Shown piece by piece: positions 1 to 64,000 of a stretch of DNA of 64,000 bases. The stretch's first letter is position 1, and each line of letters opens with the position of its first letter. Source of the DNA: Schaalia radingae. Its GTDB lineage: Bacteria > Actinomycetota > Actinomycetes > Actinomycetales > Actinomycetaceae. The notes under the pieces are model-generated. The model was not told where the DNA came from and searched no databases. It was given only the letters and a program-made list of their open reading frames with translations. The position numbers and the translations under genes were made by a program. The stretch spans positions 806,001-870,000 of the forward strand of contig NZ_LT629792.1 of assembly GCF_900106055.1 (NCBI RefSeq), read 5' to 3'.

Positions 1-1
1 C

Positions 2-538
2 ACGCATCCGCGTGTGGCTCGCCAGTCACGAATCTGGGTCGAAGGGCGCCACGATGCTGACCTGGTCCAATACGTGTGGGGTGATGACCTGGCAGATGTA
101 GGGGTTGTGGTCGAACTGCTCGAAGGAGTCGATAACCTGGAAGCCGTTCTGGAAGAGTTTTCGCCCACGCCTCACGCACGTGCAGGAATACTGGTCGATC
201 ACATGGTGTCCGGTTCGAAGGAATCCCGTATCGCTCACAGCGTGCAGCAGCGGTGGGGGGACAGCGTCCTCATTGTTGGGCACCCGTTCGTTGATATCTG
301 GCAGGCGGTCAAGCCGGCGCGTGTTGGATTCGACACGTGGCCGGTGATCCCGCGATCCGTTGACATCAAAATGGGAACCCTTCAGGCGCTGGGCTGGCCT
401 CATGCCTCGCAGGCTGATATTGCGCAGGGGTGGCGACGAATCTTGCGCACTGTGCGCGACTATCGTGACCTCGAGCCGGCACTGCTTGGCAGGGTTGAAG
501 AGCTCATTGATTTTGTGACCGCGCAGGGAACGCTCTAG
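2..538 (+). CDS. DUF3097 family protein, C-terminal part (5' truncated by window edge)
   Basis: The reading frame is open from the first bases of the window to a TAG stop, so the true start lies upstream. The visible part, about 178 residues, reads like the C-terminal half of the actinobacterial DUF3097 family, with the segments WVEGRHDADLVQYVWGDDL, VVVELLEGVDNL and GILVDHMVSGSKESRIA, a toprim-like acidic pattern. DUF3097 genes commonly sit just upstream of hrcA-dnaJ in this phylum, which fits. The biochemical role of the family is not established. The GTG at 14 is an internal codon, not a supported start. Confidence 0.75.
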   Translation, partial: THPRVARQSRIWVEGRHDADLVQYVWGDDLADVGVVVELLEGVDNLEAVLEEFSPTPHARAGILVDHMVSGSKESRIAHSVQQRWGDSVLIVGHPFVDIWQAVKPARVGFDTWPVIPRSVDIKMGTLQALGWPHASQADIAQGWRRILRTVRDYRDLEPALLGRVEELIDFVTAQGTL

Positions 539-634
539 CCGACAATGCGCCGTGGGAACGCATGTACGCCCTGAGCAATAGACGCGGATTTTCCACCGCA
601 GCCGGTGAGAGGAAATCACCTGAACGGAGTAGGA

Positions 635-661
635 TTGGCACTCAGACAGGGTGAGTGCCAA
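635..661. promoter_or_regulatory. CIRCE operator upstream of hrcA
   Basis: An inverted repeat TTGGCACTC, a 9-bp spacer, then GAGTGCCAA. It matches the CIRCE consensus TTAGCACTC-N9-GAGTGCTAA with one compensated change per arm. It lies about 70 bp before the hrcA start, as expected for HrcA autorepression of the hrcA-dnaJ heat-shock operon. Confidence 0.93.
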
Positions 662-733
662 ATGTGGCGTTTGTGTCGCAGACATGGACGTGCCACAGCA
701 CCACCACAGAACGGATCGTGGAAAGGACACAAC

Positions 734-1759
734 ATGGCCACTGATCGCAGGCTCGACGTCTTGCGTGCGATCGTGTCCCAGTACGTCCACACCCGCGAAC
801 CCGTCGGCTCGAAAATGATCGCCGCAACGCAGGATTTAGGCGTTTCACCGGCAACCATTCGCAACGACATGGCTGTGCTGGAAGAAAATGATCTGATCTA
901 CCAGCCTCACACCTCTGCCGGGCGAGTTCCCACTGAAAAGGGCTACCGCCTCTTCGTCGACACGCTCTCTGAGATCAAACCGATGAGCGCACCCGAGAAG
1001 CGGGCGATTGAGACTTTCCTCGGCCAGTGCGTTGACCTCGAAGACGTCGTGAACAGGACTGTTCGACTGCTTGCGCAAGTCACCAGGCAGGTCGCGGTTG
1101 TCCAGTACCCTTCGCTGTCCACGTCCACACTGCTCCGAGTCGAACTGGTTGACCTCGCACCGCATCGAGTCTTGCTGATCGTCATTACGAACGAAGGACG
1201 CGTGGAAGAACGCATGCTGGAATTCCCCCAGCAGGTTCCCCCACATGTCATCTCATTTCTGCGCGAAAAGCTCAACGACGAATGCGAGAACCACACTGCC
1301 GACAAGGTGCGTACCATCGTTGATGAGATCAGGAATCAGGCTCCAAGCGGGCATCAGAACTTCGTCGAGGCGGTGTGCAGTGCACTGACGGAACTGCTGC
1401 ATCCCACAGCAGCTGAATCGCGCGTCGTCATCGCGGGGATGTCCCACCTGACGCGTTCACATGTGGATTTCACCGATATCGGCGCGCTGTTGGACGCCCT
1501 CGAAGAACATGTGGTGCTGTTGCGATTGCTGTCAGAATTGGACGAGGAACATTCCAGCGGTGACGTGCATGTGTCGATCGGGACGGAAAACCCTGACGGA
1601 GCGTTCGCGGAAACATCCGTCATATCGGGAACGTACGGGACGTCCAGCGGAGCGGTCGCGCACCTCGGTGTCATCGGTCCGACGCGCATGGACTACGGGC
1701 GCACGATGTCAACCGTCAGGGCAGTTGCGTCCTACTTGTCGAAATACCTAGCGTCATGA
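734..1759 (+). CDS. hrcA: Heat-inducible transcription repressor HrcA
   Basis: A 341-residue protein, normal length for HrcA. The N-terminal winged helix (about residues 1-75) has the family segments REPVGSKMIA and SPATIRNDMAVLEE, followed by HTSAGRVPTEKGYR; a GAF-like dimerisation region follows. HrcA binds CIRCE and represses chaperone genes, with activity tuned by GroEL. The ATG at 734 is chosen because a GGAAAGGA ribosome site precedes it by a few bases and the protein then begins at the canonical helix; the longer frame upstream would read through the CIRCE element. dnaJ follows after 85 bp, so both are probably one heat-shock unit. Confidence 0.96.
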   Translation: MATDRRLDVLRAIVSQYVHTREPVGSKMIAATQDLGVSPATIRNDMAVLEENDLIYQPHTSAGRVPTEKGYRLFVDTLSEIKPMSAPEKRAIETFLGQCVDLEDVVNRTVRLLAQVTRQVAVVQYPSLSTSTLLRVELVDLAPHRVLLIVITNEGRVEERMLEFPQQVPPHVISFLREKLNDECENHTADKVRTIVDEIRNQAPSGHQNFVEAVCSALTELLHPTAAESRVVIAGMSHLTRSHVDFTDIGALLDALEEHVVLLRLLSELDEEHSSGDVHVSIGTENPDGAFAETSVISGTYGTSSGAVAHLGVIGPTRMDYGRTMSTVRAVASYLSKYLAS

Positions 1760-1844
1760 GTGCACACATCTGCCACACTGGCATGTCCGGCGCGAGCTGC
1801 TTGTCGGAACAACGCTTGTCGAAACAACGAGGGAATTGAATCGA

Positions 1845-2990
1845 GTGAACGACTACTACGAGATCCTGGGCGTCTCGAGGGATGCCTCACCGGAAGAGAT
1901 CAAGAAGGCCTATCGCAGGAAGGCTCGACAACTGCATCCTGACTACGCCGGGCCTGATTCCGAAGAAGCCTTCAAGGAACTTTCAGTTGCCTACGAAACA
2001 CTGTCAAACCCTGACAAGCGCCAAATGTATGACCTCGGTGGACCTGAAGCTGTGCACGGGGGTGGAGCAGGCGGCTACGGGTTTGGCGGTGGCGGTATGC
2101 CATTCGACTTCTCCGACATCTTCGACACTATGTTCGGCGGGGGAGGATTCGCCTCATCAGGCGGGCCGGCCTCGCGTGCCACACATGGCTCAGACCAGCT
2201 GTTGACCATTGACGTTACCCTGGAAGAAGCTACCTTCGGTGTCACCAAGAACATCGAAGTGGATACCTATGTGCTGTGTGCGCGATGTGAAGGTTCGTGC
2301 TGCGAGCCGGGCACTCAGCCGCGCGCCTGCTCAGGGTGCCACGGGTCGGGCAGCGTGACCCGGATGCAGCGTTCACTGCTGGGCGTCATCCGCACGCAAA
2401 GCCCGTGCCCGGACTGTGGCGGACACGGTTCCATAATCGACCAGCCCTGCTCGGAATGTTCCGGTGACGGCAGGGTGCGCACGCGCCGCTCGATGAAGGT
2501 GGATATTCCTGTGGGTGTGACAACGGGAACCCGTATCCGCATGAGTGGCCGTGGCGATGTCGGCATGGGAGGTGGTCCCGCAGGAGACCTCTACCTTGAG
2601 GTGCGTGAAAAGAAGCACCCGATTTTCACGCGCCGAGGCGATGACCTTCACACGTGGGTCACCATTCCGATGACCACGGCGGCGCTGGGCACCGTGTTCG
2701 AGCTGGACACGCTCGATGGCGCGAAGGAAGTCACCATTAAACCCGGTACGCAGCCGCAGGAAACAGTGACACTGTCGGGTCTGGGAGTGGGGCGCTTGTC
2801 GCGTTCGGGCCGGGACGCCGGCCGAGGTGACCTGCAGGTCCATATTGATGTGGAGATTCCACGTAAATTGGATCAGCGCTCGCGCGAAATCCTGGAAGAA
2901 CTGGCTGCCAATCGTGGAGAGGACCGTGTGGAGCCGCGACGGGCCGATCAGTCAGTTTTTGACCGTATCCGCGAAAAGTTCACGAACTAG
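1845..2990 (+). CDS. dnaJ: Molecular chaperone DnaJ (DnaJ2-type, linked to hrcA)
   Basis: A 381-residue full-length type I DnaJ: J domain (residues 1-65) with HPD at 31-33, a glycine-rich linker (GGYGFGGGGMPFDF), a zinc-finger region with four Cys pairs (CARC, CSGC, CPDC, CSEC), and the C-terminal substrate-binding barrels. It is the DnaK co-chaperone that delivers unfolded clients and stimulates ATP hydrolysis. GTG at 1845 is preferred over TTG at 1836 because the GAGGGA site at about 1829-1834 is properly spaced only for the GTG. One oddity: the first zinc motif reads CARCEGSCC, with Cys where CxxCxGxG has Gly. The rsmE start follows 8 bases after the stop. Confidence 0.95.
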   Translation: MNDYYEILGVSRDASPEEIKKAYRRKARQLHPDYAGPDSEEAFKELSVAYETLSNPDKRQMYDLGGPEAVHGGGAGGYGFGGGGMPFDFSDIFDTMFGGGGFASSGGPASRATHGSDQLLTIDVTLEEATFGVTKNIEVDTYVLCARCEGSCCEPGTQPRACSGCHGSGSVTRMQRSLLGVIRTQSPCPDCGGHGSIIDQPCSECSGDGRVRTRRSMKVDIPVGVTTGTRIRMSGRGDVGMGGGPAGDLYLEVREKKHPIFTRRGDDLHTWVTIPMTTAALGTVFELDTLDGAKEVTIKPGTQPQETVTLSGLGVGRLSRSGRDAGRGDLQVHIDVEIPRKLDQRSREILEELAANRGEDRVEPRRADQSVFDRIREKFTN

Positions 2991-2998
2991 GAGCACCC

Positions 2999-3880
2999 AT
3001 GACCGCTCCAGTCTTCTTCGCTGACGACCTCAATTCCGGCTTATCCACCATTGCCGAGGGGGACCACGTCCACCTGGGCGGAGCCGAAGGCAAACATGCT
3101 GCCACGGTGCGCCGCATGCAGGTTGGAGAAGAGCTTGATCTTGTGAATGGGGAAGGGGGTCGAGCACGCTGTCGCGTGCGAGCCGTGAACGGTCAGGAAC
3201 TGGATCTGGTGGTGGAGCACGTCATGTGTGAACCTGCCTCTGATCCGCACCTGATCCTCGTGCAGGCCCTGGCGAAAGGTGGACGCGATGAGCAGGCCAT
3301 CGAAACGTCGACGGAGATCGGTATCGACAGCGTGATCCCGTGGCAGGCACACCGCTCCATCGTCAGGTGGACCGGGTCGAAAGCAGAGCGTGCACGCAGC
3401 AAATGGATCAACATTGTGCGCGCAGCAGCTAAGCAGTCACGGCGCGCGTGGATCCCACAGGTTCTGGAATCGATGGATTCGCGCGCTCTTGCCCGATGGA
3501 CTCAGGATCGCTGCTCGCATGGTGATGTCGTCTTCGTGTGTCACGAACAGGCCACTGTGTCGATCCTGGAGGCTATGAGCCAACTGGGGCTGACGGTCGC
3601 TGGGTCTGCATTTCCTCGGGAGGATGGAACCGCCAAGGCGGTTGGCGCGTCACCACGCAGCATTGCCATCATCGTCGGGCCTGAAGGAGGCATCGATGAT
3701 GAGGAATATGCGACCCTGACCGAGGCAGGTGCCATCCCGGTTCTTCTGGGGCCGACCGTCCTGCGCTCCTCAACTGCCGGCCCCGTTGCCATCACGCTGA
3801 TACGCGCGCTGACGACATGGCGTCACGAGGCGCCTACTGACAGGCAGGATGCCCATGTTGCAGGCCCTCCCATACGATAA
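2999..3880 (+). CDS. rsmE: 16S rRNA (uracil1498-N3)-methyltransferase RsmE
   Basis: A 293-residue SPOUT-class methyltransferase. It has an N-terminal PUA-like RNA-binding part (HVHLGGAEGKHAATVRRMQVGE) and a C-terminal knot with IAIIVGPEGGIDDEE and the SAM-site segment LLGPTVLRSSTAGPVAI, both diagnostic. It methylates N3 of U1498 in the 30S decoding region using SAM. A GGAG site sits just before the ATG. Its place directly after dnaJ and before phoH is the standard actinobacterial order. A short C-terminal extension of about 15 residues follows the knot. Confidence 0.95.
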   Translation: MTAPVFFADDLNSGLSTIAEGDHVHLGGAEGKHAATVRRMQVGEELDLVNGEGGRARCRVRAVNGQELDLVVEHVMCEPASDPHLILVQALAKGGRDEQAIETSTEIGIDSVIPWQAHRSIVRWTGSKAERARSKWINIVRAAAKQSRRAWIPQVLESMDSRALARWTQDRCSHGDVVFVCHEQATVSILEAMSQLGLTVAGSAFPREDGTAKAVGASPRSIAIIVGPEGGIDDEEYATLTEAGAIPVLLGPTVLRSSTAGPVAITLIRALTTWRHEAPTDRQDAHVAGPPIR

Positions 3881-3939
3881 AGTAGAGACACGATGGATGC
3901 AGATGCAAAGGAGTGTGTGGCCCACCGCATGACACGCGT

Positions 3940-5001
3940 ATGAGTGAGCAAAACACGACGCATAACGACCCGACACTGGCGATGTCAACCCGCCGCGTCG
4001 AGATCCCATCGCATGTCGAACCCATTCAGCTGCTGGGAACATCGGATCAGATTCTGCGCGCACTGGAACGCGGCTTTCCAACCGTCCGTTTCTTCGTCGC
4101 CGGACGCACCATCACGATGACGGGTTCGTCAGGAACCATTGACGTCGCCGCTCAACTGGTAAGTGAACTGGTTGACCTCACGGCATCCGGCACGATGCTT
4201 GATGTGCCCGGCGTTGAACACGCCATCCGGCTGCTGACCGCTCCTCAGCCGCGCGCCGGCCAGGACACTTCCGACGACATCGTCACTGCTGACGGCCACA
4301 CCATTCACCCGCAATCCCCAGGGCAGAGCAGCTACATCAAGGCCATTGAACGCTCGGTTGTGGTCTTCGGGATCGGCCCGGCCGGCACCGGTAAGACATA
4401 CCTGGCAATGGCCCAGGCCGTGCGCGCATTGCTCTCGGGCGAGGTGCGGCGCGTTGTGCTGACACGTCCCGCGGTGGAAGCGGGGGAGAACCTCGGCTTT
4501 CTGCCAGGATCTCTCACTGAAAAGATCGACCCGTATCTCAGGCCCCTGTACGACGCCCTGCATGACATGATCGATCCACAGGCACTGCCGCAACTGATGG
4601 CTGCCGGCACAATCGAAGTGGCGCCCCTGGCGTACATGCGCGGACGCACCCTGAACGACTCCTTCATAATCCTGGATGAGGCGCAGAACACGACGCCCTC
4701 GCAAATGAAAATGTTCCTGACACGTCTGGGCTTTAACTCGCACATGGTTGTCACGGGCGACGTGTCCCAAATCGACCTTCCCGGAGGAACCCGATCGGGG
4801 CTGAACGTCGTGCAGGATATTCTGACAGATATCGACAATGTCGAATTTTGCTACATGACCAGCGCGGACGTCGTCCGGCACCCCCTGGTCGGACAGATCA
4901 TCGACGCGTATTCCCGGTGGGAAGAACGCGCCCACAGGCAGGCCGACACGCGCTCCGCGACGCGCAGCGGCCGCAGGTCACGAAGGAATGATCATGACTG
5001 A
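3940..5001 (+). CDS. PhoH family ATPase (PhoH-like protein)
   Basis: About 353 residues with a Walker A GPAGTGKTY, a Walker B/DEAQ box FIILDEAQNTTPSQMK, and the family segments RPAVEAGENLGFLPG and VVTGDVSQIDLPGGTRSG. PhoH proteins are cytoplasmic P-loop ATPases, often paired with ybeY and implicated in RNA metabolism; the exact role is unsettled. The start is uncertain. A GTG at 3913 overlaps the only good AAGGAG site, so that site cannot serve it, while the ATG at 3940 has no clear ribosome site. The stop overlaps the ybeY start by 8 bases, so the two are translationally coupled. Confidence 0.9.
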   Translation: MSEQNTTHNDPTLAMSTRRVEIPSHVEPIQLLGTSDQILRALERGFPTVRFFVAGRTITMTGSSGTIDVAAQLVSELVDLTASGTMLDVPGVEHAIRLLTAPQPRAGQDTSDDIVTADGHTIHPQSPGQSSYIKAIERSVVVFGIGPAGTGKTYLAMAQAVRALLSGEVRRVVLTRPAVEAGENLGFLPGSLTEKIDPYLRPLYDALHDMIDPQALPQLMAAGTIEVAPLAYMRGRTLNDSFIILDEAQNTTPSQMKMFLTRLGFNSHMVVTGDVSQIDLPGGTRSGLNVVQDILTDIDNVEFCYMTSADVVRHPLVGQIIDAYSRWEERAHRQADTRSATRSGRRSRRNDHD

Positions 5002-5443
5002 AGTGATAAACGAAACGGAATGTGAGATTGACGAGTCTGAATTCGCCGCACTCGCAGACTACGTTCTGATGCAGATGCATGTGGCAACGACAGCTGAACT
5101 TAACATCTTGTTCATCGATCCCGAACCGATGGCAGATCTGCACGTCAAGTGGCTCGGCCTGGAAGGACCGACTGACGTGATGAGCTTCCCGATGGATGAG
5201 CTGCGGCCGGGAACCGACGACAAACCCACCGAGGGTGTGCTGGGGGATATCTGTATCTGCCCGCAGGTTGCGCACAAACAGGCCAAAGAAGCGGGGCACT
5301 CTGCCGCTGAAGAGATGCTGCTGCTGGCGACGCACGGCATGCTGCACCTGATGGGATACGACCATGCTGAGGAGGAGGAAAAGGAAGAAATGTTTGCCCT
5401 GCAACGCAAACTCCTGCTGACATTCCTGGCAACACGATCATGA
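4994..5443 (+). CDS. ybeY: Endoribonuclease YbeY / rRNA maturation factor
   Basis: A 149-residue protein with the zinc-binding signature HGMLHLMGYDH and the upstream segment PTDVMSFPMDE. YbeY is a metal-dependent single-strand endoribonuclease used in 16S rRNA 3'-end maturation and ribosome quality control. Two ATG codons lie at 4988 and 4994; the second is chosen because the GAAGGA site at 4982-4987 abuts the first but is 6 bases from the second. It overlaps the phoH end, and the next gene begins inside its stop (ATGA). Confidence 0.94.
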   Translation: MTEVINETECEIDESEFAALADYVLMQMHVATTAELNILFIDPEPMADLHVKWLGLEGPTDVMSFPMDELRPGTDDKPTEGVLGDICICPQVAHKQAKEAGHSAAEEMLLLATHGMLHLMGYDHAEEEEKEEMFALQRKLLLTFLATRS

Positions 5444-6840
5444 TTCCTTTCGCTCACCAGCCATCCCCGTCAGGTCTGTCGGATACTGCTCCTGTTGCAG
5501 TGCTGATCGCCGTATCGGTGATCTGCCTGCTGCTGGCGGGAATCCTCGCCACCATCGAAACCGCGTTTTCCCGACTGTCGAGGGCGGCCGCGGAAGACCT
5601 TGTCGAAGAAGGCCGCAAACGTGCTCCTCAACTGGTTGACTTGCTTGCGCAGCGCAGGCGCACCGCGTTGACCCTGCGCACAGTGCGCATGTTTGTGCAG
5701 GTCATCGCCGCCGTCGGTATCACCCTGGCGCTGGTGCACCCGTCGCTGAGGTGGTGGCTCATCGGCATCATTGCAGTCGCTGCGGTGGGTTTGATCGAAC
5801 TGTTCGCCGTGGTGATGCTGCCGGTACCGTTGGGTACGCGTAACCCTGAACGCATGGCGTTGGTTGGAACGCCTCTGGCGTCGCGGCTGGTTGCCATCTC
5901 TCACATTGCCGACCCCATTGTCCGTTTCGTACGCAAGCGCCTGCCTCAGTCGAACCAAACCGATGCGGAAGCGCGGCAGGAAATGGCTGACGACCTGCGC
6001 GAAATGGTCGACCAGGTTGGTGAAACAGAAGGCTTTGAAGAAGAAGATCGCGAGATGCTGCGATCCGTGTTTGAACTGGGGCACACGGTGGTGCGCGAGG
6101 TGATGGTGCCGCGCACCGAGATGATCACCGCGACCGTGGATCTGCCAGCTTCCAAAGCACTGCGACTGTTCATCCGATCAGGGTTTTCCCGCTTGCCTGT
6201 CATTGGTGAGGATATCGACGACGTGCGCGGCATCCTGTACTTCAAGGACGTCATTTCGCGCATGGTGCATGATGCGGGCAGTAAGGATCTGACCGCTTCC
6301 CACATGATGCGACAGGCAGTTTTTACTGTGGAGACCAAACCGGCTGACGATCTGCTGCACCAGATGCAGGCTGAGCACTTCCACATGGCGCTGGTCGTCG
6401 ACGAGTACGGTGGGATCTCTGGCCTGGTCACCCTGGAAGACCTGATCGAGGAAGTCGTGGGCGAAGTGACCGATGAGCATGACCGTCGCGAAATCGAGCC
6501 GGAAGAGGTCGCCGAAGGGGTATGGCGAGTCCCGTCCCGATTCCCGATCGACGAGCTGGGCGAGCTTTTCGGCATGGAGCTCGAGGACGATGATGTGGAC
6601 TCGGTCGGCGGTTTGCTGACCAAGGCGATTGACCGTGTGCCGCTGCCCGGCGCTCGCGGTGAAATGGACGGCATCTACATGCTGGCCGAGGAGGCACGAG
6701 GGCGACGCCGTCAGGTCGGCACCGTTGTCTGCGCGCTGTCGCCACTGCCGACCACGTTCGAGGACGGTTTCCGCATCCTCGACGAATCACAACTGCTTGA
6801 ACTGAGCTGCACGCCGGAGAGCGAGGACACCGATGAATGA
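5440..6840 (+). CDS. CNNM/CorC-family membrane protein with CBS pair (HlyC/CorC type)
   Basis: A 466-residue protein in the usual order. An N-terminal DUF21 membrane domain (about residues 15-150) has several hydrophobic helices and the ATIETAFSRLSRAAAEDLVEEG segment split around a membrane loop. A cytosolic CBS pair (about 210-340) follows with MVPRTEMITATVD and LVVDEYGGISGLVTLEDLIEE. A C-terminal CorC_HlyC FAD-like domain holds FPIDELGELFGMELEDDDVDSVGG. Members are linked to Mg2+/Co2+ efflux or homeostasis. The start overlaps ybeY and the end overlaps era, so all four genes from phoH to era look co-translated. Confidence 0.92.
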   Translation: MIPFAHQPSPSGLSDTAPVAVLIAVSVICLLLAGILATIETAFSRLSRAAAEDLVEEGRKRAPQLVDLLAQRRRTALTLRTVRMFVQVIAAVGITLALVHPSLRWWLIGIIAVAAVGLIELFAVVMLPVPLGTRNPERMALVGTPLASRLVAISHIADPIVRFVRKRLPQSNQTDAEARQEMADDLREMVDQVGETEGFEEEDREMLRSVFELGHTVVREVMVPRTEMITATVDLPASKALRLFIRSGFSRLPVIGEDIDDVRGILYFKDVISRMVHDAGSKDLTASHMMRQAVFTVETKPADDLLHQMQAEHFHMALVVDEYGGISGLVTLEDLIEEVVGEVTDEHDRREIEPEEVAEGVWRVPSRFPIDELGELFGMELEDDDVDSVGGLLTKAIDRVPLPGARGEMDGIYMLAEEARGRRRQVGTVVCALSPLPTTFEDGFRILDESQLLELSCTPESEDTDE

Positions 6841-7891
6841 CCGTGATGACCAGTGGGATGACTCCACTGACGAGTGGGATGACGCCTCTGAAGAACAGGT
6901 GCGTGACGAGGTCGCCAGCATTCGCGACGCACGTCAGGAAGCCGAGCAGGCTGCCGATGCGCACGGACTGATGTCGTTGACCTACCCGGAGGGTTTTCGT
7001 GCCGGATTCGTTTCGGTTGTCGGGCGCCCCAACGTCGGAAAATCCACGTTGACCAACGCAATGGTCGGCCAGAAAGTGGCGATCACGTCAGGTAGGCCTG
7101 AAACGACGCGCCATAACATACGCGGGATTGTCCATAGGGACACCTCGCAGCTCGTCATCGTCGATACGCCCGGATACCATCGCCCTCGAACCTTATTGGG
7201 CAAACGCCTCAATGACATGGTCCGAGAAGCACTGGCTGAGGTGGACTGCGTGGTGTTCTGCCTGCCGGCCGATCAGAAGATCGGGCCGGGGGACCGCTTT
7301 ATTGCCCGCGAACTGGTTGATGTGCGCCGCCCCGTCATCGCAGTTGCCACGAAAATCGATCTGGTGCCGAAAGACCGTCTGATGAAACACCTGCTGGCGA
7401 TTGACCGGCTGGGATCGTGGGAAGCGATCGTCCCGGTCAGCGCTCAGACAGGTGAGCAGGTGGAGGAATTGATTTCCGTGCTCTCGCGCACTGTCCCTGA
7501 ATCCGCGCCGCTGTATCCGCGAGATGACGTGACGGATGAATCCCGCGACACCCTCATTGCTGAATACATTCGCGAAGCAGCGCTTGAGGGCATTCGCGAG
7601 GAGCTGCCGCACTCCCTGGCGGTGCAGGTCGAAGAAATTATCGAGCGTCCGGCCAAGGAGGGCGATTTGCGCCCACCTCTGCTGGATATCCACGTCAATG
7701 TCTACGTGGAACGTGACTCCCAAAAGGCGATCATCATTGGACGAGGCGGGTCGCGTCTGCGTGATATCGGCACGAAGTCCCGCAAGCAAATCGAGGAGCT
7801 GCTGGGACGCAGAGTCTTCCTGGATCTGCATGTGCGCACCGCCAAAGATTGGCAGTCAGATCCGAAAATGCTGGGCCGCCTCGGTTTTTGA
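6833..7891 (+). CDS. era: GTPase Era with acidic N-terminal extension
   Basis: A 352-residue ribosome-assembly GTPase. The G motifs are GRPNVGKS at residues 64-71 (G1), the ETTRHNIRG switch (G2), DTPGYH (G3) and TKID (G4, T replacing N of NKxD). A C-terminal KH domain carries the GRGG loop (IIIGRGGSRLRDIG) that binds the 16S rRNA 3' end. Compared with the usual ~300 residues, about 50 extra residues precede the G domain, rich in Asp, Glu and Trp (DDQWDDSTDEWDDASEE). The start overlaps the CNNM gene by 8 bases. An internal start at Met47 would give the standard length but has no better ribosome site visible. Confidence 0.95.
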   Translation: MNDRDDQWDDSTDEWDDASEEQVRDEVASIRDARQEAEQAADAHGLMSLTYPEGFRAGFVSVVGRPNVGKSTLTNAMVGQKVAITSGRPETTRHNIRGIVHRDTSQLVIVDTPGYHRPRTLLGKRLNDMVREALAEVDCVVFCLPADQKIGPGDRFIARELVDVRRPVIAVATKIDLVPKDRLMKHLLAIDRLGSWEAIVPVSAQTGEQVEELISVLSRTVPESAPLYPRDDVTDESRDTLIAEYIREAALEGIREELPHSLAVQVEEIIERPAKEGDLRPPLLDIHVNVYVERDSQKAIIIGRGGSRLRDIGTKSRKQIEELLGRRVFLDLHVRTAKDWQSDPKMLGRLGF

Positions 7892-7986
7892 GTAAATGAC
7901 TATTCGGTAAACAGCAGGTGACTGTGCATTAACTGATGCTGATGGAATGAGGGTGACCTGCAACGTTGTCACATAATGGAAGGAGT

Positions 7987-8017
7987 GTGACAAGCGGCAC
8001 CCGCAAGAGGCTAGAAT
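7987..8017 (+). promoter_or_regulatory. Putative promoter of the AmmeMemoRadiSam operon
   Basis: A GTGACA -35-like hexamer (7987-7992), a 19-bp spacer and a TAGAAT -10-like hexamer (8012-8017), about 60 bp before the next start codon. The spacer is slightly long. Inferred by eye only. Confidence 0.4.
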
Positions 8018-8025
8018 CACATACA

Positions 8026-8053
8026 GTGGATGGGTCGATGGTGCCCCATCCAC
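8026..8053 (+). promoter_or_regulatory. 5'-leader hairpin before the Memo-like gene
   Basis: GTGGATGGG (8026-8034) pairs perfectly with CCCATCCAC (8045-8053) around a 10-base loop. If the promoter call is right, this 9-bp stem sits at the very 5' end of the transcript, just ahead of the AGGAGAGGAG ribosome site at about 8057-8066. It could stabilise the mRNA or be regulatory. Confidence 0.45.
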
Positions 8054-8073
8054 GCTAGGAGAGGAGAACGAGT

Positions 8074-8973
8074 GTGACGCAACCTCCCGACCTCACCGCC
8101 CCTGAGTCTACCGCGCCCGAATCGACCGGCTCTGACACTCGCGATACCTCGCTGACCGTCCGCGCCCCCGCAGTCGCCGGATTCTTCTACCCAGATAGTC
8201 CAACCGATATTGACTCAACTGCCAGTGCGCTGATTGATCGTGCCCGCCAGCACACCGCCCCGTCAGACAGTGAGGCACACCCGGCACGCGCAATCATCGT
8301 GCCCCACGCCGGTTGGCGATACTCGGGCGATCTTGCTGCGCTGGGCTGGGCGTACGCGGCGCGCAGTCGCCCCCGAACCACACGAATCGTCCTGCTCGGC
8401 CCGACCCACCGTGTCGCCATCCGGGGAATCGCGCTGCCCGGTGCGGACCGGTTCGGAACACCGGCTGCAATGCTCAATATCCCCACCCGTGACATCCTCG
8501 AATCCACGCGCACGTGCGTCGAACCTGTCCACTGCGACGAAGACACCCACCGGGATGAACACGCGCTGGAAGTCCAGGTCCCTTTCATCACGGCACTGTT
8601 CGGAGACGACGTCGAACTCGTGCCCCTCAACGTCGGAGAAGCCTCTCCCACAGCAGTTGCCGACGTGATCGACGCGCTCACCTCGCCCACCACGCTGATC
8701 GCAGTCAGCTCAGACCTCTCGCACTACCACACATACGACGAGGCGCGCCGCATCGACCAACGCACCATCGACATGATCGAACGAGGACAGTACCCCGTTG
8801 AACCCGAGCAGGCCTGCGGCGCCCGCCCCATGAACGGCCTGCTCGAATACGCCTGGAGGCACTCCCTGACGGTCACCACGCTCGGCTCGCACAACTCCGG
8901 AGACGTCCTGGGAGCTGACACCGCACGTGTCGTCGGATACGCAGCGTTTGCACTGACTGACGAAAAGGACTGA
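8074..8973 (+). CDS. amrB: AmmeMemoRadiSam system protein B (Memo/MEMO1 family)
   Basis: A 299-residue protein of the Memo family, a fold related to class III extradiol dioxygenases. Visible family segments are AVAGFFYPDSP at the start, VPHAGWRYSGDLAA, LLGPTHRV, DEHALEVQVPF and SSDLSHYHTYDEA, which carry the conserved His/Asp pocket residues. The GTG start is set by the strong AGGAGAGGAG site upstream. It is followed 5 bases later by the AMMECR1 gene and then the radical SAM gene. The three families co-occur widely in bacteria and archaea, but their shared substrate is unknown. Confidence 0.93.
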   Translation: MTQPPDLTAPESTAPESTGSDTRDTSLTVRAPAVAGFFYPDSPTDIDSTASALIDRARQHTAPSDSEAHPARAIIVPHAGWRYSGDLAALGWAYAARSRPRTTRIVLLGPTHRVAIRGIALPGADRFGTPAAMLNIPTRDILESTRTCVEPVHCDEDTHRDEHALEVQVPFITALFGDDVELVPLNVGEASPTAVADVIDALTSPTTLIAVSSDLSHYHTYDEARRIDQRTIDMIERGQYPVEPEQACGARPMNGLLEYAWRHSLTVTTLGSHNSGDVLGADTARVVGYAAFALTDEKD

Positions 8974-8978
8974 CCCAG

Positions 8979-9623
8979 ATGCCAACATCACTGCCAGACA
9001 ATGCGGGACGCATCCTGGTTCCACTGGCGCGAGGAGCCATACGGCTCAGGCTGCAGGGAACACGTACCGACCAGATTGTCATGAGCTCCCTACCGGCACC
9101 GCACGACCGGCCCGAATGGCTGCAGGAGCCAGGAGCAAGCTTTGTGACGCTGACGATCAACTCTCATTTGCGAGGATGCATTGGGTCGCTTTCACCGCGC
9201 GGATCTTTGTACGACGACGTCATCCATAATGCCCTCGCAGCCGCCTTCCACGACCCGCGTTTCGATCCCCTTGACGCAACTGAATATCCGAGCATCAGCG
9301 TGGAGGTGTCGGTGCTGTCGGCCCCGGTGGCCCTGCCGGCGTTGAGTGAGAAAGCGGTGCTTGAATCGTTGCGTCCCGGAATTGACGGGGTCGTCCTGAT
9401 CGCCGGTCCGACTCGGCGCGCCACGTTCCTGCCACAGGTGTGGGACGACCTTGCGGATCCAGCTGACTTCTTCGCCCACCTCAAACGCAAGGCAGGCCTT
9501 CCCACTACCTGGTGGTCGCCGGACGCCCGAGTGGAAACCTACACGGTGCGAGCCTTCACCGACCAGGACGCGGGTGGTGACGGTGATGTGCCGGCCAGTG
9601 CGTCAGACATGACCGATCGGTAA
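8979..9623 (+). CDS. amrA: AmmeMemoRadiSam system protein A (AMMECR1 domain)
   Basis: A 214-residue AMMECR1-domain protein. The diagnostic segment LRGCIGSLSPRGSLYDDV (around residues 62-80) is near the family signature LRGCIG, and PRFDPL, ISVEVSVLS and FLPQVWDDL follow in order. The last ~20 residues are polar and likely disordered. The biochemical function of AMMECR1 proteins is unproven in bacteria. It sits between the Memo-like gene (5-base gap) and the radical SAM gene (14-base gap), so the three are probably one transcript. Confidence 0.93.
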   Translation: MPTSLPDNAGRILVPLARGAIRLRLQGTRTDQIVMSSLPAPHDRPEWLQEPGASFVTLTINSHLRGCIGSLSPRGSLYDDVIHNALAAAFHDPRFDPLDATEYPSISVEVSVLSAPVALPALSEKAVLESLRPGIDGVVLIAGPTRRATFLPQVWDDLADPADFFAHLKRKAGLPTTWWSPDARVETYTVRAFTDQDAGGDGDVPASASDMTDR

Positions 9624-9637
9624 AGCCACGCATCGCC

Positions 9638-10720
9638 ATGTCCACACCTGCACACACGATCACCGGACGCTGGCAAACACGCCTCGATGACGGTCGAGTG
9701 CGCTGTGACTTGTGCCCGCGTGCATGCAAACTGCGCGATGGGCAGCGTGGATACTGCTTTGTGCGGGAGCGTCGCGTCGCTGACATTGTGCTGTCAACCT
9801 GGGGGCGCTCCAGCGGCTTTTGCGTGGACCCCATTGAAAAGAAACCACTCGCGCACTTCTACCCTGGTACCGCTGTGCTCTCATTTGGTACCGCCGGATG
9901 CAATCTGGGATGCAGGTTCTGCCAGAACCACGAGATCTCAGCGGCTCGACAATGGGACCTCCTGGCCGAACGCGCAACGCCTCATATGGTCGCAGACGCG
10001 GCAGTGAGACATCATATTCCTGCGGTCGCATTCACGTACAACGATCCCGTGATCTACGCCGAGTATGCTATCGATACGGCTCTGGCATGCCACGAGGCGG
10101 GCGTGCGCACCGTAGCTGTGACTGCCGGCTACATTTCTCCGAAAGCTCGATCTGAGTTCTTCGCGCCTATGGACGCGGCAAATATTGACCTCAAAGGCTT
10201 CACCGAGGACATGTACTGGCATCTGACAGGCGCTCACCTGCGCGACGTCCTGGAGACGATCGCATGGGTCGCTGAGCGGGACAGCACCTGGCTGGAACTG
10301 ACAACCCTGCTGATCCCTGGACACAATGATTCATCTGAGGAAATCCGCAGCCAGTGCCGGTGGATCCTGCGTGAGTGCGGCTCTGATGTGCCTGTGCATT
10401 TTTCAGCATTCCATCCTGACCACAAAATGCGCACCACTGCACCGACTCCACCTGAGACTTTGCGCCGAGCCCGCTCCATTGCACTCGACGAAGGGCTGCA
10501 TTACGTGTACTGCGGCAATGTTCACGACATCGAAGCGGATACCACCACATGCGCCTCCTGCGGGCACGAACTCATCGTGCGCGACTGGTACCGCCTCATC
10601 AGCTACGACGTGACAGCTAACGGGACGTGTCCGGCGTGCGGGGCCAGAATTCCCGGTCGCTTCGACGAGGGCGGCCCCGGCGAAGCCTCTGCGCATTCCT
10701 TCCAGGTTGCCTTGTCATGA
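9638..10720 (+). CDS. amrS: AmmeMemoRadiSam system radical SAM enzyme
   Basis: A 360-residue radical SAM protein of the pyruvate-formate-lyase-activase-like branch. The cluster-binding motif CNLGCRFC places Cys at 88, 92 and 95 (CxxxCxxC), followed by the activase-like QNHEIS. An N-terminal Cys-rich knot (CDLCPRACKLRDGQRGYC) and C-terminal CxxC pairs (CASC, CPAC) suggest extra metal sites. It should use SAM and a 4Fe-4S cluster to generate a radical; the target is unknown. The C-terminal zinc-ribbon-like pairs are a feature of this copy that could bind zinc. Confidence 0.93.
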   Translation: MSTPAHTITGRWQTRLDDGRVRCDLCPRACKLRDGQRGYCFVRERRVADIVLSTWGRSSGFCVDPIEKKPLAHFYPGTAVLSFGTAGCNLGCRFCQNHEISAARQWDLLAERATPHMVADAAVRHHIPAVAFTYNDPVIYAEYAIDTALACHEAGVRTVAVTAGYISPKARSEFFAPMDAANIDLKGFTEDMYWHLTGAHLRDVLETIAWVAERDSTWLELTTLLIPGHNDSSEEIRSQCRWILRECGSDVPVHFSAFHPDHKMRTTAPTPPETLRRARSIALDEGLHYVYCGNVHDIEADTTTCASCGHELIVRDWYRLISYDVTANGTCPACGARIPGRFDEGGPGEASAHSFQVALS

Positions 10721-10823
10721 AACAGCTCAAGAACCGGCGCCACTACGTCCCTCGATCTATCATGTTCGAGTGAATAAGGAAGACACAAACCGCCCGGGAA
10801 GCTGCCGCATTCCTCGGAGCCAG

Positions 10824-11396
10824 ATGATCCCAGTGGGTCCGCACGAGGGTCGCTACGTGATGTATGAGCCTGTCACGCATCACGCCTATCTCACGGTAGA
10901 CAACGATGACCGTGGAGCAGCCGCACAGGGCGGGGGACTGATCGGAGCATTCCTTCTTGCGCCGCTGACGATGTGGCTGGTAACCAAGCACCCCGCTGAT
11001 TTGAGCGGCGGCGCCTACATCGCACTCTTCTGTGCCGCGACGCTGCTGGGCGGAGCGGTTGCCGCCTGGCTGTATCATGCAGGCATCCGTCAGAAGATGA
11101 ACCTGCACAGATGGAATGCGGGAGGCAACGACCTGCTGGCTGCTCGTTCACGCAACAGAGTGCGTGAGGTTTTTGCGTTCATCATCATGGTCATATTCGT
11201 GTTGCTTATTCCAGTCATGGCTTGGGCATACTTCGCGGTACCAACAGCCGCAGCGTTGACTCTGTATATCCCGGCGCTCGTCCTGTCGCCCATCTCGGTA
11301 TATGCAGTGATCAGCACCCTGCGTCTGCAGGCATGTGCTCGCAGATGGCGTGCACAGGCCGCACGCGCTGATAACAGTTCTAACAGCGCCGGCTGA
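10824..11396 (+). CDS. Hypothetical integral membrane protein (four predicted helices)
   Basis: About 190 residues from the ATG at 10824, which has a GGAG site five bases upstream. Other in-frame starts at 10770 (GTG) and 10860 (ATG) are possible. Four hydrophobic stretches are visible at roughly residues 36-53, 62-84, 112-134 and 138-160, in two hairpins separated by a basic cytosolic loop (RQKMNLHRW...RNRVRE). The tail is basic then Ser/Asn-rich. I do not recognise the family. It follows the radical SAM gene by about 100 bp and precedes the leuA leader. Confidence 0.6.
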   Translation: MIPVGPHEGRYVMYEPVTHHAYLTVDNDDRGAAAQGGGLIGAFLLAPLTMWLVTKHPADLSGGAYIALFCAATLLGGAVAAWLYHAGIRQKMNLHRWNAGGNDLLAARSRNRVREVFAFIIMVIFVLLIPVMAWAYFAVPTAAALTLYIPALVLSPISVYAVISTLRLQACARRWRAQAARADNSSNSAG

Positions 11397-11553
11397 CGCA
11401 TGAACTGACGCAGGCGCGGTGCGCATCAACAGGTTTGGCATCGTCGATTCAAACGTCAACTGCACGGGAACCGGCGTCTGACCAGCGGCGCGTAGTGTCC
11501 ACTTTGTGAAACGCGTGCGGCGCGGTGGTCCCAATCTCATTACGGTGGAGAAT

Positions 11554-11598
11554 ATGATGCAGCGCGCACTCCTGCTTATGTGCCGCGACGAGGCCTGA
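11554..11598 (+). CDS. Candidate leuA leader peptide (14 residues, Leu run)
   Basis: A 14-codon frame MMQRALLLMCRDEA with ATG ATG start and TGA stop, preceded by a GGTGGAG ribosome site 4-5 bases upstream. Three consecutive Leu codons (CTC CTG CTT) in so short a frame ahead of leuA are the classic sign of translation-dependent attenuation. The stop codon falls inside the downstream hairpin region, so ribosome position would decide which stem forms. Confidence 0.72.
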   Translation: MMQRALLLMCRDEA

Positions 11599-11620
11599 AA
11601 AGGCCGGAACCTCGTCGCGG
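11583..11620 (+). promoter_or_regulatory. leuA leader hairpins (attenuator / LEU-type element)
   Basis: CCGCGACGAGG (11583-11593) is perfectly complementary to CCTCGTCGCGG (11610-11620), an 11-bp stem. A competing inner hairpin GGCCT-GAAA-AGGCC spans 11592-11605 and shares bases with it. Actinobacterial leuA genes are known to carry a conserved leader with Leu codons and a pseudoknot called the LEU element; this looks like one, though I did not model the pseudoknot. There is no T-run, so control may be on translation or through another structure. Confidence 0.7.
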
Positions 11621-11686
11621 CGTTTGTCGACCCCGGTCAAGCCGGTTCGCCACCGGAATCGACACCAGCAGGAAAGAAGAAAGCAG

Positions 11687-13444
11687 ATGCGCACAACAGC
11701 CAACGTTCCCACACCTCAAGCCAGCCCCATGCCGGTTGACAAGTACATTCCATTCCTGGAATCCAACCCCATCGACCTGCCCACGCGCACATGGCCCACC
11801 AAGCGCATGACACGCGCCCCGCGCTGGCTGTCCACCGACCTGCGTGACGGCAACCAGGCACTGATCGAGCCGATGGATCCCACGCGCAAGCGTGCCATGT
11901 TCGATTTGCTGGTCTCACTGGGGTACAAGGAAATCGAGATTGGATTCCCAGCGGCATCGCAAACCGACTACGACTTTGTTCGCTCTCTGATTGACGATGA
12001 GGCGATCCCTGAAGACGTGACAGTGTCTGTGCTGACACAATCACGCACCGAACTCATTGAGCGCACCATCGACGCCCTCGTCGGCATTCCCCGGGCAACG
12101 GTTCACCTGTACAACGCAACGTCGCCACTGTTCCGCGAGCTCGTCTTCCGTATGGACAAGGCACAAACCGTTGACCTGGCACAAAGCGGCACTCGGGAAA
12201 TCATGGCGCGGGCAGAAAAAGTCCTCTCAGATGACACGATCTTCGGCTTCGAATACTCACCGGAAATCTTCGTGGACACGGAGCTGGACTTCGCAGCCGA
12301 AATCTGCGAAGCAGTCATGGATATCTGGCAGCCTGACGACGACCGTGAAATTGTGCTGAATCTGCCGGCAACGGTGGAGCGCGCAACGCCTAATGTGTTT
12401 GCCGACCAGATCGAATGGATGTCAACGAACCTGTCGAGGCGCGACCACATCGCGCTGTCCGTCCACCCGCATAATGACCGCGGAACGGGTGTTGCAGCAG
12501 CGGAACTGGCGTTGCTGGCCGGCGCTGACCGCGTAGAGGGATGCCTGCTTGGACAGGGCGAACGAACCGGCAACGTGGACCTGGTCAACCTCGGCCTGAA
12601 CATGATGAGCCAGGGTATCGATCCGGGTATTGACTTTTCCGACGTGGATCGCATCCGGCACACGGTGGAACACTGCACCATGATGGAAACCCCACCGCGT
12701 ATGCCCTACGTGGGGGACCTGGTTTACACGTCCTTCTCCGGATCGCACCAGGACGCCATCAAGAAGGGCTTCGAAGCCCGCAAGAAGAAAGTTGCGGAAG
12801 CTGGCGGAGATGAAAACGCTGTGCCGTGGGGCATTCCGTACCTGCCGATCGACCCGCATGACGTGGGACGTTCCTACGAGGCGATCGTGCGCGTCAACTC
12901 CCAGTCCGGCAAAGGGGGCGTCGCCTACCTCATGTCGACCGCACACCACATGGAACTGCCGCGACGCCTGCAAATCGAATTCTCACGCATCGTTCAGCGT
13001 CACACAGATTCTTTTGGCGGAGAGATCAACTCCGAAAACCTGTGGAAGATCTTCACCGACGAATACCTGCCCGCCGACAGGGCAAGTGGCCTGGCCCCGT
13101 GGGGACGCTTCGAAATGGGAGACTTCCACCTGTACACGCGCGGCAAAGAGCAGGAAGTGGAACTGCGCGGGGAAATCCTGGATCAGGGACAGCCCGTTGC
13201 CATCAGCGTCGTGGGAACCGGCCCGATCGACGCATTCGTCGCAGCTATGCACGATTTCGACCTGGATGTGCGCATCCTCGACTACTCTGAGCACGCCATG
13301 AGCCAGGGACGTGACGCCACCGCAGCCGCATATGTGGAAGCAGCGGTCGACGGCCAGATCGTCTGGGGCGTCGGCATCGATTCGTCGATCACGACTGCCA
13401 CCTACAAGGCAGTTATTTCCGCCATGAACCGCGCTTTGCGCTAA
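11687..13444 (+). CDS. leuA: 2-isopropylmalate synthase
   Basis: A 585-residue enzyme of the long actinobacterial LeuA2-type. The catalytic TIM barrel carries STDLRDGNQAL (metal-binding Asp), SVHPHNDRGTGVAAAEL and GCLLGQGERTGNVDLVNL; the C-terminal third is the LeuA dimer domain for leucine feedback. It condenses acetyl-CoA with 2-oxoisovalerate, the first committed step of leucine synthesis. The start at 11687 follows an AGGAAAGAAG site; the frame is open further upstream but without a ribosome site. The leader peptide and hairpins upstream indicate leucine-responsive control. Confidence 0.97.
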   Translation: MRTTANVPTPQASPMPVDKYIPFLESNPIDLPTRTWPTKRMTRAPRWLSTDLRDGNQALIEPMDPTRKRAMFDLLVSLGYKEIEIGFPAASQTDYDFVRSLIDDEAIPEDVTVSVLTQSRTELIERTIDALVGIPRATVHLYNATSPLFRELVFRMDKAQTVDLAQSGTREIMARAEKVLSDDTIFGFEYSPEIFVDTELDFAAEICEAVMDIWQPDDDREIVLNLPATVERATPNVFADQIEWMSTNLSRRDHIALSVHPHNDRGTGVAAAELALLAGADRVEGCLLGQGERTGNVDLVNLGLNMMSQGIDPGIDFSDVDRIRHTVEHCTMMETPPRMPYVGDLVYTSFSGSHQDAIKKGFEARKKKVAEAGGDENAVPWGIPYLPIDPHDVGRSYEAIVRVNSQSGKGGVAYLMSTAHHMELPRRLQIEFSRIVQRHTDSFGGEINSENLWKIFTDEYLPADRASGLAPWGRFEMGDFHLYTRGKEQEVELRGEILDQGQPVAISVVGTGPIDAFVAAMHDFDLDVRILDYSEHAMSQGRDATAAAYVEAAVDGQIVWGVGIDSSITTATYKAVISAMNRALR

Positions 13445-13459
13445 TAGCACATTGACGGT

Positions 13460-13493
13460 GCCGGTCGACGTGTCCTGTGGCACCTCGACCGGC
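13460..13493. terminator. Hairpin after leuA, possible terminator
   Basis: GCCGGTCGA (13460-13468) pairs with TCGACCGGC (13485-13493), a 9-bp stem. The loop can extend pairing with GGTGCC/GGCACC. No T-run follows, so its strength as an intrinsic terminator is uncertain. recO begins 19 bases later. Confidence 0.5.
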
Positions 13494-13511
13494 CTGTGAG
13501 ACAATGCGAGC

Positions 13512-14252
13512 GTGATCAGAAGCTACCGGGACCAGGCGATCGTCCTGCGCACCCACAAACTGGGGGAAGCTGACCGTATCGTCTGCCTGCTCACCAAGGA
13601 AAACGGGCAGGTACGCACGGTAGCCAAGGGAGTGCGCCGCACCACCTCGAAATTCGGTGCGCGCCTGGAACCGTTCTCACTGATCGACGTGCAGCTGCAT
13701 CGTGGCCGCACATTCGACATTGTGACGCAGGTCGAAATGCTGCGTCCCTACGGCACTCAACTGGCTTCTGACTTCGATTTGTTCGCCGCCGGAACGGTCA
13801 TGGTGGAAACAGCAGAACGCCTCACGGCCGATTCAGCTGACGGTGCACACGCTCAATACTCACTCCTGCTCGGAGCACTCCACGCGTTGGCCAACCTGCG
13901 TCACGACCCGGTCCTCGTCGTCGATTCGTATCTTCTACGCGCCCTGTCAGTGGCGGGGTGGGCACCCTCGTGCTTCGCATGCGCCAGTTGCGGCAAGCCC
14001 GGCCCGCACACGTCCTTCTCCATTTCCGAGGGTGGCGCGCTGTGCGACGAGTGCCAAAGCGAAGGGGGAGTGGCCGTCTCGGAGAACACGATGGAACTGA
14101 TGGGGCACCTCCTGGCCGGAAACTGGGATCAGGCTGACCGCACCGAAGCGTATGACCGGCAACGCGTCGCACACCTGACATCGGCGTATACGCAGTGGCA
14201 TTTGGAACGTAAGCTGCGCGCACTCCAGCTCTTCGAAAGGAAACGGGCATGA
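13512..14252 (+). CDS. recO: DNA repair protein RecO
   Basis: A 246-residue RecO. It has an N-terminal OB fold (YRDQAIVLRTHKLGEADRIV, KGVRRTTSKFGARLEPF), a helical middle, and a C-terminal Cys4 zinc finger with CFACASCGKPG and CDEC. RecO anneals SSB-coated DNA and loads RecA with RecR in gap repair. The GTG start is consistent with the family N-terminus. The stop overlaps the uppS ATG by four bases, an order common in Actinobacteria. Confidence 0.95.
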   Translation: MIRSYRDQAIVLRTHKLGEADRIVCLLTKENGQVRTVAKGVRRTTSKFGARLEPFSLIDVQLHRGRTFDIVTQVEMLRPYGTQLASDFDLFAAGTVMVETAERLTADSADGAHAQYSLLLGALHALANLRHDPVLVVDSYLLRALSVAGWAPSCFACASCGKPGPHTSFSISEGGALCDECQSEGGVAVSENTMELMGHLLAGNWDQADRTEAYDRQRVAHLTSAYTQWHLERKLRALQLFERKRA

Positions 14253-15070
14253 CATCTGCCCAGGCTCCGGTTGATCGGGCACCATCAGATCCCACTGCTC
14301 CTGTGCTCGGTCCGGGTCAGTGGTCCCAACCGGTTCCCGTTTTTGACCGCGTGCCTCGCCACGTCGCCCTCGTGATGGATGGAAATGGTCGATGGGCCAA
14401 TGCTCGCGGATTGAATCGCACGGCAGGGCATCACGCCGGAGAATACTCCCTGATGGACACGATCGCCGGTGCCATTGACGCGGGCGTGCGCTATCTGAGC
14501 GTCTACACCTTTTCGACGGAAAACTGGAAACGTTCCCCGGCTGAAGTGCGTTTCATCATGAACTACGCGCCCGATGTGCTCACGCGCAGGACGGGCCAAC
14601 TTGATGAATGGGGTGTGCGCGTGCGATGGAGTGGACGGCGACCCAAACTGTGGAAGTCCGTTATTCACGCCCTGGAAAAAGCTGAGCGCGCCACCGAATC
14701 GAACCGGACGCTCGATCTGATTTTGTGTGTCAACTACGGTGGGCGCGCCGAAATTGTGGACGCTGCACGCACGATTGCCATGGAGATTGCTGACGGGACG
14801 ATGAAGCCGGCTGGCGTGACTGAACGGACGTTTGCGCGCCACTTGTATCTGCCCGATGTGCCAGATGTCGACCTGATGATTCGCACCTCAGGCGAGCAAC
14901 GTATTTCGAACTACCTGCTCTGGCAGCTGGCGTACGCGGAGATGATGTTCGTGGATACGCCGTGGCCGCAATTTGACCGCAGTGAACTGTGGAAATGTCT
15001 GGCGTCCTACGGGAAACGTGATCGCCGTTTCGGTGGCGCCGTCAATTCACCGCACGCGCCGCTTCGGTGA
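14249..15070 (+). CDS. uppS: Isoprenyl transferase (undecaprenyl/decaprenyl diphosphate synthase family)
   Basis: A 273-residue cis-prenyltransferase. It shows the catalytic VMDGNGRWANARGL (Asp for Mg-diphosphate binding), YTFSTENWKRSP, CVNYGGRAEIVDA and RTSGEQRISNYLLWQLAYAE. It condenses isopentenyl diphosphate units onto an allylic primer to make the lipid carrier for cell-wall synthesis. About 35 extra N-terminal residues are typical of actinobacterial members. Whether the product is C50 or C55 cannot be told from sequence alone. It overlaps recO and converges on the DedA-like gene 5 bases later. Confidence 0.94.
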   Translation: MTSAQAPVDRAPSDPTAPVLGPGQWSQPVPVFDRVPRHVALVMDGNGRWANARGLNRTAGHHAGEYSLMDTIAGAIDAGVRYLSVYTFSTENWKRSPAEVRFIMNYAPDVLTRRTGQLDEWGVRVRWSGRRPKLWKSVIHALEKAERATESNRTLDLILCVNYGGRAEIVDAARTIAMEIADGTMKPAGVTERTFARHLYLPDVPDVDLMIRTSGEQRISNYLLWQLAYAEMMFVDTPWPQFDRSELWKCLASYGKRDRRFGGAVNSPHAPLR

Positions 15071-15075
15071 GCGTC

Positions 15076-15615
15076 CTACTGTGCTGATACCGGGGATTCC
15101 TCGCACGTCAGGACTTCCTGAGGTGCCGCTTTGGGGTGCGAGCGACGATAAATGAGCCAGCTGGCCAGAATAATCACCGCCAGAGCGATCCCGATCCATG
15201 CAATCGGAGAGCCTGCGATTGCGCCGATGGCAGCGACCCACACAGCCAGCAGTCCCAGCCCGTACATGATCGACCACGCTACGCACCCGGGAAGCATCGC
15301 GAGGGTATAGGTGCGCCACTTCAACCGGACAACTCCGGCACCGGCATTGACCGCTGTCTGAACACCGACGGTGAGGAAGCACAGTGGGATGATCAAAAGT
15401 CCCCATTTTTCGAGCAGTTCTGCACCGCGGCGGGGAACAGGCCCGTTAAACCAGCGGGCGATCGCGCCGATGAGGCCGGAGTGTCCGTCACCTTTCAGGG
15501 CGCCCGCGGCGGCGCCTCGACCAAGCCAATAGGTGCCCTGGGCGCGCAAGAAGACGACAAAGAACAGGAAGATGAAAAGAGGCAGCCCGCTTGAGGCCCA
15601 CTGGGGAACTGGCAT
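15076..15615 (-). CDS. DedA-family (SNARE-associated) membrane protein
   Basis: A 179-residue membrane protein with hydrophobic stretches near residues 10-25, 75-95, 105-135 and 140-160. The segments FVVFLRAQGTYWLGRGAA, LTVGVQTAVNAGAGVVRL and YTLAMLPGCVAWSIMYGLG match the DedA pattern. DedA proteins move undecaprenyl phosphate or phospholipids across the membrane in better studied bacteria; that role here is only inferred. It begins one base inside the stop of the Fur-like gene, so it is translationally coupled to the zinc regulator. Confidence 0.78.
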   Translation of the reverse strand: MPVPQWASSGLPLFIFLFFVVFLRAQGTYWLGRGAAAGALKGDGHSGLIGAIARWFNGPVPRRGAELLEKWGLLIIPLCFLTVGVQTAVNAGAGVVRLKWRTYTLAMLPGCVAWSIMYGLGLLAVWVAAIGAIAGSPIAWIGIALAVIILASWLIYRRSHPKAAPQEVLTCEESPVSAQ

Positions 15616-16016
15616 CAGTCCTCGTCATCCTCAACAGCGCTGCACTCAGAGCACAGACCGAATACTTCGAGCGAATGGGCAACCTCAGTGAAGCCGTGCT
15701 GCGAGGCGATCTGAGAAATCCAGGATTCTGCTTCGCTGACTTCGATCTCTTCAGTGTGACCGCAGTTGCGGCACACCAGGTGGTGGTGGTGGCCTTCATC
15801 TTCGCACAGACGGAACATCGATTCGCCATCGTCCATGCGCAGGACATCGACGACATTCATCTCAGCCAGTGCCTGCAGATTGCGGTAGACCGTCGCTAGG
15901 CCGACGCGCTGCCCCTGATTTGTCAGGTCGTCGTAGATCCGCTGTGCGGAACGAAAGTCCTTGTCACGACGCAGCTCGTTAAAGACGGATTGACGTTGCC
16001 GAGTCATCCGCTGCAC
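15615..16016 (-). CDS. zur: Fur-family regulator, probably zinc uptake regulator Zur
   Basis: A 133-residue Fur-family protein with an N-terminal winged helix (MTRQRQSVFNELRR, VGLATVYRNLQALAEMNVVDVLR) and a C-terminal metal domain with GHHHHLVCRNCGHTEEIEV plus a second Cys pair (GLCSEC). The two CxxC pairs form the structural zinc site and the His cluster the sensory site. Zur rather than Fur is inferred from the adjacent znuABC genes and the Zur-like box before znuA. GTG at 16016 is chosen for the AGGGGG site 5 bases upstream. It lies 77 bp downstream of znuB on the same strand. Confidence 0.9.
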   Translation of the reverse strand: MQRMTRQRQSVFNELRRDKDFRSAQRIYDDLTNQGQRVGLATVYRNLQALAEMNVVDVLRMDDGESMFRLCEDEGHHHHLVCRNCGHTEEIEVSEAESWISQIASQHGFTEVAHSLEVFGLCSECSAVEDDED

Positions 16017-16093
16017 GATGTCCCCCTCTTGCCGACCCTGAAGTAAATCTTCTCGTTCTTGGAAGCATACAGGGTTGAGGCGAGAAATGGAGA

Positions 16094-17068
16094 TTACAGT
16101 GTGTCATCTGCTGGTGGTGTGCCCATCCGATCGGGGGAGTCAGGATGCGCCGAATGAGCGTGAGGATCACCGGCAATCAGATGTGTATGTCCGCCGGTGA
16201 CCTGGAGGCGTCGCCCTCGTCGAATACCGTCAATGGCAGCCTTGATGACGAATCCGAGGATGTATACGACGATAGCTGCCACCACGATGAGTGCGCCGGG
16301 GGAGACATCCACGAAGTAGGTCACCACAAGGCCGCCGACACATAGCACGGTTCCCAGAGCCATTGCGCAGGCCATTGTGGAGCGGAAGGAACGGGTGACG
16401 AGTTGCGCGATTGCGACCGGGACGATCATCAGGGCCGACACCAGGAGCGAGCCCACGACGCGCATCGCAACTGCGACAGTTAACGCCGACAGGATCGCGA
16501 TGAGGATGGACAGGGCAGCCACCGGAAGGCCGGTTGAGTGCGCGAAGTCCTCATCATCGGTCACTGCGTACAGTGCAGGAGAGAATCCCAGGCCAATGAG
16601 CAATATGAGTGCACATAGCGCGCCGATCAGATAGACGTCACCCCATTGCACTGTTGAGATGGATCCGAATAGATACGAGTTCAACTGTGTGGACGTTCCA
16701 CCTGCCAGACCGATCAGCAGGACGCCGGTGGCGATGCCTCCGTAGAACAACATGGCGAGGGCAACGTCGGCACTGGTGCGGCCACTGAGCCTGACGACTT
16801 CGATCGTCACCGCGCCCAGGATTGATACGACAAGGGCGCCCGGCAATGCCCATTGATCAGAAGGCGTCACGTTTGCAGCTGTCCCGGCGATCCAGCCCAG
16901 AGCCACACCCGTCAGCGAGACGTGCCCGATGCCGTCTCCCAGCATCGCCATGCGGCGATGTACCAGGTAGGTGCCGACGATGGGTGCGCACAGTCCGACC
17001 AGCAGCGCTGCCAGCAGGGAGCGGAGCATCAGTGGGGATGTGAAAAGGTCGGCGAGTGCCTCATCCAT
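16094..17068 (-). CDS. znuB: Zinc/manganese ABC transporter permease (ZnuB-like)
   Basis: A 324-residue ABC-3 family permease with about eight to nine membrane helices. Family segments are GTYLVHRRMAMLGDGIGHVS near the N-terminus, FGSISTVQWGDV in the middle and MRVVGSLLVSALMIVPVAIAQ near the core. The C-terminal tail is His-rich (TGGHTHLIAGDPHAHSAHP), a common metal-handling feature. The ATG at 17068 is used because it overlaps the ATPase gene end by 8 bases (coupled translation); the longer frame would add a low-complexity Pro/Arg segment. Confidence 0.92.
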   Translation of the reverse strand: MDEALADLFTSPLMLRSLLAALLVGLCAPIVGTYLVHRRMAMLGDGIGHVSLTGVALGWIAGTAANVTPSDQWALPGALVVSILGAVTIEVVRLSGRTSADVALAMLFYGGIATGVLLIGLAGGTSTQLNSYLFGSISTVQWGDVYLIGALCALILLIGLGFSPALYAVTDDEDFAHSTGLPVAALSILIAILSALTVAVAMRVVGSLLVSALMIVPVAIAQLVTRSFRSTMACAMALGTVLCVGGLVVTYFVDVSPGALIVVAAIVVYILGFVIKAAIDGIRRGRRLQVTGGHTHLIAGDPHAHSAHPDSPDRMGTPPADDTL

Positions 17069-17795
17069 GATGGCTCGCCTCCTCGGTCGATGCCGGTTGT
17101 GGGGCGTCGTCGTAGGTGATGTGGCCGGCGGCAATGGTGATTTGACGATCCAGGAGGGGGCGTAGTTCCCCTAGCTCATGCAGGACCAACACAATGGTGG
17201 TGCCCCCGTCCTTGGCTGACTGCACGATCGACGCCAGGCGTTGGCGCGAAACCGAATCGATTCCAGTTAGCGGCTCATCCATGATGAGAAAATCCGGGTG
17301 GCGCACCAGGGCGCGCGCAATGTTGACGCGCTGACGCTGCCCACCCGACAGGATGGAGACCGGATCGTTTGCGCGATGTGCGAGCCCGACCAGTTCCAGA
17401 GCACCGAGCGCTTTGCGTCGATCGGAGCGTGACAGCCAGAATTTTCGAGGCCCCAGTAAACCTGAGGCGACAACTTCACGCGCATTGGAGGCGACGCCGC
17501 CGCCTGCGCGTGAATATTGCGGGACGTAGCCGATGCGCGACCATGGTCGCTTGCCGTGCGCACTGACCTGCATGCCGAACAGTGACATGCTGCCACGTGT
17601 CACCGGTGCGGTGCCAAGGATCGCGTGTACCAGCGTGGACTTGCCGGAACCGTTGGCACCCGTCACGGCGAGCGTTTGTCCGGCGGGTATATCCAGGTTA
17701 ATGCCGTGCAGGATGAGGGTGTCATCCCACGCGACATGCAGGTCACGCATGCTGACGGCAAGAGTGGTCATGTCAGACGCATCGGGGCAGGTCAT
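17061..17795 (-). CDS. znuC: Zinc ABC transporter ATP-binding protein (ZnuC-like)
   Basis: A 244-residue ABC ATPase: Walker A TGANGSGKST, Q-loop VPQYSR, signature SILSGGQRQRVNIARAL, Walker B FLIMDEPLTGID and switch His VLHELGE. The pairing with a ZnuB-like permease and a His-rich ZnuA points to zinc. The start is not certain: ATG at 17795, eight bases after the znuA stop, is used; ATG 17771 or TTG 17813 are alternatives, and none has a strong ribosome site. Confidence 0.93.
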   Translation of the reverse strand: MTCPDASDMTTLAVSMRDLHVAWDDTLILHGINLDIPAGQTLAVTGANGSGKSTLVHAILGTAPVTRGSMSLFGMQVSAHGKRPWSRIGYVPQYSRAGGGVASNAREVVASGLLGPRKFWLSRSDRRKALGALELVGLAHRANDPVSILSGGQRQRVNIARALVRHPDFLIMDEPLTGIDSVSRQRLASIVQSAKDGGTTIVLVLHELGELRPLLDRQITIAAGHITYDDAPQPASTEEASHHG

Positions 17796-17803
17796 TGCGG
17801 GGG

Positions 17804-18838
17804 CTACTTGCAATCCAGTGCTGTGCGCAGAGCAGCCAGATTGTCTCTCATCACGTCCATGTAGTCCTTGGATGGATCGTTTTGGGATTCGAGGGGATCA
17901 AGGACTGCGGTCTTAATTCCCGGGTCCTCTGCCAGTGTCTGCGCAATCTTCGGGTCAATGAGAGTCTCAGTGAAAATTGTCGTCACGCCTTCTTTCTTGG
18001 CCAGCTCGGAGATCTCCTTCAGTTTGGCTGGCGAGGGCGATGTTTCCGGATCAATACCGGCAATGCCTTCCTGGTTCACGCTGGCGCGGTCGGCCAGGTA
18101 ACCGAAGGCCTCGTGCGAGGTGATGAATGTCGTGTGAGCGCACTTGCGTGTGCCCTCGACAATTTCCGTCGACAATTCGTTGAGGGAAGTAGACACCTGG
18201 GCCGCCTGCGTGGTGTACAGCTGCGCGTTGGTTGGGTCGGCTTTTGCGAGCGCCTGTCCAATCATCGTGGCAGCTTGAGCCATACGCTGGGGATCCAGCC
18301 AGAAATGTGGATCCACGTCACCGTGGTCATGTTCGTGACCTGTGTCGTGATCGCCGTGTTCCTCATCCGCCGAGTCAGTGTCCTCGGCCTCACTGTGCCC
18401 CGACTGCGCGTCCTCGTCTACGTGCGTGGGGGACAGGAGCTGAACAGCACTGGCAACGTCAACAACGTGTTCGGGTGGATTGATCGCAACAGCGTCATCG
18501 ACGGCAGTCTGGAAACCAGAAAGATAGACCACGATGTCTGAACGCCCCAATTCGTTCACCTTGGCCGGCGACAGCTCCAGGTCGTGCGGTTCGGCGCCCG
18601 GAGGTGTCAGTGACGACACGGCTACACGATCACCGCCGATCTGCTCCACCAGATATTGCAACGGGTAGAAGGATGCCGCGACGTTGAGTACCGTCGACCC
18701 GTCGGACTGGGAGGACTGGCCTGCGTCAGCGATGACCGACCGTTCAGACTGCGTGGATTGGGGTGCTGAAGGAGTGGAACACCCGGCGAGCACGGTGGCA
18801 GCGCAGACGAGGGTGAGGAGAGGACGCGAGATCTTCAT
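17804..18838 (-). CDS. znuA: Zinc ABC transporter substrate-binding lipoprotein (ZnuA-like)
   Basis: A 344-residue lipoprotein. The signal peptide ends in the lipobox LAGC with Cys20; the mature cluster A-I fold contains FYPLQYLVEQIGGDRVAV and PEPHD-like GAEPHDLELSP, a long His/Asp/Glu loop (EEHGDHDTGHEHDHGDVDPH) and TSHEAFGYLADR. Zinc ligands are expected among the His residues in these segments; the His-rich loop is typical of zinc-binding members. The ATG at 18838 has a GGTGGAG site. A Zur-like operator lies 21 bp before the start. Confidence 0.94.
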   Translation of the reverse strand: MKISRPLLTLVCAATVLAGCSTPSAPQSTQSERSVIADAGQSSQSDGSTVLNVAASFYPLQYLVEQIGGDRVAVSSLTPPGAEPHDLELSPAKVNELGRSDIVVYLSGFQTAVDDAVAINPPEHVVDVASAVQLLSPTHVDEDAQSGHSEAEDTDSADEEHGDHDTGHEHDHGDVDPHFWLDPQRMAQAATMIGQALAKADPTNAQLYTTQAAQVSTSLNELSTEIVEGTRKCAHTTFITSHEAFGYLADRASVNQEGIAGIDPETSPSPAKLKEISELAKKEGVTTIFTETLIDPKIAQTLAEDPGIKTAVLDPLESQNDPSKDYMDVMRDNLAALRTALDCK

Positions 18839-18858
18839 ACCTACAACTCCACCGTAAG

Positions 18859-18873
18859 TGAGAATGAATGTCA
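18859..18873. promoter_or_regulatory. Zur-like operator before znuA
   Basis: TGAGAATGAATGTCA differs at one informative position from the actinobacterial Zur-type pattern TGANAATNATTNTCA. It lies 21-35 bp before the znuA start, between znuA and the lacI-type gene end. A near-identical 15-mer (TGAGAATACTTATCA) occurs at 54111-54125. Confidence 0.7.
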
Positions 18874-18899
18874 AGTGGACCTGGTGTGAGATGTGTAGT

Positions 18900-19928
18900 T
18901 TATCGCGATGTGGACGGCGCTCGGCCAGTCGAACCGCGGACAACCAGATCCGGTGTGTACAAAAATGCCCCGGACGTGGCGGGCATGTCAGGATTCTTAA
19001 TCGCTTCGAACAGAGTGCGAACTGCAGCCGTGGTAATTGCATCGACAGGCTGGCGGATCGTCGTGAGGGGTGGATCGAGGTGAGCCATGAGTTGCGAATC
19101 GTCAAACCCGACAACCGACAGGTCATCCGGCACGCGCATGCCACGTGACTTTGCCGCGCGAATTGCGCCCAGTGCCTGCATATCTGATCCAGTGACGAGG
19201 GCAGTCATGCCTTCATCGAGCAGACCGTGAGTTGCAGCTGCGGCGGCCTCGTATGTGTAGAACGTTTCGACAATGCGCGGCTTGTCGATTCCGAACTCCT
19301 GAGCCATGACTGTCTTGAATGCGTCGACTTTCCTGCTGGCGGGCACGATGTGCGTATGCCCGGACAGCAGAGCGATCCGTGTGTGTCCCAGTTCGCGCAG
19401 GTGACGCACGGCGATCGAGATACCGATCTGGTCGGCGGCAGAAAAATCTGCGCTTTCAATCTCCTCGCGTGATCCATTGATGGTGACGAATGGGATGCGT
19501 CGTTCGCGCAGGTGATGGTAGCGGGACATATCTCCGCGAAAATCGGCGTGACGCCCCGACACAAAAATCAAGCCGGAGCATCCGTGGGACAGAAGGGTTT
19601 GAACGTAGTCACCCTCGGAGGTGGAGCCGGGAGTCTGACTGCAGATCAATGGGATTGCACCTGTGCGCGAAACCTCAGCCTGGATGGCGTGGGCGTATGC
19701 GGCGAAAATTGGATTGGTCAGTTCGGGGATGATGATCCCGACGCAGGGGGTGGAGGAGGAGCGTTCAGGAAGGGGGCGTTCATACCCCAGAGAATCAATC
19801 GCCGTCAGGACGCGGTGGCGCGTCTCGGCTGACACGGGGCCAGTTCCGTTAATGACGCGTGACACGGTAGCTGTTGACACCTGCGCGTGTTCAGCGATAT
19901 CAGTCATCCGTGTGCGGTGCTTCGGCAT
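18900..19928 (-). CDS. LacI-family transcriptional regulator
   Basis: A 342-residue LacI-type repressor. The N-terminal helix-turn-helix has MTDIAEHAQVSTATVSRVIN (residues 8-27), the hinge follows, and then a periplasmic-binding-like sensor domain (GIIIPELTNPIFAAYAHAIQ, LVTGSDMQALGAIRAA, VVGFDDSQLMAHLDPPLTT). It is divergent from the malE-type gene with 213 bp between, so it most likely represses that sugar operon in response to maltose or a related oligosaccharide. It lacks a carboxy motif tying it to a particular sugar. Confidence 0.93.
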   Translation of the reverse strand: MPKHRTRMTDIAEHAQVSTATVSRVINGTGPVSAETRHRVLTAIDSLGYERPLPERSSSTPCVGIIIPELTNPIFAAYAHAIQAEVSRTGAIPLICSQTPGSTSEGDYVQTLLSHGCSGLIFVSGRHADFRGDMSRYHHLRERRIPFVTINGSREEIESADFSAADQIGISIAVRHLRELGHTRIALLSGHTHIVPASRKVDAFKTVMAQEFGIDKPRIVETFYTYEAAAAATHGLLDEGMTALVTGSDMQALGAIRAAKSRGMRVPDDLSVVGFDDSQLMAHLDPPLTTIRQPVDAITTAAVRTLFEAIKNPDMPATSGAFLYTPDLVVRGSTGRAPSTSR

Positions 19929-20048
19929 TGAACCCTCCCCGTTATGTACGTCTTATCGATCGTAGTCGATCACGAGGGTGAGCCGTGCATGGCTCACCGA
20001 GTGGACGCTGTACTGAATGTAACAGTTCTCTATCTTTTCTGTAAATCC

Positions 20049-20077
20049 TTGCACAATTGTCGGAGATTATTTACAGT
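20049..20077 (+). promoter_or_regulatory. Promoter and possible operator of the malE-type gene
   Basis: TTGCAC (20049-20054), a 17-bp spacer, then TACAGT (20072-20077) is a good sigma-70-type promoter. An ACAATTGT palindrome (20053-20060) sits in the spacer, and a longer inverted repeat CTGTAAAT/ATTTACAG (20039-20046 and 20069-20076) brackets the -35 region. Either could be the LacI-type operator. Confidence 0.55.
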
Positions 20078-20141
20078 AAGAGCTACAACCGCACGGCAGC
20101 GGAGCGTGCGGATTCACGATCACCCGATCATAGGAGTTTGA

Positions 20142-21398
20142 ATGCGCAGACGCATAACTGTACTTGGTGCCCTCGCCATCGTTGCCACACTGACAGCGTG
20201 CGGCGGAAATTCGCCGTCCGGCCAGTCCTCAGACGGTGTTGACGCGGAACAGTCCGCCATCGGACAGTCCGCTTCGGACGGTGCTGCAACCGTTGGATCC
20301 CTCACTATCTGGGCAGATGACACCCGAACCGGGCCGCTGAAAGAACTCGCGAAAGATTTCACTGCTCAAACGCAAATTGACGTCAATATCTTCTCCAAGT
20401 CCAACGACACCATGTCGAAAGACTTCATCGCGCAGGTACCTACCGGCAAAGGCCCCGACATGATGGTGACCGCTCACGATGGGCTGGGAGAACTGGTCAA
20501 CAATGGTGTGGTCGCTCCGGTTGACATTGCCGATTCAGCTGACGCCTTTACCGAATCAGCAGTGCAGGCCGTGACCTATGACGGGCAGACCTACGGCGTG
20601 CCCTACGCCACCGAATCGCTGGCACTGGTGCGCAATAACGCGCTGACCACGGATGAGCCTGCCACATTCGACGAGATGATCGAATCGGGCAAAGCGACAG
20701 GAGCCGAGTATCCGTTCGTCCTCCAAACCGGAGATCAGGGAGACCCGTACCATTACTACCCATTCCAGACCTCCTTTGGTGCAACGGTTTTTGCTCAGGA
20801 AGCTGACGGTTCCTACACCTCAGAGCTGACGATGGGTGGCGAAAAGGGGGTGGCGTATGCTACATGGCTGAAGCAACAGGCAGACGCTGGAATCTTCGAC
20901 ATCAACATCACCGGCGAAATCGCCAAGCAGTCCTTCCTGGACGGCAAAGCGGCATACACCGTGACGGGTCCGTGGAACGTTGACGCTTTCCGCGATGCCG
21001 GCATGGACATCTCTGTGCTGCCCATCCCCTCAGCGGGAGGTGAAACAGCGGCGCCGTTCGTCGGCGTCCAAGTCTTCTACGCATCTGCAAAGAGCCAGAA
21101 CCAGGTGCTTGTCTCGAAGTTCATGGACTTTATGAAGACCCCCGAAGCGCAGCAGAAAATGTACGACCTGGCTGGGCGCACACCGGCTCTGAAAGAAACA
21201 GCCGCCGCAATTGATGACCCTGACATTCAGGCTTTCTCCAAGATTGCCGAAACCGGTATGCCCATGCCGTCTATTCCTGAGATGAGCGCCGTGTGGCAGT
21301 TCTGGGGTCTGACCGAAGCGAACATCATCTCCGGCAAGGAAGCTCCCGAAGAAGGCTGGAACACGATGATCTCCAACATTCAAGGCGCTATTGAGTAG
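20142..21398 (+). CDS. malE: Sugar ABC transporter substrate-binding lipoprotein (maltose/maltodextrin type)
   Basis: A 418-residue lipoprotein with signal peptide and lipobox LTAC (Cys20), then a Ser/Gln/Asp-rich linker. The family 1 solute-binding domain has LTIWADDTRTGPLKELAKDF, VPTGKGPDMMVTAHDGLGEL and YGVPYATESLALVRN, as in MalE. It should deliver maltose or maltodextrins to the permeases encoded downstream. The gene has an AGGAG site and a good promoter. It is separated from malF by 131 bp holding a strong hairpin. Confidence 0.88.
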   Translation: MRRRITVLGALAIVATLTACGGNSPSGQSSDGVDAEQSAIGQSASDGAATVGSLTIWADDTRTGPLKELAKDFTAQTQIDVNIFSKSNDTMSKDFIAQVPTGKGPDMMVTAHDGLGELVNNGVVAPVDIADSADAFTESAVQAVTYDGQTYGVPYATESLALVRNNALTTDEPATFDEMIESGKATGAEYPFVLQTGDQGDPYHYYPFQTSFGATVFAQEADGSYTSELTMGGEKGVAYATWLKQQADAGIFDINITGEIAKQSFLDGKAAYTVTGPWNVDAFRDAGMDISVLPIPSAGGETAAPFVGVQVFYASAKSQNQVLVSKFMDFMKTPEAQQKMYDLAGRTPALKETAAAIDDPDIQAFSKIAETGMPMPSIPEMSAVWQFWGLTEANIISGKEAPEEGWNTMISNIQGAIE

Positions 21399-21441
21399 TG
21401 TCTGTCGCGTCGCGCTGCTCACTGCAGCGTGACAGACCAGT

Positions 21442-21495
21442 GGCACGGGGATGAGAAACGAGGTGCCTCGCATCTCTTTTCTCATCCACCGTGCC
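21442..21495 (+). promoter_or_regulatory. Strong intercistronic hairpin between malE and malF
   Basis: GGCACGG then GGATGAGAAA (21442-21458) pair with TTTCTCATCC and CCGTGCC (21478-21495) with a single bulged A: 17 base pairs. The loop contains another small stem (CGAG/CTCG). A weaker hairpin (TCTGTC/GACAGA) precedes it. Such structures usually protect or partly terminate the malE message so the binding protein outnumbers the permeases. Confidence 0.65.
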
Positions 21496-21529
21496 GCCCG
21501 CACTCTGTTCACCCAATCAGGAGTAGGCC

Positions 21530-23164
21530 ATGTCGTCGCCTTCATCAGCAACGTCTTCTCACACAGAACAGTCCTCACAGTCAACGGATTCACCGCAGGC
21601 CCCCTCGTACCGCACTTCACATGCCCGCGACATAACGAGGCCCGGTTTTATCGCCAAATTGATCTTGATGATGCTCGTCAATGCACTCGGCGTCTACGGC
21701 ATCATCACAGCGGCGTTCGTCCAGTCGTGGCTCATCGTGGCGCTACTGGTCCTTCTGCTGGTTGCCGTCGATTTCATCTATTTTTCCTCGCGGATGCTGC
21801 CCGCCAAATACCTGATCCCCGGCCTGGTGTTCCTCCTGATCTACCAGGTCTTCGTCATGGGGTATACCGGCTACGTGTCCTTCACAAACTACGGGCAAGG
21901 GCATAACTCGACCAAAGCTGACGCCATCAGCTCCATCATGATGGAGAACAAGAAAAGGGTGGATGGCGCGCCCACCGTCAATATGGCGGTCGTCGACGAC
22001 GGCGGCACACTGGGGCTGGCGGTCGAAGATCCCGATACACATGCGGTGAGCGTCGGTTTTGAGGATGTGCCGCTTCATGAGGTCAACGCACAAGTCGGCT
22101 CCCTGGGTATCACCTCGGTGGAAGGCTACGACGTCCTCGCGTTTGCAGATGTTGCAGCCCGACAAAACGACGTGGTCAACCTGACTGTACCGGTCAGTGA
22201 CAACCCTGACGACGGGTATTACGTCACCACCGACGGCTCCAAAGGTTATCTGGCTCAGCCCACATTCCACTACGACGAACAAGCCGACACCATGACAAAC
22301 ACGGCAACCGGCGTGGTGTACACGGCAGACAGTGACGGTTTCTTCACCTCACCAGACGGCGAGCACCTCACGCCCGGGTGGCGCGTCTTTGTCGGTTTCG
22401 ACAACTACGCCTCAATGGTGGTCAGCCCTGACCTGGCCGTCCCGTTCTTTAAATCGCTGATCTGGTCGTTCGTCTTTGCATTCGGATCGGTGATCACCAC
22501 CTTCGCCTTCGGCCTCTTCCTGGCATTGACATTCGCTGATCAGCGCATCAAAGGCCGGCGCGTCTTCCAGTCCCTGATGATTCTGCCCTACGCGTTCCCT
22601 GGCTTCCTCGCCACCCTGGTCTGGCGCGGCATGCTCAACGAGCGCTTCGGCTTCGTCAACGAGGCATTGCTGGGCTGGATGCCCGGAGCGAATATTCCGT
22701 GGCTGACCGATGGGACGTGGGCGAAGGTCTCCATCCTGGGGGTGAACTTGTGGCTCGGATTCCCATACATGTTCCTCGTCTGCCTGGGTGCACTGCAATC
22801 GTTGCCCTCTGACGTCATGGAGGCGGCGAAGATAGACGGAGCAGGGGCGCTGCGCACAGTGTGGTCAGTGAAGCTACCACTGGTGCTGCAATCGACGGTC
22901 CCACTGCTCATCTCATCGTTTGCCTTCAACTTCAACAACTTCTCACTGATCTACATGCTCACAGGTGGCGGCCCGTCCTATCCGGGATTGTCGGTGCCGG
23001 TGGGTGAGACTGACATTTTGATCTCGATGGTCTACAAGATCGCATTTGACCGGGGCGGGCAGAACTTCGGTCTGGCATCAGCCATGTCGATCGTCATCTT
23101 CATCGTCGTAGGAGTGATCTCCTGGCTGGGCTTCAGGAAGACGCGCGCATTGGAGGAACTGTGA
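21530..23164 (+). CDS. malF: Sugar ABC transporter permease, MalF type
   Basis: A 544-residue permease. Hydrophobic helices near residues 45-110, a large extracytoplasmic insert (about 115-275, similar in placement to the MalF P2 loop), then the transport core with the EAA loop around EAAKIDGAGALRTVWSVKLP (ATPase contact). The N-terminal ~35 residues are Ser/Gln/Thr-rich and cytoplasmic. It works with malE and malG in maltose-type uptake. No MalK/MsmK ATPase gene is present nearby, so a shared ATPase encoded elsewhere is implied. Confidence 0.9.
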   Translation: MSSPSSATSSHTEQSSQSTDSPQAPSYRTSHARDITRPGFIAKLILMMLVNALGVYGIITAAFVQSWLIVALLVLLLVAVDFIYFSSRMLPAKYLIPGLVFLLIYQVFVMGYTGYVSFTNYGQGHNSTKADAISSIMMENKKRVDGAPTVNMAVVDDGGTLGLAVEDPDTHAVSVGFEDVPLHEVNAQVGSLGITSVEGYDVLAFADVAARQNDVVNLTVPVSDNPDDGYYVTTDGSKGYLAQPTFHYDEQADTMTNTATGVVYTADSDGFFTSPDGEHLTPGWRVFVGFDNYASMVVSPDLAVPFFKSLIWSFVFAFGSVITTFAFGLFLALTFADQRIKGRRVFQSLMILPYAFPGFLATLVWRGMLNERFGFVNEALLGWMPGANIPWLTDGTWAKVSILGVNLWLGFPYMFLVCLGALQSLPSDVMEAAKIDGAGALRTVWSVKLPLVLQSTVPLLISSFAFNFNNFSLIYMLTGGGPSYPGLSVPVGETDILISMVYKIAFDRGGQNFGLASAMSIVIFIVVGVISWLGFRKTRALEEL

Positions 23165-24090
23165 TGACTACTGCATCAACGTCTCAAGCTGCCACAACAC
23201 GCGGCGCACACAACGATCAGGCGAACAATACACGCCACTCGATGTCGGCTGGCCGATGGATGCGAGAGCTGGGGTGGAGGTATGTGGTCGGTATCCTCGT
23301 CACCATCTACTGTCTGATTCCTCTGCTGTACGTCTTGTCTGTCTCCCTGTCGCCGGGCGCGACGCTGACCGGAGCCAACAAGTTATTCCAGCACTTCTCA
23401 TTGGAGAACTTCCAAGCACTGGGGCAAACCACGTACTGGCAGTGGATCAAGAACTCGCTGATCGTTTCATCGATTACCGCGATTGGTACAGTGCTGATGG
23501 GCGCTGCGGCCGCTTACGCATTTTCCCGTTTTCGTTTCCGAGGGCGACGCGGCACACTCACCTTCCTGCTCCTGGTTCAGATGTTCCCGCAGATGCTGGC
23601 ATTCGTGGCACTGTTCCTGCTGCTGCTCGCCCTCCAGGACGTTTTTCCGGTCCTGGGACTGGACTCTCGTCTGGCGCTGATCTGCGTGTATCTGGGCGGC
23701 GCATTGGGGTCGAACACCTTCCTGCTGTACGGGTTCTTTAACACCGTTCCCCGCGAACTTGACGAAGCGGCCGAAATCGACGGGGCAAGCCACGCTCAGA
23801 CGTTCTGGACGATCATCATGCCGCTCGTGATCCCGATCCTGGCTGTTGTCGGTTTACTGTCCTTTATCGCCAGTTTCTCCGACTTCGTCATTGCGCGTGT
23901 TGTGCTGCAAAGCGAATCAAATTTCACACTGGCTGTCGGCATGTACAACTGGGCTGCCGATGAGCGCGTGGCACCGTGGGGCCTGTTCGCCGCAGGAGCC
24001 GTTGTCGCGGCAATTCCGGTGATTGTGCTGTTCCAGTATCTGCAAAAGTACATCGTGTCGGGTCTGACAGCGGGCGCAGTGAAGGGGTAA
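23164..24090 (+). CDS. malG: Sugar ABC transporter permease, MalG type
   Basis: A 308-residue permease with six predicted helices. The EAA loop reads ELDEAAEIDGASHAQTFWTI and the C-terminus ends in the typical YIVSGLTAGAVKG. The ATG at 23164 overlaps the malF stop (TGATG) with a GGAGG site 7 bases upstream; a GTG directly before it (23161) is the alternative. The first ~35 residues are a polar extension. Together with malF it forms the membrane channel. Confidence 0.92.
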   Translation: MTTASTSQAATTRGAHNDQANNTRHSMSAGRWMRELGWRYVVGILVTIYCLIPLLYVLSVSLSPGATLTGANKLFQHFSLENFQALGQTTYWQWIKNSLIVSSITAIGTVLMGAAAAYAFSRFRFRGRRGTLTFLLLVQMFPQMLAFVALFLLLLALQDVFPVLGLDSRLALICVYLGGALGSNTFLLYGFFNTVPRELDEAAEIDGASHAQTFWTIIMPLVIPILAVVGLLSFIASFSDFVIARVVLQSESNFTLAVGMYNWAADERVAPWGLFAAGAVVAAIPVIVLFQYLQKYIVSGLTAGAVKG

Positions 24091-24123
24091 CGCAGTAAAA
24101 CCGGTAGACTCGAGCGCGTGAGC

Positions 24124-24144
24124 GTCGCACCAGCCAGGTGCGAC
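24124..24144 (+). promoter_or_regulatory. Hairpin between malG and glyS
   Basis: GTCGCACC (24124-24131) pairs with GGTGCGAC (24137-24144) around a 5-base loop. It lies between the malG stop and the AAGGAG site of glyS, and could end the mal transcript or sit in the glyS leader. No T-run follows. Confidence 0.4.
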
Positions 24145-24169
24145 GATGAAAATAAGGAGAATATCCAAC

Positions 24170-25561
24170 ATGGCACAAGGCCCTTCACGTCTCGACTCGG
24201 TCATCAGCCTGGCCAAGCGCCGCGGCTTCGTGTTTCCCTCCGGGGAAATCTACGGTGGTACCCGTTCAGCCTGGGATTACGGTCCGCTGGGTGTGGAGCT
24301 GAAAGAAAACATCAAGCGCCAATGGTGGAACACTGTTGTGCGCTCCCGTGACGATGTTGTGGGACTGGACTCAGCCGTTATTTTGCCCAAGCGCGTGTGG
24401 GAAGTGTCCGGTCATGTCACAGCATTCACTGACCCATTGACCGAATGCCTGTCCTGCCACAAGCGTCTGCGTGAGGACGAACTAATCGAGCAGTACGCTG
24501 AGAAGCATTCGAAAGATGAAGGCGACGTGTCGATGGAAGACGTGCCGTGTCCGAACTGTGGGACGCGCGGTCAGTGGACACAGCCCAAGGCTTTCTCCGG
24601 ACTGCTCAAGACATTCCTTGGTCCCGTTGATGACGAGGCCGGACTGCACTACCTGCGCCCCGAAACAGCACAGGGTATCTTCACGCAGTTCGCCAACGTT
24701 ATGTCGACCTCCCGCAAGAAACCACCGTTCGGAATCGCTCAGATCGGCAAGTCCTTCCGCAACGAAATCACGCCAGGTAACTTCATCTTCCGTACCCGCG
24801 AATTCGAGCAGATGGAGCTTGAGTTCTTCGTAGAACCGGGCACTGATGAGCAGTGGCATCAGCAGTGGATCGACCAGCGTTTCCAGTGGTACGTCGACCT
24901 GGGCATTGATCCCGAACACCTGCGCCTATACGAACACCCGAAAGAGAAACTCTCGCACTACTCCAAGCGCACCGTTGATATCGAATACACGTTCGGTTTC
25001 CAAGGCTCCCAGTGGGGCGAGCTCGAAGGCATCGCGAACCGTACCGACTACGACCTATCGGTCCATGCCGAAGCTTCCGGCGCCAAGCTGGACTACTTCG
25101 ATCAGCAGAAGAACGAACGCTGGACTCCGTATGTTATCGAACCGTCGGCTGGTCTGACCCGCTCTCTCATGGCATTCCTCGTGGAAGCTTACGACGAGGA
25201 AGAAGTACCCAACGCGAAGGGTGGTGCGGACAAGCGAACGGTGCTGCATATGGATCCTCGTCTGGCTCCCGTCAAGGCCGCCGTCTTGCCGCTGTCACGC
25301 AAGCCGGAACTGCAGGAGCCTGCACGCGAACTGGCGAAGAGCCTGCGCATGCGGTGGAACGTGGACTATGACGATGCTGGCGCGGTGGGCCGGCGCTACC
25401 GCCGTCAAGATGAGATCGGCACACCCTACTGCGTCACCATTGACTTCGACTCGCTCGACGATCACGCAGCGACAATCCGTGAGCGCGACTCGATGGAGCA
25501 GGTGCGCATCCCGATCGACGAGGTTCCTGCCTGGCTTGCCGATAAGCTCGGCGCCTGCTGA
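24170..25561 (+). CDS. glyS: Glycine--tRNA ligase (class II, dimeric type)
   Basis: A 463-residue alpha2-type glycyl-tRNA synthetase. Class II motifs are visible: [17 protein letters not shown] near the N-terminus, [21 protein letters not shown] (motif 2 region, split here as FRNEITPG and [10 protein letters not shown]) and [12 protein letters not shown] (motif 3). The C-terminal anticodon-binding domain begins near residue 360. An AAGGAG site precedes the ATG. A Cys-rich insert ([16 protein letters not shown]) probably binds zinc. In related genomes glyS lies near zur, as here. Confidence 0.97.
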
Positions 25562-25579
25562 GGCATACCTGTCCATCCG

Positions 25580-26845
25580 ATGACGTTACTTCCCGTTCAG
25601 TGTGCTCCCGCCTTCGCGCCTGTAGCTGTCGGCCCCATTCAATTGTGGTCACCGGTCATCCTGGCGCCGATGGCGGGAGTCACGAATGTGCCATTTCGGC
25701 GCCTGTGCCGCCGCTTCGGTGAGGAAGGCCTGCCCGAGCATTTGCGTCCAGCTCCTGACGGGCAGGCACATCCACGTCCCCGGATCGATGCGCCAGCGGG
25801 CCTGTATGTCACCGAAATGGTGACCTCGCGCGCTCTGGTTGAAGGCAACCAACGCACGTTGGATATGGTGCGCGTGGATCCTGAAGAACGGGTGCGCTCC
25901 ATCCAGCTATATGGAGTCGATCCTGACGTGATGGCGGCTGCGACCCGACTGCTTGTCGAGCAGGATCTGGCCGATCATGTGGACCTGAATTTTGGTTGCC
26001 CGGTGCCGAAAGTCACGCGCAAGGGTGGGGGAGCTGCGCTTCCCTACAAGCGGGACCTGTTTGCCTCACTGGTCGGTGCTGTGGTTCGCGCGGCTGACGA
26101 TGCCGGCCGCACTGTCGGCCGAGATATTCCCGTCACTATCAAGATGCGAATCGGCATCGATGACGGCCACGTGACCTACCTGGATGCCGCACGCATTGCG
26201 CAGCAGGCAGGCGTCGCCGGTATTGCTCTGCACGCACGCACACAGCACCAGTACTATTCGGGCGCCGCCCAGTGGCAGGCGATTGCGCGACTACGCGACG
26301 TCGTGCGTGAGGACATCCCCGTCTTCGGCAATGGAGACATTTTCAGCGGAGACGATGCCCGAGCCATGATGGACAGCACAGGATGTAATGCAGTGGTGAT
26401 CGGTCGCGGCGCGCAGGGCCGCCCCTGGCTGTTCCGCGAACTCGTTGCAGCCTTGCACGGGCATCCGCTTCCACCACCGCCCACGCTCCGCCAGATCACA
26501 CCCATCATTGAGCAGCATGCTCGCTGGCAGGTCGAAGAAATGGCCGACGAATATCGCGCGATGCGTCACCTGCGCGCTCACATCGGCTGGTACCTGCGCG
26601 GATTCGCGATCGGCGGGCCATCTCGCCAGGCTCTCAATCTGGTTTCCTCCCTGGAGGAGCTGCATGAGCGACTGATGGATCTTGACCTCGATCAGCCCTT
26701 CCCGTCGGCAGCGCAGGGCAGCAGAGGACGCGCAGGACACGAGAAGAAACCGCATCTTCCCGATGGGTGGCTCAACTCGCGCACACTAACTGACGATGAA
26801 CGCCAGCACCTGCACCTGGCTGAAGATGATGCGTCAGGCGGGTGA
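25580..26845 (+). CDS. dus: tRNA-dihydrouridine synthase (DusB-like)
   Basis: A 421-residue FMN enzyme that reduces uridines in tRNA D-loops. Motifs in order: LAPMAGVTNVPFRRLCRRFG, LNFGCPVPKVTRKGGG with the catalytic Cys, KMRIGIDDGHVTYLDA, HARTQHQYYSGAAQW, and FGNGDIFSGDDARAM with IGRGAQGRPWLF for flavin phosphate binding. Compared with other DusB proteins there is an insert of about 30 residues (EEGLPEHLRPAPDGQAHPRPRID) near residue 50. The start is the first ATG. It ends 4 bases before aroD. Confidence 0.93.
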   Translation: MTLLPVQCAPAFAPVAVGPIQLWSPVILAPMAGVTNVPFRRLCRRFGEEGLPEHLRPAPDGQAHPRPRIDAPAGLYVTEMVTSRALVEGNQRTLDMVRVDPEERVRSIQLYGVDPDVMAAATRLLVEQDLADHVDLNFGCPVPKVTRKGGGAALPYKRDLFASLVGAVVRAADDAGRTVGRDIPVTIKMRIGIDDGHVTYLDAARIAQQAGVAGIALHARTQHQYYSGAAQWQAIARLRDVVREDIPVFGNGDIFSGDDARAMMDSTGCNAVVIGRGAQGRPWLFRELVAALHGHPLPPPPTLRQITPIIEQHARWQVEEMADEYRAMRHLRAHIGWYLRGFAIGGPSRQALNLVSSLEELHERLMDLDLDQPFPSAAQGSRGRAGHEKKPHLPDGWLNSRTLTDDERQHLHLAEDDASGG

Positions 26846-26849
26846 GAAC

Positions 26850-27593
26850 ATGCAACGAGAAGTCCAGATCGGCCCCGTTTTCCTGGGGCCGGGGAATCCG
26901 ACCAGAATTATCGCACCGCTGACCGGGAGCACATGGGACGCCCTCGTCGACGAGATCGACAACCTGCATGGCGAGCCGATTGATCTTGCCGAGTGGCGCG
27001 CAGATATGTGGCCAGATCCCGACGAGCTTGCCAGCGTGTGCAGCGCTGTTGTCCAACGGTGCACCATTCCCGTCCTCGCCACCATACGCACCATTGACGA
27101 GGGCGGCCGCAGCGCCCTGGATGAAAACGCATACGCTCACAGTGTCAGGAAACTGGCGGCGCTTGCGCCCTGTGTGGACGTGGAAGCCAGATGGCCGAGC
27201 AGCGCACAGATCGTGGACGATGCTCACAACGATGGCAGTACCGTCATTATTTCCGCACACAACTGGGAGCTGACACCGTCACCTGAAGAGATCACGCGCC
27301 AGCTTGAGCAGATGGCGGCACTGGATGGAGATATCGTCAAGGTCGCCTATCGCGCTCACTCACATGCTGATGCGGACGCGATTATGCAGGCTGGACGGTG
27401 GGCGATGTCGCACCTGGACGTGCCGACGATCTGTATCGGCATGGGCGAGGCTGGTGTGGCGACACGCCTGGCGGGGCCTGAGTTTGGACTGGCGGCCACA
27501 TTTGCAACGGTCGGCGCGTCCAGTGCGCCTGGCCAGTTGCCGGCTCAACAGGTAGCACACACACTACGTGGACATGCGCACCGTGCGCACTGA
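26850..27593 (+). CDS. aroD: Type I 3-dehydroquinate dehydratase
   Basis: A 247-residue class I DHQase. It has EWRADMW (substrate-site EWR), IRTIDEGGRS, the catalytic His region ISAHNWE and the Schiff-base lysine in GDIVKVAYR. It dehydrates 3-dehydroquinate to 3-dehydroshikimate in the shikimate pathway. Most Actinobacteria use the unrelated type II enzyme (AroQ), so a type I enzyme here is slightly unusual. The ATG at 26850 follows the dus stop; the in-frame ATG at 26829 overlaps dus and is also possible. Confidence 0.92.
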   Translation: MQREVQIGPVFLGPGNPTRIIAPLTGSTWDALVDEIDNLHGEPIDLAEWRADMWPDPDELASVCSAVVQRCTIPVLATIRTIDEGGRSALDENAYAHSVRKLAALAPCVDVEARWPSSAQIVDDAHNDGSTVIISAHNWELTPSPEEITRQLEQMAALDGDIVKVAYRAHSHADADAIMQAGRWAMSHLDVPTICIGMGEAGVATRLAGPEFGLAATFATVGASSAPGQLPAQQVAHTLRGHAHRAH

Positions 27594-27630
27594 CATTGCG
27601 CACCGCGCACCGATCGAAGGAAGGCGCCTC

Positions 27631-30318
27631 ATGGCGAGCGCTCAGCATACAACGTCACACCACCACGACCTGCGCCTGTGGTACAGGCAACCGGCGAGCC
27701 TGACCGAACTGATGTCCAGTGGAAAAGGGCCGCAAGCTGGCTCGCCCTCCATCGTGGACGCTGACTCTCGCATCTGGCAGGAAACAGTGATGCCGATCGG
27801 AAACGGTGACCTGGGCGGCGCGATATTTGGTGAGATCAGCCGCGATCGCATCGGTTTCAACGAGAAAACCCTGTGGACGGGCGGACCGGGAAGCACGCCG
27901 ACCTATGACGGCGGCAACTCAGTCGAACACGGCAGAAACGGCCAGACGCTGCGCTCGGTGCAGCACCTATTCGAACAGGGACGCCGCGAAGAAGCAGCGC
28001 GCCTGGCGTCGAACACTCTCATAGGCGGCTTCAATGCCGCCGAACAAGGAGGCTACCAGGCGTGGGGAACCGTCTACCTCGACTACGGTTTCGCTGATGA
28101 CCACTACTCGAATTATGAACGTGACCTGAATCTGTCGACCGGGATCGCGCACGTCGCATTCGATCATGACGGGACACACATCACCCGCGAATACTTTGCC
28201 TCCAACCCTGACAACGTTCTTGTCATGCATCTGACGTCCACCACCGCACAGACACTGGCCGTGTCGTTTCCAACGAAGCAGGACAGTCAGAAAAACGCTG
28301 AGCGCACCACCGTTGACGTGGCTGGAGGCCTCCTTGAAGTCAGCGGTGCACTGCATAACAACGGCCTGCGCTATGCCTCGGCAATTAAAGTGGCCAGCAC
28401 TGACGGCGAGGTCAGCGACGGGGGAGACCACTTGAGTATTGCAGGGTGCACGCACGTGTCGCTGCTGGTGAGCGCGGCGACTGATTATGCGCTGACGTTT
28501 CCGGCATATCGAACTGGCGAGAGCCCGCGCGATGTGTCGAGACGTGTCAGGGCGGTGCTGGAAGAGGCTGCTGCACGCAGCATTGATGACCTGCGTGAAC
28601 GCCACCAGCGTGACTACAGCGCGCTGTTTGACAGAGTGGAGCTGGACCTGGGCCAATGCGACGCGAAAAATGCGGGCCAATGTGACGGGGGCGAAGCGGA
28701 TCAGTGCGCCCGGACCGTTCCGACTGACGTGCTACTCGACGCCTACCGCGCAGGAGATGCCTCGCCTGCGCAGCAACGCGAACTGGAAGTTGTGCTGTTT
28801 CAGTACGGACGCTACCTCGGCATCAGCTCCTCGCGGGAGAACTCACTGCTGCCAGCCAATTTGCAGGGCGTATGGGCGAACAGGTCTGACGATACCGTTG
28901 GGCCGAATGCATGGAACTCCGACTACCACCTCAACGTCAACATGCAGATGATCTACTGGGCGGCCTACAGTACGAACCTGGTCGAAACTGCCGATCCGAT
29001 GATCCGCTTCATGAAGGCTCTGGTCGAACCGGGCAGACGCACGGCACGCATCTACCTGGGTACCGATGGCAGTGAAGGATCAGGTTTCAGCGCTCACACC
29101 GAGAACACTCCATTTGGCTGGACCACTCCGGGACGTGACTTTTTCTGGGGATGGTCGCCCGCCGTGGTTCCGTGGATGCTGCACAACGTCTACGAATGGT
29201 ACGAGTTCACCGGGGACACGGAGCGCCTGCGAGAAGACATCTACCCGCTGCTCAAAGAACAGGCAGACCTGTACGTGCAGCGCCTGCTGCACCCGTCCAC
29301 CGACTCGACGGGCACACGCCGCCTAGTCTCATCGCCTGCCTACTCGCCCGAACATGGGCCGGTCACTGACGGCAACGTGTACGAGCAGACCCTGATCTGG
29401 CAAATGCTGACTGACGCCATCGAAGCGGCAGAGGTGCTGCAGGTGGATGCCGATCGGCTGACGATGGATGAGAGCTGCTCCATCGACGATTGGGAGCGGG
29501 ACTGGGAAAATGGCGGCGCGTTCACCTCGGACGCTTCACGTTCATGGGCGTGCGCCAGGCAGCTGCTCGACCCCATCGTCATTGGCGACTCAGGCCAGAT
29601 CAAGGAATGGTACGACGAGGGCGCCCTCGGGCATCATACGGATGGCTCCGCGATCGCGGACTATCAGTGCTACCACCGCCACATGTCGCATGTGCTGGGC
29701 CTCTATCCTGGCGACCTGATCACTGTTGATCATGCAGAATTCCTCGACGCGGCAAAGGTGTCGATGAATGATCGATCTGACCGCGCGACCGGGTGGGGAA
29801 TTGCTCAGCGACTGAATTCGTGGGCCCGCGCCGGTGATGGGGAGCGTGCGCACCGCATCATCCAGTCTTTTTTTGCCAACGGGATCTACCCCAACCTGTT
29901 CGATACACACCCGCCGTTCCAGATCGACGGGAACTTCGGCTACACCGCAGGTGTCAGCGAAATGCTGCTGCAGTCCAATTCGACCTGGGTGAGTCAGGAT
30001 GGACGCGAGTACCGCAACTATATGTATCCAGCGCCCGCGTTGCCGCGCGTGTGGAGAAACGGTCGAGTCAGTGGGCTGCGCGCTCGCGGCAACTTCACGG
30101 TTGGCTATGAATGGGCCGATGGCGCCGTCACTTTGATGACGATTACCTCCGGAAGCGGCGGGCACGCAGTGGTACGTCTGTCGGGAGCCTCGAACGCGAC
30201 CGTGACAAGCGCTGACGGCGCGTGCGTGAGATCGACGCTGCTGGACGCCACGCACCTCGCATTCGATACGCGTCCTGGCGAAACCTACACCATCACTCAC
30301 CTGACCAAGGAAGCGTGA
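27631..30318 (+). CDS. GH95 alpha-L-fucosidase
   Basis: An 895-residue glycoside hydrolase of family GH95. Characteristic segments are WYRQPA, PIGNGDLGGAIFGEI, NEKTLWTGGPG, LPANLQGVW, NSDYHLNVNMQMIYW and HPPFQIDGNFGYT. By position, Glu574 (YSPEHG), Asp766 (IDGNFG) and the LNVN Asn pair (435, 437) correspond to the catalytic residues known from bifidobacterial AfcA. The family inverts Fuc-alpha1,2-Gal linkages. No signal peptide is visible, so it probably acts inside the cell on imported fucosylated sugars. The ATG at 27631 has a GAAGGAAGG site. Some GH95 members act on L-galactosides instead. Confidence 0.93.
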   Translation: MASAQHTTSHHHDLRLWYRQPASLTELMSSGKGPQAGSPSIVDADSRIWQETVMPIGNGDLGGAIFGEISRDRIGFNEKTLWTGGPGSTPTYDGGNSVEHGRNGQTLRSVQHLFEQGRREEAARLASNTLIGGFNAAEQGGYQAWGTVYLDYGFADDHYSNYERDLNLSTGIAHVAFDHDGTHITREYFASNPDNVLVMHLTSTTAQTLAVSFPTKQDSQKNAERTTVDVAGGLLEVSGALHNNGLRYASAIKVASTDGEVSDGGDHLSIAGCTHVSLLVSAATDYALTFPAYRTGESPRDVSRRVRAVLEEAAARSIDDLRERHQRDYSALFDRVELDLGQCDAKNAGQCDGGEADQCARTVPTDVLLDAYRAGDASPAQQRELEVVLFQYGRYLGISSSRENSLLPANLQGVWANRSDDTVGPNAWNSDYHLNVNMQMIYWAAYSTNLVETADPMIRFMKALVEPGRRTARIYLGTDGSEGSGFSAHTENTPFGWTTPGRDFFWGWSPAVVPWMLHNVYEWYEFTGDTERLREDIYPLLKEQADLYVQRLLHPSTDSTGTRRLVSSPAYSPEHGPVTDGNVYEQTLIWQMLTDAIEAAEVLQVDADRLTMDESCSIDDWERDWENGGAFTSDASRSWACARQLLDPIVIGDSGQIKEWYDEGALGHHTDGSAIADYQCYHRHMSHVLGLYPGDLITVDHAEFLDAAKVSMNDRSDRATGWGIAQRLNSWARAGDGERAHRIIQSFFANGIYPNLFDTHPPFQIDGNFGYTAGVSEMLLQSNSTWVSQDGREYRNYMYPAPALPRVWRNGRVSGLRARGNFTVGYEWADGAVTLMTITSGSGGHAVVRLSGASNATVTSADGACVRSTLLDATHLAFDTRPGETYTITHLTKEA

Positions 30319-30338
30319 GCGTGTGGGCGCGAGGAGAC

Positions 30339-30767
30339 CTACCGGCTCCGTGGCGAGCGAACCAGTTCGACAACCGTATCCAGGCGGCGCTGCGCGATGG
30401 GAGCGAACTCGTCGATAAGTGCCTGCTCTGACATGGATGCGAGAGGTTCGAGCTGGACAATGTAGCGCATCGTGGCCACACCGTACAGCGTGGACATGAC
30501 GCACTCAATCTCCCGCGCAATCGCTGTGCGCGTGGCGGGTGACAGGGGAGGAGCGTCAGTTCCGCACACGTGCTGATGAATAAAGTCAGTAATGTCGGGG
30601 ATGATGCTGGAGTGTACGTAGGAGCGGAAACGCTGCTTGGAGTCGAAATAATAGTTCACCATTGCCGGATCGCAGTTGGCGCGAGCCGCGATATGACGGG
30701 TTGTGATGCCGTCGTATCCATTCGCAATGAATTCTTCTTCTGCGATGCGTCTGATGATTTCGCGCAT
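30339..30767 (-). CDS. TetR-family regulator, short
   Basis: About 142 residues. The N-terminal helix-turn-helix is intact (IIRRIAEEEFIANGYDGITT, RHIAARANCDPAMVNYYFDS), but the ligand-binding part is only ~90 residues against a usual 130-150, so it may be C-terminally shortened. It converges on the GH95 gene with 20 bases between. Its ATG overlaps the + strand frame of a decayed activase, so its promoter must lie within that remnant. A GTG at 30791 is an alternative start. Its target is unknown; GH95 is a candidate by proximity only. Confidence 0.72.
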   Translation of the reverse strand: MREIIRRIAEEEFIANGYDGITTRHIAARANCDPAMVNYYFDSKQRFRSYVHSSIIPDITDFIHQHVCGTDAPPLSPATRTAIAREIECVMSTLYGVATMRYIVQLEPLASMSEQALIDEFAPIAQRRLDTVVELVRSPRSR

Positions 30768-30798
30768 GTCGCCGCGCTTGCCATGCGCGACATCGCGC

Positions 30799-31380
30799 AA
30801 ACCCCTGGTGGGACTGGTCGGGGAAATCCTGGTGAAGTTCCATCCCGAGGCAAACAACCACGCGGTGCGCGTTATTGAAGAGGAAGGGTGTGAGGCGGAA
30901 CTGCCCACACTGATGCAGTTCTTCCACAACGCGATGGCATCAGCATCGTGGAACGCTCACAACCTGGGGATAGTTGACATGATTGAACATGGCTGCCCGA
31001 ACATCATCTGTGCACAGTCTTTCGGCTGCCTGCCCAACCACATCATTGGTAAGGGAATGTTCCGCGCGCTGCGCAATCGCTACCCGCAGGCCAATGTGGT
31101 GTCAGTGGACTACGATCCGGGTGCCTCACAGGTCAACCAGCTCAACCGCATCAAGCTGATGATCTCAACGGCGATGGAACAGCATCGGCGCGAGAGCGCG
31201 GATGGCGTGCTGGATTTCCGCACAGTCGACATTGTGTGGGATGAGGAAGACAAGGGATTTGAGCCACGCCGACCGGCATGCGGAAGTTGCGCGATGGCCT
31301 CACTGGCCGCCCAGTCCGAATTCGCCGTCGATCGCGGCGATCGTCCCTCCCTGCCGATTGTGGCGGTGACCAGCAATTAG
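30799..31380 (+). pseudogene. C-terminal remnant of an acyl-CoA dehydratase activase-type protein
   Basis: The frame from Lys at 30799 reads KPLVGLVGEILVKFHPEANN, then MIEHGCPNIICAQSFGCLPN, HIIGKGMFRALRNRYPQANV and VDYDPGASQVNQLNRIKLM. These are features of the C-terminal ~190 residues of the large (about 1400-1500 residue) 2-hydroxyacyl-CoA dehydratase activase-related proteins. Everything upstream is missing and replaced by the tetR gene on the other strand. No start with a ribosome site exists for the fragment. The remaining frame is uninterrupted, so the loss is probably recent. Confidence 0.72.
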
Positions 31381-31489
31381 CGCGTTGGTCGGGCTGCTCC
31401 GCAGAACAGGCCGACCCAGGATCGAGATCGGCGCGATGTTGCCAATGCCCGGGCGCTGATGGTTCTCTGATTGAGCAGGCCCGTGTGGC

Positions 31490-32725
31490 TTACGAATAGC
31501 TGGAGACGGGAGGGGCCTGAACCAAGGCTGCTTCAAACCAGGCGCACTGGTCAGGGCCGACAACAGTGGGCTGATTCGGCTCACCACCGGAGCGCCCCGT
31601 TGAATCAAGCAGCAGCGCATGTTCGGGCGGAACCTCAACAGGAGTATCAGAAGCGTTGACCACCACCATGACGCCGGCGCACAGGTGCACACCCACACCC
31701 TCATGCGCCCAGGCCAGGTGGTTCACGTATGCCAAGGATCCTGACCCCATGGAGCGCTCAACACGGATCCTCAGGGCACGTGAGACCATTTCGCGCTCGC
31801 GGCGCGCATCCTCACTCGGCTCCCACTCCACGTGAGCCCCGTCGTGAGCATCAAAATTGCGGCGACCGGCCAGCCTGTCGAACGGTGTGTAGGCCGCGCC
31901 CGGAAGTGACAGCGCCACCAGTGCCATCGCGTTTCGTCTCCACTGATCGGCGCCTTCTTCCCACGAACCGGGTACCGGGCTCACCGGTCGGTTATCGGTC
32001 GGGCAATGCGACCACTGCCAGGCAGAAACGTGTCCGAGGTTCGAACGCTTCGACAACGTGCGCTCAATGCGTGCGCGCAGCTGGTTAATGTCCCACGGGC
32101 ATGTCACCAAAGCGTCGTCACGCAGATGGTGGAACCAGTCTTCTTCGAGGTGACGGCTTAATGCATGTGGGGTGGTAATCGAGCTTTCTGCAGCCAGAAT
32201 CGGCATGCGATCAAAATCGGCCAGCTCTGCCTGCAGAATGTGGATCAGTTGCGTGAAGCGCTGCGCCTGATCGTCACCTGACTGGTCATCCTCGCGAATG
32301 ATTCCCAGGTCAATCCCGTCGGCACCGGCTTTCAGAGCCGCCCTCGTGCGCACGACCAGTGAGGACACGTCCTGTTCGAAGTTGACAAACGCTCCCTCGC
32401 TGCTGCCCGGCACGCGCGCGCCGGACAGTCGGACGATGACCTTGACGCCGGTGCGGTGAACACGCTCGATAAATGATGCCAGGCGCGACCCATCCACCGC
32501 GATGTCGGCATGTGCGGGCCGGACGGCAACAGCCGTGAAGCCGACGCGCGCAAAATCGAAGGAGAGTTTTTCGATAACTTCCAAATCCTCATCGGTCACA
32601 CCGCCGCCGATATCGCAGATCACGGCGCGTCTCCACCAGGGGAAATGTCCCCGTTGGACGCGGTGAACCAGTCGCGTAGTCACGCTTGAATCGGATGCGA
32701 CGTGAAAAGTCGACGTGTCAGACAT
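31490..32725 (-). CDS. GH13 alpha-amylase/alpha-glucosidase-like protein with lost catalytic signature
   Basis: A 411-residue protein that follows the outline of GH13 alpha-glucosidases: an opening PWWRRAVICDIGGG (compare WWRDAVIYQIYPR), a VKVIVRL strand, a barrel strand ALKAGADGIDLGII, ILAAES, WSHCPTDNRPVSPV (the NHD region) and LALPG-like ALSLPGAAYTPFDRLAGRR, then a C-terminal beta-sandwich. The nucleophile strand DGFRID reads DGIDLG here (Asp replaced by Gly) and NHD reads SHC, so hydrolysis is unlikely. The ATG at 32725 lacks a strong ribosome site; Met at 32743 is an alternative. It is divergent from dgt. Confidence 0.68.
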   Translation of the reverse strand: MSDTSTFHVASDSSVTTRLVHRVQRGHFPWWRRAVICDIGGGVTDEDLEVIEKLSFDFARVGFTAVAVRPAHADIAVDGSRLASFIERVHRTGVKVIVRLSGARVPGSSEGAFVNFEQDVSSLVVRTRAALKAGADGIDLGIIREDDQSGDDQAQRFTQLIHILQAELADFDRMPILAAESSITTPHALSRHLEEDWFHHLRDDALVTCPWDINQLRARIERTLSKRSNLGHVSAWQWSHCPTDNRPVSPVPGSWEEGADQWRRNAMALVALSLPGAAYTPFDRLAGRRNFDAHDGAHVEWEPSEDARREREMVSRALRIRVERSMGSGSLAYVNHLAWAHEGVGVHLCAGVMVVVNASDTPVEVPPEHALLLDSTGRSGGEPNQPTVVGPDQCAWFEAALVQAPPVSSYS

Positions 32726-32803
32726 AATGCTATTGTGGCCCATTCGCGTGCCGAAGGCACATATTGTCCAGGGAAGAGCATGTACGGGCGTTAGGCTGGA
32801 GCC

Positions 32804-34099
32804 GTGAACCAGCGCATGAACCACGCCCAGGTGCCCCATCGGATCGTCTACTCGGCAGGTGACCGTGAACGATTCGTCGCAGAATCACCCAAGAATCCTG
32901 AACGCACCGATTTCGAACGTGACCGCGCGCGAATTGTCCATTCATCAGCGCTGAGACGCTTGGGCGCCAAGACTCAGGTGCTGGGACCCATCAGCGATGA
33001 CTTCGTGCGCACGCGCCTGACGCACTCACTGGAAGTGGCACAGGTGGGTCGCGAGCTTGGTAAAGAACTTGGCGCAGATCCAGACGTTGTGGAGGCAGCG
33101 TGCCTGTCTCACGATTTGGGCCACCCGCCGTTCGGTCACAACGGCGAACGCGTGCTCAACGACCTGGCGCAAGATGCCGGAGGCTTTGAGGGAAACGCTC
33201 AGACACTGCGCATTGTGGTGCGCCTCGAACCCAAAGTTGTCGCCCCGGACGGGGCACCCTCGGGACTGAATTTGACGAGGGCGACGCTGGACGCCATCGC
33301 GAAGTATCCGTGGAAGCGCGGCCAGGGCCCCGACCCTGACAAGTCGATGAAGAAGTTTGGCGTCTATGAAGACGACGCTGAGGTGTTCACCTGGATGCGT
33401 GGCGATGTGCCCGCCGGGAGGCGCTGCCTCGAAGCACAGATCATGGACCTGTCTGATGACATCGGATACTGCGTGCACGACGTGGAAGACGCGATCGCCA
33501 CGCACGCGATGGATGTCAGCCACGTGGGTGACGACGAGCATGTGGCCGGAATCATCGACTCCACTTTGCAGTGGTACGGCGGGGGAGCGAGCGCCGATGA
33601 GCTGGAAGCGGCGATGGAGCGCCTGCTAACGCTTCCGGTGTGGCTGCACCGTTTCGATGGCACGTATGCGGACCTTGCGGCCTTGAAAAATCTGACCAGC
33701 CAGTTGATCGGCAGGTTTTGTCAAAGCGTTGTTGCGGCCACGCGCGAAGTGGCCGGTGATGGCCCACTGGGACGGCACCATGCGGACCTGGTGATTCCTC
33801 GGGACGTGCGGGCGGAGATTCAGCTGCTCAAGGGGATCGCTGTGCACTACGTGATGTCTCCGCGAGAAACCGAACCGGTCTACCTGCATCAGCGCACGAT
33901 TCTTGCCGACCTGGTTGACGCGTTGCTCGAATCGCGCGGGCAGCACCTCGAAGAGCCGTTTGCGACTGCATGGCAACATGCCGACGGTGATGCCGAGCGG
34001 CTGCGTGTCGTCATCGATCAGGTGGCGACATTGACGGATATTTCAGCCTCACAGTGGCACGCCCGCCTGTGCGGACTGCTATCGACCCAGTGGACGTGA
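32804..34099 (+). CDS. dgt: Deoxyguanosinetriphosphate triphosphohydrolase-like protein
   Basis: A 431-residue HD-domain dNTPase. Metal ligands are in RTRLTHSLEVAQVGRELG, ACLSHDLGHPPFGHNGE and QIMDLSDDIGYCVHD. It hydrolyses dNTPs to deoxynucleoside and triphosphate; substrate preference cannot be read from sequence. GTG at 32804 is used; an in-frame ATG lies at 32816. dgt directly before dnaG is the standard actinobacterial pair (25 bp apart). Confidence 0.94.
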   Translation: MNQRMNHAQVPHRIVYSAGDRERFVAESPKNPERTDFERDRARIVHSSALRRLGAKTQVLGPISDDFVRTRLTHSLEVAQVGRELGKELGADPDVVEAACLSHDLGHPPFGHNGERVLNDLAQDAGGFEGNAQTLRIVVRLEPKVVAPDGAPSGLNLTRATLDAIAKYPWKRGQGPDPDKSMKKFGVYEDDAEVFTWMRGDVPAGRRCLEAQIMDLSDDIGYCVHDVEDAIATHAMDVSHVGDDEHVAGIIDSTLQWYGGGASADELEAAMERLLTLPVWLHRFDGTYADLAALKNLTSQLIGRFCQSVVAATREVAGDGPLGRHHADLVIPRDVRAEIQLLKGIAVHYVMSPRETEPVYLHQRTILADLVDALLESRGQHLEEPFATAWQHADGDAERLRVVIDQVATLTDISASQWHARLCGLLSTQWT

Positions 34100-34124
34100 G
34101 GGCGCGGAACAGTACACTGAAGCC

Positions 34125-36116
34125 ATGGCTGGCATGATCCGTCGAGAAGACATAGCGGCGGTGCGTGAAGCCTGCCGGATCGAAGAGGTGGTAGGCGAAC
34201 ACGTCACCTTGAAGAGTGCGGGCGTGGGTGCGTTGAAAGGACTGTGCCCCTTCCACGACGAGAAGACCCCGTCATTCCACGTGCGCCCCGTGGTCGGCCT
34301 GTGGCACTGCTTCGGATGTGGTGAAGGCGGAGACGTCATCAGCTTCATCCAGAAGATCAACCATATGAGCTTCGTTGAAGCCGTCGAGATGCTCGCCCAG
34401 CGTTACTCGATCACGCTGCACTATGAAGAAGGCGGCCGGCGGGTACGCGAGGAAGAACCGGGGAAGCGTCAGCGCCTCCTGGATGCCCACAATGTGGCAG
34501 AGGATTTCTACCGCGAACAGCTCCTGTCCCACGAGGCAAAGCCGGGCCGCACTTTCCTGGCCAACCGCGGTTTTTCGCAGTCCGACAGTGCGCAGTTCGG
34601 GATCGGGTATTCGCCGCAATCGTGGGATTCGCTCACACGTGTGCTGCGCTCGCGTGGATTCACGGATGCGGAAATTCTGGCAGCCGGACTTGCCAGTCAG
34701 GGTAACCGCGGCATCTACGATCGTTTTCGAGGGCGCCTGATGTGGCCAATCCGCGACATTACTGGCGCGACCGTCGGATTCGGTGCGAGGCGCCTGGACG
34801 ATTCTGACACGAATTCTCCGAAGTATCTGAATACCCCCGAGACACCGATTTACCACAAGTCACAGGTTCTTTATGGCCTTGACCTGGCCAAGCGCGAAAT
34901 TTCCAAGCGTCGACGCATCGTCATTGTGGAAGGCTACACCGATGTGATGGCCGCGCATGTGGCTGGTGAAGTCACTGCGGTGGCCACATGCGGCACGGCG
35001 TTCGGCTCCGAGCACGTCAAGATCGTGCGGCGTCTGCTTGGTGACAGTGCTGATCCTGCGGCCGGAGTGGTGCTCTCATCGGGACGTGCTCACGGTGGAG
35101 AAATCATTTTCACTTTTGATGGTGATGAGGCCGGTCGCAAGGCGGCGCTTCGTGCTTTTGGTGAGGATCAGAACTTTGCCGCCCAGACTTTCGTCGCCGT
35201 GGAGACATCTGGCCTGGATCCGTGTGACTTGCGGCTTCGCAGCGGTGATCAGGCGGTATTAAATCTGGTCAATTCGCGCACACCGCTGTTTGAGTTTGTT
35301 ATCCGCTCGTTGCTGCACCTGCAGGATTTGAACACTGCTGAAGGTCGCGTTGCCGCGTTGCACGCTGCCTCTCCCGTGGTGGCCGGGATCAAGGACAGGG
35401 CGTTGCGTAACGAGTACACGCGTTCACTGGCAGGCTGGCTCGGCATGGATATGCGAGATGTGGCCAAGTCGGTGCGCACCGCGCCGCGGATGGCGTCCAA
35501 TCAGGGTGGTCGTTATGCGCAGGCGCGCAGCTACACGTCGCCCTCGGCAATGGACATGGCGGGCGCGGGCGTGCCTGGACGAGTGCCGGCAGCAGTGATG
35601 GACGATCCGGTGGCGAACCTGGAGCGCCAGGCCCTTGAGGTGTTGATTCAACGCCCAGTCGACGTGGTGGATTCCGGTTTTGAGGAACTGGGCGGGGAAG
35701 CGTTCACGGTGCCTGCTCACAGGGCAGTTCACGACGCTGTGCGCGCTATCGGCGGGCTGCAGACCTTTACTGACATGCTGACCCGAGCAGAAGACTCGAT
35801 GGGCAGGGGGGACGCGGCGGAAGCTGCTGCGACGAAGAAATTTGCCGAAGCGATTCGTGAAAGCGCCGGGCCGGTTGTCGATGCGGTTGTCACGCAGCTG
35901 GCTGTCGCACCCTTGCCGCAGGACCGTCCCGACCAAATGCGTTCGTTTTCGCGCGGCATTATTGCTGCGATGGTGCGGATGGATCTGACGCGTCGAAGTG
36001 CCGAGCTGCATGCGAAACTGCAGCGTATGAACTCTGATGATGAGCGCTATGCTGAGACCTTCACAGAGTTGATGAAATGTGAAGAGCGGCGGCGAGCGTT
36101 CGCTGAGCAGAATTAG
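34125..36116 (+). CDS. dnaG: DNA primase
   Basis: A 663-residue DnaG. It has an N-terminal CHC2 zinc finger ([28 protein letters not shown]), a toprim catalytic core ([29 protein letters not shown]) and a C-terminal DnaB-binding region that is Ala-rich. It makes RNA primers at the replication fork. An insert around [20 protein letters not shown] between the toprim strands is typical of actinobacterial DnaG. luxS follows after 8 bases. Confidence 0.96.
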
Positions 36117-36124
36117 GAGAAGAA

Positions 36125-36607
36125 ATGGCGGAAGTGGAAAGTTTCCAGCTCGATCATACGGCTGTGCGCGCGCCTTACGTGCGGCTCATCAATCGTGAGA
36201 GCGGGCCTGCCGGTGACGTGATCTCGAATTTCGATCTTCGTTTTGTCCAGCCCAACGCGAACGCCATCCCCACCGGGGGGTTGCATACGATTGAGCACCT
36301 CTTGGCGTCACTCCTGCGTGACCGCATGGACGGAATCATTGACTGCTCACCGTTCGGTTGCCGTACCGGGTTCCATCTGATTACGTGGGGAGAACCGGCA
36401 GTGGAGGACATTGCGCGCGTAGTGACCGATTCTCTTCGCGCCATTGCCGAAGACGTCGCGTGGGACGATGTGCCGGGTACGGATGAAAAGTCGTGTGGCA
36501 ACTACCGTGATCATTCGCTGTTCAGCGCTCGCGAGTGGGCTCGCTCCATCATCGATGCCGGCTTGAGCGTTGATCCTTACGAGCGCCAGCTTCTGGACGC
36601 GAACTAG
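36125..36607 (+). CDS. luxS: S-ribosylhomocysteine lyase LuxS (autoinducer-2 synthesis)
   Basis: A 160-residue LuxS with the metal motif HTIEH at residues 54-58, the third ligand Cys124 (KSCGNY) and the active-site segment [10 protein letters not shown]. It cleaves S-ribosylhomocysteine to homocysteine and DPD, precursor of autoinducer-2, in the activated methyl cycle. A GGAG site lies 6 bases upstream and dnaG ends 8 bases before, so it may be read through with dnaG. The usual partner pfs/mtnN is not in the window. Confidence 0.97.
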
Positions 36608-36634
36608 ATCACCGTTGCGGATATCCTCATTGCT

Positions 36635-37138
36635 ATGACACCTTCGAAACCTTCTCACAGCCAGCTTCCCTCCACGGTTGCGCAGCATCTGCCCGCCTAT
36701 GATGCGAGTGCTCCATGCGAGCGCCTCGAGGACGGGCGAGTAGTCATCGCCGGCAAGTACGCATTTTTCGTCGCCAGTGACGAGGGTGTCCACCTCGCTG
36801 CCATGTGGTACGAAGTTCAGCATGCGCGCTGGAACGCTGAGAAGCGGACGTTGAGCGTCACGTGGGTCGATCCCGACCGCGAACCGTTCACGGGCGTCAC
36901 GATCAGTGAGGACCCAGAGCGTTTTATGGCGCTTATGAGTGAAGCTGTGTCGCAGTCGATCGTGACTCAACGTTCGGTGACGGTTGATTCGGGTGCGACA
37001 GTGACTGCTGCAATCCGTCGAACTGCTGATGGGCAGTTGTTCTCCACACTCGTGTCGGATGGGCCGCTAACCGGTGAGGAAGCGCATCAGGCGGACGCGC
37101 TTGAACGGGATGTGCGCGAAGGTGTCGGCCTCGACTAG
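36635..37138 (+). CDS. Conserved hypothetical protein downstream of dnaG-luxS
   Basis: A 167-residue soluble protein without signal peptide or membrane segment. It shows an alternating beta pattern (GRVVIAGKYAFFVASDEGVHL, MWYEVQHARWNAEKRTLSVTWVDP) ending in an acidic helical tail. The pattern resembles PH-like proteins that many Actinobacteria encode between dnaG and tRNA-Asn, which is where this gene lies. I cannot assign a function. The segment from here to the tRNA (37139-37308) shows no gene. Confidence 0.6.
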   Translation: MTPSKPSHSQLPSTVAQHLPAYDASAPCERLEDGRVVIAGKYAFFVASDEGVHLAAMWYEVQHARWNAEKRTLSVTWVDPDREPFTGVTISEDPERFMALMSEAVSQSIVTQRSVTVDSGATVTAAIRRTADGQLFSTLVSDGPLTGEEAHQADALERDVREGVGLD

Positions 37139-37308
37139 CGAGACCGAGCAGCGGCCTCACATGAGCGTGCGAATGTGAGCCTGAGCCACTCACCCTGGCC
37201 GTTGGCGCGTGAGCAGTGCTGTACTGGCACGTGCAACAAAGTGAGGGATACACCACCTCTTTCAAGTTGCCCCTTTTGGTCATCAGTCGCTAGACTTCAA
37301 TGCGTTGA

Positions 37309-37380
37309 TCCCGCGTAGCTCAACGGCAGAGCATCCGACTGTTAATCGGACGGTTACTGGTTCGAATCCAGTCGCGGGAG
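37309..37380 (+). tRNA. tRNA-Asn (GTT)
   Basis: A 72-nt cloverleaf: acceptor TCCCGCG pairs with CGCGGGA, D stem GCTC/GAGC, anticodon stem CCGA/TCGG holding GTT at 37341-37343, T arm with TTCGAAT. The discriminator is G and CCA is not encoded. The gene begins 171 bases after the DnaG-linked hypothetical gene. A T-rich stretch (GCTTTTTATT) follows and may end transcription. Confidence 0.96.
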
Positions 37381-37493
37381 CTTTTTATTGCCCTGACTTG
37401 GGCCAATCGGCGTGCTCCAATTGGCCGAACAGTGGCCCCTCGCCTTACTCTCGCGTAGACCACGTGCCCGAACGCTCCCCGGACAATCATTGC

Positions 37494-37877
37494 TTAAATG
37501 TTCGTGAGGCGATCTCCCAGCGTCAGCCTACTTTCGGTCAGGCATTCCTCGATGATGTCGTGAAGACTAGCAAACTCCGATGTGTCGAGATCATTCAGGT
37601 CCTCACCGGTTTCGCGGATCACTTTCATCAGTTGGCCATATGCCAGGCAGCTTGCGAACGTGAACTCTCGTAGTGCGTCTCGCAGCGCGATCGCTGCAAG
37701 TGTCTGTTCGACCTGGTCGTCAGCAGCCTTATGGCGCAGCATGCTCGCCAGCCACCCGGCTAAGGTTTGGTACAGCATCCACAATGTGGCCTCATCTTCG
37801 TCGGCGTTCTCACGGAACGCGCCGAGGGCATCGTAGAGCTTGACAGCTAGTGCGTGAACGTCAGTGAACTGGTTCAT
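37494..37877 (-). CDS. Small hypothetical protein between two tRNAs
   Basis: A 127-residue, mainly helical acidic protein (DVHALAVKLYDALGAFRENADEDEAT, TLAAIALRDALREF, HDIIEECLTESRLTLGDRL). The ATG at 37877 has a GAGGAG site, which argues for a real gene. It has no membrane helix or known motif that I can identify. It lies antisense between tRNA-Asn and tRNA-Met, a common site for insertion of small cargo genes, but I see no attachment site repeats. Confidence 0.55.
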   Translation of the reverse strand: MNQFTDVHALAVKLYDALGAFRENADEDEATLWMLYQTLAGWLASMLRHKAADDQVEQTLAAIALRDALREFTFASCLAYGQLMKVIRETGEDLNDLDTSEFASLHDIIEECLTESRLTLGDRLTNI

Positions 37878-38025
37878 GAGTAGACTCCTCTGAATGATTG
37901 GGGTAAGGCAGCGACTGGTCCGTTTTGCGTTCCTGTCATCGTGGTGCACAGTATGACCCACACCACTGGCATTTGCGTTCAGGCGCGATTCGCTTTCGAA
38001 GCCTTAAAGCGGTTAGGCTAGATCT

Positions 38026-38099
38026 GCCCTGATAGCTCAGTCGGTTAGAGCAGCGGACTCATAATCCGTTTGTCCCGGGTTCGAGCCCCGGTCGGGGCA
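38026..38099 (+). tRNA. tRNA-Met (CAT), elongator or Ile2-type
   Basis: A 74-nt cloverleaf: acceptor GCCCTGA with TCGGGGC, bases T8 A9, D stem GCTC/GAGC, anticodon stem GCGGA/TCCGT with CAT at 38060-38062, T arm with GTTCGAG. The discriminator is A and no CCA follows (ACCG). A CAT anticodon can be elongator Met or, if lysidine-modified, Ile2; sequence features here do not settle it. Confidence 0.9.
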
Positions 38100-38239
38100 C
38101 CGCAGAATCACAACGACAAGCGCCTGCCCCGACGGTGATGGGATACGCATACTAGGCCCCCAACTGGACGCCGCGCATGACAGGCGAAAAATGCGCGGGC
38201 AGGTATCACGCACACCGCAATACGTGAGGGACAGAAACG

Positions 38240-39370
38240 TTACTGCTTTAAGGCTGCATCGAGGGCGTCTGACATGTCAGCACTGCCCGATGCGGCTCCT
38301 GCCACAATGTCAGCGGCCAGGCTGCGCACCCCCAGAGCGCGCACATCCGCATCGGCGGAATCAACCAGAGTCAGATCCGTTGCCAGCATCAACGCATCCA
38401 GTGACTGAGGTGACGACTCTTCCAGATGGCACCGGAACTCGCGCGTATCGTCCACGCCAGCGTTGAGGACAACTCGCGTGCGTTCCAACAATCGATCCAC
38501 CGTGGCAGATGCGTCAGCGATCCCCTCGCCCTCCACCTGGAGGGCAGGAAGAGTCTGACCGACACAGTCCCATACGCGCACCGCATTGGACACGTCAGCA
38601 TCTTCAGTGAAGTCGCGTTGATCGCTGTGCATGCCCTGGTCAGCGGGTGCCAGGTGCGCAAAGAGGACGGTGCCTGTGTCGACAGGCGCAACCTCCTGGG
38701 CATCCAAAATTCCCTGAGCCGCGCGCATCACGCCATCACGAGCAGACCCGCCCGCAGAATCCCCGAAAGTCCGAGCCGCAATCCGTTTCGCCAGTACCAG
38801 CACACTTGATGCGCCCTCACCGTAATCAACGCCCACAACCGCACCGAGCGTGGTCGCATCCGCCAGGCGCGCCGCCGCGACCCTGGAAAGTATGCGCGCA
38901 TCGGCATCACTGAGCAGGGCAGGATCAGCGACGGATGACAAGTCGCGTACAGCACAGGCCGCCATCCAGGCGACGAATGCATCCGCTGCAACGGGAGCCT
39001 CAGCGATCGGATCGGGCAAGTCAGCGCCCTCAGGGGCACCATCAGGCCACGGATCCCATACGCCTCCCAGTGACTCGACTCGCTGCGCGGCACGGTCGGC
39101 CACATCGCGCCACGCCTTCTGGCACGGCTCACACTGTCCGGCCAGATCAGCGAGCTCGTTGGCGCGAGCGGCAATTGCCCAATCCGCGCGAACAGCACGA
39201 TCGCGCACCAGCTGGGGCGCTGTCAGCTCAGGCAGTGAGCCCTGCGCCGATTCCAGGTGAACCCCGCAGCCCGTGAGTGTCACGGCGATGGCAGCTATCG
39301 CGGCGCTTGCGCACGTCGCCCTCGCCAAATGGTAAAACGAGTGGCGGTGCAGGCTGGAGGAAAACTTCAC
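38240..39370 (-). CDS. Secreted lipoprotein, DUF4439-like (rimP-divergent)
   Basis: A 376-residue predicted lipoprotein. From the GTG at 39370 the signal peptide ends in the lipobox LTGC (Cys35). The rest is Ala/Asp-rich and helical (WAIAARANELADLAGQCEPC, VAADAFVAWMAACAVRDLS), resembling the DUF4439 ferritin-like proteins divergent from rimP in other Actinobacteria. Function is unknown. The start codon has no clear ribosome site. It ends 140 bp from the tRNA, and that gap (38100-38239) shows no gene. Confidence 0.6.
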   Translation of the reverse strand: MKFSSSLHRHSFYHLARATCASAAIAAIAVTLTGCGVHLESAQGSLPELTAPQLVRDRAVRADWAIAARANELADLAGQCEPCQKAWRDVADRAAQRVESLGGVWDPWPDGAPEGADLPDPIAEAPVAADAFVAWMAACAVRDLSSVADPALLSDADARILSRVAAARLADATTLGAVVGVDYGEGASSVLVLAKRIAARTFGDSAGGSARDGVMRAAQGILDAQEVAPVDTGTVLFAHLAPADQGMHSDQRDFTEDADVSNAVRVWDCVGQTLPALQVEGEGIADASATVDRLLERTRVVLNAGVDDTREFRCHLEESSPQSLDALMLATDLTLVDSADADVRALGVRSLAADIVAGAASGSADMSDALDAALKQ

Positions 39371-39439
39371 GGTGTCATCATCGCATGCGCATGTGGCTAA
39401 ACTAGTGAATATTGGCGTGTCGTTCGGAAGGAAGAAACT

Positions 39440-39943
39440 GTGGCACAACCCGCTCAGCCAGTAGATCAGGATCTGATCAGGCGCATACTGGAGCCCGTCG
39501 TCGCCACGTGCGGACTCATCATCGATCAGATCGAGGTCGTCGGCCCCCAGGCGCGTCCGATTGTGCGCATCAGCGTGGATTACGGTGAGGACACGTCTGC
39601 AGACTCCTACGAGTCAGTTGACTCCGACACACTCGCGCAGGTCTCACGAGCCATTTCCTTGGCGATGGATGAGGCCGACCCGATTGACAGTGAATACATT
39701 CTGGAAGTGTCCACACCGGGAGCCGAGCGTGAACTCACGCAGCCGCGGCACTGGCGCAGACAGATCGGACGGCTCATCCGCGTCAAGCTTCGCGACGGGA
39801 CCACCGTTGAGGGGCGACTGTCCGAAGTGGCTGATCAGCAGGTCATTCTGGTGGTCGATGGTGAGCCGGTTACCATTGAATACGACACGATCAAGAAGGC
39901 GCGTCCGCGCGTCGAGCTTGGCACGGGTAAGTCAGACAAGTGA
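39440..39943 (+). CDS. rimP: Ribosome maturation factor RimP
   Basis: A 167-residue RimP: N-terminal domain (DLIRRILEPVVATCGLIIDQIEV, RPIVRISVDYGEDT), the family motif YILEVSTPGAERELTQPRHW and a C-terminal SH3-like barrel. It is needed for 30S maturation. GTG start with an AAGGAAGAAAC site. It heads the rimP-nusA-ylxR-infB operon; nusA follows after 6 bases. Confidence 0.95.
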   Translation: MAQPAQPVDQDLIRRILEPVVATCGLIIDQIEVVGPQARPIVRISVDYGEDTSADSYESVDSDTLAQVSRAISLAMDEADPIDSEYILEVSTPGAERELTQPRHWRRQIGRLIRVKLRDGTTVEGRLSEVADQQVILVVDGEPVTIEYDTIKKARPRVELGTGKSDK

Positions 39944-39949
39944 GGGATC

Positions 39950-41101
39950 ATGGAAATTGACATGACAGCGCTCCGAATGGTGGAGCAGGAAAAAGGTGTA
40001 GATCTCAATACTCTTGTGGACGCGATCGAAGAGGCGCTGCTCAAGGCGTATCACAACATCCCGGGCGCTATCCGCAAAGCTCGCATTGAGATCGACAAGC
40101 GTTCAGGGCGGGTCACCGTCATGGCGACCGAGGAAGACGACGACGGCAACCCGATCGGTGAATTCGATGACACTCCCTCCAACTTTGGGCGCATCGCACA
40201 GGCAACTGCGCGCTCGGTGATCATGCAGCGGCTGCGAGACGCCGACGATCAGAAAGTTCTGGGCGACTTCGCATCCAAGACCGGGCAGATCGTCACCGGC
40301 CTTGTCCAGCAGGCACGTGAACGCCACCTGACGCTGGTGAAACTATCGGACGACTTCGAGGCCGTGCTGCCGGATTCAGAAAAGGTTCCGGGCGAGGAAT
40401 ACCACCACAATGAGCGGATCCGCGCCTACGTCGTGTCGGTTGAACGCACCGAGCGTGGCGCGCGAATCGTCCTGTCACGAACCCACCCCGGCTTGGTGCT
40501 CGGCCTGTTCGAACGCGAGGTTCCTGAGATCCAGCAGGGTCTGGTGGAGATCAAGGCCGTTGCGCGCGAAGCGGGCCACCGCACGAAGATCGCCGTTGCA
40601 GCAACACGTGAAGGTGTCAACGCCAAGGGAGCATGCATTGGGCCGATGGGGTCGCGTGTGCGCTCGGTGATGACTGAGCTGGGTGGTGAAAAGATCGACA
40701 TCGTTGACTGGTCGGCAGATCCTGCTCGTTTCGTGTCCAACGCGCTGTCTCCGGCGCGCGTGAGCCGAGTGGTCGTGCATTCGGTTGAAAATCACACCGC
40801 CACCGCCGTTGTGCCTGACTTCCAGCTCTCACTGGCAATCGGCAAAGAGGGACAAAACGCTCGACTGGCTGCGCGTCTGACAGGTTTCCACATTGATATT
40901 CACTCCGACACGGATGCGGACGGAAAGATGGAGGCGTCACGCTCATCGATGCCTGACATGCCCTATGGAGGTGACGAGGCTGCTAGCGTGTCAGATGTTA
41001 GCGGCACCGACGCATTCGACATCACTGCCGAGGACGAGGACGAGGACGACGTGACCAGTCGCTCACATACAGATTCCAATACGGACGCCGACCTCAGTTA
41101 G
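39950..41101 (+). CDS. nusA: Transcription termination/antitermination factor NusA
   Basis: A 383-residue NusA, with N-terminal RNA-polymerase-binding domain ([22 protein letters not shown]), S1 domain ([21 protein letters not shown]), and two KH domains ([42 protein letters not shown]). The tail is very acidic ([14 protein letters not shown]). The length fits actinobacterial NusA, which lack the enterobacterial AR repeats. Part of the ribosome-linked operon with rimP and infB. Confidence 0.96.
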
Positions 41102-41121
41102 ACTGGTTGGGCTGGACTAGT

Positions 41122-41436
41122 ATGTGTGCGGTGGAGACGCATGACCATTCAGGCCCGATTCGCACATGTATTGGCTGCCGGCAGCGAGGCGCCCCCTCGA
41201 GCATGGTTCGAATGGTGGCGACTCACGACGGATCCGCACAGGTGGATCCAAAAGGCATCCTGCCAGGTCGTGGTGCGTGGATTCACGCACATGCGACATG
41301 CATGGAGAAGGCCCGCCGACGGCGAGCCCTCGAACATGCATTACGCCTGCCTCACACCGTGGGGGAGGACCAGTGGGATCACCTGATCGACACGATCACA
41401 TTGTCAGCAACGCACCGTGCGTTGGACATCGAGTAA
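41122..41436 (+). CDS. ylxR: YlxR family (DUF448) RNA-binding protein
   Basis: A 104-residue protein with the YlxR signature RTCIGCRQRGAPSSMVRMVA and GRGAWIHAHATCMEKARRRRAL. The family binds RNA and is found between nusA and infB. The ATG at 41122 is used; a TTG at 41107 is upstream. No strong ribosome site is seen for either, so translation may depend on the preceding gene. Confidence 0.9.
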   Translation: MCAVETHDHSGPIRTCIGCRQRGAPSSMVRMVATHDGSAQVDPKGILPGRGAWIHAHATCMEKARRRRALEHALRLPHTVGEDQWDHLIDTITLSATHRALDIE

Positions 41437-41508
41437 TGGAAGCGGGTTGGAAGCTGATGGGCACCCGATGAGTACCCAGCGATGAGCTGCCAGCAAGAAC
41501 GATAAGTC

Positions 41509-41529
41509 CCGTCTCCAGTTCGGAGACGG
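41509..41529 (+). promoter_or_regulatory. Leader hairpin before infB
   Basis: CCGTCTCC (41509-41516) pairs with GGAGACGG (41522-41529) around AGTTC. The stem ends about 7 bases before the ACAGGAG ribosome site of infB, so it may affect initiation or be a processing site. Confidence 0.45.
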
Positions 41530-41546
41530 ATCCGGACAGGAGAATT

Positions 41547-44444
41547 GTGGCAAAGTTGCGTGTACACGAGCTCGCCAAAGAGCTCGGCATTGCCAGCAAA
41601 GAACTCTTGGCGTACCTGCGCGATAGCGGAGAGTTCGTCAAGGCATCAAGCTCGGCTCTGGAACCGCCAGTGGTTCGAGCCGTGCGTGAACACTACGCCT
41701 CCCTTGCGCCTCAGGACACAGAAGAATCCGAGAAGGCGAAGGCACCCAAGAAAACAAGGAAAACGGCTGCGAAGACAACTACTGCGTCTCGTAAGTCGAC
41801 CAGGAAGTCGTCCACTGCGTCCACACCTGCCGACCTGGCACAGCCAGAAAGCAGTGCGGCCAGTGATGATGCGCCGACCGGAAAGTCAGAAAAGAAACCG
41901 GCCAAGGCGCGAGCACCGAAGCCAGGACCGGTAGCGCACGCAGCTGACAAGAAGGCAGCTGCAGCGGCGAAACCGGGACCTCGCGATACTCAGGAATCAG
42001 GCGATGCTCACGCATCGGCACCGGTGTCGTCGGGAGAATCTGGTCCCAAGCCCGGCCCCCAATCCGCCAAGAAAGCATCGGCTTCAGATTCCAAGGCTCA
42101 TGGCCGCCAGTCGGCACCGCGCCCAGGACCTCGTCCCGGCCCGCGCCCTGCTGGGCCACGCCCAGGCAACAATCCCTTCGCATCCACGCAAGGTATGCCT
42201 CGACCTGGTGGAACACGCGGTGGCCAGCGCACCAACAGGCCCGGTGGCCGCGGCACACAAGGTGGCGCTGCGCACACGAACCGCTCCGGCGGTGGCGAGC
42301 ACCGCGCTGAACGCCCGAACCGTTCACGCGGCGGCAACCATCCAAACCCGATGATGATGCCCGATCAGGCACGGTTCGCCAAGCCTGACCGCCCGTCACG
42401 TGGCGGACGTGGACGTTCCAACAATTCACGTCACAACAGCCCAGGAGTCGGCGCACACGCAGGTGCATTTGCGCCCCCGAGCGGTGGCCGTCCCCGTGGC
42501 GGTCGCGGTGGTCGCGGCTCCACACCGGGCGCATTCGGCCGTGGAAGCGGCTCGCGTCGCGGACGCAAGTCCAAGCGTGAAAGGCGGCAGGAATACGAAG
42601 AGCAGAGTGCACCGACAATCGGCGGCGTGAAGATTCCTCGCGGAAATGGCCAGGAGATTCGCATCCGTCAGGGCGCATCCCTGGCTGATCTTGCCGAAAA
42701 GATCGACGTCAATCCGGCAGCATTGGTGACTGTTCTGTTCCACCTCGGTGAAATGGCAACGGCCACGCAGTCACTGGATCAGGACACCTTTGAAACACTG
42801 GGCGACGAACTGGGCTACAACGTCAAGGTCGTTTCCCCAGAAGACGAGGATCGCGAACTGCTTGAGTCCTTCGATATCGACCTTGAGGCCGAAGAACTTG
42901 ATGATGAAGAGCACCTCAAGCCGCGCCCACCGGTCGTCACCGTCATGGGTCACGTCGACCACGGTAAGACGAAGCTGCTGGACGCCATCCGGCACACCGA
43001 CGTCGTCGACACCGAACACGGTGGCATCACCCAGCACATCGGCGCCTACCAGGTCACGGTGGATATGGAGGGCAAGGACCGCCCCATCACATTCATCGAC
43101 ACGCCTGGTCACGAAGCCTTCACCGCTATGCGTGCCCGTGGCGCCAAGGTGACGGACATTGCGATCCTGGTGGTCGCAGCCGATGACGGCGTCATGCCGC
43201 AGACCGTTGAAGCGATCAACCATGCGCAGGCAGCGGACGTGCCGATCGTTGTGGCCGTCAACAAGGTGGATAAGGAAGATGCCAATCCGGATAAGATCCG
43301 CTCCCAGCTCACCGAATACAACCTTGTGGCTGAAGAATATGGCGGCGACGTCATGTTCGTGGACGTGTCCGCCAAGCAGCGCACCGGCATCAGTGACCTG
43401 CTCGAAGCAGTCCTCCTGACAGCGGATGCCGCACTTGACCTGGAGGCAAACCCTGACACCGAGGCGCGAGGCGTCGCCATTGAAGCGAACCTTGACCGTG
43501 GTCGTGGTGCGGTTGCCACCATGCTGGTCCAGCGTGGAACGCTGCGCGTGGGAGACGCCCTCGTTGTGGGATCCGCCTCCGGACGCGTGCGCGCCATGTT
43601 CGACGAGTATGGCAAGGATGTGCAGGAAGCCGGTCCGTCACGACCGGTGCAGGTGATCGGCCTGACATCAGTTCCACGGGCAGGCGACTCCTTCCTTGTG
43701 GCATCCGATGACCGCACCGCCCGCCAGATCGCTGACAAGCGAGAAGCTGCCGAGCGCGCAGCACTGCTGGCCAAGCGTCGCAAGCGCGTCACCCTCGAAG
43801 ACTTCGATAAGGTTCTCAAGGAAGGTGAAGTTGACACCCTCAACCTTGTCATCAAGGGTGACGTGTCCGGTGCCGTTGAGGCTCTGGAAGATTCCTTGCT
43901 GCGTATCGACGTGGGCGACGAAGTTGCCCTGCGGATCATCCACCGCGGCGTCGGAGCCATTACGCAAAACGATGTCAACCTGGCCACCGTCGATAACGCG
44001 GTCATCATCGGCTTTAACGTGCGTCCGGCTGAGCGCGTGGCTGAAATGGCCGACGCGGAAGGCGTGGAGATCAAGTACTACTCGGTCATCTACGCAGCCA
44101 TCGACGATATCGAAGCGGCCCTGAAGGGCATGCTCAAGCCGATTTATGAAGAGGTCGCGCTGGGCACGGCTGAGATCCGCCAGGTCTTCCGCTCCGGCAA
44201 GTTCGGTAACATCGCAGGCTCCATTGTCCGTGACGGCATCATTCGCCGCGGCTCGAAGGCCCGCCTGGTTCGCGACGGTGTCGTGGTTGCTCCCGATTTG
44301 GAGATCGCGTCGCTGCGCCGCGAAAAGGACGATGTCACCGAGGTTCGCGAAGGCTACGAATGCGGTATCACCCTGGGCTTCAAGGACATTGCCGAGGGCG
44401 ACATCATCGAAACGTGGGAAATGAAGGAAAAGGCTCGCGACTAG
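41547..44444 (+). CDS. infB: Translation initiation factor IF-2
   Basis: A 965-residue IF-2. N-terminal IF2_N helix motif ([20 protein letters not shown]), then ~330 residues of low-complexity Ala/Lys/Pro then Gly/Arg-rich sequence ([25 protein letters not shown]), a second IF2_N domain, and the G domain ([20 protein letters not shown]) followed by domains II-IV. It positions fMet-tRNA on the 30S subunit. GTG start with GGAG site. The low-complexity region is typical of the phylum but long here. A terminator follows. Confidence 0.97.
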
Positions 44445-44470
44445 TTCGCACTGTGTTTCCTGTCCCATTG

Positions 44471-44516
44471 ACGAGGGTGACCCATCCACTATGTGAGGGT
44501 GGGGCACCCTCGTTTT
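44471..44516 (+). terminator. Intrinsic terminator of the rimP-infB operon
   Basis: ACGAGGGTG (44471-44479) pairs with CACCCTCGT (44505-44513), with a further inner CCCATCC/GGGTGGG pairing, and ends in TTTT (44513-44516). It separates infB from the riboswitch-controlled operon. Confidence 0.8.
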
Positions 44517-44542
44517 ACGTATGACGTGCAGCTGATGGTATG

Positions 44543-44637
44543 GTGAGGGGGCACGGGAGCCCGGACAGGCGGGCTGAGAGGGAAAATTCTCCGACCGTTA
44601 TACCTGAACCAGATCATGCTGGCGTAGGAACGCGGTT
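44543..44637 (+). promoter_or_regulatory. TPP (THI-box) riboswitch
   Basis: The conserved TPP-aptamer elements are present in order: GGGGGCAC, then CTGAGAGG at 44574-44581 (consensus CTGAGA), a linker stem, ACCGTTATACCTGAACC and AGATCATGCTGGCGTAGGAA (consensus GAACCTGATCTGG-TAATGCCAGCGTAGGGAA). It ends about 25-30 bases before the GAGGAG site of the next gene (44661-44666), with no terminator between, which suggests control of translation start. It makes the five genes downstream thiamine-repressed. Confidence 0.93.
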
Positions 44638-44672
44638 TAGTCGTGCGCATTGGTGAGCACGAGGAGCCGCAA

Positions 44673-45827
44673 ATGAATCGAGACGAACAACTCGACATCA
44701 TTAACAATGTGTGGCCACTGATCTCAGATCAGGATGTGGCGGCGCTGGAAGAGCGCCTGGTGGATATGCCGCATCTGGCGGGTGCTTCCGCCCAGTGCCC
44801 GCAGGTCCTCACTCACTCGGCGCGTCCAATGGCCTCGGCGTGTATCGCCCAGCTGGCATGTGGAACACGCGTCTTCATCAAACGCTATGCGCCCCACCTG
44901 ATCAGCGAATACGACCTGTGTGCCAAACATGACTACGTGAACCGGCTTGCCGCAGGCGCCTTCCCGACGCCGCGCTTCTTCACCTTCGATACCGGCAGAA
45001 CATGTCTGACGATGGGCGGATGGGTCTGGGAAGTGAGCGAATGCGCGCCGGGTGAAGACCGTTACCGTGCGACGACCAGCTGGATGCCGCCGTACACACG
45101 CGAAGAGAGCGTGGAAATCGGCCGAGTGGCGGGGCAGCTTCGTCGCGCCTCTGAAAAGATTCCGGCAGTGGTCGCACCGCCCAATCCTTACCAGTCGCGC
45201 ATGGACCTCATGCTGGGTGATCCGTTTGACCGTCTTGAAGCCTGGTGCGAAGCGCACCCCATCGTTGCCAACTATGTGTCCAGAACCGGCCGTGACCTGG
45301 CTGGTGACCTGGCAGTTGTCGCTCCTTTTGCGCGGGCCCTTGAGCCGCTGCGGGAGCGCCCTCGTTACTGGACACACGGGGACCTGCACGTGTCCAACAC
45401 GATGTGGAAGGACACCAGGCAGGGTCCCGTCATCACCAGTGTCTTTGATTTTGGGCTGGCATACGCCAACCCGTCGCTGTTCGATCTGGCACAGCTCATT
45501 GAACGTCACGCGATCGACTGGCTGACCATCACTGAAGGTATCGAAAATGCGTGGCGTCCCCAGGTGGTGCGCGACCTTCTGGACGGGTATGTCAGTCAGT
45601 ACCCACTGATGCGCGAGGAGGCTCGCATGCTCGCGCCGATGGTGGCAGTGTCGAACACCGAGTTCGAACTCGCTGTTATCGAGTATGACCAGCGTGCCCC
45701 GATACCGGGGCGTACGTCGGATTGGGCGTACACGATCGGGATGGATGCTCATCACCGGTGGTTCACCACTGAATCCGGCACTCAATTTATCCGCACAGTT
45801 ACCCAACTAGCAATCGAGAGATCATGA
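44673..45827 (+). CDS. APH-fold phosphotransferase in a TPP-controlled operon (candidate thiamine-pathway kinase)
   Basis: A 384-residue kinase of the aminoglycoside-phosphotransferase/choline-kinase fold. It has the ATP-binding Lys70 in RVFIKRYAP, the catalytic loop HGDLHVSN (residues 235-242) and DFG at 259-261. Being the first gene behind a TPP riboswitch and overlapping the binding-protein gene by four bases (ATGA), it probably phosphorylates a thiamine precursor or thiamine itself, in place of ThiD/ThiK/ThiM, none of which is nearby. The substrate is inferred from context only. GAGGAG precedes the ATG by six bases. Confidence 0.8.
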   Translation: MNRDEQLDIINNVWPLISDQDVAALEERLVDMPHLAGASAQCPQVLTHSARPMASACIAQLACGTRVFIKRYAPHLISEYDLCAKHDYVNRLAAGAFPTPRFFTFDTGRTCLTMGGWVWEVSECAPGEDRYRATTSWMPPYTREESVEIGRVAGQLRRASEKIPAVVAPPNPYQSRMDLMLGDPFDRLEAWCEAHPIVANYVSRTGRDLAGDLAVVAPFARALEPLRERPRYWTHGDLHVSNTMWKDTRQGPVITSVFDFGLAYANPSLFDLAQLIERHAIDWLTITEGIENAWRPQVVRDLLDGYVSQYPLMREEARMLAPMVAVSNTEFELAVIEYDQRAPIPGRTSDWAYTIGMDAHHRWFTTESGTQFIRTVTQLAIERS

Positions 45828-46891
45828 AAACAACCAGGCTTTTGCCCCTCCTCCTCAGCGTCGCCATGCTGGGCGCATGCTCATCAGGCGGATCGTCGGA
45901 TATGTCCTCAGCTGACCAGTCAGGCGCCGACGCCACCGGCCAGTCGGCTTCGCAGGCCTCTGGACAGATGCGTGATGTGTCCGTCATCTTGGACTGGACA
46001 CCGAACACGAATCACACTGGACTGTTCGTCGCCCAGGAAAAAGGCTACTTCGCGGACGCCGGATTGAATGTGGACATCATGGGCTTCTCCAAGTCAGGTG
46101 TTGACGCTGTCCTCAGCGCGAAGGGCGCTGATTTTGGAATCTCGGGAGCAGATGCACTGGCATCGGCTCACGCCGCCAACCTTGGGCTGACGATGGTGCT
46201 GAATATTCAGCAAAAGTCCTCCTATGGCGTGGGAGTTCTGGAAGATTCGGGGATCACCCGTCCAAAAGATCTGGACGGCAAGACAATTGCAGACTACTCG
46301 GGCGATTCGGCCCATATCTCCACCCAGATGATGATTCAGCACGATGGCGGAACAGGCGAATTTGACCGCGTCATTGTGGGCGCGCAGGCGATGGCGGCTC
46401 TGGAATCAGGCCAGGCGGATTTTGCTGAGGTTCTCAGCACGTGGGAGGCAATTGAGGCAGAACTGTCGGGCACCAAGCTGCACATGTTCCAGCCCGCCGA
46501 CTATGACGTTCCCACCACTCCGGCAATGATCGGCATTTCGACGCGCAACGACTTGATCGAATCGGATCCCGACCTTGTCCGCGCCTTCGTGCAGGCAGCA
46601 CAAAAGGGCTACGAGTTCGCCAAGGATAACCCCGATGAAGCGGCGAAAATTCTGGTCGATGCCAACCCACAGGCCAAACTTGATCCCGAACTGGTCACCC
46701 GCAGCCAGGAAATACTCTCCACACAGTATTGGCCTGATTCAAAGGGTGGTGTGGGCTTTGCCGACATTGATCGCTGGAACACCTACCTGGCATTCATTGT
46801 CGAGCAGGGCCTCGTGTATGACGAGAAGGGGACTGCGGTCACCGAACCGATCGCAGCTGACGACATCGTCACCAATGAGTTCGTGAAGTAA
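45824..46891 (+). CDS. thiY: Thiamine-precursor ABC transporter substrate-binding lipoprotein (ThiY/NMT1 family)
   Basis: A 355-residue lipoprotein; signal peptide with lipobox LGAC (Cys19), a Ser/Gln/Ala linker, then a family domain of the NMT1/THI5 type (VILDWTPNTNHTGLFVAQEK, GYFADAGLNVDIM). ThiY members bind pyrimidine precursors such as formylaminopyrimidine or HMP; the TPP riboswitch supports a thiamine-related ligand. It overlaps the kinase gene and is followed by the permease gene after 3 bases. Confidence 0.88.
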   Translation: MKTTRLLPLLLSVAMLGACSSGGSSDMSSADQSGADATGQSASQASGQMRDVSVILDWTPNTNHTGLFVAQEKGYFADAGLNVDIMGFSKSGVDAVLSAKGADFGISGADALASAHAANLGLTMVLNIQQKSSYGVGVLEDSGITRPKDLDGKTIADYSGDSAHISTQMMIQHDGGTGEFDRVIVGAQAMAALESGQADFAEVLSTWEAIEAELSGTKLHMFQPADYDVPTTPAMIGISTRNDLIESDPDLVRAFVQAAQKGYEFAKDNPDEAAKILVDANPQAKLDPELVTRSQEILSTQYWPDSKGGVGFADIDRWNTYLAFIVEQGLVYDEKGTAVTEPIAADDIVTNEFVK

Positions 46892-46894
46892 CAG

Positions 46895-47707
46895 ATGCCC
46901 GCGAGGTACCGCACCGCCGTCTCTGCACGTGAGCGCGACCAACACCACCGGGGCAGTTTCATGCCCGCACTGATGTTTGTGGTGTTGCTCCTGTGCGCGT
47001 GGGAGGTGGCGGTGCGCGCGTTCAACGTCAACGAACGCCTTATGCCGGCGCCCTCGACGATTATCCACGCCGGCTTTGATGATGCGCCCAATGTCTGGGA
47101 AGCCACCAGGATCACCGCCCTTGAAGTTGGCCTGGGAACGGTGCTTGCACTCGTGTGCGGTGTGAGCCTGGCTTTCATCATCTTTGCGATTCGCCCGATC
47201 GGTCGTGTCGCCATCCCTGTTCTCATCATCTCGCAGACCATTCCGGTCGTCGCTATTGCGCCGCTGCTCATTATCTGGTTCGGCTTCGGTATCACGTCGA
47301 AAGTACTGCTGGTCGGATTGTTCGGGCTTTTCCCGATCGTGGTGCCGCTGGCGCGCGGACTGGCATCGCCCAGCAGAGACCAGATTGACGTGGCCACGAC
47401 CTTGGGCGCATCGAAATGGTGGATACTCACGCATGTGCGCATGCCCGCTGCGGCCGCAGTGTTCATGTCCGGGCTACGTATCACCGTCACCTACGGGCCG
47501 GCTACGGCAGCGACTGCTGAGTTTGTCGGAGCGCGCAATGGCTTGGGAATCTACCTGCTGACCGCGCAATCCTCGTTTCGCACCGAGCTGGTCTTTGTCG
47601 GCGCAGCAGTGTTGACGGCGATGACACTGGTGCTGTACGGCGTTGTTGCTCTGGCCGAACGCATTGCGTTTCCCTGGAAAGCGGTGACACATGCTTCACA
47701 TCAATGA
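46895..47707 (+). CDS. thiX: Thiamine-precursor ABC transporter permease (ThiX-like)
   Basis: A 270-residue BPD-type permease of the SsuC/TauC/ThiX group. About six helices; the EAA loop is DVATTLGASKWWILTHVRMP, which contacts the ATPase. The N-terminal ~25 residues are basic. The end overlaps the ATPase gene by 17 bases. Role inferred from operon and riboswitch. Confidence 0.9.
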   Translation: MPARYRTAVSARERDQHHRGSFMPALMFVVLLLCAWEVAVRAFNVNERLMPAPSTIIHAGFDDAPNVWEATRITALEVGLGTVLALVCGVSLAFIIFAIRPIGRVAIPVLIISQTIPVVAIAPLLIIWFGFGITSKVLLVGLFGLFPIVVPLARGLASPSRDQIDVATTLGASKWWILTHVRMPAAAAVFMSGLRITVTYGPATAATAEFVGARNGLGIYLLTAQSSFRTELVFVGAAVLTAMTLVLYGVVALAERIAFPWKAVTHASHQ

Positions 47708-48431
47708 CGTCAGTAAACAATTCCAGGTCCCGCCCACTCTGGCCCTCGATCGCATTTCAGCCACTCTGTACCCACATCAGACTGTGGCAATCGTCGGGCC
47801 ATCAGGATGTGGCAAGTCCACGCTGCTGCGTATCGTGTCCGGCCTGGATCACGCCACGAGCGGCCAGCTCGAATGGCAGGTGGATAACCCGCACGTCGCA
47901 CTGATGCCGCAAAACGACGGTCTGTTTCAGTGGCGCACTGTTGTTGACAACGTCGCATTGCCGCTGTTCATCCACAAACTACCCCCGGCCACGGCACGGC
48001 AGGCCGCCCTCGACCTTCTCGCTCAGTTTGAGCTCGACGAATTCGCACACGCCTATCCGGACCAGCTCTCTGGTGGAATGCGCTCGCGTGTGGCATTTCT
48101 GCGGACGATGCTCGCTGAACCCACATTGATCGCACTGGATGAGCCGTTCGGCGCCCTTGATTCCATGACGCGCGCCGGCATTCAACGGTGGTTGGTCAGC
48201 GCCGCCCGGCAGCGCGCACTGTCGATCCTGCTGGTCACGCACGATGTGGAAGAGGCCATTACCCTTGCTGACAGGGTTCTTGTCATGTCCGCTCGGCCGG
48301 GTCGCATTGTCGCAGATTACCCCATTGATCTGCCTAACCGCACCGATCCCAATCTGCGCACAGATCCCCGGTTCTTACACGCACTCACCAGTATCAGAGT
48401 CGCCCTCGAACAAGGGGCAGAAAGAAGGTAG
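47691..48431 (+). CDS. thiZ: Thiamine-precursor ABC transporter ATP-binding protein (ThiZ-like)
   Basis: A 246-residue ABC ATPase: Walker A GPSGCGKST, Q-loop LMPQNDGLFQW, signature LSGGMRSRVAFLRTML, Walker B LIALDEPFGALD and switch TTHD-like LVTHDVEEAI. It belongs to the nitrate/taurine/thiamine-precursor importer class. Overlaps the permease gene; the next gene starts 2 bases after the stop. Confidence 0.92.
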   Translation: MLHINDVSKQFQVPPTLALDRISATLYPHQTVAIVGPSGCGKSTLLRIVSGLDHATSGQLEWQVDNPHVALMPQNDGLFQWRTVVDNVALPLFIHKLPPATARQAALDLLAQFELDEFAHAYPDQLSGGMRSRVAFLRTMLAEPTLIALDEPFGALDSMTRAGIQRWLVSAARQRALSILLVTHDVEEAITLADRVLVMSARPGRIVADYPIDLPNRTDPNLRTDPRFLHALTSIRVALEQGAERR

Positions 48432-48433
48432 CA

Positions 48434-49342
48434 ATGAACCTCGTCAGAATTCGTCTGGAATACGTCGTGACGTGGCCCAACCACGCCGGCCTGTTCGTGG
48501 CACGCAAGAAAGGCTTGTATGCCGACCAGGATCTGGACGTCGACATCTCCTGGGACGGTTTTGACCGTGGCACGCCCGCTGAACTGACCGCCCGCGGCGA
48601 ATTCCAGTTCGCCTCGATCCGCTTGGGCGAGCTGCTCGAAACCCGGAAGACTGATCACCCCTTTGTTGCGGTCGCCACATTCAACCAGAACCAGCTTGGC
48701 GGCGTCATTACGTTGAAGTCCAAGGGCATCACCCGCTTCCGTGACCTGGAAGGCAAGCATGTGTCGATCCCACCGGTGGGACGCCTGACTGAAATGGTCA
48801 AGGAAGCTGTCGAAAAGGACGGGGGAGACTACTCGAAGGTCATCGTGGAAGATCCTGGCGTGTTCGAGCCGGACATCCGCGCAGTCGAAAAAGGTCATTA
48901 TGACGCGATCTTCAACGTGCTTGGCTGGGAAGCCTACCAGGGGTCGGAAGACTTTGGTCAGGTCGTTCAGATCTCCTTCGACGACATTGAGGTCACGCCA
49001 CACCATGCCTACTTCCTATGCGTCGAAGAGTCCTACCTGCGTGAGCATGGCGACACGGTGCGCAGCTTCCTGCAGGCCACCGGCAAGGGATACGACTTTG
49101 CGCGCGACAATCAGGATGAGACGATCCAGCTGATTGCCAGCACCATGTGCGCCAGCGAAGAAGACACCCTCAAAGCTTCCCTGGCCTTTATGGCGCCCAC
49201 GTGGCACGCGCCCAGTGGACAGTGGGGGCAGATGGACGAGGGGGTCATCCGCTCCTACACCCAGTGGATGGTTGATAACGGGTTCACCACCGCGACGATG
49301 GATGACATTGATGGCGCGTGGACGAACGACTACCTGCAGTAA
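48434..49342 (+). CDS. NMT1/THI5-like protein without signal peptide (cytoplasmic)
   Basis: A 302-residue paralogue of the upstream ThiY, with TWPNHAGLFVARKKGLYADQ matching NTNHTGLFVAQEKGYFADA. It has no signal peptide or lipobox: it begins MNLVRIRLEYVV and the AGAAGG site five bases before the ATG fixes the start. So it should stay in the cytosol. It does not show the CCCFC motif of the yeast Thi5 HMP-P synthase (the matching region reads TPHHAYFLC). Possible roles are an intracellular pyrimidine carrier or an enzyme. It is last in the TPP-controlled operon. Confidence 0.72.
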   Translation: MNLVRIRLEYVVTWPNHAGLFVARKKGLYADQDLDVDISWDGFDRGTPAELTARGEFQFASIRLGELLETRKTDHPFVAVATFNQNQLGGVITLKSKGITRFRDLEGKHVSIPPVGRLTEMVKEAVEKDGGDYSKVIVEDPGVFEPDIRAVEKGHYDAIFNVLGWEAYQGSEDFGQVVQISFDDIEVTPHHAYFLCVEESYLREHGDTVRSFLQATGKGYDFARDNQDETIQLIASTMCASEEDTLKASLAFMAPTWHAPSGQWGQMDEGVIRSYTQWMVDNGFTTATMDDIDGAWTNDYLQ

Positions 49343-49369
49343 GACAACTGCCCGCAGTACGTGAACGCT

Positions 49370-49405
49370 GGGGTGAGGCCGGGAGAATCTGCCCGACCTC
49401 ACCCC
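49370..49405 (+). terminator. Hairpin after the thiamine operon
   Basis: GGGGTGAGG (49370-49378) pairs with CCTCACCCC (49397-49405), extended inward by CGGG/CCCG. It lies 28 bases after the operon's last stop. No T-run follows. Confidence 0.6.
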
Positions 49406-49710
49406 AGATCGTGTAAGAGAAGAAAACCCCGCCGAATCTCACTGCGCTGACGGGTGAGATGACAAAGAGGAACGAGACAAAACGGACAGCGGCGAAAACA
49501 GAAAGCCCTTCAAAGCGACGAAAGTGGAACCCACGAGGACGAACAGAAGATTGTATGAATGTGAATTTCGTTTGTGACAAGAGGGGGAGTGCGATCCGGC
49601 ACGTTCGTCGCTTCAATGCCGTACAGTAGCGGTAAGTGTGAAACGAGTGGGCACTCACTGGCAATGGTGAAGCGTGATCCCTCGTCCGAACGACACATGA
49701 AAGGCCAGCA
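49406..49710. other. Non-coding stretch before the KstD-like gene
   Basis: About 305 bases without a convincing gene on either strand. The composition is purine-rich on the + strand (AAGAGGAACGAGACAAAACGG). It should contain the promoter of the next gene; no good hexamer pair could be fixed, though a TACAGT hexamer lies at 49622-49627. No repeats seen. Confidence 0.5.
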
Positions 49711-51438
49711 ATGAAGCGAACAGAATTCGATGTCGTTGTCGTCGGGTCGGGTGCAGCCGGCCTGAGCGCGTCACTGACGGCGGCAAAAAACGGGCTACGC
49801 ACACTGATGATCGAAAAAGGCGACAAATGGGGCGGGTCCACCGCTAAGTCGGCCGGCATGGTGTGGGTGCCGGGTAACAAACAGCTTCAACGTGTCGGCG
49901 GCAACGACAATATGGAAATGGGTCGCACCTACATGAAGGCGACGGTTGGAGACTGCACCAGTGACGAAATGATTGATTCGTTCCTGACCAACGGTACGCG
50001 CGCGATGGATTTCCTGACTGCAAACTGCCCCGGACTGGTGTGGCGCAACATGGAAGGCTACCCCGATTACTGGCTCGACGCTCCGGGAGCTCAGCCGCAA
50101 GGACGCGGCGTGGAGGCCGGTGCCTTCGACTCGAACAAACTGGGCAAATGGAAAAAGAACCAGATGGAGGCCTATTTCAAACCGGCTGTTCCGCTGGATC
50201 TGAATTCGTTCGACTCCGCCGACATCCTGCTCTTTGCGTCAAGCTGGAAGCCGTGGGCGCGACTGGCCCGACTGACTGCACGCAACATCAAGCATCTCTT
50301 TGCCCGGCGCACACCGCGCACAATGGGAATGGGACTGACCGGCGCCCTCATGGAAGGATGCCTGCGCGCAGGTGTCGAAATTGCCATGAACACCGCGTTG
50401 AAGGACCTCATTGTGGAGGATGACGCGGTGCGCGGCATCGTCGTGACGCACGAAGGCAAGGAGTCACGTATCCGCGCTGCCAAGGGCGTCATCCTGGCGT
50501 GCGGCGGGTTCGAGCGAAACGCGCAGATGCGTCAGAAATACCAGCGCCACCCGATTAATGGCACGTGGACTGTCGGCGCGGAAACGAACACGGGCGACGG
50601 TATTCAGGTCGGCCTGCAACACGGTGCTGCGATCGACAATATGGCTGATGCGATCTGGTCACCTGTTATCCAGTTGCCGCGTTCATCCGCGTGGACGCCG
50701 ATCGTCATTGAAGATGAGGAACGCTTTATCGTCCCGGACCGGTCCCTGCCACACACCGTGATTGTCAACGGCCAGGGCAAGCGCTTCATGAACGAAGCGC
50801 TGCCATACTGCACCGCTGGCCAGGGCCTGTATGGTGGGCATTTCGGCAAGGGCGAGGGAGACGCTGAAAACCTTCCCGCCTGGCTGATCTTCGATCATCA
50901 GTTCCGCTCGAAATACGTGTTCGGCTACGGACACATGCCGGTCGTGCCCCTGCCCAGGGAATACTTCGAATCAGGGGCGATGGTACAGGCAGACAGCGTG
51001 GACGAGCTGGCGCAGAAGATCGACGTGCCGGTCGAGCAGCTGCGCCTCACCCTCGAGCGGTTCAACGATTTTGCGCGCACAGGCATCGACGAGGATTTCC
51101 ACCGCGGCGAAAACGAACACGATCGTTTCTACGGTGACCGCTACCATGAGCCGAACCCGTCGCTCGGCACAGTGGAGAAAGGCCCGTTCTACGCCACGCA
51201 GGTCTACCCCGGTGACATTGGAACGTCGGGCGGCCTGGTGATTAATCCGCAGGCGCAGGTCACGCGCGAGGACGGCAGCGTCATTGACGGTCTGTATGCG
51301 GCCGGCAATACCACCAAATCCATTGTTGGACACACCTACACTGCCGGCGGCACGTCGATTGGGGCCGCTCTGGTCTTCGGGTATGTTGCCGCGCGTACGA
51401 TCGCAGAAAAGGCCGGCCGCAATATGGTTGCTCACTAA
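49711..51438 (+). CDS. FAD-dependent oxidoreductase, 3-ketosteroid-delta1-dehydrogenase-like
   Basis: A 575-residue flavoprotein. N-terminal dinucleotide fold VVVGSGAAGLSASLTAAKNG with EKGDKWGGSTAKSAG; the C-terminal GLYAAGNTTKSIVGHTYTAG and GTSIGAALVFGYVAARTIA resemble the KstD pattern (TYPGPGATIGPAMTFGYVAAR) more than the fumarate reductase one. KstD enzymes dehydrogenate the steroid A-ring. The true substrate here is unknown; fumarate/urocanate reductase relatives also share this fold. No signal peptide. It converges with a 4-base overlap on the surface-protein gene. Confidence 0.75.
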   Translation: MKRTEFDVVVVGSGAAGLSASLTAAKNGLRTLMIEKGDKWGGSTAKSAGMVWVPGNKQLQRVGGNDNMEMGRTYMKATVGDCTSDEMIDSFLTNGTRAMDFLTANCPGLVWRNMEGYPDYWLDAPGAQPQGRGVEAGAFDSNKLGKWKKNQMEAYFKPAVPLDLNSFDSADILLFASSWKPWARLARLTARNIKHLFARRTPRTMGMGLTGALMEGCLRAGVEIAMNTALKDLIVEDDAVRGIVVTHEGKESRIRAAKGVILACGGFERNAQMRQKYQRHPINGTWTVGAETNTGDGIQVGLQHGAAIDNMADAIWSPVIQLPRSSAWTPIVIEDEERFIVPDRSLPHTVIVNGQGKRFMNEALPYCTAGQGLYGGHFGKGEGDAENLPAWLIFDHQFRSKYVFGYGHMPVVPLPREYFESGAMVQADSVDELAQKIDVPVEQLRLTLERFNDFARTGIDEDFHRGENEHDRFYGDRYHEPNPSLGTVEKGPFYATQVYPGDIGTSGGLVINPQAQVTREDGSVIDGLYAAGNTTKSIVGHTYTAGGTSIGAALVFGYVAARTIAEKAGRNMVAH

Positions 51439-54071
51439 GAACAGCGAGGGTGCCTGGCCACGCACGCACACCCGAGCGCGGCCAGTATGAGTGCGCCTGC
51501 GACCATTCCTCCATGGGCGCCACTGCTGGCAAGGCGCTGCGTGCCCAGTGGCGTAACTGATGCCAACGGGGCACCTGAAGCCGAGGCGGAGGCATGCTGC
51601 TCGCCCGTGCTCTGCGCGCCAGCCGCGTCCTGCGGTGTGGTACCTGCATCTGCACCGTCAGTCTTCGTCTTGCCAGAGTCTGTCGGCTGAGATTCGCTGG
51701 AGGGAGCCCCGCCAGCGGGAGTATCTGGCGTGGGAGTGCCTGCGGTGGGCGTGTCAGCGCACGAGGGCGTCTTTCCTGACCTGTGATCAAGGATTGCCTG
51801 GTGACCGACAAGTACGGTCAGGCACTGCTTGCCTGATGATGCGGGCGCGCCATCGATCGTCCCGCTGTAGGACGCATCGAGCAGATACACGCCAGGCTGG
51901 GTGAATGCCCACGCCGCATGTGCGTGAATGTTCGCCGGCATGGTGATGCTTGTCATTTCGCGGGTCGAATTTATCAATTCGGTGGTCTCACCGAAGGTTC
52001 CCAGGGTAAAGACGTGGTATGAGGCGCCTTTGGGAATGGAGCGCGGCTCAAGGTGTAAAGTCAGTGACTCGGCACGCTCAGCGTCAACCTCGGTCGTCGA
52101 CCAGCCTGGCCACAACGCGCCCTGGCGCTGTTCCTGGTCCAGCAGGTAGTACTTGGCTGGAGGTGTGGGAAGGAAATTGGGTCCGTTCGCCGCGCCTGAC
52201 GGAGTGCGCGGAGTGGACCGACGCGTATTGTCATCCAGTGCGAACGCGACTGACGATAGTTCGCGAACCTGCGATGAATGTGCATGCTGCCTGGTGTCAT
52301 CCTTCAATGCGATCCCCAGACGACCATTTGCCTCCAAGCGGGCCTGAATATCCACGTGGCCATCGTTCAGGATCAGACGCGGGTCAGCCTGTGTGTGCGG
52401 CGAGTCGCTATCGGTTCCGGGAGCGGTGCCTGGTTTCGCACCGGGATTTGAGCCAGGATCAGTCCCCGTCTCGGATCCGCCCGGCTTTCCATCCGTACCG
52501 GCTGCGTCGGACGGATCGGAATCTGGATCGGCAGGTGCTGCGGGAGAAGCAGCTCTCAGCGTGCCTGAATACGTCAGCGGCTGAGCAGTATTGACAGGCG
52601 TGGGGATCGTGACCTCGGTCGGCAGCGCTCCGATCAGAGCGTGAGGGAGCACCGTGAATTTCAGTGACATCCCATCGCAGTCAGACTGCATATAGGTGAT
52701 GGAAGCGGTGGCTGCGCCCTTCGACCCCGACACCATCTCCGAGGGCTCAAGACCGCAGGTGGGATTATTCGCGCCAGCCTCGTAATATCCGCCACGGAGC
52801 GTCGCACGGATCTTCGGGTCATTGAACCTTATAGTCGTGCTGAATGTCTCCCCGTCTTCCGGGGTGAGCGTGAGAGCGAATCCCAAGTCAGTGGGCGTAT
52901 ACGCGTCGGTCGAAAATGCAGGCGCCGGATCGTGTGAAGCGGGCTGCGGCAGCCCCTGAGCGCTTGCGGGAGACGATACCGTTGCCGCAGCATCGCCTGT
53001 CGAGTAAGACACTTCGGGTGAGACCCACCTGGCGTGTGTGCCATCTGCGGGAATAAAAACGGCTTGGAGGGAGCTGGTGGTGTTCCCCAGCATTTCAGGC
53101 CACGTTGCACGCCCGTCTTTAACAGGTACTTCCGCCAGGAAATAGCCGTCGATCAAGAAGGTCACTGTTCCGCTGGCACCTTCAGGCACGCTCGCCACCA
53201 GATCCGTCAGCTGATCATCACCATCATTGTCTCGCCCGTGGTGGGGGCGAACGGTCAAGGAGTAGGTACCGGCCTGCGGTGGAGCATCAGATGCCGCGGC
53301 AAACTGATCGGACAGCGAAGCAGAGGGTGTGCTTCCGGGTTGGCTGCCGCCGACCTGCCACACGTGCGGGTACTTTCTTGACGCGATCAGGGTGCCGTCA
53401 GCTGAGCGTGCGGTGACGCGATATGTCGCCGTGTAGCGTCCGGGTTTGGAAAACAGCGTCATATTGTGCGTGTGAGATCCTGCAGTCAACCATGTTGAGC
53501 GCAGATCCGGATTATGGCTGGAGATTAAGCGCGTCAGAATCTTCAATGGCCCCAACGTCGTGTAATTCATCAGTTCCATGCGACCAGGTCCATCAAAATC
53601 AACCAGGTCGAGGGTGAAAGTGCGACCAGCAAACTGTTCAATCGGAATATCTGCATCGGCACCAAATCCTGCCCAGATCGGAGCCTGATTCCACCCCGGA
53701 AGCTGCGGAGCCATGTACCACGTGGCACTGGTGTCTCGCAGGAATCTCACCTCAGGATCGTCAGGAACGTGGTAGATAAACTGCTGAGCCTGGGTTGTGT
53801 CGTTGTACCCCTTGCCGACCCAGTTTACGGTCTGCTCAAGCGGATAGACCTTCCCATGCGCCTCGTTCTTGAGGACGAAGGTTCCGCCTTCCCAATACGT
53901 TTTCGGCGCATCGATATGTCCGAGCGTTGCCACGGTTTTCCCGTCATCGGGAGCGGCATGGGTGGGCGGAGTTGTCGACAGTGCGGCGCCGATGGTCATG
54001 ATTGCAGTGACGAGGGTGGCGCCGGCATATCGGAAGAATCGTTGGCGGGAGATGGCGGGCACGGTGTGCAT
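51435..54071 (-). CDS. Cell-wall-anchored surface protein with choice-of-anchor M domains
   Basis: An 878-residue secreted protein. Signal peptide (residues 1-39, cut near THAAP), then two repeats of the actinobacterial surface-anchored domain (about 45-245 and 545-750), seen in VDIQARLEANGRLGIAL, HAHAAWAFTQPGVYLLDAS and HTHNMTLFSKPGRYTATYRV. Asp/Gly/Pro-rich linkers (GTDPGSNPGAKPGTAPGTD) follow. The C-terminus is QRLASSG, a hydrophobic helix and a basic tail, a sortase sorting signal variant of LAxTG. The family accompanies metal transport systems. A Zur-like box precedes it, so it is likely zinc-repressed. Confidence 0.82.
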   Translation of the reverse strand: MHTVPAISRQRFFRYAGATLVTAIMTIGAALSTTPPTHAAPDDGKTVATLGHIDAPKTYWEGGTFVLKNEAHGKVYPLEQTVNWVGKGYNDTTQAQQFIYHVPDDPEVRFLRDTSATWYMAPQLPGWNQAPIWAGFGADADIPIEQFAGRTFTLDLVDFDGPGRMELMNYTTLGPLKILTRLISSHNPDLRSTWLTAGSHTHNMTLFSKPGRYTATYRVTARSADGTLIASRKYPHVWQVGGSQPGSTPSASLSDQFAAASDAPPQAGTYSLTVRPHHGRDNDGDDQLTDLVASVPEGASGTVTFLIDGYFLAEVPVKDGRATWPEMLGNTTSSLQAVFIPADGTHARWVSPEVSYSTGDAAATVSSPASAQGLPQPASHDPAPAFSTDAYTPTDLGFALTLTPEDGETFSTTIRFNDPKIRATLRGGYYEAGANNPTCGLEPSEMVSGSKGAATASITYMQSDCDGMSLKFTVLPHALIGALPTEVTIPTPVNTAQPLTYSGTLRAASPAAPADPDSDPSDAAGTDGKPGGSETGTDPGSNPGAKPGTAPGTDSDSPHTQADPRLILNDGHVDIQARLEANGRLGIALKDDTRQHAHSSQVRELSSVAFALDDNTRRSTPRTPSGAANGPNFLPTPPAKYYLLDQEQRQGALWPGWSTTEVDAERAESLTLHLEPRSIPKGASYHVFTLGTFGETTELINSTREMTSITMPANIHAHAAWAFTQPGVYLLDASYSGTIDGAPASSGKQCLTVLVGHQAILDHRSGKTPSCADTPTAGTPTPDTPAGGAPSSESQPTDSGKTKTDGADAGTTPQDAAGAQSTGEQHASASASGAPLASVTPLGTQRLASSGAHGGMVAGALILAALGCACVARHPRCS

Positions 54072-54110
54072 CTTTCGTAGGCGGTGAAGTTACCACCACA
54101 CTAGTGCAAG

Positions 54111-54125
54111 TGAGAATACTTATCA
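54111..54125. promoter_or_regulatory. Zur-like operator before the surface protein gene
   Basis: TGAGAATACTTATCA, one informative mismatch from TGANAATNATTNTCA and close to the znuA box. It lies 40-54 bp before the start of the surface protein on the minus strand. Confidence 0.65.
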
Positions 54126-54160
54126 ATAAGATGAGAGCTGCCCATTGTGACTCCTTGTCG

Positions 54161-54709
54161 TCAACGGGTAGCGATCACGCCCAGTGCTGTCCCCACCGCG
54201 ACGCCCGCCGCATCGGCCACCACATCTACCGAATCGGCACCGCGACCCGGAATATGAGCCTGAAGTTTTTCGGAGATCCATCCGTGCGCGCATTGGCCCG
54301 CAGCGGCCACATACCACGGCACTCCCACAGCAACGAGGCTGGCAGTGCCTGCGGCAAACAACACAGCGTGCACAAGTTTGTCGGCATCACGCGGCATCGA
54401 TTTCAACACGGCGTCCGCGATGCTGTCGTGATCGTCACTGTCGATGGCGCTGGTATCGTCGGTGGCACAGGTTCCGCCAGTGGAGCAGGCCGCGCTGGTG
54501 CCGGTATCGCTGGTGCCGGTATCGCTGAGGTAATTGGTGCCATTGCCGTCGGTGTCATCAGCGTCAGTGACGCCGATTCCGCTGGCGCCGCAATCCGACC
54601 GTGTCACAGCTCGCGGATCAGGGGCATAGAGTGCTGCAAGCTGCGCGCCCCACGCGAGACCAGCTAACACCCATGTGACAGGTGAAGGCTGACGCGAGCG
54701 TCGTGCCAT
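54161..54709 (-). CDS. VanZ-like membrane protein with Asp/Thr-rich insert
   Basis: A 182-residue protein with helices near residues 12-29 and 110-140. It has VanZ-like DKLVHAVLFAAGTASL and the C-terminal SVDVVADAAGVAVGTALG. Between helix 1 and the VanZ-like part is a low-complexity acidic insert (DADDTDGNGTN, SDTGTSDTGTS) encoded by a 15-bp tandem repeat at 54494-54523. The ATG at 54709 overlaps the nadE stop (ATGA). Function is unknown; VanZ-like proteins are linked to glycopeptide tolerance or unrelated envelope roles. Confidence 0.65.
   Translation of the reverse strand: MARRSRQPSPVTWVLAGLAWGAQLAALYAPDPRAVTRSDCGASGIGVTDADDTDGNGTNYLSDTGTSDTGTSAACSTGGTCATDDTSAIDSDDHDSIADAVLKSMPRDADKLVHAVLFAAGTASLVAVGVPWYVAAAGQCAHGWISEKLQAHIPGRGADSVDVVADAAGVAVGTALGVIATR
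54494..54523. repeat. 15-bp tandem repeat inside the VanZ-like gene
   Basis: GCTGGTGCCGGTATC occurs twice in tandem, followed by a partial third unit. On the coding strand it gives the SDTGT repeats, so copy-number change would alter the protein in frame. Confidence 0.75.
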
Positions 54710-55548
54710 CAGTGCGTCTTCTCCCAACGGCCAGGTGTCAAAGGCAGTGCACGCTTGTGAGCGGTGCGCGAGTGCCACCTGACGATGGTCTGCTCATCTT
54801 CTTCGCTCACCTCGCGGCCCTCAAGGTAGTCGTCAATGGCCTCATACGTGACGCCCAGAGCAACTTCATCAGGACGCAGCGGCTTATCAGATTCCAGATC
54901 CGCGGTAGGAACCTTGTCAGTCAGTGTCGCCGGAGCGCCCAGATAGCGGCCCAGCTCCCGCACGCGGCGCTTGGGCAGTCCAGTCAGCGGTGTCACGTCA
55001 GCAGCACCATCACCAAACTTCGTGTAGAACCCGACGAGGGCTTCCGCAGCCTGATCAGTGCCGACGACGAGCATTCCGCGAGCACCGGCAACTGTGAACT
55101 GCGCGATCATGCGTTCGCGAGCCTTCACGTTGCCCTTGACAAACTCCGTGTAGGAATCGACATGATCATCATCTGCTTCACTCACTGCCTGCCACATGGC
55201 ATCGGTCGACGCTCCGATGTTGACTGTCAGAACCTGATCAGCATCGATAAACGACAGGGCATCTTGCGCGTCGTCCTCGTCAGCCTGGACCTGGTATGGA
55301 AGGCGCATCGCGACGAATGTGGCGTCACCACCATCCTCGCGCACTTTTTCGCACGCCAGCTGAGACAGGCGACCGGCAACGGTAGAATCTACTCCGCCCG
55401 AAATGCCCAGGACATAGCCCTTCAGGCCAGTTTCCTTGAGATATTCGGCCAGGAACGTGATTCGACGCTCGACCTCGTGAGCCGCATCGAAATCTTCGAC
55501 AACTTCCAGTTCTTCCATAATCGCGCGTTGGCGTTCATGATCAGTCAT
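54709..55548 (-). CDS. nadE: Ammonia-dependent NAD+ synthetase
   Basis: A 279-residue NadE of the short, ammonia-dependent class. PP-loop [20 protein letters not shown], the segment [20 protein letters not shown] and [19 protein letters not shown] are diagnostic, and [14 protein letters not shown] follows. It amidates nicotinate adenine dinucleotide to NAD. Met at 55548 is the canonical start; the frame extends upstream but without support. Together with the VanZ-like gene it forms a coupled pair. Confidence 0.96.
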
Positions 55549-55652
55549 ATCTGAATCGTAGCGAACTGAGGGCGCTCGCAGTACTGCCAACATCGGCGTA
55601 TCTCACGCTTGCTCGGGTGGGGCGATAAGTTTCGCCAGCGTAGAGTAGAAGC

Positions 55653-56318
55653 ATGCAGGTAAAGAACCTCTTGGATCGCGGACTGATCCCGTACATGGAA
55701 GGTGACCGAATCCAGCGTGAGACCTTCGATGACGTGAAGGTGAGCCATTGCGATGACACGCTCATTGTTGCTCAGTTCGAACCGACCTACACGGCTGGGA
55801 GGCGCACGAAGCCTGAAGATATCGTCGATGCTGACCTGCCGGTCATTTCGGTTGACCGTGGAGGATCGGTAACGTGGCACGGGCCCGGGCAGCTGGTGAT
55901 TTACCCGATTATTCGCCTGGCAGATCCAACGGAAACGATTGGATACATTCGCGCCGTCGAAGCGGCAGTCATCGAGGCTGTCCGCACTACATGGCACCTG
56001 CCGGTTGTTCGCATTGAGGGCAAAGCCGGTGTGTGGTTGCGTGACCCTGATCGCAAACTCTGCGCCATCGGACTCAAAGTGGCTCAGGGCGCAACGATGC
56101 ATGGTCTTGCTTTGAACGTCAATCCTGACTTTTCGCGCGCCTTCACAGGTATCATTCCCTGTGGGTTGCACGACTGCGGTGTCGCCTCCCTCGTTGGGGA
56201 AGGCGTCGATGGTGTCAGCGTTGCCGATGCGGCTGACCCGCTCATCGCGTCCCTGACAGCCCACCTGGAGCCACTGACATACTCTGCACACGAATCTGAA
56301 CTAGCTGCAACGAAGTGA
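55653..56318 (+). CDS. lipB: Octanoyl-(acyl carrier protein):protein octanoyltransferase
   Basis: A 221-residue LipB. Motifs: VDRGGSVTWHGPGQLVIYPI, KLCAIGLKV with the catalytic Lys and FTGIIPCGLHDCGVASL with the catalytic Cys. It moves octanoyl groups from ACP to apoprotein lipoyl domains. lipA follows after 9 bases, so both make lipoyl cofactor for oxidative complexes. Confidence 0.96.
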   Translation: MQVKNLLDRGLIPYMEGDRIQRETFDDVKVSHCDDTLIVAQFEPTYTAGRRTKPEDIVDADLPVISVDRGGSVTWHGPGQLVIYPIIRLADPTETIGYIRAVEAAVIEAVRTTWHLPVVRIEGKAGVWLRDPDRKLCAIGLKVAQGATMHGLALNVNPDFSRAFTGIIPCGLHDCGVASLVGEGVDGVSVADAADPLIASLTAHLEPLTYSAHESELAATK

Positions 56319-56327
56319 GGACCAGCG

Positions 56328-57443
56328 TTGTCGACACTGCCAGAACCTGAAGGCCGCAAGCTCCGACGCGTCGAAGAGCGCAACTCGCACACGCCTATCG
56401 AAAAGCAACGTCCCACATGGCTGAAGACGCGCGTTTCCAATGGGCCGGGATATCAGGATATGCAGCAGCTGGTTCATCGCGGCGGACTGCACACCGTCTG
56501 CGCAGAAGCTAACTGCCCGAATATCTATGAATGTTGGGAGGACCGTGAGGCTTCCTTCCTGATTGGTGGAGCGCTGTGTACGCGTCGATGCGACTTCTGC
56601 GATATTGCCACCGGACGGCCAACTGAATACGACCGGGATGAGCCCAAGCGCCTGGCTGAGTCGGTTAAAGAACTCGGACTGCGCTATGTGACGATCACAG
56701 GCGTCAGTAGAGACGACCTTGAAGACGGAGCCTCGTGGCTCTACGCAGAATCGTGCCGACAGATCCATGTCATGCAGCCTGGTACCGGTGTCGAATTGCT
56801 GGTCGATGACTTCAAAGGCGATCCACATGCCCTTGCACAGATATTCGAATCCGAGCCTCAGGTGTTCGCTCATAATCTGGAAACGGTTCCGCGCCTGATG
56901 AAGACAATCCGGCCGGCGTTTCGTTACGACCGTTCGCTGAGTGTCATCAACGCAGCGAAGGAGGCTGGCCTCGTCACAAAATCGAACCTGATTTTGGGCA
57001 TGGGGGAGACGACCGAAGAAATCGAATCCACCATGCGTGACCTGCTGGACGCGGGGTGTGACATCTTGACCATTACGCAATACCTTCGCCCCTCGGCATT
57101 GCACCATCCCATTGACCGATGGGTCAAACCTCAGGAATTCGTGCGACTGCGTGACGTGGCGTATGCGATGGGATTCCCCGCCTGTATGTCAGGGCCGCTC
57201 GTGCGTTCCTCCTACCGTTCAGGCAAACTGTGGGGCGAAGCGATGAAGAACCTGGGTCGGGAAATCCCGTCCCAATATGCTGACCTCGTTGAACTGGCCT
57301 CCGCTGGTGCGGCGCGTCAGGAAGCCTCAGCTGTTGTGGGACGGATGTCTCCGGCAGAGTGTGCTCACTCAACGTCGGCCGAACCTGCGATCCCTGCCAG
57401 CGGGTCGCTGGTAGGACGTCCGCTTCCGGTTTCGGCCCTCTAG
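56328..57443 (+). CDS. lipA: Lipoyl synthase
   Basis: A 371-residue radical SAM enzyme with the auxiliary cluster motif [12 protein letters not shown] and the radical SAM motif CTRRCDFC, then [16 protein letters not shown] and the C-terminal SSY pattern (RSSYRSG). It inserts two sulfurs at C6 and C8 of protein-bound octanoyl groups. TTG start is taken because of the GAGGACC site and lack of a better start. About 50 extra C-terminal residues of low complexity follow the catalytic core. Confidence 0.95.
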
Positions 57444-57458
57444 GAACCTCATACATCA

Positions 57459-57510
57459 CACAACGCGCGCCTTGAAGCTGGCTGATGAGCCAGTCAAGGC
57501 GCGCGTTGTG
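57459..57510. terminator. Long bidirectional hairpin between lipA and the type VII cassette
   Basis: CACAACGCGCGCCTTGA (57459-57475) is perfectly complementary to TCAAGGCGCGCGTTGTG (57494-57510), 17 bp, with a further 6-bp CTGGCT/AGCCAG stem in the loop. It separates convergent transcripts and is probably a two-way terminator, though without a T-run. Confidence 0.75.
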
Positions 57511-57526
57511 CGTCGGCAACCAGAAG

Positions 57527-59044
57527 TTATGACCTCGGCGAGAAGGCGTGTTCAGTGTGATGGCTACCAGTGATGACTGGCACGTTCGAAGCAGGAGCTT
57601 CTGGCTCCGTGTCGAACAATGACTGAAAATTCTCCTCGTTGATAATCTGCCGGGACGCATGCGCTCCCCTGAAACCAGATCCGGACGAGGCTGCTGCCGC
57701 CATCGAACCACCGGCGCCTGCCATCGCCATCGGCGGAACCATGAAGCCGCGCCCAGTCGCCGCGGCGCCACCACGAGCTGCCAAGGAGGCAGAGGACGCG
57801 GCTGACGATTCAGCGGCGTGGAAGCCCAGACGGCCCGCCTGCGTGGGAGCAGATGAAGACGCGTGGACAGCTTCTGCACCTGCCGGAGCCACCGGGATGC
57901 GTGAGTCAGGAGTGATATCACCGTTGTGCCGGATACCCGCGAAGGCAGCAGAGTGGCTCATTCTCACATCAGACGCGCTATGAGCGCCCGACACGTCATA
58001 GGAGCCTGGCATGCCGTAGGAGCCTGCGTGATACGAACTCGGCAAAGCTGAGGCGTAGTGGGTGCCATAGTAGTCTGAGTAACCCAAGCCGCCATATGCT
58101 CCGCCACCGTAATATCCTGAACCTCGGTTCAACGAGGTGCCTCGACCGTACGCCGCAGGATCCATCATCTGACGCTGAGAACCAAAGAGGCCGCCACCCT
58201 GTGAGCCACCCGTGATCTTGTTGAGCAGCGCGTTTCCACCAGTGGTGAGAAGCTTGGTGCCGACATCTTTCAGAATCTGACCACCGGGGGTGGCCAGGAA
58301 CTGATTCAGCAGGCCGCTTACCTTGTCGAACAGGCCCGCAAGCTGACCCAGGAGGCCTTTGAGGTTGCCGATCGACTCGATCACCTTGTTGATCGTTTCG
58401 CTGATGCGAGTGGCCAGGCTGGATACTTTGGCGGTGACTTGCTGGATGATCGCCGGCAGTGCCAAACCAGCGGTCGCGACTGCTTCGATTAATGCTGAAG
58501 CAAAAGCACCGATGATCTGTGAGAGCGCGTCGCGGACCAGGTCATGAACGACCTGGACGAGGGACGCAGCTACTTCCAGTGCCGTGCCCATTGCATCTGC
58601 CCAACGTCCGGCTTTCTCAACGGTCTTGGCGATGTCGCCTTCGAGGGCATTCAGCGCCTGAATGGTCTCACCGCGCATATCGGACAGGTCGACGCGGGTG
58701 TGGTTCTGCAGAAGCGTACCGGCTTCAGCGAGCTGAGCGTGAATGTTTTTCCACGTCGCGCTGTAGGCGGCCACCTGGTCGGCATCACCGGTGAACGCAT
58801 CGAGCCATTCGTCCAGAGGGTGAACATGCTCGATGAGCCACCCCAGACCCATCGCAATCAGTGTGCCCAGCGGGTCGAGGACCGCGGCACCGATATCCAG
58901 CGCGGTTGAAAAGAGCGCGACGCCGCCACTGACCCAGTCCTTCGATTCAAAGGCCTTGACGAGGGCCTCACCATCTTCGATCAGCAGCGTACCGGCCAGC
59001 TGCCCTGTGGATTCCTGGCGTTCAGCAACCAAAGAATTACTCAT
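57527..59044 (-). CDS. Candidate type VII secretion substrate, helical N-terminus and Gly/Ser/Tyr-rich tail
   Basis: A 505-residue protein. The first ~280 residues are alpha-helical with the type VII style segment YSATWKNIHAQLAEAGTLL (W-x-N turn) and hydrophobic helices; they resemble the N-terminal helical domains of CpnT/EspA/PPE-like substrates. The tail (about 295-505) is low-complexity (YGRGTSLNRGSGYYGGGAYG, HAGSYGMPGSYDVSGA). No signal peptide. The gene overlaps the EspC-like gene by 8 bases. No ESX core component (EccC) is nearby. Substrate status is inferred from fold and neighbours. Confidence 0.68.
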   Translation of the reverse strand: MSNSLVAERQESTGQLAGTLLIEDGEALVKAFESKDWVSGGVALFSTALDIGAAVLDPLGTLIAMGLGWLIEHVHPLDEWLDAFTGDADQVAAYSATWKNIHAQLAEAGTLLQNHTRVDLSDMRGETIQALNALEGDIAKTVEKAGRWADAMGTALEVAASLVQVVHDLVRDALSQIIGAFASALIEAVATAGLALPAIIQQVTAKVSSLATRISETINKVIESIGNLKGLLGQLAGLFDKVSGLLNQFLATPGGQILKDVGTKLLTTGGNALLNKITGGSQGGGLFGSQRQMMDPAAYGRGTSLNRGSGYYGGGAYGGLGYSDYYGTHYASALPSSYHAGSYGMPGSYDVSGAHSASDVRMSHSAAFAGIRHNGDITPDSRIPVAPAGAEAVHASSSAPTQAGRLGFHAAESSAASSASLAARGGAAATGRGFMVPPMAMAGAGGSMAAAASSGSGFRGAHASRQIINEENFQSLFDTEPEAPASNVPVITGSHHTEHAFSPRS

Positions 59045-59372
59045 GGCGACCCCGCTTACCCCATACGTTTACCTCAGCTTTGAACCCGCGCGTCAGGTCC
59101 GCTTCCTGAGAGTTGAAGTCTTCAGTGGTCAATCCGAGCTGCCTGGACGTCCTCTCCAAGGCGTCGGTCGCGCTTTGCATGGTTCGGCGCGCTGCGCTTT
59201 CCATGATCAACAACGGAGGCAGCAAGATCGGGGTGCAGAGAAGCCCAAAAGCGGTGCCGCCTATACCCGCTTCATATGAGGCCTGCTTAGCCAGGTCAAC
59301 AGCGCTGGCCACCTGTGCTACGTGTGCTTTGTGCTGGGACAGTTCGTCTGTTCTGATCTCGAGGTCGCTCAC
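59037..59372 (-). CDS. EspC-like (DUF2580-type) type VII secretion-associated protein
   Basis: A 111-residue protein starting LEIRTDELSQHKAHVAQVAS, which matches the EspC-family N-terminal helix, followed by a turn GIGGTAFGLLC and a second helix (SATDALERTSRQLGL). Near the C-terminus FNSQE stands where the YxxxD/E secretion motif normally occurs, with Phe for Tyr. It probably pairs with the 505-residue partner. It overlaps both neighbours (ATGA with the YbaB-like gene), so the three are translationally coupled. Confidence 0.72.
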   Translation of the reverse strand: MSDLEIRTDELSQHKAHVAQVASAVDLAKQASYEAGIGGTAFGLLCTPILLPPLLIMESAARRTMQSATDALERTSRQLGLTTEDFNSQEADLTRGFKAEVNVWGKRGRHE

Positions 59373-59713
59373 ATTTCACCTATCAATCTTGAGACAATCG
59401 GAGAATCCTCACCAAACAGTTCGCCCGCGATCGTGTGCACCTGACCGCGAAGGTCCGTGCGCGCCGCGTTGTAAGCCTCCATCACGTCGTAGGCGATGTG
59501 ATCGGCTGGCACGCCCTGGGCATGACTATCGATATCTGTACTTCTGAGATGACCTTGAAAATTCACCGTGATTCGCACGAGACGGTCGCGACTGGTGCCC
59601 TGTCCGGTCACCTTCTCTGCTCGGCGACGAAATTCTGTTGCGGTTTCTGCGTGCTGTTGAGCTTGGGCCACTTGACGCTTGACCCGCTCTTGTGCTTGTG
59701 CAATTTCGTCCAC
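59369..59713 (-). CDS. YbaB/EbfC family protein (EspL-like)
   Basis: A 114-residue YbaB-family protein: coiled N-terminal helix (DEIAQAQERVKRQVAQAQQH), then the beta-hairpin VRITVNFQGHLRSTDID and a second helix. YbaB proteins bind nucleoid DNA as dimers, and related genes sit next to type VII substrates (EspL in mycobacteria). The GTG at 59713 is chosen because longer frames enter low-complexity sequence; its ribosome site is weak. First gene of the cassette. Confidence 0.7.
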   Translation of the reverse strand: MDEIAQAQERVKRQVAQAQQHAETATEFRRRAEKVTGQGTSRDRLVRITVNFQGHLRSTDIDSHAQGVPADHIAYDVMEAYNAARTDLRGQVHTIAGELFGEDSPIVSRLIGEM

Positions 59714-59914
59714 ACCTAGGAATGTAAACGGAAAACAGGACCTTTGTCCATACCTGACAGCAAATTTCCGCACATTTACATTTGCTCCGTACACCGGCCG
59801 CTGCACCGTCATGCAATGTTCTTTTACCGATACGCGTCCACATTGCGACAGAACGTGACGCGTGCGTATGCGCGCACATTCACCCGTTCATTGGATTCAA
59901 TGCCAATGTGCCTC

Positions 59915-59954
59915 GTACACGCACATGTCTGGTACACACGCTTCCGGTACACAC
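59915..59954. repeat. GTACAC direct repeats upstream of the type VII cassette
   Basis: GTACAC occurs at 59915-59920, 59932-59937 and 59947-59952; the last two copies lie in identical GGTACACAC nonamers, 15 bp apart. They lie 200-240 bp before the YbaB-like start on the minus strand, downstream of the ligase stop at 59964. Regulator binding is possible. The surrounding 250 bp show no gene. Confidence 0.55.
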
Positions 59955-59963
59955 ACCGCCCTG

Positions 59964-61643
59964 CTAGTCGCCTGGTGCGAACACTGCGCGAAGCGCGGAG
60001 ACGGTGACCTTGCCGTTGGACGATACCGGCAGTGACTCAACTACCGCCAGGCGCTGAGGCACCTTGAAGCGCGCAAGATATCGACCGGCAAACTCACGTA
60101 CATCGTGAAGCGATGGCGCTTCGCACCCCTCATTCATGACCAGTACCGCGCTGACAGCTTCGCCCCACTTCACATCGGGCACACCCACCACATGCGCGGA
60201 TCGGACTCCGTCCATGCGCGTGAGCACCTGTTCAACCTCGTGAGGGAGCACCTTTTCGCCGCCTGTGTTCACCGTGGCCACTTTGCGCCCCACGATGTGA
60301 ACGAAGCCGTCCTCGTCAATGAAACCCAAGTCGCCGGTGCGCAGCCACGGGCCCCTCAACGATGCCGCGTTGAGTTCCTCGTCATTCCAGTACCCGTTGG
60401 TAACGGATGGGCCGGTGCAGATGAGTTCACCAATAGTGTTCGCACGGATGTCTCCCCCGCGCGAGCTGGGCGGCAGAACGCTCGCAACTAACGAGGGGGA
60501 CTCGCCCGCCCGGGTACCTTCAACTGGGACAGCGTGTGCGTCCAGCCCATCCACCATCTCGATACCGATACGTGTGTGCGGGAAAGGAAAACCGCTGGTT
60601 GTGGAGCGGTCGGCTGGAAGACCGGGAACCAGGCACGTACCTGACGCTGCCTGCTCAGTCATCCCCCATACGCTGAACGGTTCAAGGCCTCGTTCGCGCA
60701 ACATGGCGGCAAGGTCAGCCGGTACGGGTGCGCCGCCGATCAAAGGGCGCGTGAATGAGGGCAACCCATCCGAGGTGAAAGTGGGAACCTGACACATCAT
60801 GCGGTACATCGTGGGAACGGCGAACATCATCTCCACCTGGTAGCTGCCCAGGGCTTCGACCAGTGCAGCTGGATGGAACGCATCCACGATGATCACCGTT
60901 CCGCCCGAGACCGCCAGGTCCAGCGTGGTGCCGTTGAAACCACCGATATGGGACAGGGGAACGCTGACGGCTTCGACGGTGCGTGGACCATATTCGAAGA
61001 CGTCGCGGAAATTGCGCGTGCCCCACCACAGGTTCTCATGGGTGAGTGTGACGCCCTTGGGATGAGCGGCCGTTCCCGAGGTGTACAAAATTGCGCCGAC
61101 CGTGTCCGCAGGCAGTGCCGCCACATCAGCAAGCGGCAGGGGAGAGGTCTCAGCAACCGCGCGACTCCACTGGTCAACTGTCACGACGCGTGGCTGGCGG
61201 GCCGGGTGGGAAGCGTTGTCGGCGTCGATATTCAAGGTGGTCGCGCGCTCAACGCGGTCAATCTGAGCATCCCCGCAGATGACGACATCCGGCTCGCAGT
61301 TGACCAGGATGGCGGCTAATTCCCCGGCCTGCAGGTGCTGATCGAGCGGCACAGTGATGGCTCCTATTGCGGAGCAGGCCACGTGCACGAGCATATGCCA
61401 GGCGCAGTTCGGCGCCATGATAATGACGCGGCAGGTGGGCCCGACATTCCAGTCCAATAAGACCTGAGCAGCGCGCAGCGCGTTGTCGAGGCTGTGAGCC
61501 AGGGTGCGGCGCGAGGCTTCCGAGTAGGTGTGCGCTGCAGGATCCAGATGCAGCTCGATGAGATTGTCGCGCCCGGCATGGCGCGCAGCGGACAGCGCGA
61601 GGAAATGGATGGCGGAAAAATCTGCGTGCGGCTCAGTGATCAC
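59964..61643 (-). CDS. AMP-forming acyl-CoA ligase (MenE/fatty-acyl-CoA ligase family)
   Basis: A 559-residue ANL-family adenylating enzyme: A3 loop ILYTSGTAAHPKGVTLTH, A5 SVWGMTEQA, A7 LRTGDLGFIDEDG, A8 GRKVATVNTGGEKV and the C-terminal catalytic Lys in SSNGKVTV. It should activate a carboxylic acid to acyl-AMP then acyl-CoA. Substrate is not clear: o-succinylbenzoate (MenE) or a fatty or aromatic acid. No menaquinone genes adjoin it. It is on the same strand as and upstream of the type VII cassette. Confidence 0.85.
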   Translation of the reverse strand: MITEPHADFSAIHFLALSAARHAGRDNLIELHLDPAAHTYSEASRRTLAHSLDNALRAAQVLLDWNVGPTCRVIIMAPNCAWHMLVHVACSAIGAITVPLDQHLQAGELAAILVNCEPDVVICGDAQIDRVERATTLNIDADNASHPARQPRVVTVDQWSRAVAETSPLPLADVAALPADTVGAILYTSGTAAHPKGVTLTHENLWWGTRNFRDVFEYGPRTVEAVSVPLSHIGGFNGTTLDLAVSGGTVIIVDAFHPAALVEALGSYQVEMMFAVPTMYRMMCQVPTFTSDGLPSFTRPLIGGAPVPADLAAMLRERGLEPFSVWGMTEQAASGTCLVPGLPADRSTTSGFPFPHTRIGIEMVDGLDAHAVPVEGTRAGESPSLVASVLPPSSRGGDIRANTIGELICTGPSVTNGYWNDEELNAASLRGPWLRTGDLGFIDEDGFVHIVGRKVATVNTGGEKVLPHEVEQVLTRMDGVRSAHVVGVPDVKWGEAVSAVLVMNEGCEAPSLHDVREFAGRYLARFKVPQRLAVVESLPVSSNGKVTVSALRAVFAPGD

Positions 61644-61776
61644 GGCTCCTATTATGCAGCCGCCGATGTGCTGACGGTGAACATGAGGTGATGGACACGA
61701 TCACTAGGAACACGACGGCGCAGACACGTACGATAGAGGGTCGCAACGTTTGTTTACCAGCACAGGAGGCATCACC

Positions 61777-62292
61777 ATGGCAGATGAATCGCGAGTACAT
61801 AAGGTGGAGGACCGGATTCATCAGACGGTCGCACGCTTGCTGGGCCGACGCATCAAGGATCCGCGCCTGGGGTTCGTGACCATTACAGATGTGCGCGTCA
61901 CAGGAGACTTGCAGCACGCCTCCGTGTTCTACACCGTCCTGGGTGATGACGAGGAACGCGCAGCAACGGCGCGCGCTTTCGAATCCGCCAAGGGGCTGAT
62001 TCGCTCCGAAGTGGGCAAGGCATTGGGCATTCGATTGACCCCGACGCTCGAATTCATCCTCGACGCGCTTCCAGAGACGGCCGCCTCCATTGAAGATGCA
62101 TTGGGCAAGGCTCGTGCGCGTGATGAGGAGATCGCGCGCGGTGCTCAAGGTGCCAGCTATGCCGGCGAGGCAGACCCCTACCGTCATCCCGAAGAAGACG
62201 ACGAGGAATACGCCGACGAGGGAGGCGCTGACGACACATACGTCGATCAATCAGACATCGACGAGGCCGACGCCGACACCGACGAAATCTAG
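61777..62292 (+). CDS. rbfA: Ribosome-binding factor A
   Basis: A 171-residue RbfA: KH-like core with VHKVEDRIHQTVARLLGRRI, DPRLGFVTITDVRVTGDLQH and SEVGKALGIRLTPTLEF. It aids 30S maturation in cold. About 50 acidic C-terminal residues (EEDDEEYADEGG) extend beyond the core. The ATG at 61777 has a GGAGG site 7 bases upstream. In most Actinobacteria it follows infB directly; here it is 17 kb away. Confidence 0.95.
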   Translation: MADESRVHKVEDRIHQTVARLLGRRIKDPRLGFVTITDVRVTGDLQHASVFYTVLGDDEERAATARAFESAKGLIRSEVGKALGIRLTPTLEFILDALPETAASIEDALGKARARDEEIARGAQGASYAGEADPYRHPEEDDEEYADEGGADDTYVDQSDIDEADADTDEI

Positions 62293-62306
62293 GCCCGCCC
62301 AGATCC

Positions 62307-63254
62307 ATGACACCTACCGATTCGAAGCAGAAGCCACAGCCACCCTCGGGAATTCTGATCGTTGACAAGCCCCAAGGGATGACCAGTCATGACGTGGTGA
62401 GCCGTGTGCGACGACTGGCGCACACCCGTAAAGTCGGGCACGCCGGCACGCTCGACCCGATGGCGACCGGTGTGTTGGTGATCGGTATCGGCAAAGCGAC
62501 GCGGCTGCTCACCTACCTGAGCGCCAGTACGAAGACCTATGACGCCACCATGCGTCTGGGAATCGGGACAACCAGCGAGGACGCAGATGGGCAGGTCACG
62601 GAGTGCCCAGGAGCCAGCGATGTGACAGCCGATCAGGTGGCCGACGCTGCCCGTGTGGTGCGTGAACGTGGGTGGCAGGTGCCCTCTGCCGTCTCTGCCA
62701 TCAAGATCGGTGGGAAGCGTGCGCACGCTCTGGTGCGCGAAGGAGAAGACGTCCACATCCCTCCGCGCGAGGTTCATATCAGCGCGATTGACCTGACTGG
62801 GCCGCTCCGCCCGACCGCAGCGGAGGCAGGCGTGCCGGTGGTGGACTGTGATATTCACGTTGAATGTTCGGCCGGCACCTACGTGCGAGCCATTGCCCGC
62901 GACATTGCCGAACAGCTCGGCACAGCTGCACACCTGACTGCTTTGCGCCGGCTGCAGGCCGGGGCATTCACCCTGCACGATGCTGCGCCACTGGATCGGC
63001 TTGAAGCGCTGTGCGCTGAAGGAGCCGACGTGCCGATCATTCCCATTGGTGAGGCCGTCAGCAGACTCTTTGACACCCTTGAGATTTCTCAGGAGGAGGC
63101 CGCGCGCTTTGCTCACGGGAATCCGCCTGAACGCAGCGGCGCGCAGCTGGCTGATATGAATGTGGACCAGCCGATCGGCGTGTATTGTGAAGGCCGGTGT
63201 TTAGGCCTGGTGAAGGTACAAAACGGTGCTCTGCGCACGATAAGGGTGTGGTAA
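62307..63254 (+). CDS. truB: tRNA pseudouridine(55) synthase
   Basis: A 315-residue TruB with IVDKPQGMTSHDVVSRVRRL, the catalytic segment HAGTLDPMATGVLVIGIGKA (catalytic Asp in GTLDP), KTYDATMRLGIGTTSEDADG and a PUA-like tail. It makes psi55 in the T loop of tRNAs. The gene ends 3 bases before the ribF start. Confidence 0.96.
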   Translation: MTPTDSKQKPQPPSGILIVDKPQGMTSHDVVSRVRRLAHTRKVGHAGTLDPMATGVLVIGIGKATRLLTYLSASTKTYDATMRLGIGTTSEDADGQVTECPGASDVTADQVADAARVVRERGWQVPSAVSAIKIGGKRAHALVREGEDVHIPPREVHISAIDLTGPLRPTAAEAGVPVVDCDIHVECSAGTYVRAIARDIAEQLGTAAHLTALRRLQAGAFTLHDAAPLDRLEALCAEGADVPIIPIGEAVSRLFDTLEISQEEAARFAHGNPPERSGAQLADMNVDQPIGVYCEGRCLGLVKVQNGALRTIRVW

Positions 63255-63257
63255 GAC

Positions 63258-64000
63258 ATGCAGGTGTGGACGTCAATTGACCAAGTGCCACGAGATTTCG
63301 CCTCCGTGGTGACCATCGGCAACTTCGATGGTATGCACCGCGGTCATCGGCGTGTGATCTCCGCCTGCGTGGACCGTGCGCGCAAACGTGGGGTGGCGGC
63401 AGTGGCCTGCACCTTTGACCCGCACCCCCGGCAAGTCCACCAGCCCGACTCGCATATGCAGCTGATCAGCCCACTGGAAGATCGCCTGAGCGCGATGGAT
63501 GCTGCCGGCCTCGATCACACGCTTGTCATCCACTATGACCGCTCCTTCTATTCGCTGACGGCGCGCGAGTTCGTCCAGCTCACGCTCGTTGAGGTACTGG
63601 GTGCTGTGGAAGTTGTGGTTGGTGAGGATTTCCGCTTCGGCAAAGACAACGCCGGCACGGTCGAAACCCTGCGTGAACTGGGCAGAGAATACGGCTTTGA
63701 TGTGGTGATGGTCGCTGACATCATCAGCCCGCAAGGTCGGCGCTGGTCGTCGTCCTGGGTTCGTGAACTACTTGACGAGGGTGACGTTGCTCAGGCGGCA
63801 TATGTTTTGGGCCGACAGCACCGAGTGCGTGGCGTTGTTCAGCACGGATTCAAACGCGGACGCAAACTCGGTTTTCCGACTGCCAATCTGTCCGAGGGGA
63901 TCGACGGTGTGGTGCCTGCGGACGGTGTGTATGCCGGATGGGTCGTGCGCTCGGTGCCGAATACGACGGCGCGTGAGTTCTATCCGGCAGCGATTTCAGT
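63258..64000 (+). CDS. ribF: Bifunctional riboflavin kinase/FAD synthetase (3' truncated by window edge)
   Basis: An open frame from ATG 63258 with no stop to the window end. It begins MQVWTSIDQVPRDFASVVTI and has the FMN-adenylyltransferase motif GNFDGMHRGHR, CTFDPHP and SSWVRELLDEGDV; the riboflavin kinase part starts with GRKLGFPTANL. It makes FMN and FAD from riboflavin. It is the usual end of the rbfA-truB-ribF block. About 80 residues are missing past the edge. Confidence 0.94.
   Translation, partial: MQVWTSIDQVPRDFASVVTIGNFDGMHRGHRRVISACVDRARKRGVAAVACTFDPHPRQVHQPDSHMQLISPLEDRLSAMDAAGLDHTLVIHYDRSFYSLTAREFVQLTLVEVLGAVEVVVGEDFRFGKDNAGTVETLRELGREYGFDVVMVADIISPQGRRWSSSWVRELLDEGDVAQAAYVLGRQHRVRGVVQHGFKRGRKLGFPTANLSEGIDGVVPADGVYAGWVVRSVPNTTAREFYPAAIS

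Follow-up and report, generated by a model that had tools for sequence, protein, structure and literature searches.

A TPP riboswitch operon of Actinomycetaceae encoding an importer, a candidate thiamine kinase of the APH fold, and a probably cytosolic binding protein

Why would a TPP riboswitch control, together with an ABC importer, a kinase of unassigned family and a second binding protein that has no signal peptide? This question is raised by five genes of Schaalia radingae that lie in the 64,000 nucleotides analyzed here (contig NZ_LT629792.1, positions 806,001 to 870,000; referred to as the window). The features of the locus, numbered from the first nucleotide of the window, are the following.

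44543-44648, + strand: TPP riboswitch aptamer, matching RF00059 at full length (positions 1-105 of 105)
44632-44670, + strand: putative expression-platform hairpin (ViennaRNA fold) that pairs the KIN Shine-Dalgarno sequence GAGGAG (44661-44666)
44673-45827, + strand: KIN, APH-fold small-molecule kinase (Pfam APH, 55.8 bits), start ATG at 44673
45824-46891, + strand: SBP1, lipoprotein solute-binding protein of the ThiY/NMT1 family (Pfam NMT1, 176 bits)
46895-47707, + strand: ABC importer permease, ThiX-like (Pfam BPD_transp_1)
47691-48431, + strand: ABC importer ATPase, ThiZ-like (Pfam ABC_tran)
48434-49342, + strand: SBP2, NMT1/ThiY-fold protein without a signal peptide (Pfam NMT1)
49368-49407, + strand: strong hairpin 3' of SBP2 with no T run behind it (fold of -31.8 kcal/mol over 49365-49412)

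An Rfam scan of the whole window placed the aptamer above the gathering score (56.4 bits against a cut-off of 54.3; E 2.2e-8). It is followed by five plus-strand ORFs, of which KIN and SBP1 overlap by 4 bases and the permease and ATPase genes by 17 bases, the remaining junctions being gaps of a few bases. The initial annotation, which had described a clear TPP aptamer ahead of five tightly packed genes and had left the kinase unassigned, is in good agreement with these data, and the succession of Pfam matches (APH, NMT1, BPD_transp_1, ABC_tran, and NMT1) confirms its gene identities. The predicted hairpin at 44632-44670 overlaps the 3' end of the aptamer match. Hairpins around the Shine-Dalgarno sequence were also predicted in Varibaculum and at Schaalia canis locus B, with no clear one at the other loci. 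The operon is perhaps controlled at the level of translation through this structure, and the riboswitch would presumably allow expression when TPP is scarce. The hairpin 3' of SBP2 was not called by the terminator scan, and promoter and terminator counts in our scan were no higher than in shuffled sequence. No description of this operon was recognized in searches of the open-licence PMC literature.

With an NMT1-family lipoprotein, a BPD permease, and an ABC ATPase under TPP control, the importer has the composition of the ThiXYZ and ThiXYZ2 systems, to which the operon adds the kinase and the second binding protein. Inspection of SBP1 by eye revealed a hydrophobic segment at its N terminus, along with an LGAC lipobox. 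The closest solved relatives of both SBP1 and SBP2 are 4nmy of C. difficile, thiamin-bound according to its PDB title, and the FAMP-binding ThiY of B. halodurans, 3ix1. By sequence, SBP1 matches 4nmy best (E 2.5e-43, compared to 2.7e-26 for 3ix1). We propose that SBP1 binds thiamine, which would then be the substrate of the importer. Other TPP-controlled importers in KIN carriers also look thiamine specific: all six of their binding proteins that were tested (from G599, G591, G551, G459, G520, and G562, five of them KIN genomes) matched TIGR01254, the thiamine ABC transporter substrate-binding protein model, at 180-224 bits with a cut-off of 93.4. Imported thiamine would therefore need a kinase in the carriers that own such importers. 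Table 1 of a published reconstruction includes ThiXYZ2 and YkoEDC2 among the B1 transporters (PMC6593275), and a thiamine-binding pocket is described for YkoE of B. subtilis (PMC5037267).

The kinase motifs of KIN are intact, and K70, H235, D237, N242, and D259 are invariant in an alignment of 15 members. Foldseek aligned its AF2 model (pLDDT 89) with N-acetylhexosamine kinase and homoserine kinase, identities being 12-14%. Homoserine kinase also provided the nearest named NCBIfam models, far under their cut-off. ThiK, the E. coli thiamine kinase, belongs to the APH superfamily and resembles KIN in fold and in the reaction that we propose. However, no ThiK model was found among the NCBIfam matches of the 15 members at E values up to 0.01 (we take TIGR02721 to be the relevant model), and on this basis we rejected membership of KIN in the ThiK family. 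Similarly, a ThiD-type HMP/HMP-P kinase was rejected after Pfam, NCBIfam, and Foldseek searches, which gave the APH fold and no match to TIGR00097. ThiK and ThiN are named as B1 salvage enzymes in the reconstruction (PMC6593275). We propose that KIN is a thiamine kinase, a substrate suggested by the gaps in the thiamine pathway that are described below.

Conservation of the five-gene order behind TPP riboswitches had been put forward as a check, and this order indeed recurs in Actinomycetaceae. Credible KIN proteins were found in 16 of 213 genomes of this family, at 18 loci; the family search had matched 18 genomes at E<=0.001, of which G504 and G521 were left out because their matches were short and weak. 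SBP2 (E<=1e-30) is present in 15 of the 213 genomes at 17 loci, each time in the same operon as KIN. The full order KIN-SBP1-permease-ATPase-SBP2 is found at 13 of these 17 loci; in some Schaalia a single fused gene encodes permease and ATPase, and in G562 SBP2 is broken. The other four, two in Schaalia canis and two in Schaalia sp. Marseille-Q2122, have KIN and SBP2 without an importer of this kind within a 17-kb stretch. A TPP riboswitch lies 5' of KIN at 17 of the 18 loci, the exception being the lone kinase of G604; two of these riboswitches score below the Rfam cut-off (53.2 and 48.9 bits) and the other 15 above it. Trees of KIN and SBP2 from 12 loci, with gene starts that are approximate in several relatives, agree in their resolved clades. 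The identities of the two proteins, compared pair by pair, correlate with an r of 0.91 over 66 non-independent pairs, in all of which SBP2 is the more conserved partner. The importer-free loci form two tree groups, one adjoining the S. odontolytica type and the other MAG S7A. Since both neighbors are full operons, the importer was probably lost twice.

In named genome records, a scan that combined the SBP2 alignment with two exact patterns placed SBP2 at at least 10 loci, all in Actinomycetaceae (Varibaculum, a Trueperella MAG, Schaalia, and one further MAG), and a scan of such records with a single kinase sequence gave zero matches. A class-wide search with a single kinase sequence, considering up to the best four candidates per genome, matched 51 of 394 genomes at E<=0.001. 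We dropped 48 of them as partial matches of 1.8e-6 or weaker and kept the window genome and two others as credible; a KIN profile search at 1e-15 retained the same 3 of 394 genomes (up to the best five candidates per genome). Outside Actinomycetaceae, the KIN relatives of two genomes, G022 and G361, follow CytX-like permeases. The relative in G022 has a TPP riboswitch in front, and no riboswitch exceeded the cut-off in the G361 stretch around the gene. The CytX-like permease family is annotated for HMP, and we count these neighbors against a thiamine substrate.

Which steps of thiamine metabolism do the carriers possess? Pathway searches were performed on 30 genomes, namely 28 Actinomycetaceae (16 with KIN and 12 without), G361, and G022. 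ThiC was found in none of the 28 Actinomycetaceae, hence in 0/16 KIN carriers, and in both G361 and G022. Intact ThiE is restricted to four of the 28 (G000, G538, G539, and G559) and the gene is broken in G567, so that among the KIN carriers it is intact in 1/16, not found in 14/16, and broken in 1/16. ThiD exceeded the cut-off in three carriers (G000, G567, and G591), fell just under it in two (G520 and G604), and stayed at background, meaning 40 bits or less, in the remaining 11. In contrast, ThiL is present in all 16 carriers and in 26/28 Actinomycetaceae, G551 and G553 being the two where it was not found. The TPK profile PF04263 gave only partial matches (35-46 of 113 profile positions) in 18 of the 30 genomes, 12 of them over the Pfam cut-off. 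TPK was discarded as an alternative source of TPP in the four of these 18 genomes that were examined (G599, G000, G459, and G604), where the match is the division protein SteA (392-503 bits), which scores 21-40 bits against the TPK model TIGR01378 (cut-off 76.4). These absences, like the anatomy of the operon, its riboswitch, its gene order, and the pairing of KIN with SBP2, are read directly from sequence. ThiL needs TMP. Most carriers are apparently unable to use HMP or to make TMP by ThiE, yet they keep ThiL, which makes a thiamine kinase the missing link.

The window genome (2.43 Mb) has two TPP riboswitches in addition to that of the operon. One precedes thiM-thiE-thiD together with a TenA-like gene that scores 103.6 bits against a cut-off of 130. 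The other, at 53.0 bits just under the Rfam cut-off, precedes a YkoE-family gene (PF09819) and a fused ECF ATPase/CbiQ gene. The initial annotation had pointed out that the usual companions ThiD, ThiM, ThiE, and TenA are missing. This holds for the operon but not for the genome, where thiM, thiE, thiD, and the TenA-like gene stand together behind another TPP riboswitch. The window genome itself could make TMP without KIN, which counts against our reading.

From the gene content of the operon, pyrimidine salvage had been proposed: the importer would bring in HMP or formylaminopyrimidine, SBP2 would capture it in the cytosol, and KIN would make HMP-P. The binding proteins are indeed of a ThiY-type family, the fold of SBP2 is as near to FAMP-binding 3ix1 as to 4nmy, KIN relatives outside Actinomycetaceae have CytX-like neighbors, and the window genome owns ThiD, ThiE, and ThiM to use HMP. 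In addition, plain ThiXYZ and YkoEDC are given as HMP transporters in the reconstruction cited above (PMC6593275). However, with ThiD at background in 11/16 carriers and intact ThiE missing in 15/16, most of them would have no way to turn HMP into TMP, and HMP-P would be a dead end. Furthermore, where ThiD is present, it already phosphorylates HMP, and the nearest solved relative of SBP1 is a thiamin binder. Given also the lack of ThiC in the 28 Actinomycetaceae and the presence of ThiL in every carrier, we consider pyrimidine salvage unlikely, and thiamine appears to fit better than HMP as the substrate.

If thiamine phosphorylation is the missing step, how do KIN-free genomes manage? In KIN-free, ThiL-positive, ThiE-free genomes, a PRK06547-like P-loop kinase is encoded 3' of TPP-controlled YkoE-type genes. 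Two members scanned against the PRK06547 model scored 144 and 132 bits, with a cut-off of 173, and 12 of the 20 importer or thiE stretches examined encode the kinase. A search of the 30 genomes matched 26 at E<=0.001; the 18 with at least 90 bits were counted as positive, and the next best score in Actinomycetaceae was 28.8. Among the 22 ThiL-positive Actinomycetaceae without intact ThiE, six have KIN only, seven the P-loop kinase only, nine both, and none neither. The two genomes without ThiL have neither kinase. Intact ThiE is accompanied by KIN in G000, by the P-loop kinase in G538 and G539, and by neither in G559. This is a post hoc comparison of genomes selected for their KIN status and hence represents support rather than proof. 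It was also a control that could have failed, in that KIN-free genomes with ThiL and without ThiE needed another kinase.

We then consider what SBP2 contributes. As far as can be judged by eye, SBP2 begins at the first strand of its fold and has no signal peptide, as the initial annotation had noticed. The same start fits 12 aligned SBP2 sequences, although several starts were hand-chosen and some reading frames extend beyond it on the 5' side. SBP2 is therefore probably cytosolic. E9, D41, R45, R63, H190, H191, and C239 are invariant polar residues in the 12 sequences, so that SBP2 differs from 4nmy and 3ix1, to which its fold is equally close, by its own invariant residues as well as by the missing signal peptide. 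In the structure search, Thi5 structures ranked third onward, and the enzymes DszB and MqnA/MqnD were also among the matches. We suggest that SBP2 binds thiamine or its phosphate and works with KIN. YkoF of B. subtilis, a cytosolic protein encoded in the operon ykoFEDC, has a fold unrelated to SBP2 but a role similar to the one proposed here, that of an intracellular thiamine binder made alongside an importer. The reference list of PMC5037267 describes it as a thiamin/HMP-binding protein.

The regulatory domain of NrtC/CmpC likewise has the fold of a solute-binding protein and resides in the cytosol. SBP2 might thus be a free-standing domain of this type, sensing the imported substrate and gating the importer instead of serving the kinase. 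That domain, however, is fused to the importer ATPase, whereas SBP2 is a separate gene and persists beside KIN at the four loci where no such importer lies within the 17-kb stretch, although those genomes have other importers. A gating role seems improbable to us. It is also rather doubtful that KIN and SBP2 act on another, damaged or modified, thiamine-related compound from which SBP2, as an enzyme, would form thiamine or TMP. The higher conservation of SBP2 in 66/66 pairs, its seven invariant polar residues, and a fold that includes the enzymes Thi5, DszB, and MqnA/MqnD would be in agreement with this, but neither Pfam nor NCBIfam gave an enzyme-family match for SBP2, and conservation by itself does not show catalysis. 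Finally, a bacterial Thi5 converting PLP to HMP-P is very hard to reconcile with the data: although fold and Pfam family are common to both and ThiC was not found in KIN carriers, Lys62 and CCCFC, the motif residues of yeast Thi5, and His66 (taken from a PDB title) are not kept in the 12 SBP2 sequences, which have I/L/A/V, a P-H-H stretch (the loss of CCCFC had been seen from the start), and E/H/Q at these places, and HMP-P would be useless because ThiD or ThiE was not found in most carriers.

Overall, we consider it probable that the unit serves thiamine import and salvage and includes an undescribed thiamine kinase together with a partner that binds thiamine inside the cell. At low TPP, the riboswitch would permit expression of the operon, and SBP1, permease, and ATPase would take up thiamine as an importer of the thiamine-specific ThiXYZ type. 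KIN would convert thiamine to thiamine monophosphate, from which the chromosomal ThiL would make TPP. SBP2 would stay in the cytosol, and its simplest role would be to capture the substrate and present it to KIN. More tentatively, and with somewhat less than even confidence, KIN and SBP2 could form a binding-protein-assisted thiamine kinase, in which a former transporter protein has become the cytosolic feeder of an undescribed APH-fold kinase. Such a pair would supply the missing TMP step in ThiL-positive bacteria without ThiE or a recognizable TPK and would outlive its importer.

For ThiL-positive bacteria without ThiE or TPK, imported thiamine is usable only where thiamine monophosphate is formed by some other route, and our searches, which covered ThiC, ThiD, ThiE, ThiL, and TPK, turned up no enzyme assigned to that step in this family. 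The operon supplies one candidate kinase, and the genome comparison a second, the P-loop kinase beside thiamine-type importers. SBP2 is a possible case of a solute-binding protein that works inside the cell beside a kinase, and the operon may help to close a gap in the vitamin B1 salvage of these bacteria.

The genome from which the window comes holds two further TPP-controlled loci, listed here with coordinates within the fetched DNA stretches (L-numbers).

L004:3908-7051, minus strand, thiM-thiE-thiD and a TenA-like gene
L005:3664-6731, plus strand, YkoE-type ECF importer

Besides KIN, the proposed thiamine kinase of APH fold, a PRK06547-like P-loop kinase is a second candidate thiamine kinase. 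In many Schaalia it adjoins importers of the YkoE or ThiB type that are under TPP control.

L170:6609-7229, minus strand, PRK06547-like P-loop kinase (also in L171, L172, L174, L175, L186 and others)

In two distant actinobacterial genomes, CytX-like NCS1 permeases immediately precede KIN relatives, with a TPP riboswitch upstream of the L058 locus. KIN stands on its own in genome G604, and no SBP2 (the NMT1/ThiY-fold protein lacking a signal peptide), importer or TPP riboswitch was found beside it in the L065 stretch.

L057:8050-10468, minus strand, CytX-like NCS1 permease, then KIN relative
L058:7603-10205, plus strand, the same arrangement
L065:6139-7257, plus strand, lone KIN of G604

Elsewhere, the importer permease and ATPase form a single fused protein. 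SBP2 is broken into two pieces in G562, where the remaining four operon genes were all found, and G567, with two KIN-SBP2 loci, carries a thiE split into two short frames.

L066:9486-11102, fused permease-ATPase, 538 residues (likewise L067, L068)
L070:4864-5657, minus strand, broken SBP2
L180:1893-2581, plus strand, split thiE

Finally, the window SBP2 (48434-49342, plus strand) shares 77 to 81% identity with Varibaculum but 49 to 58% with members of its own genus. This sequence likeness hints that SBP2 was transferred or differentially lost.
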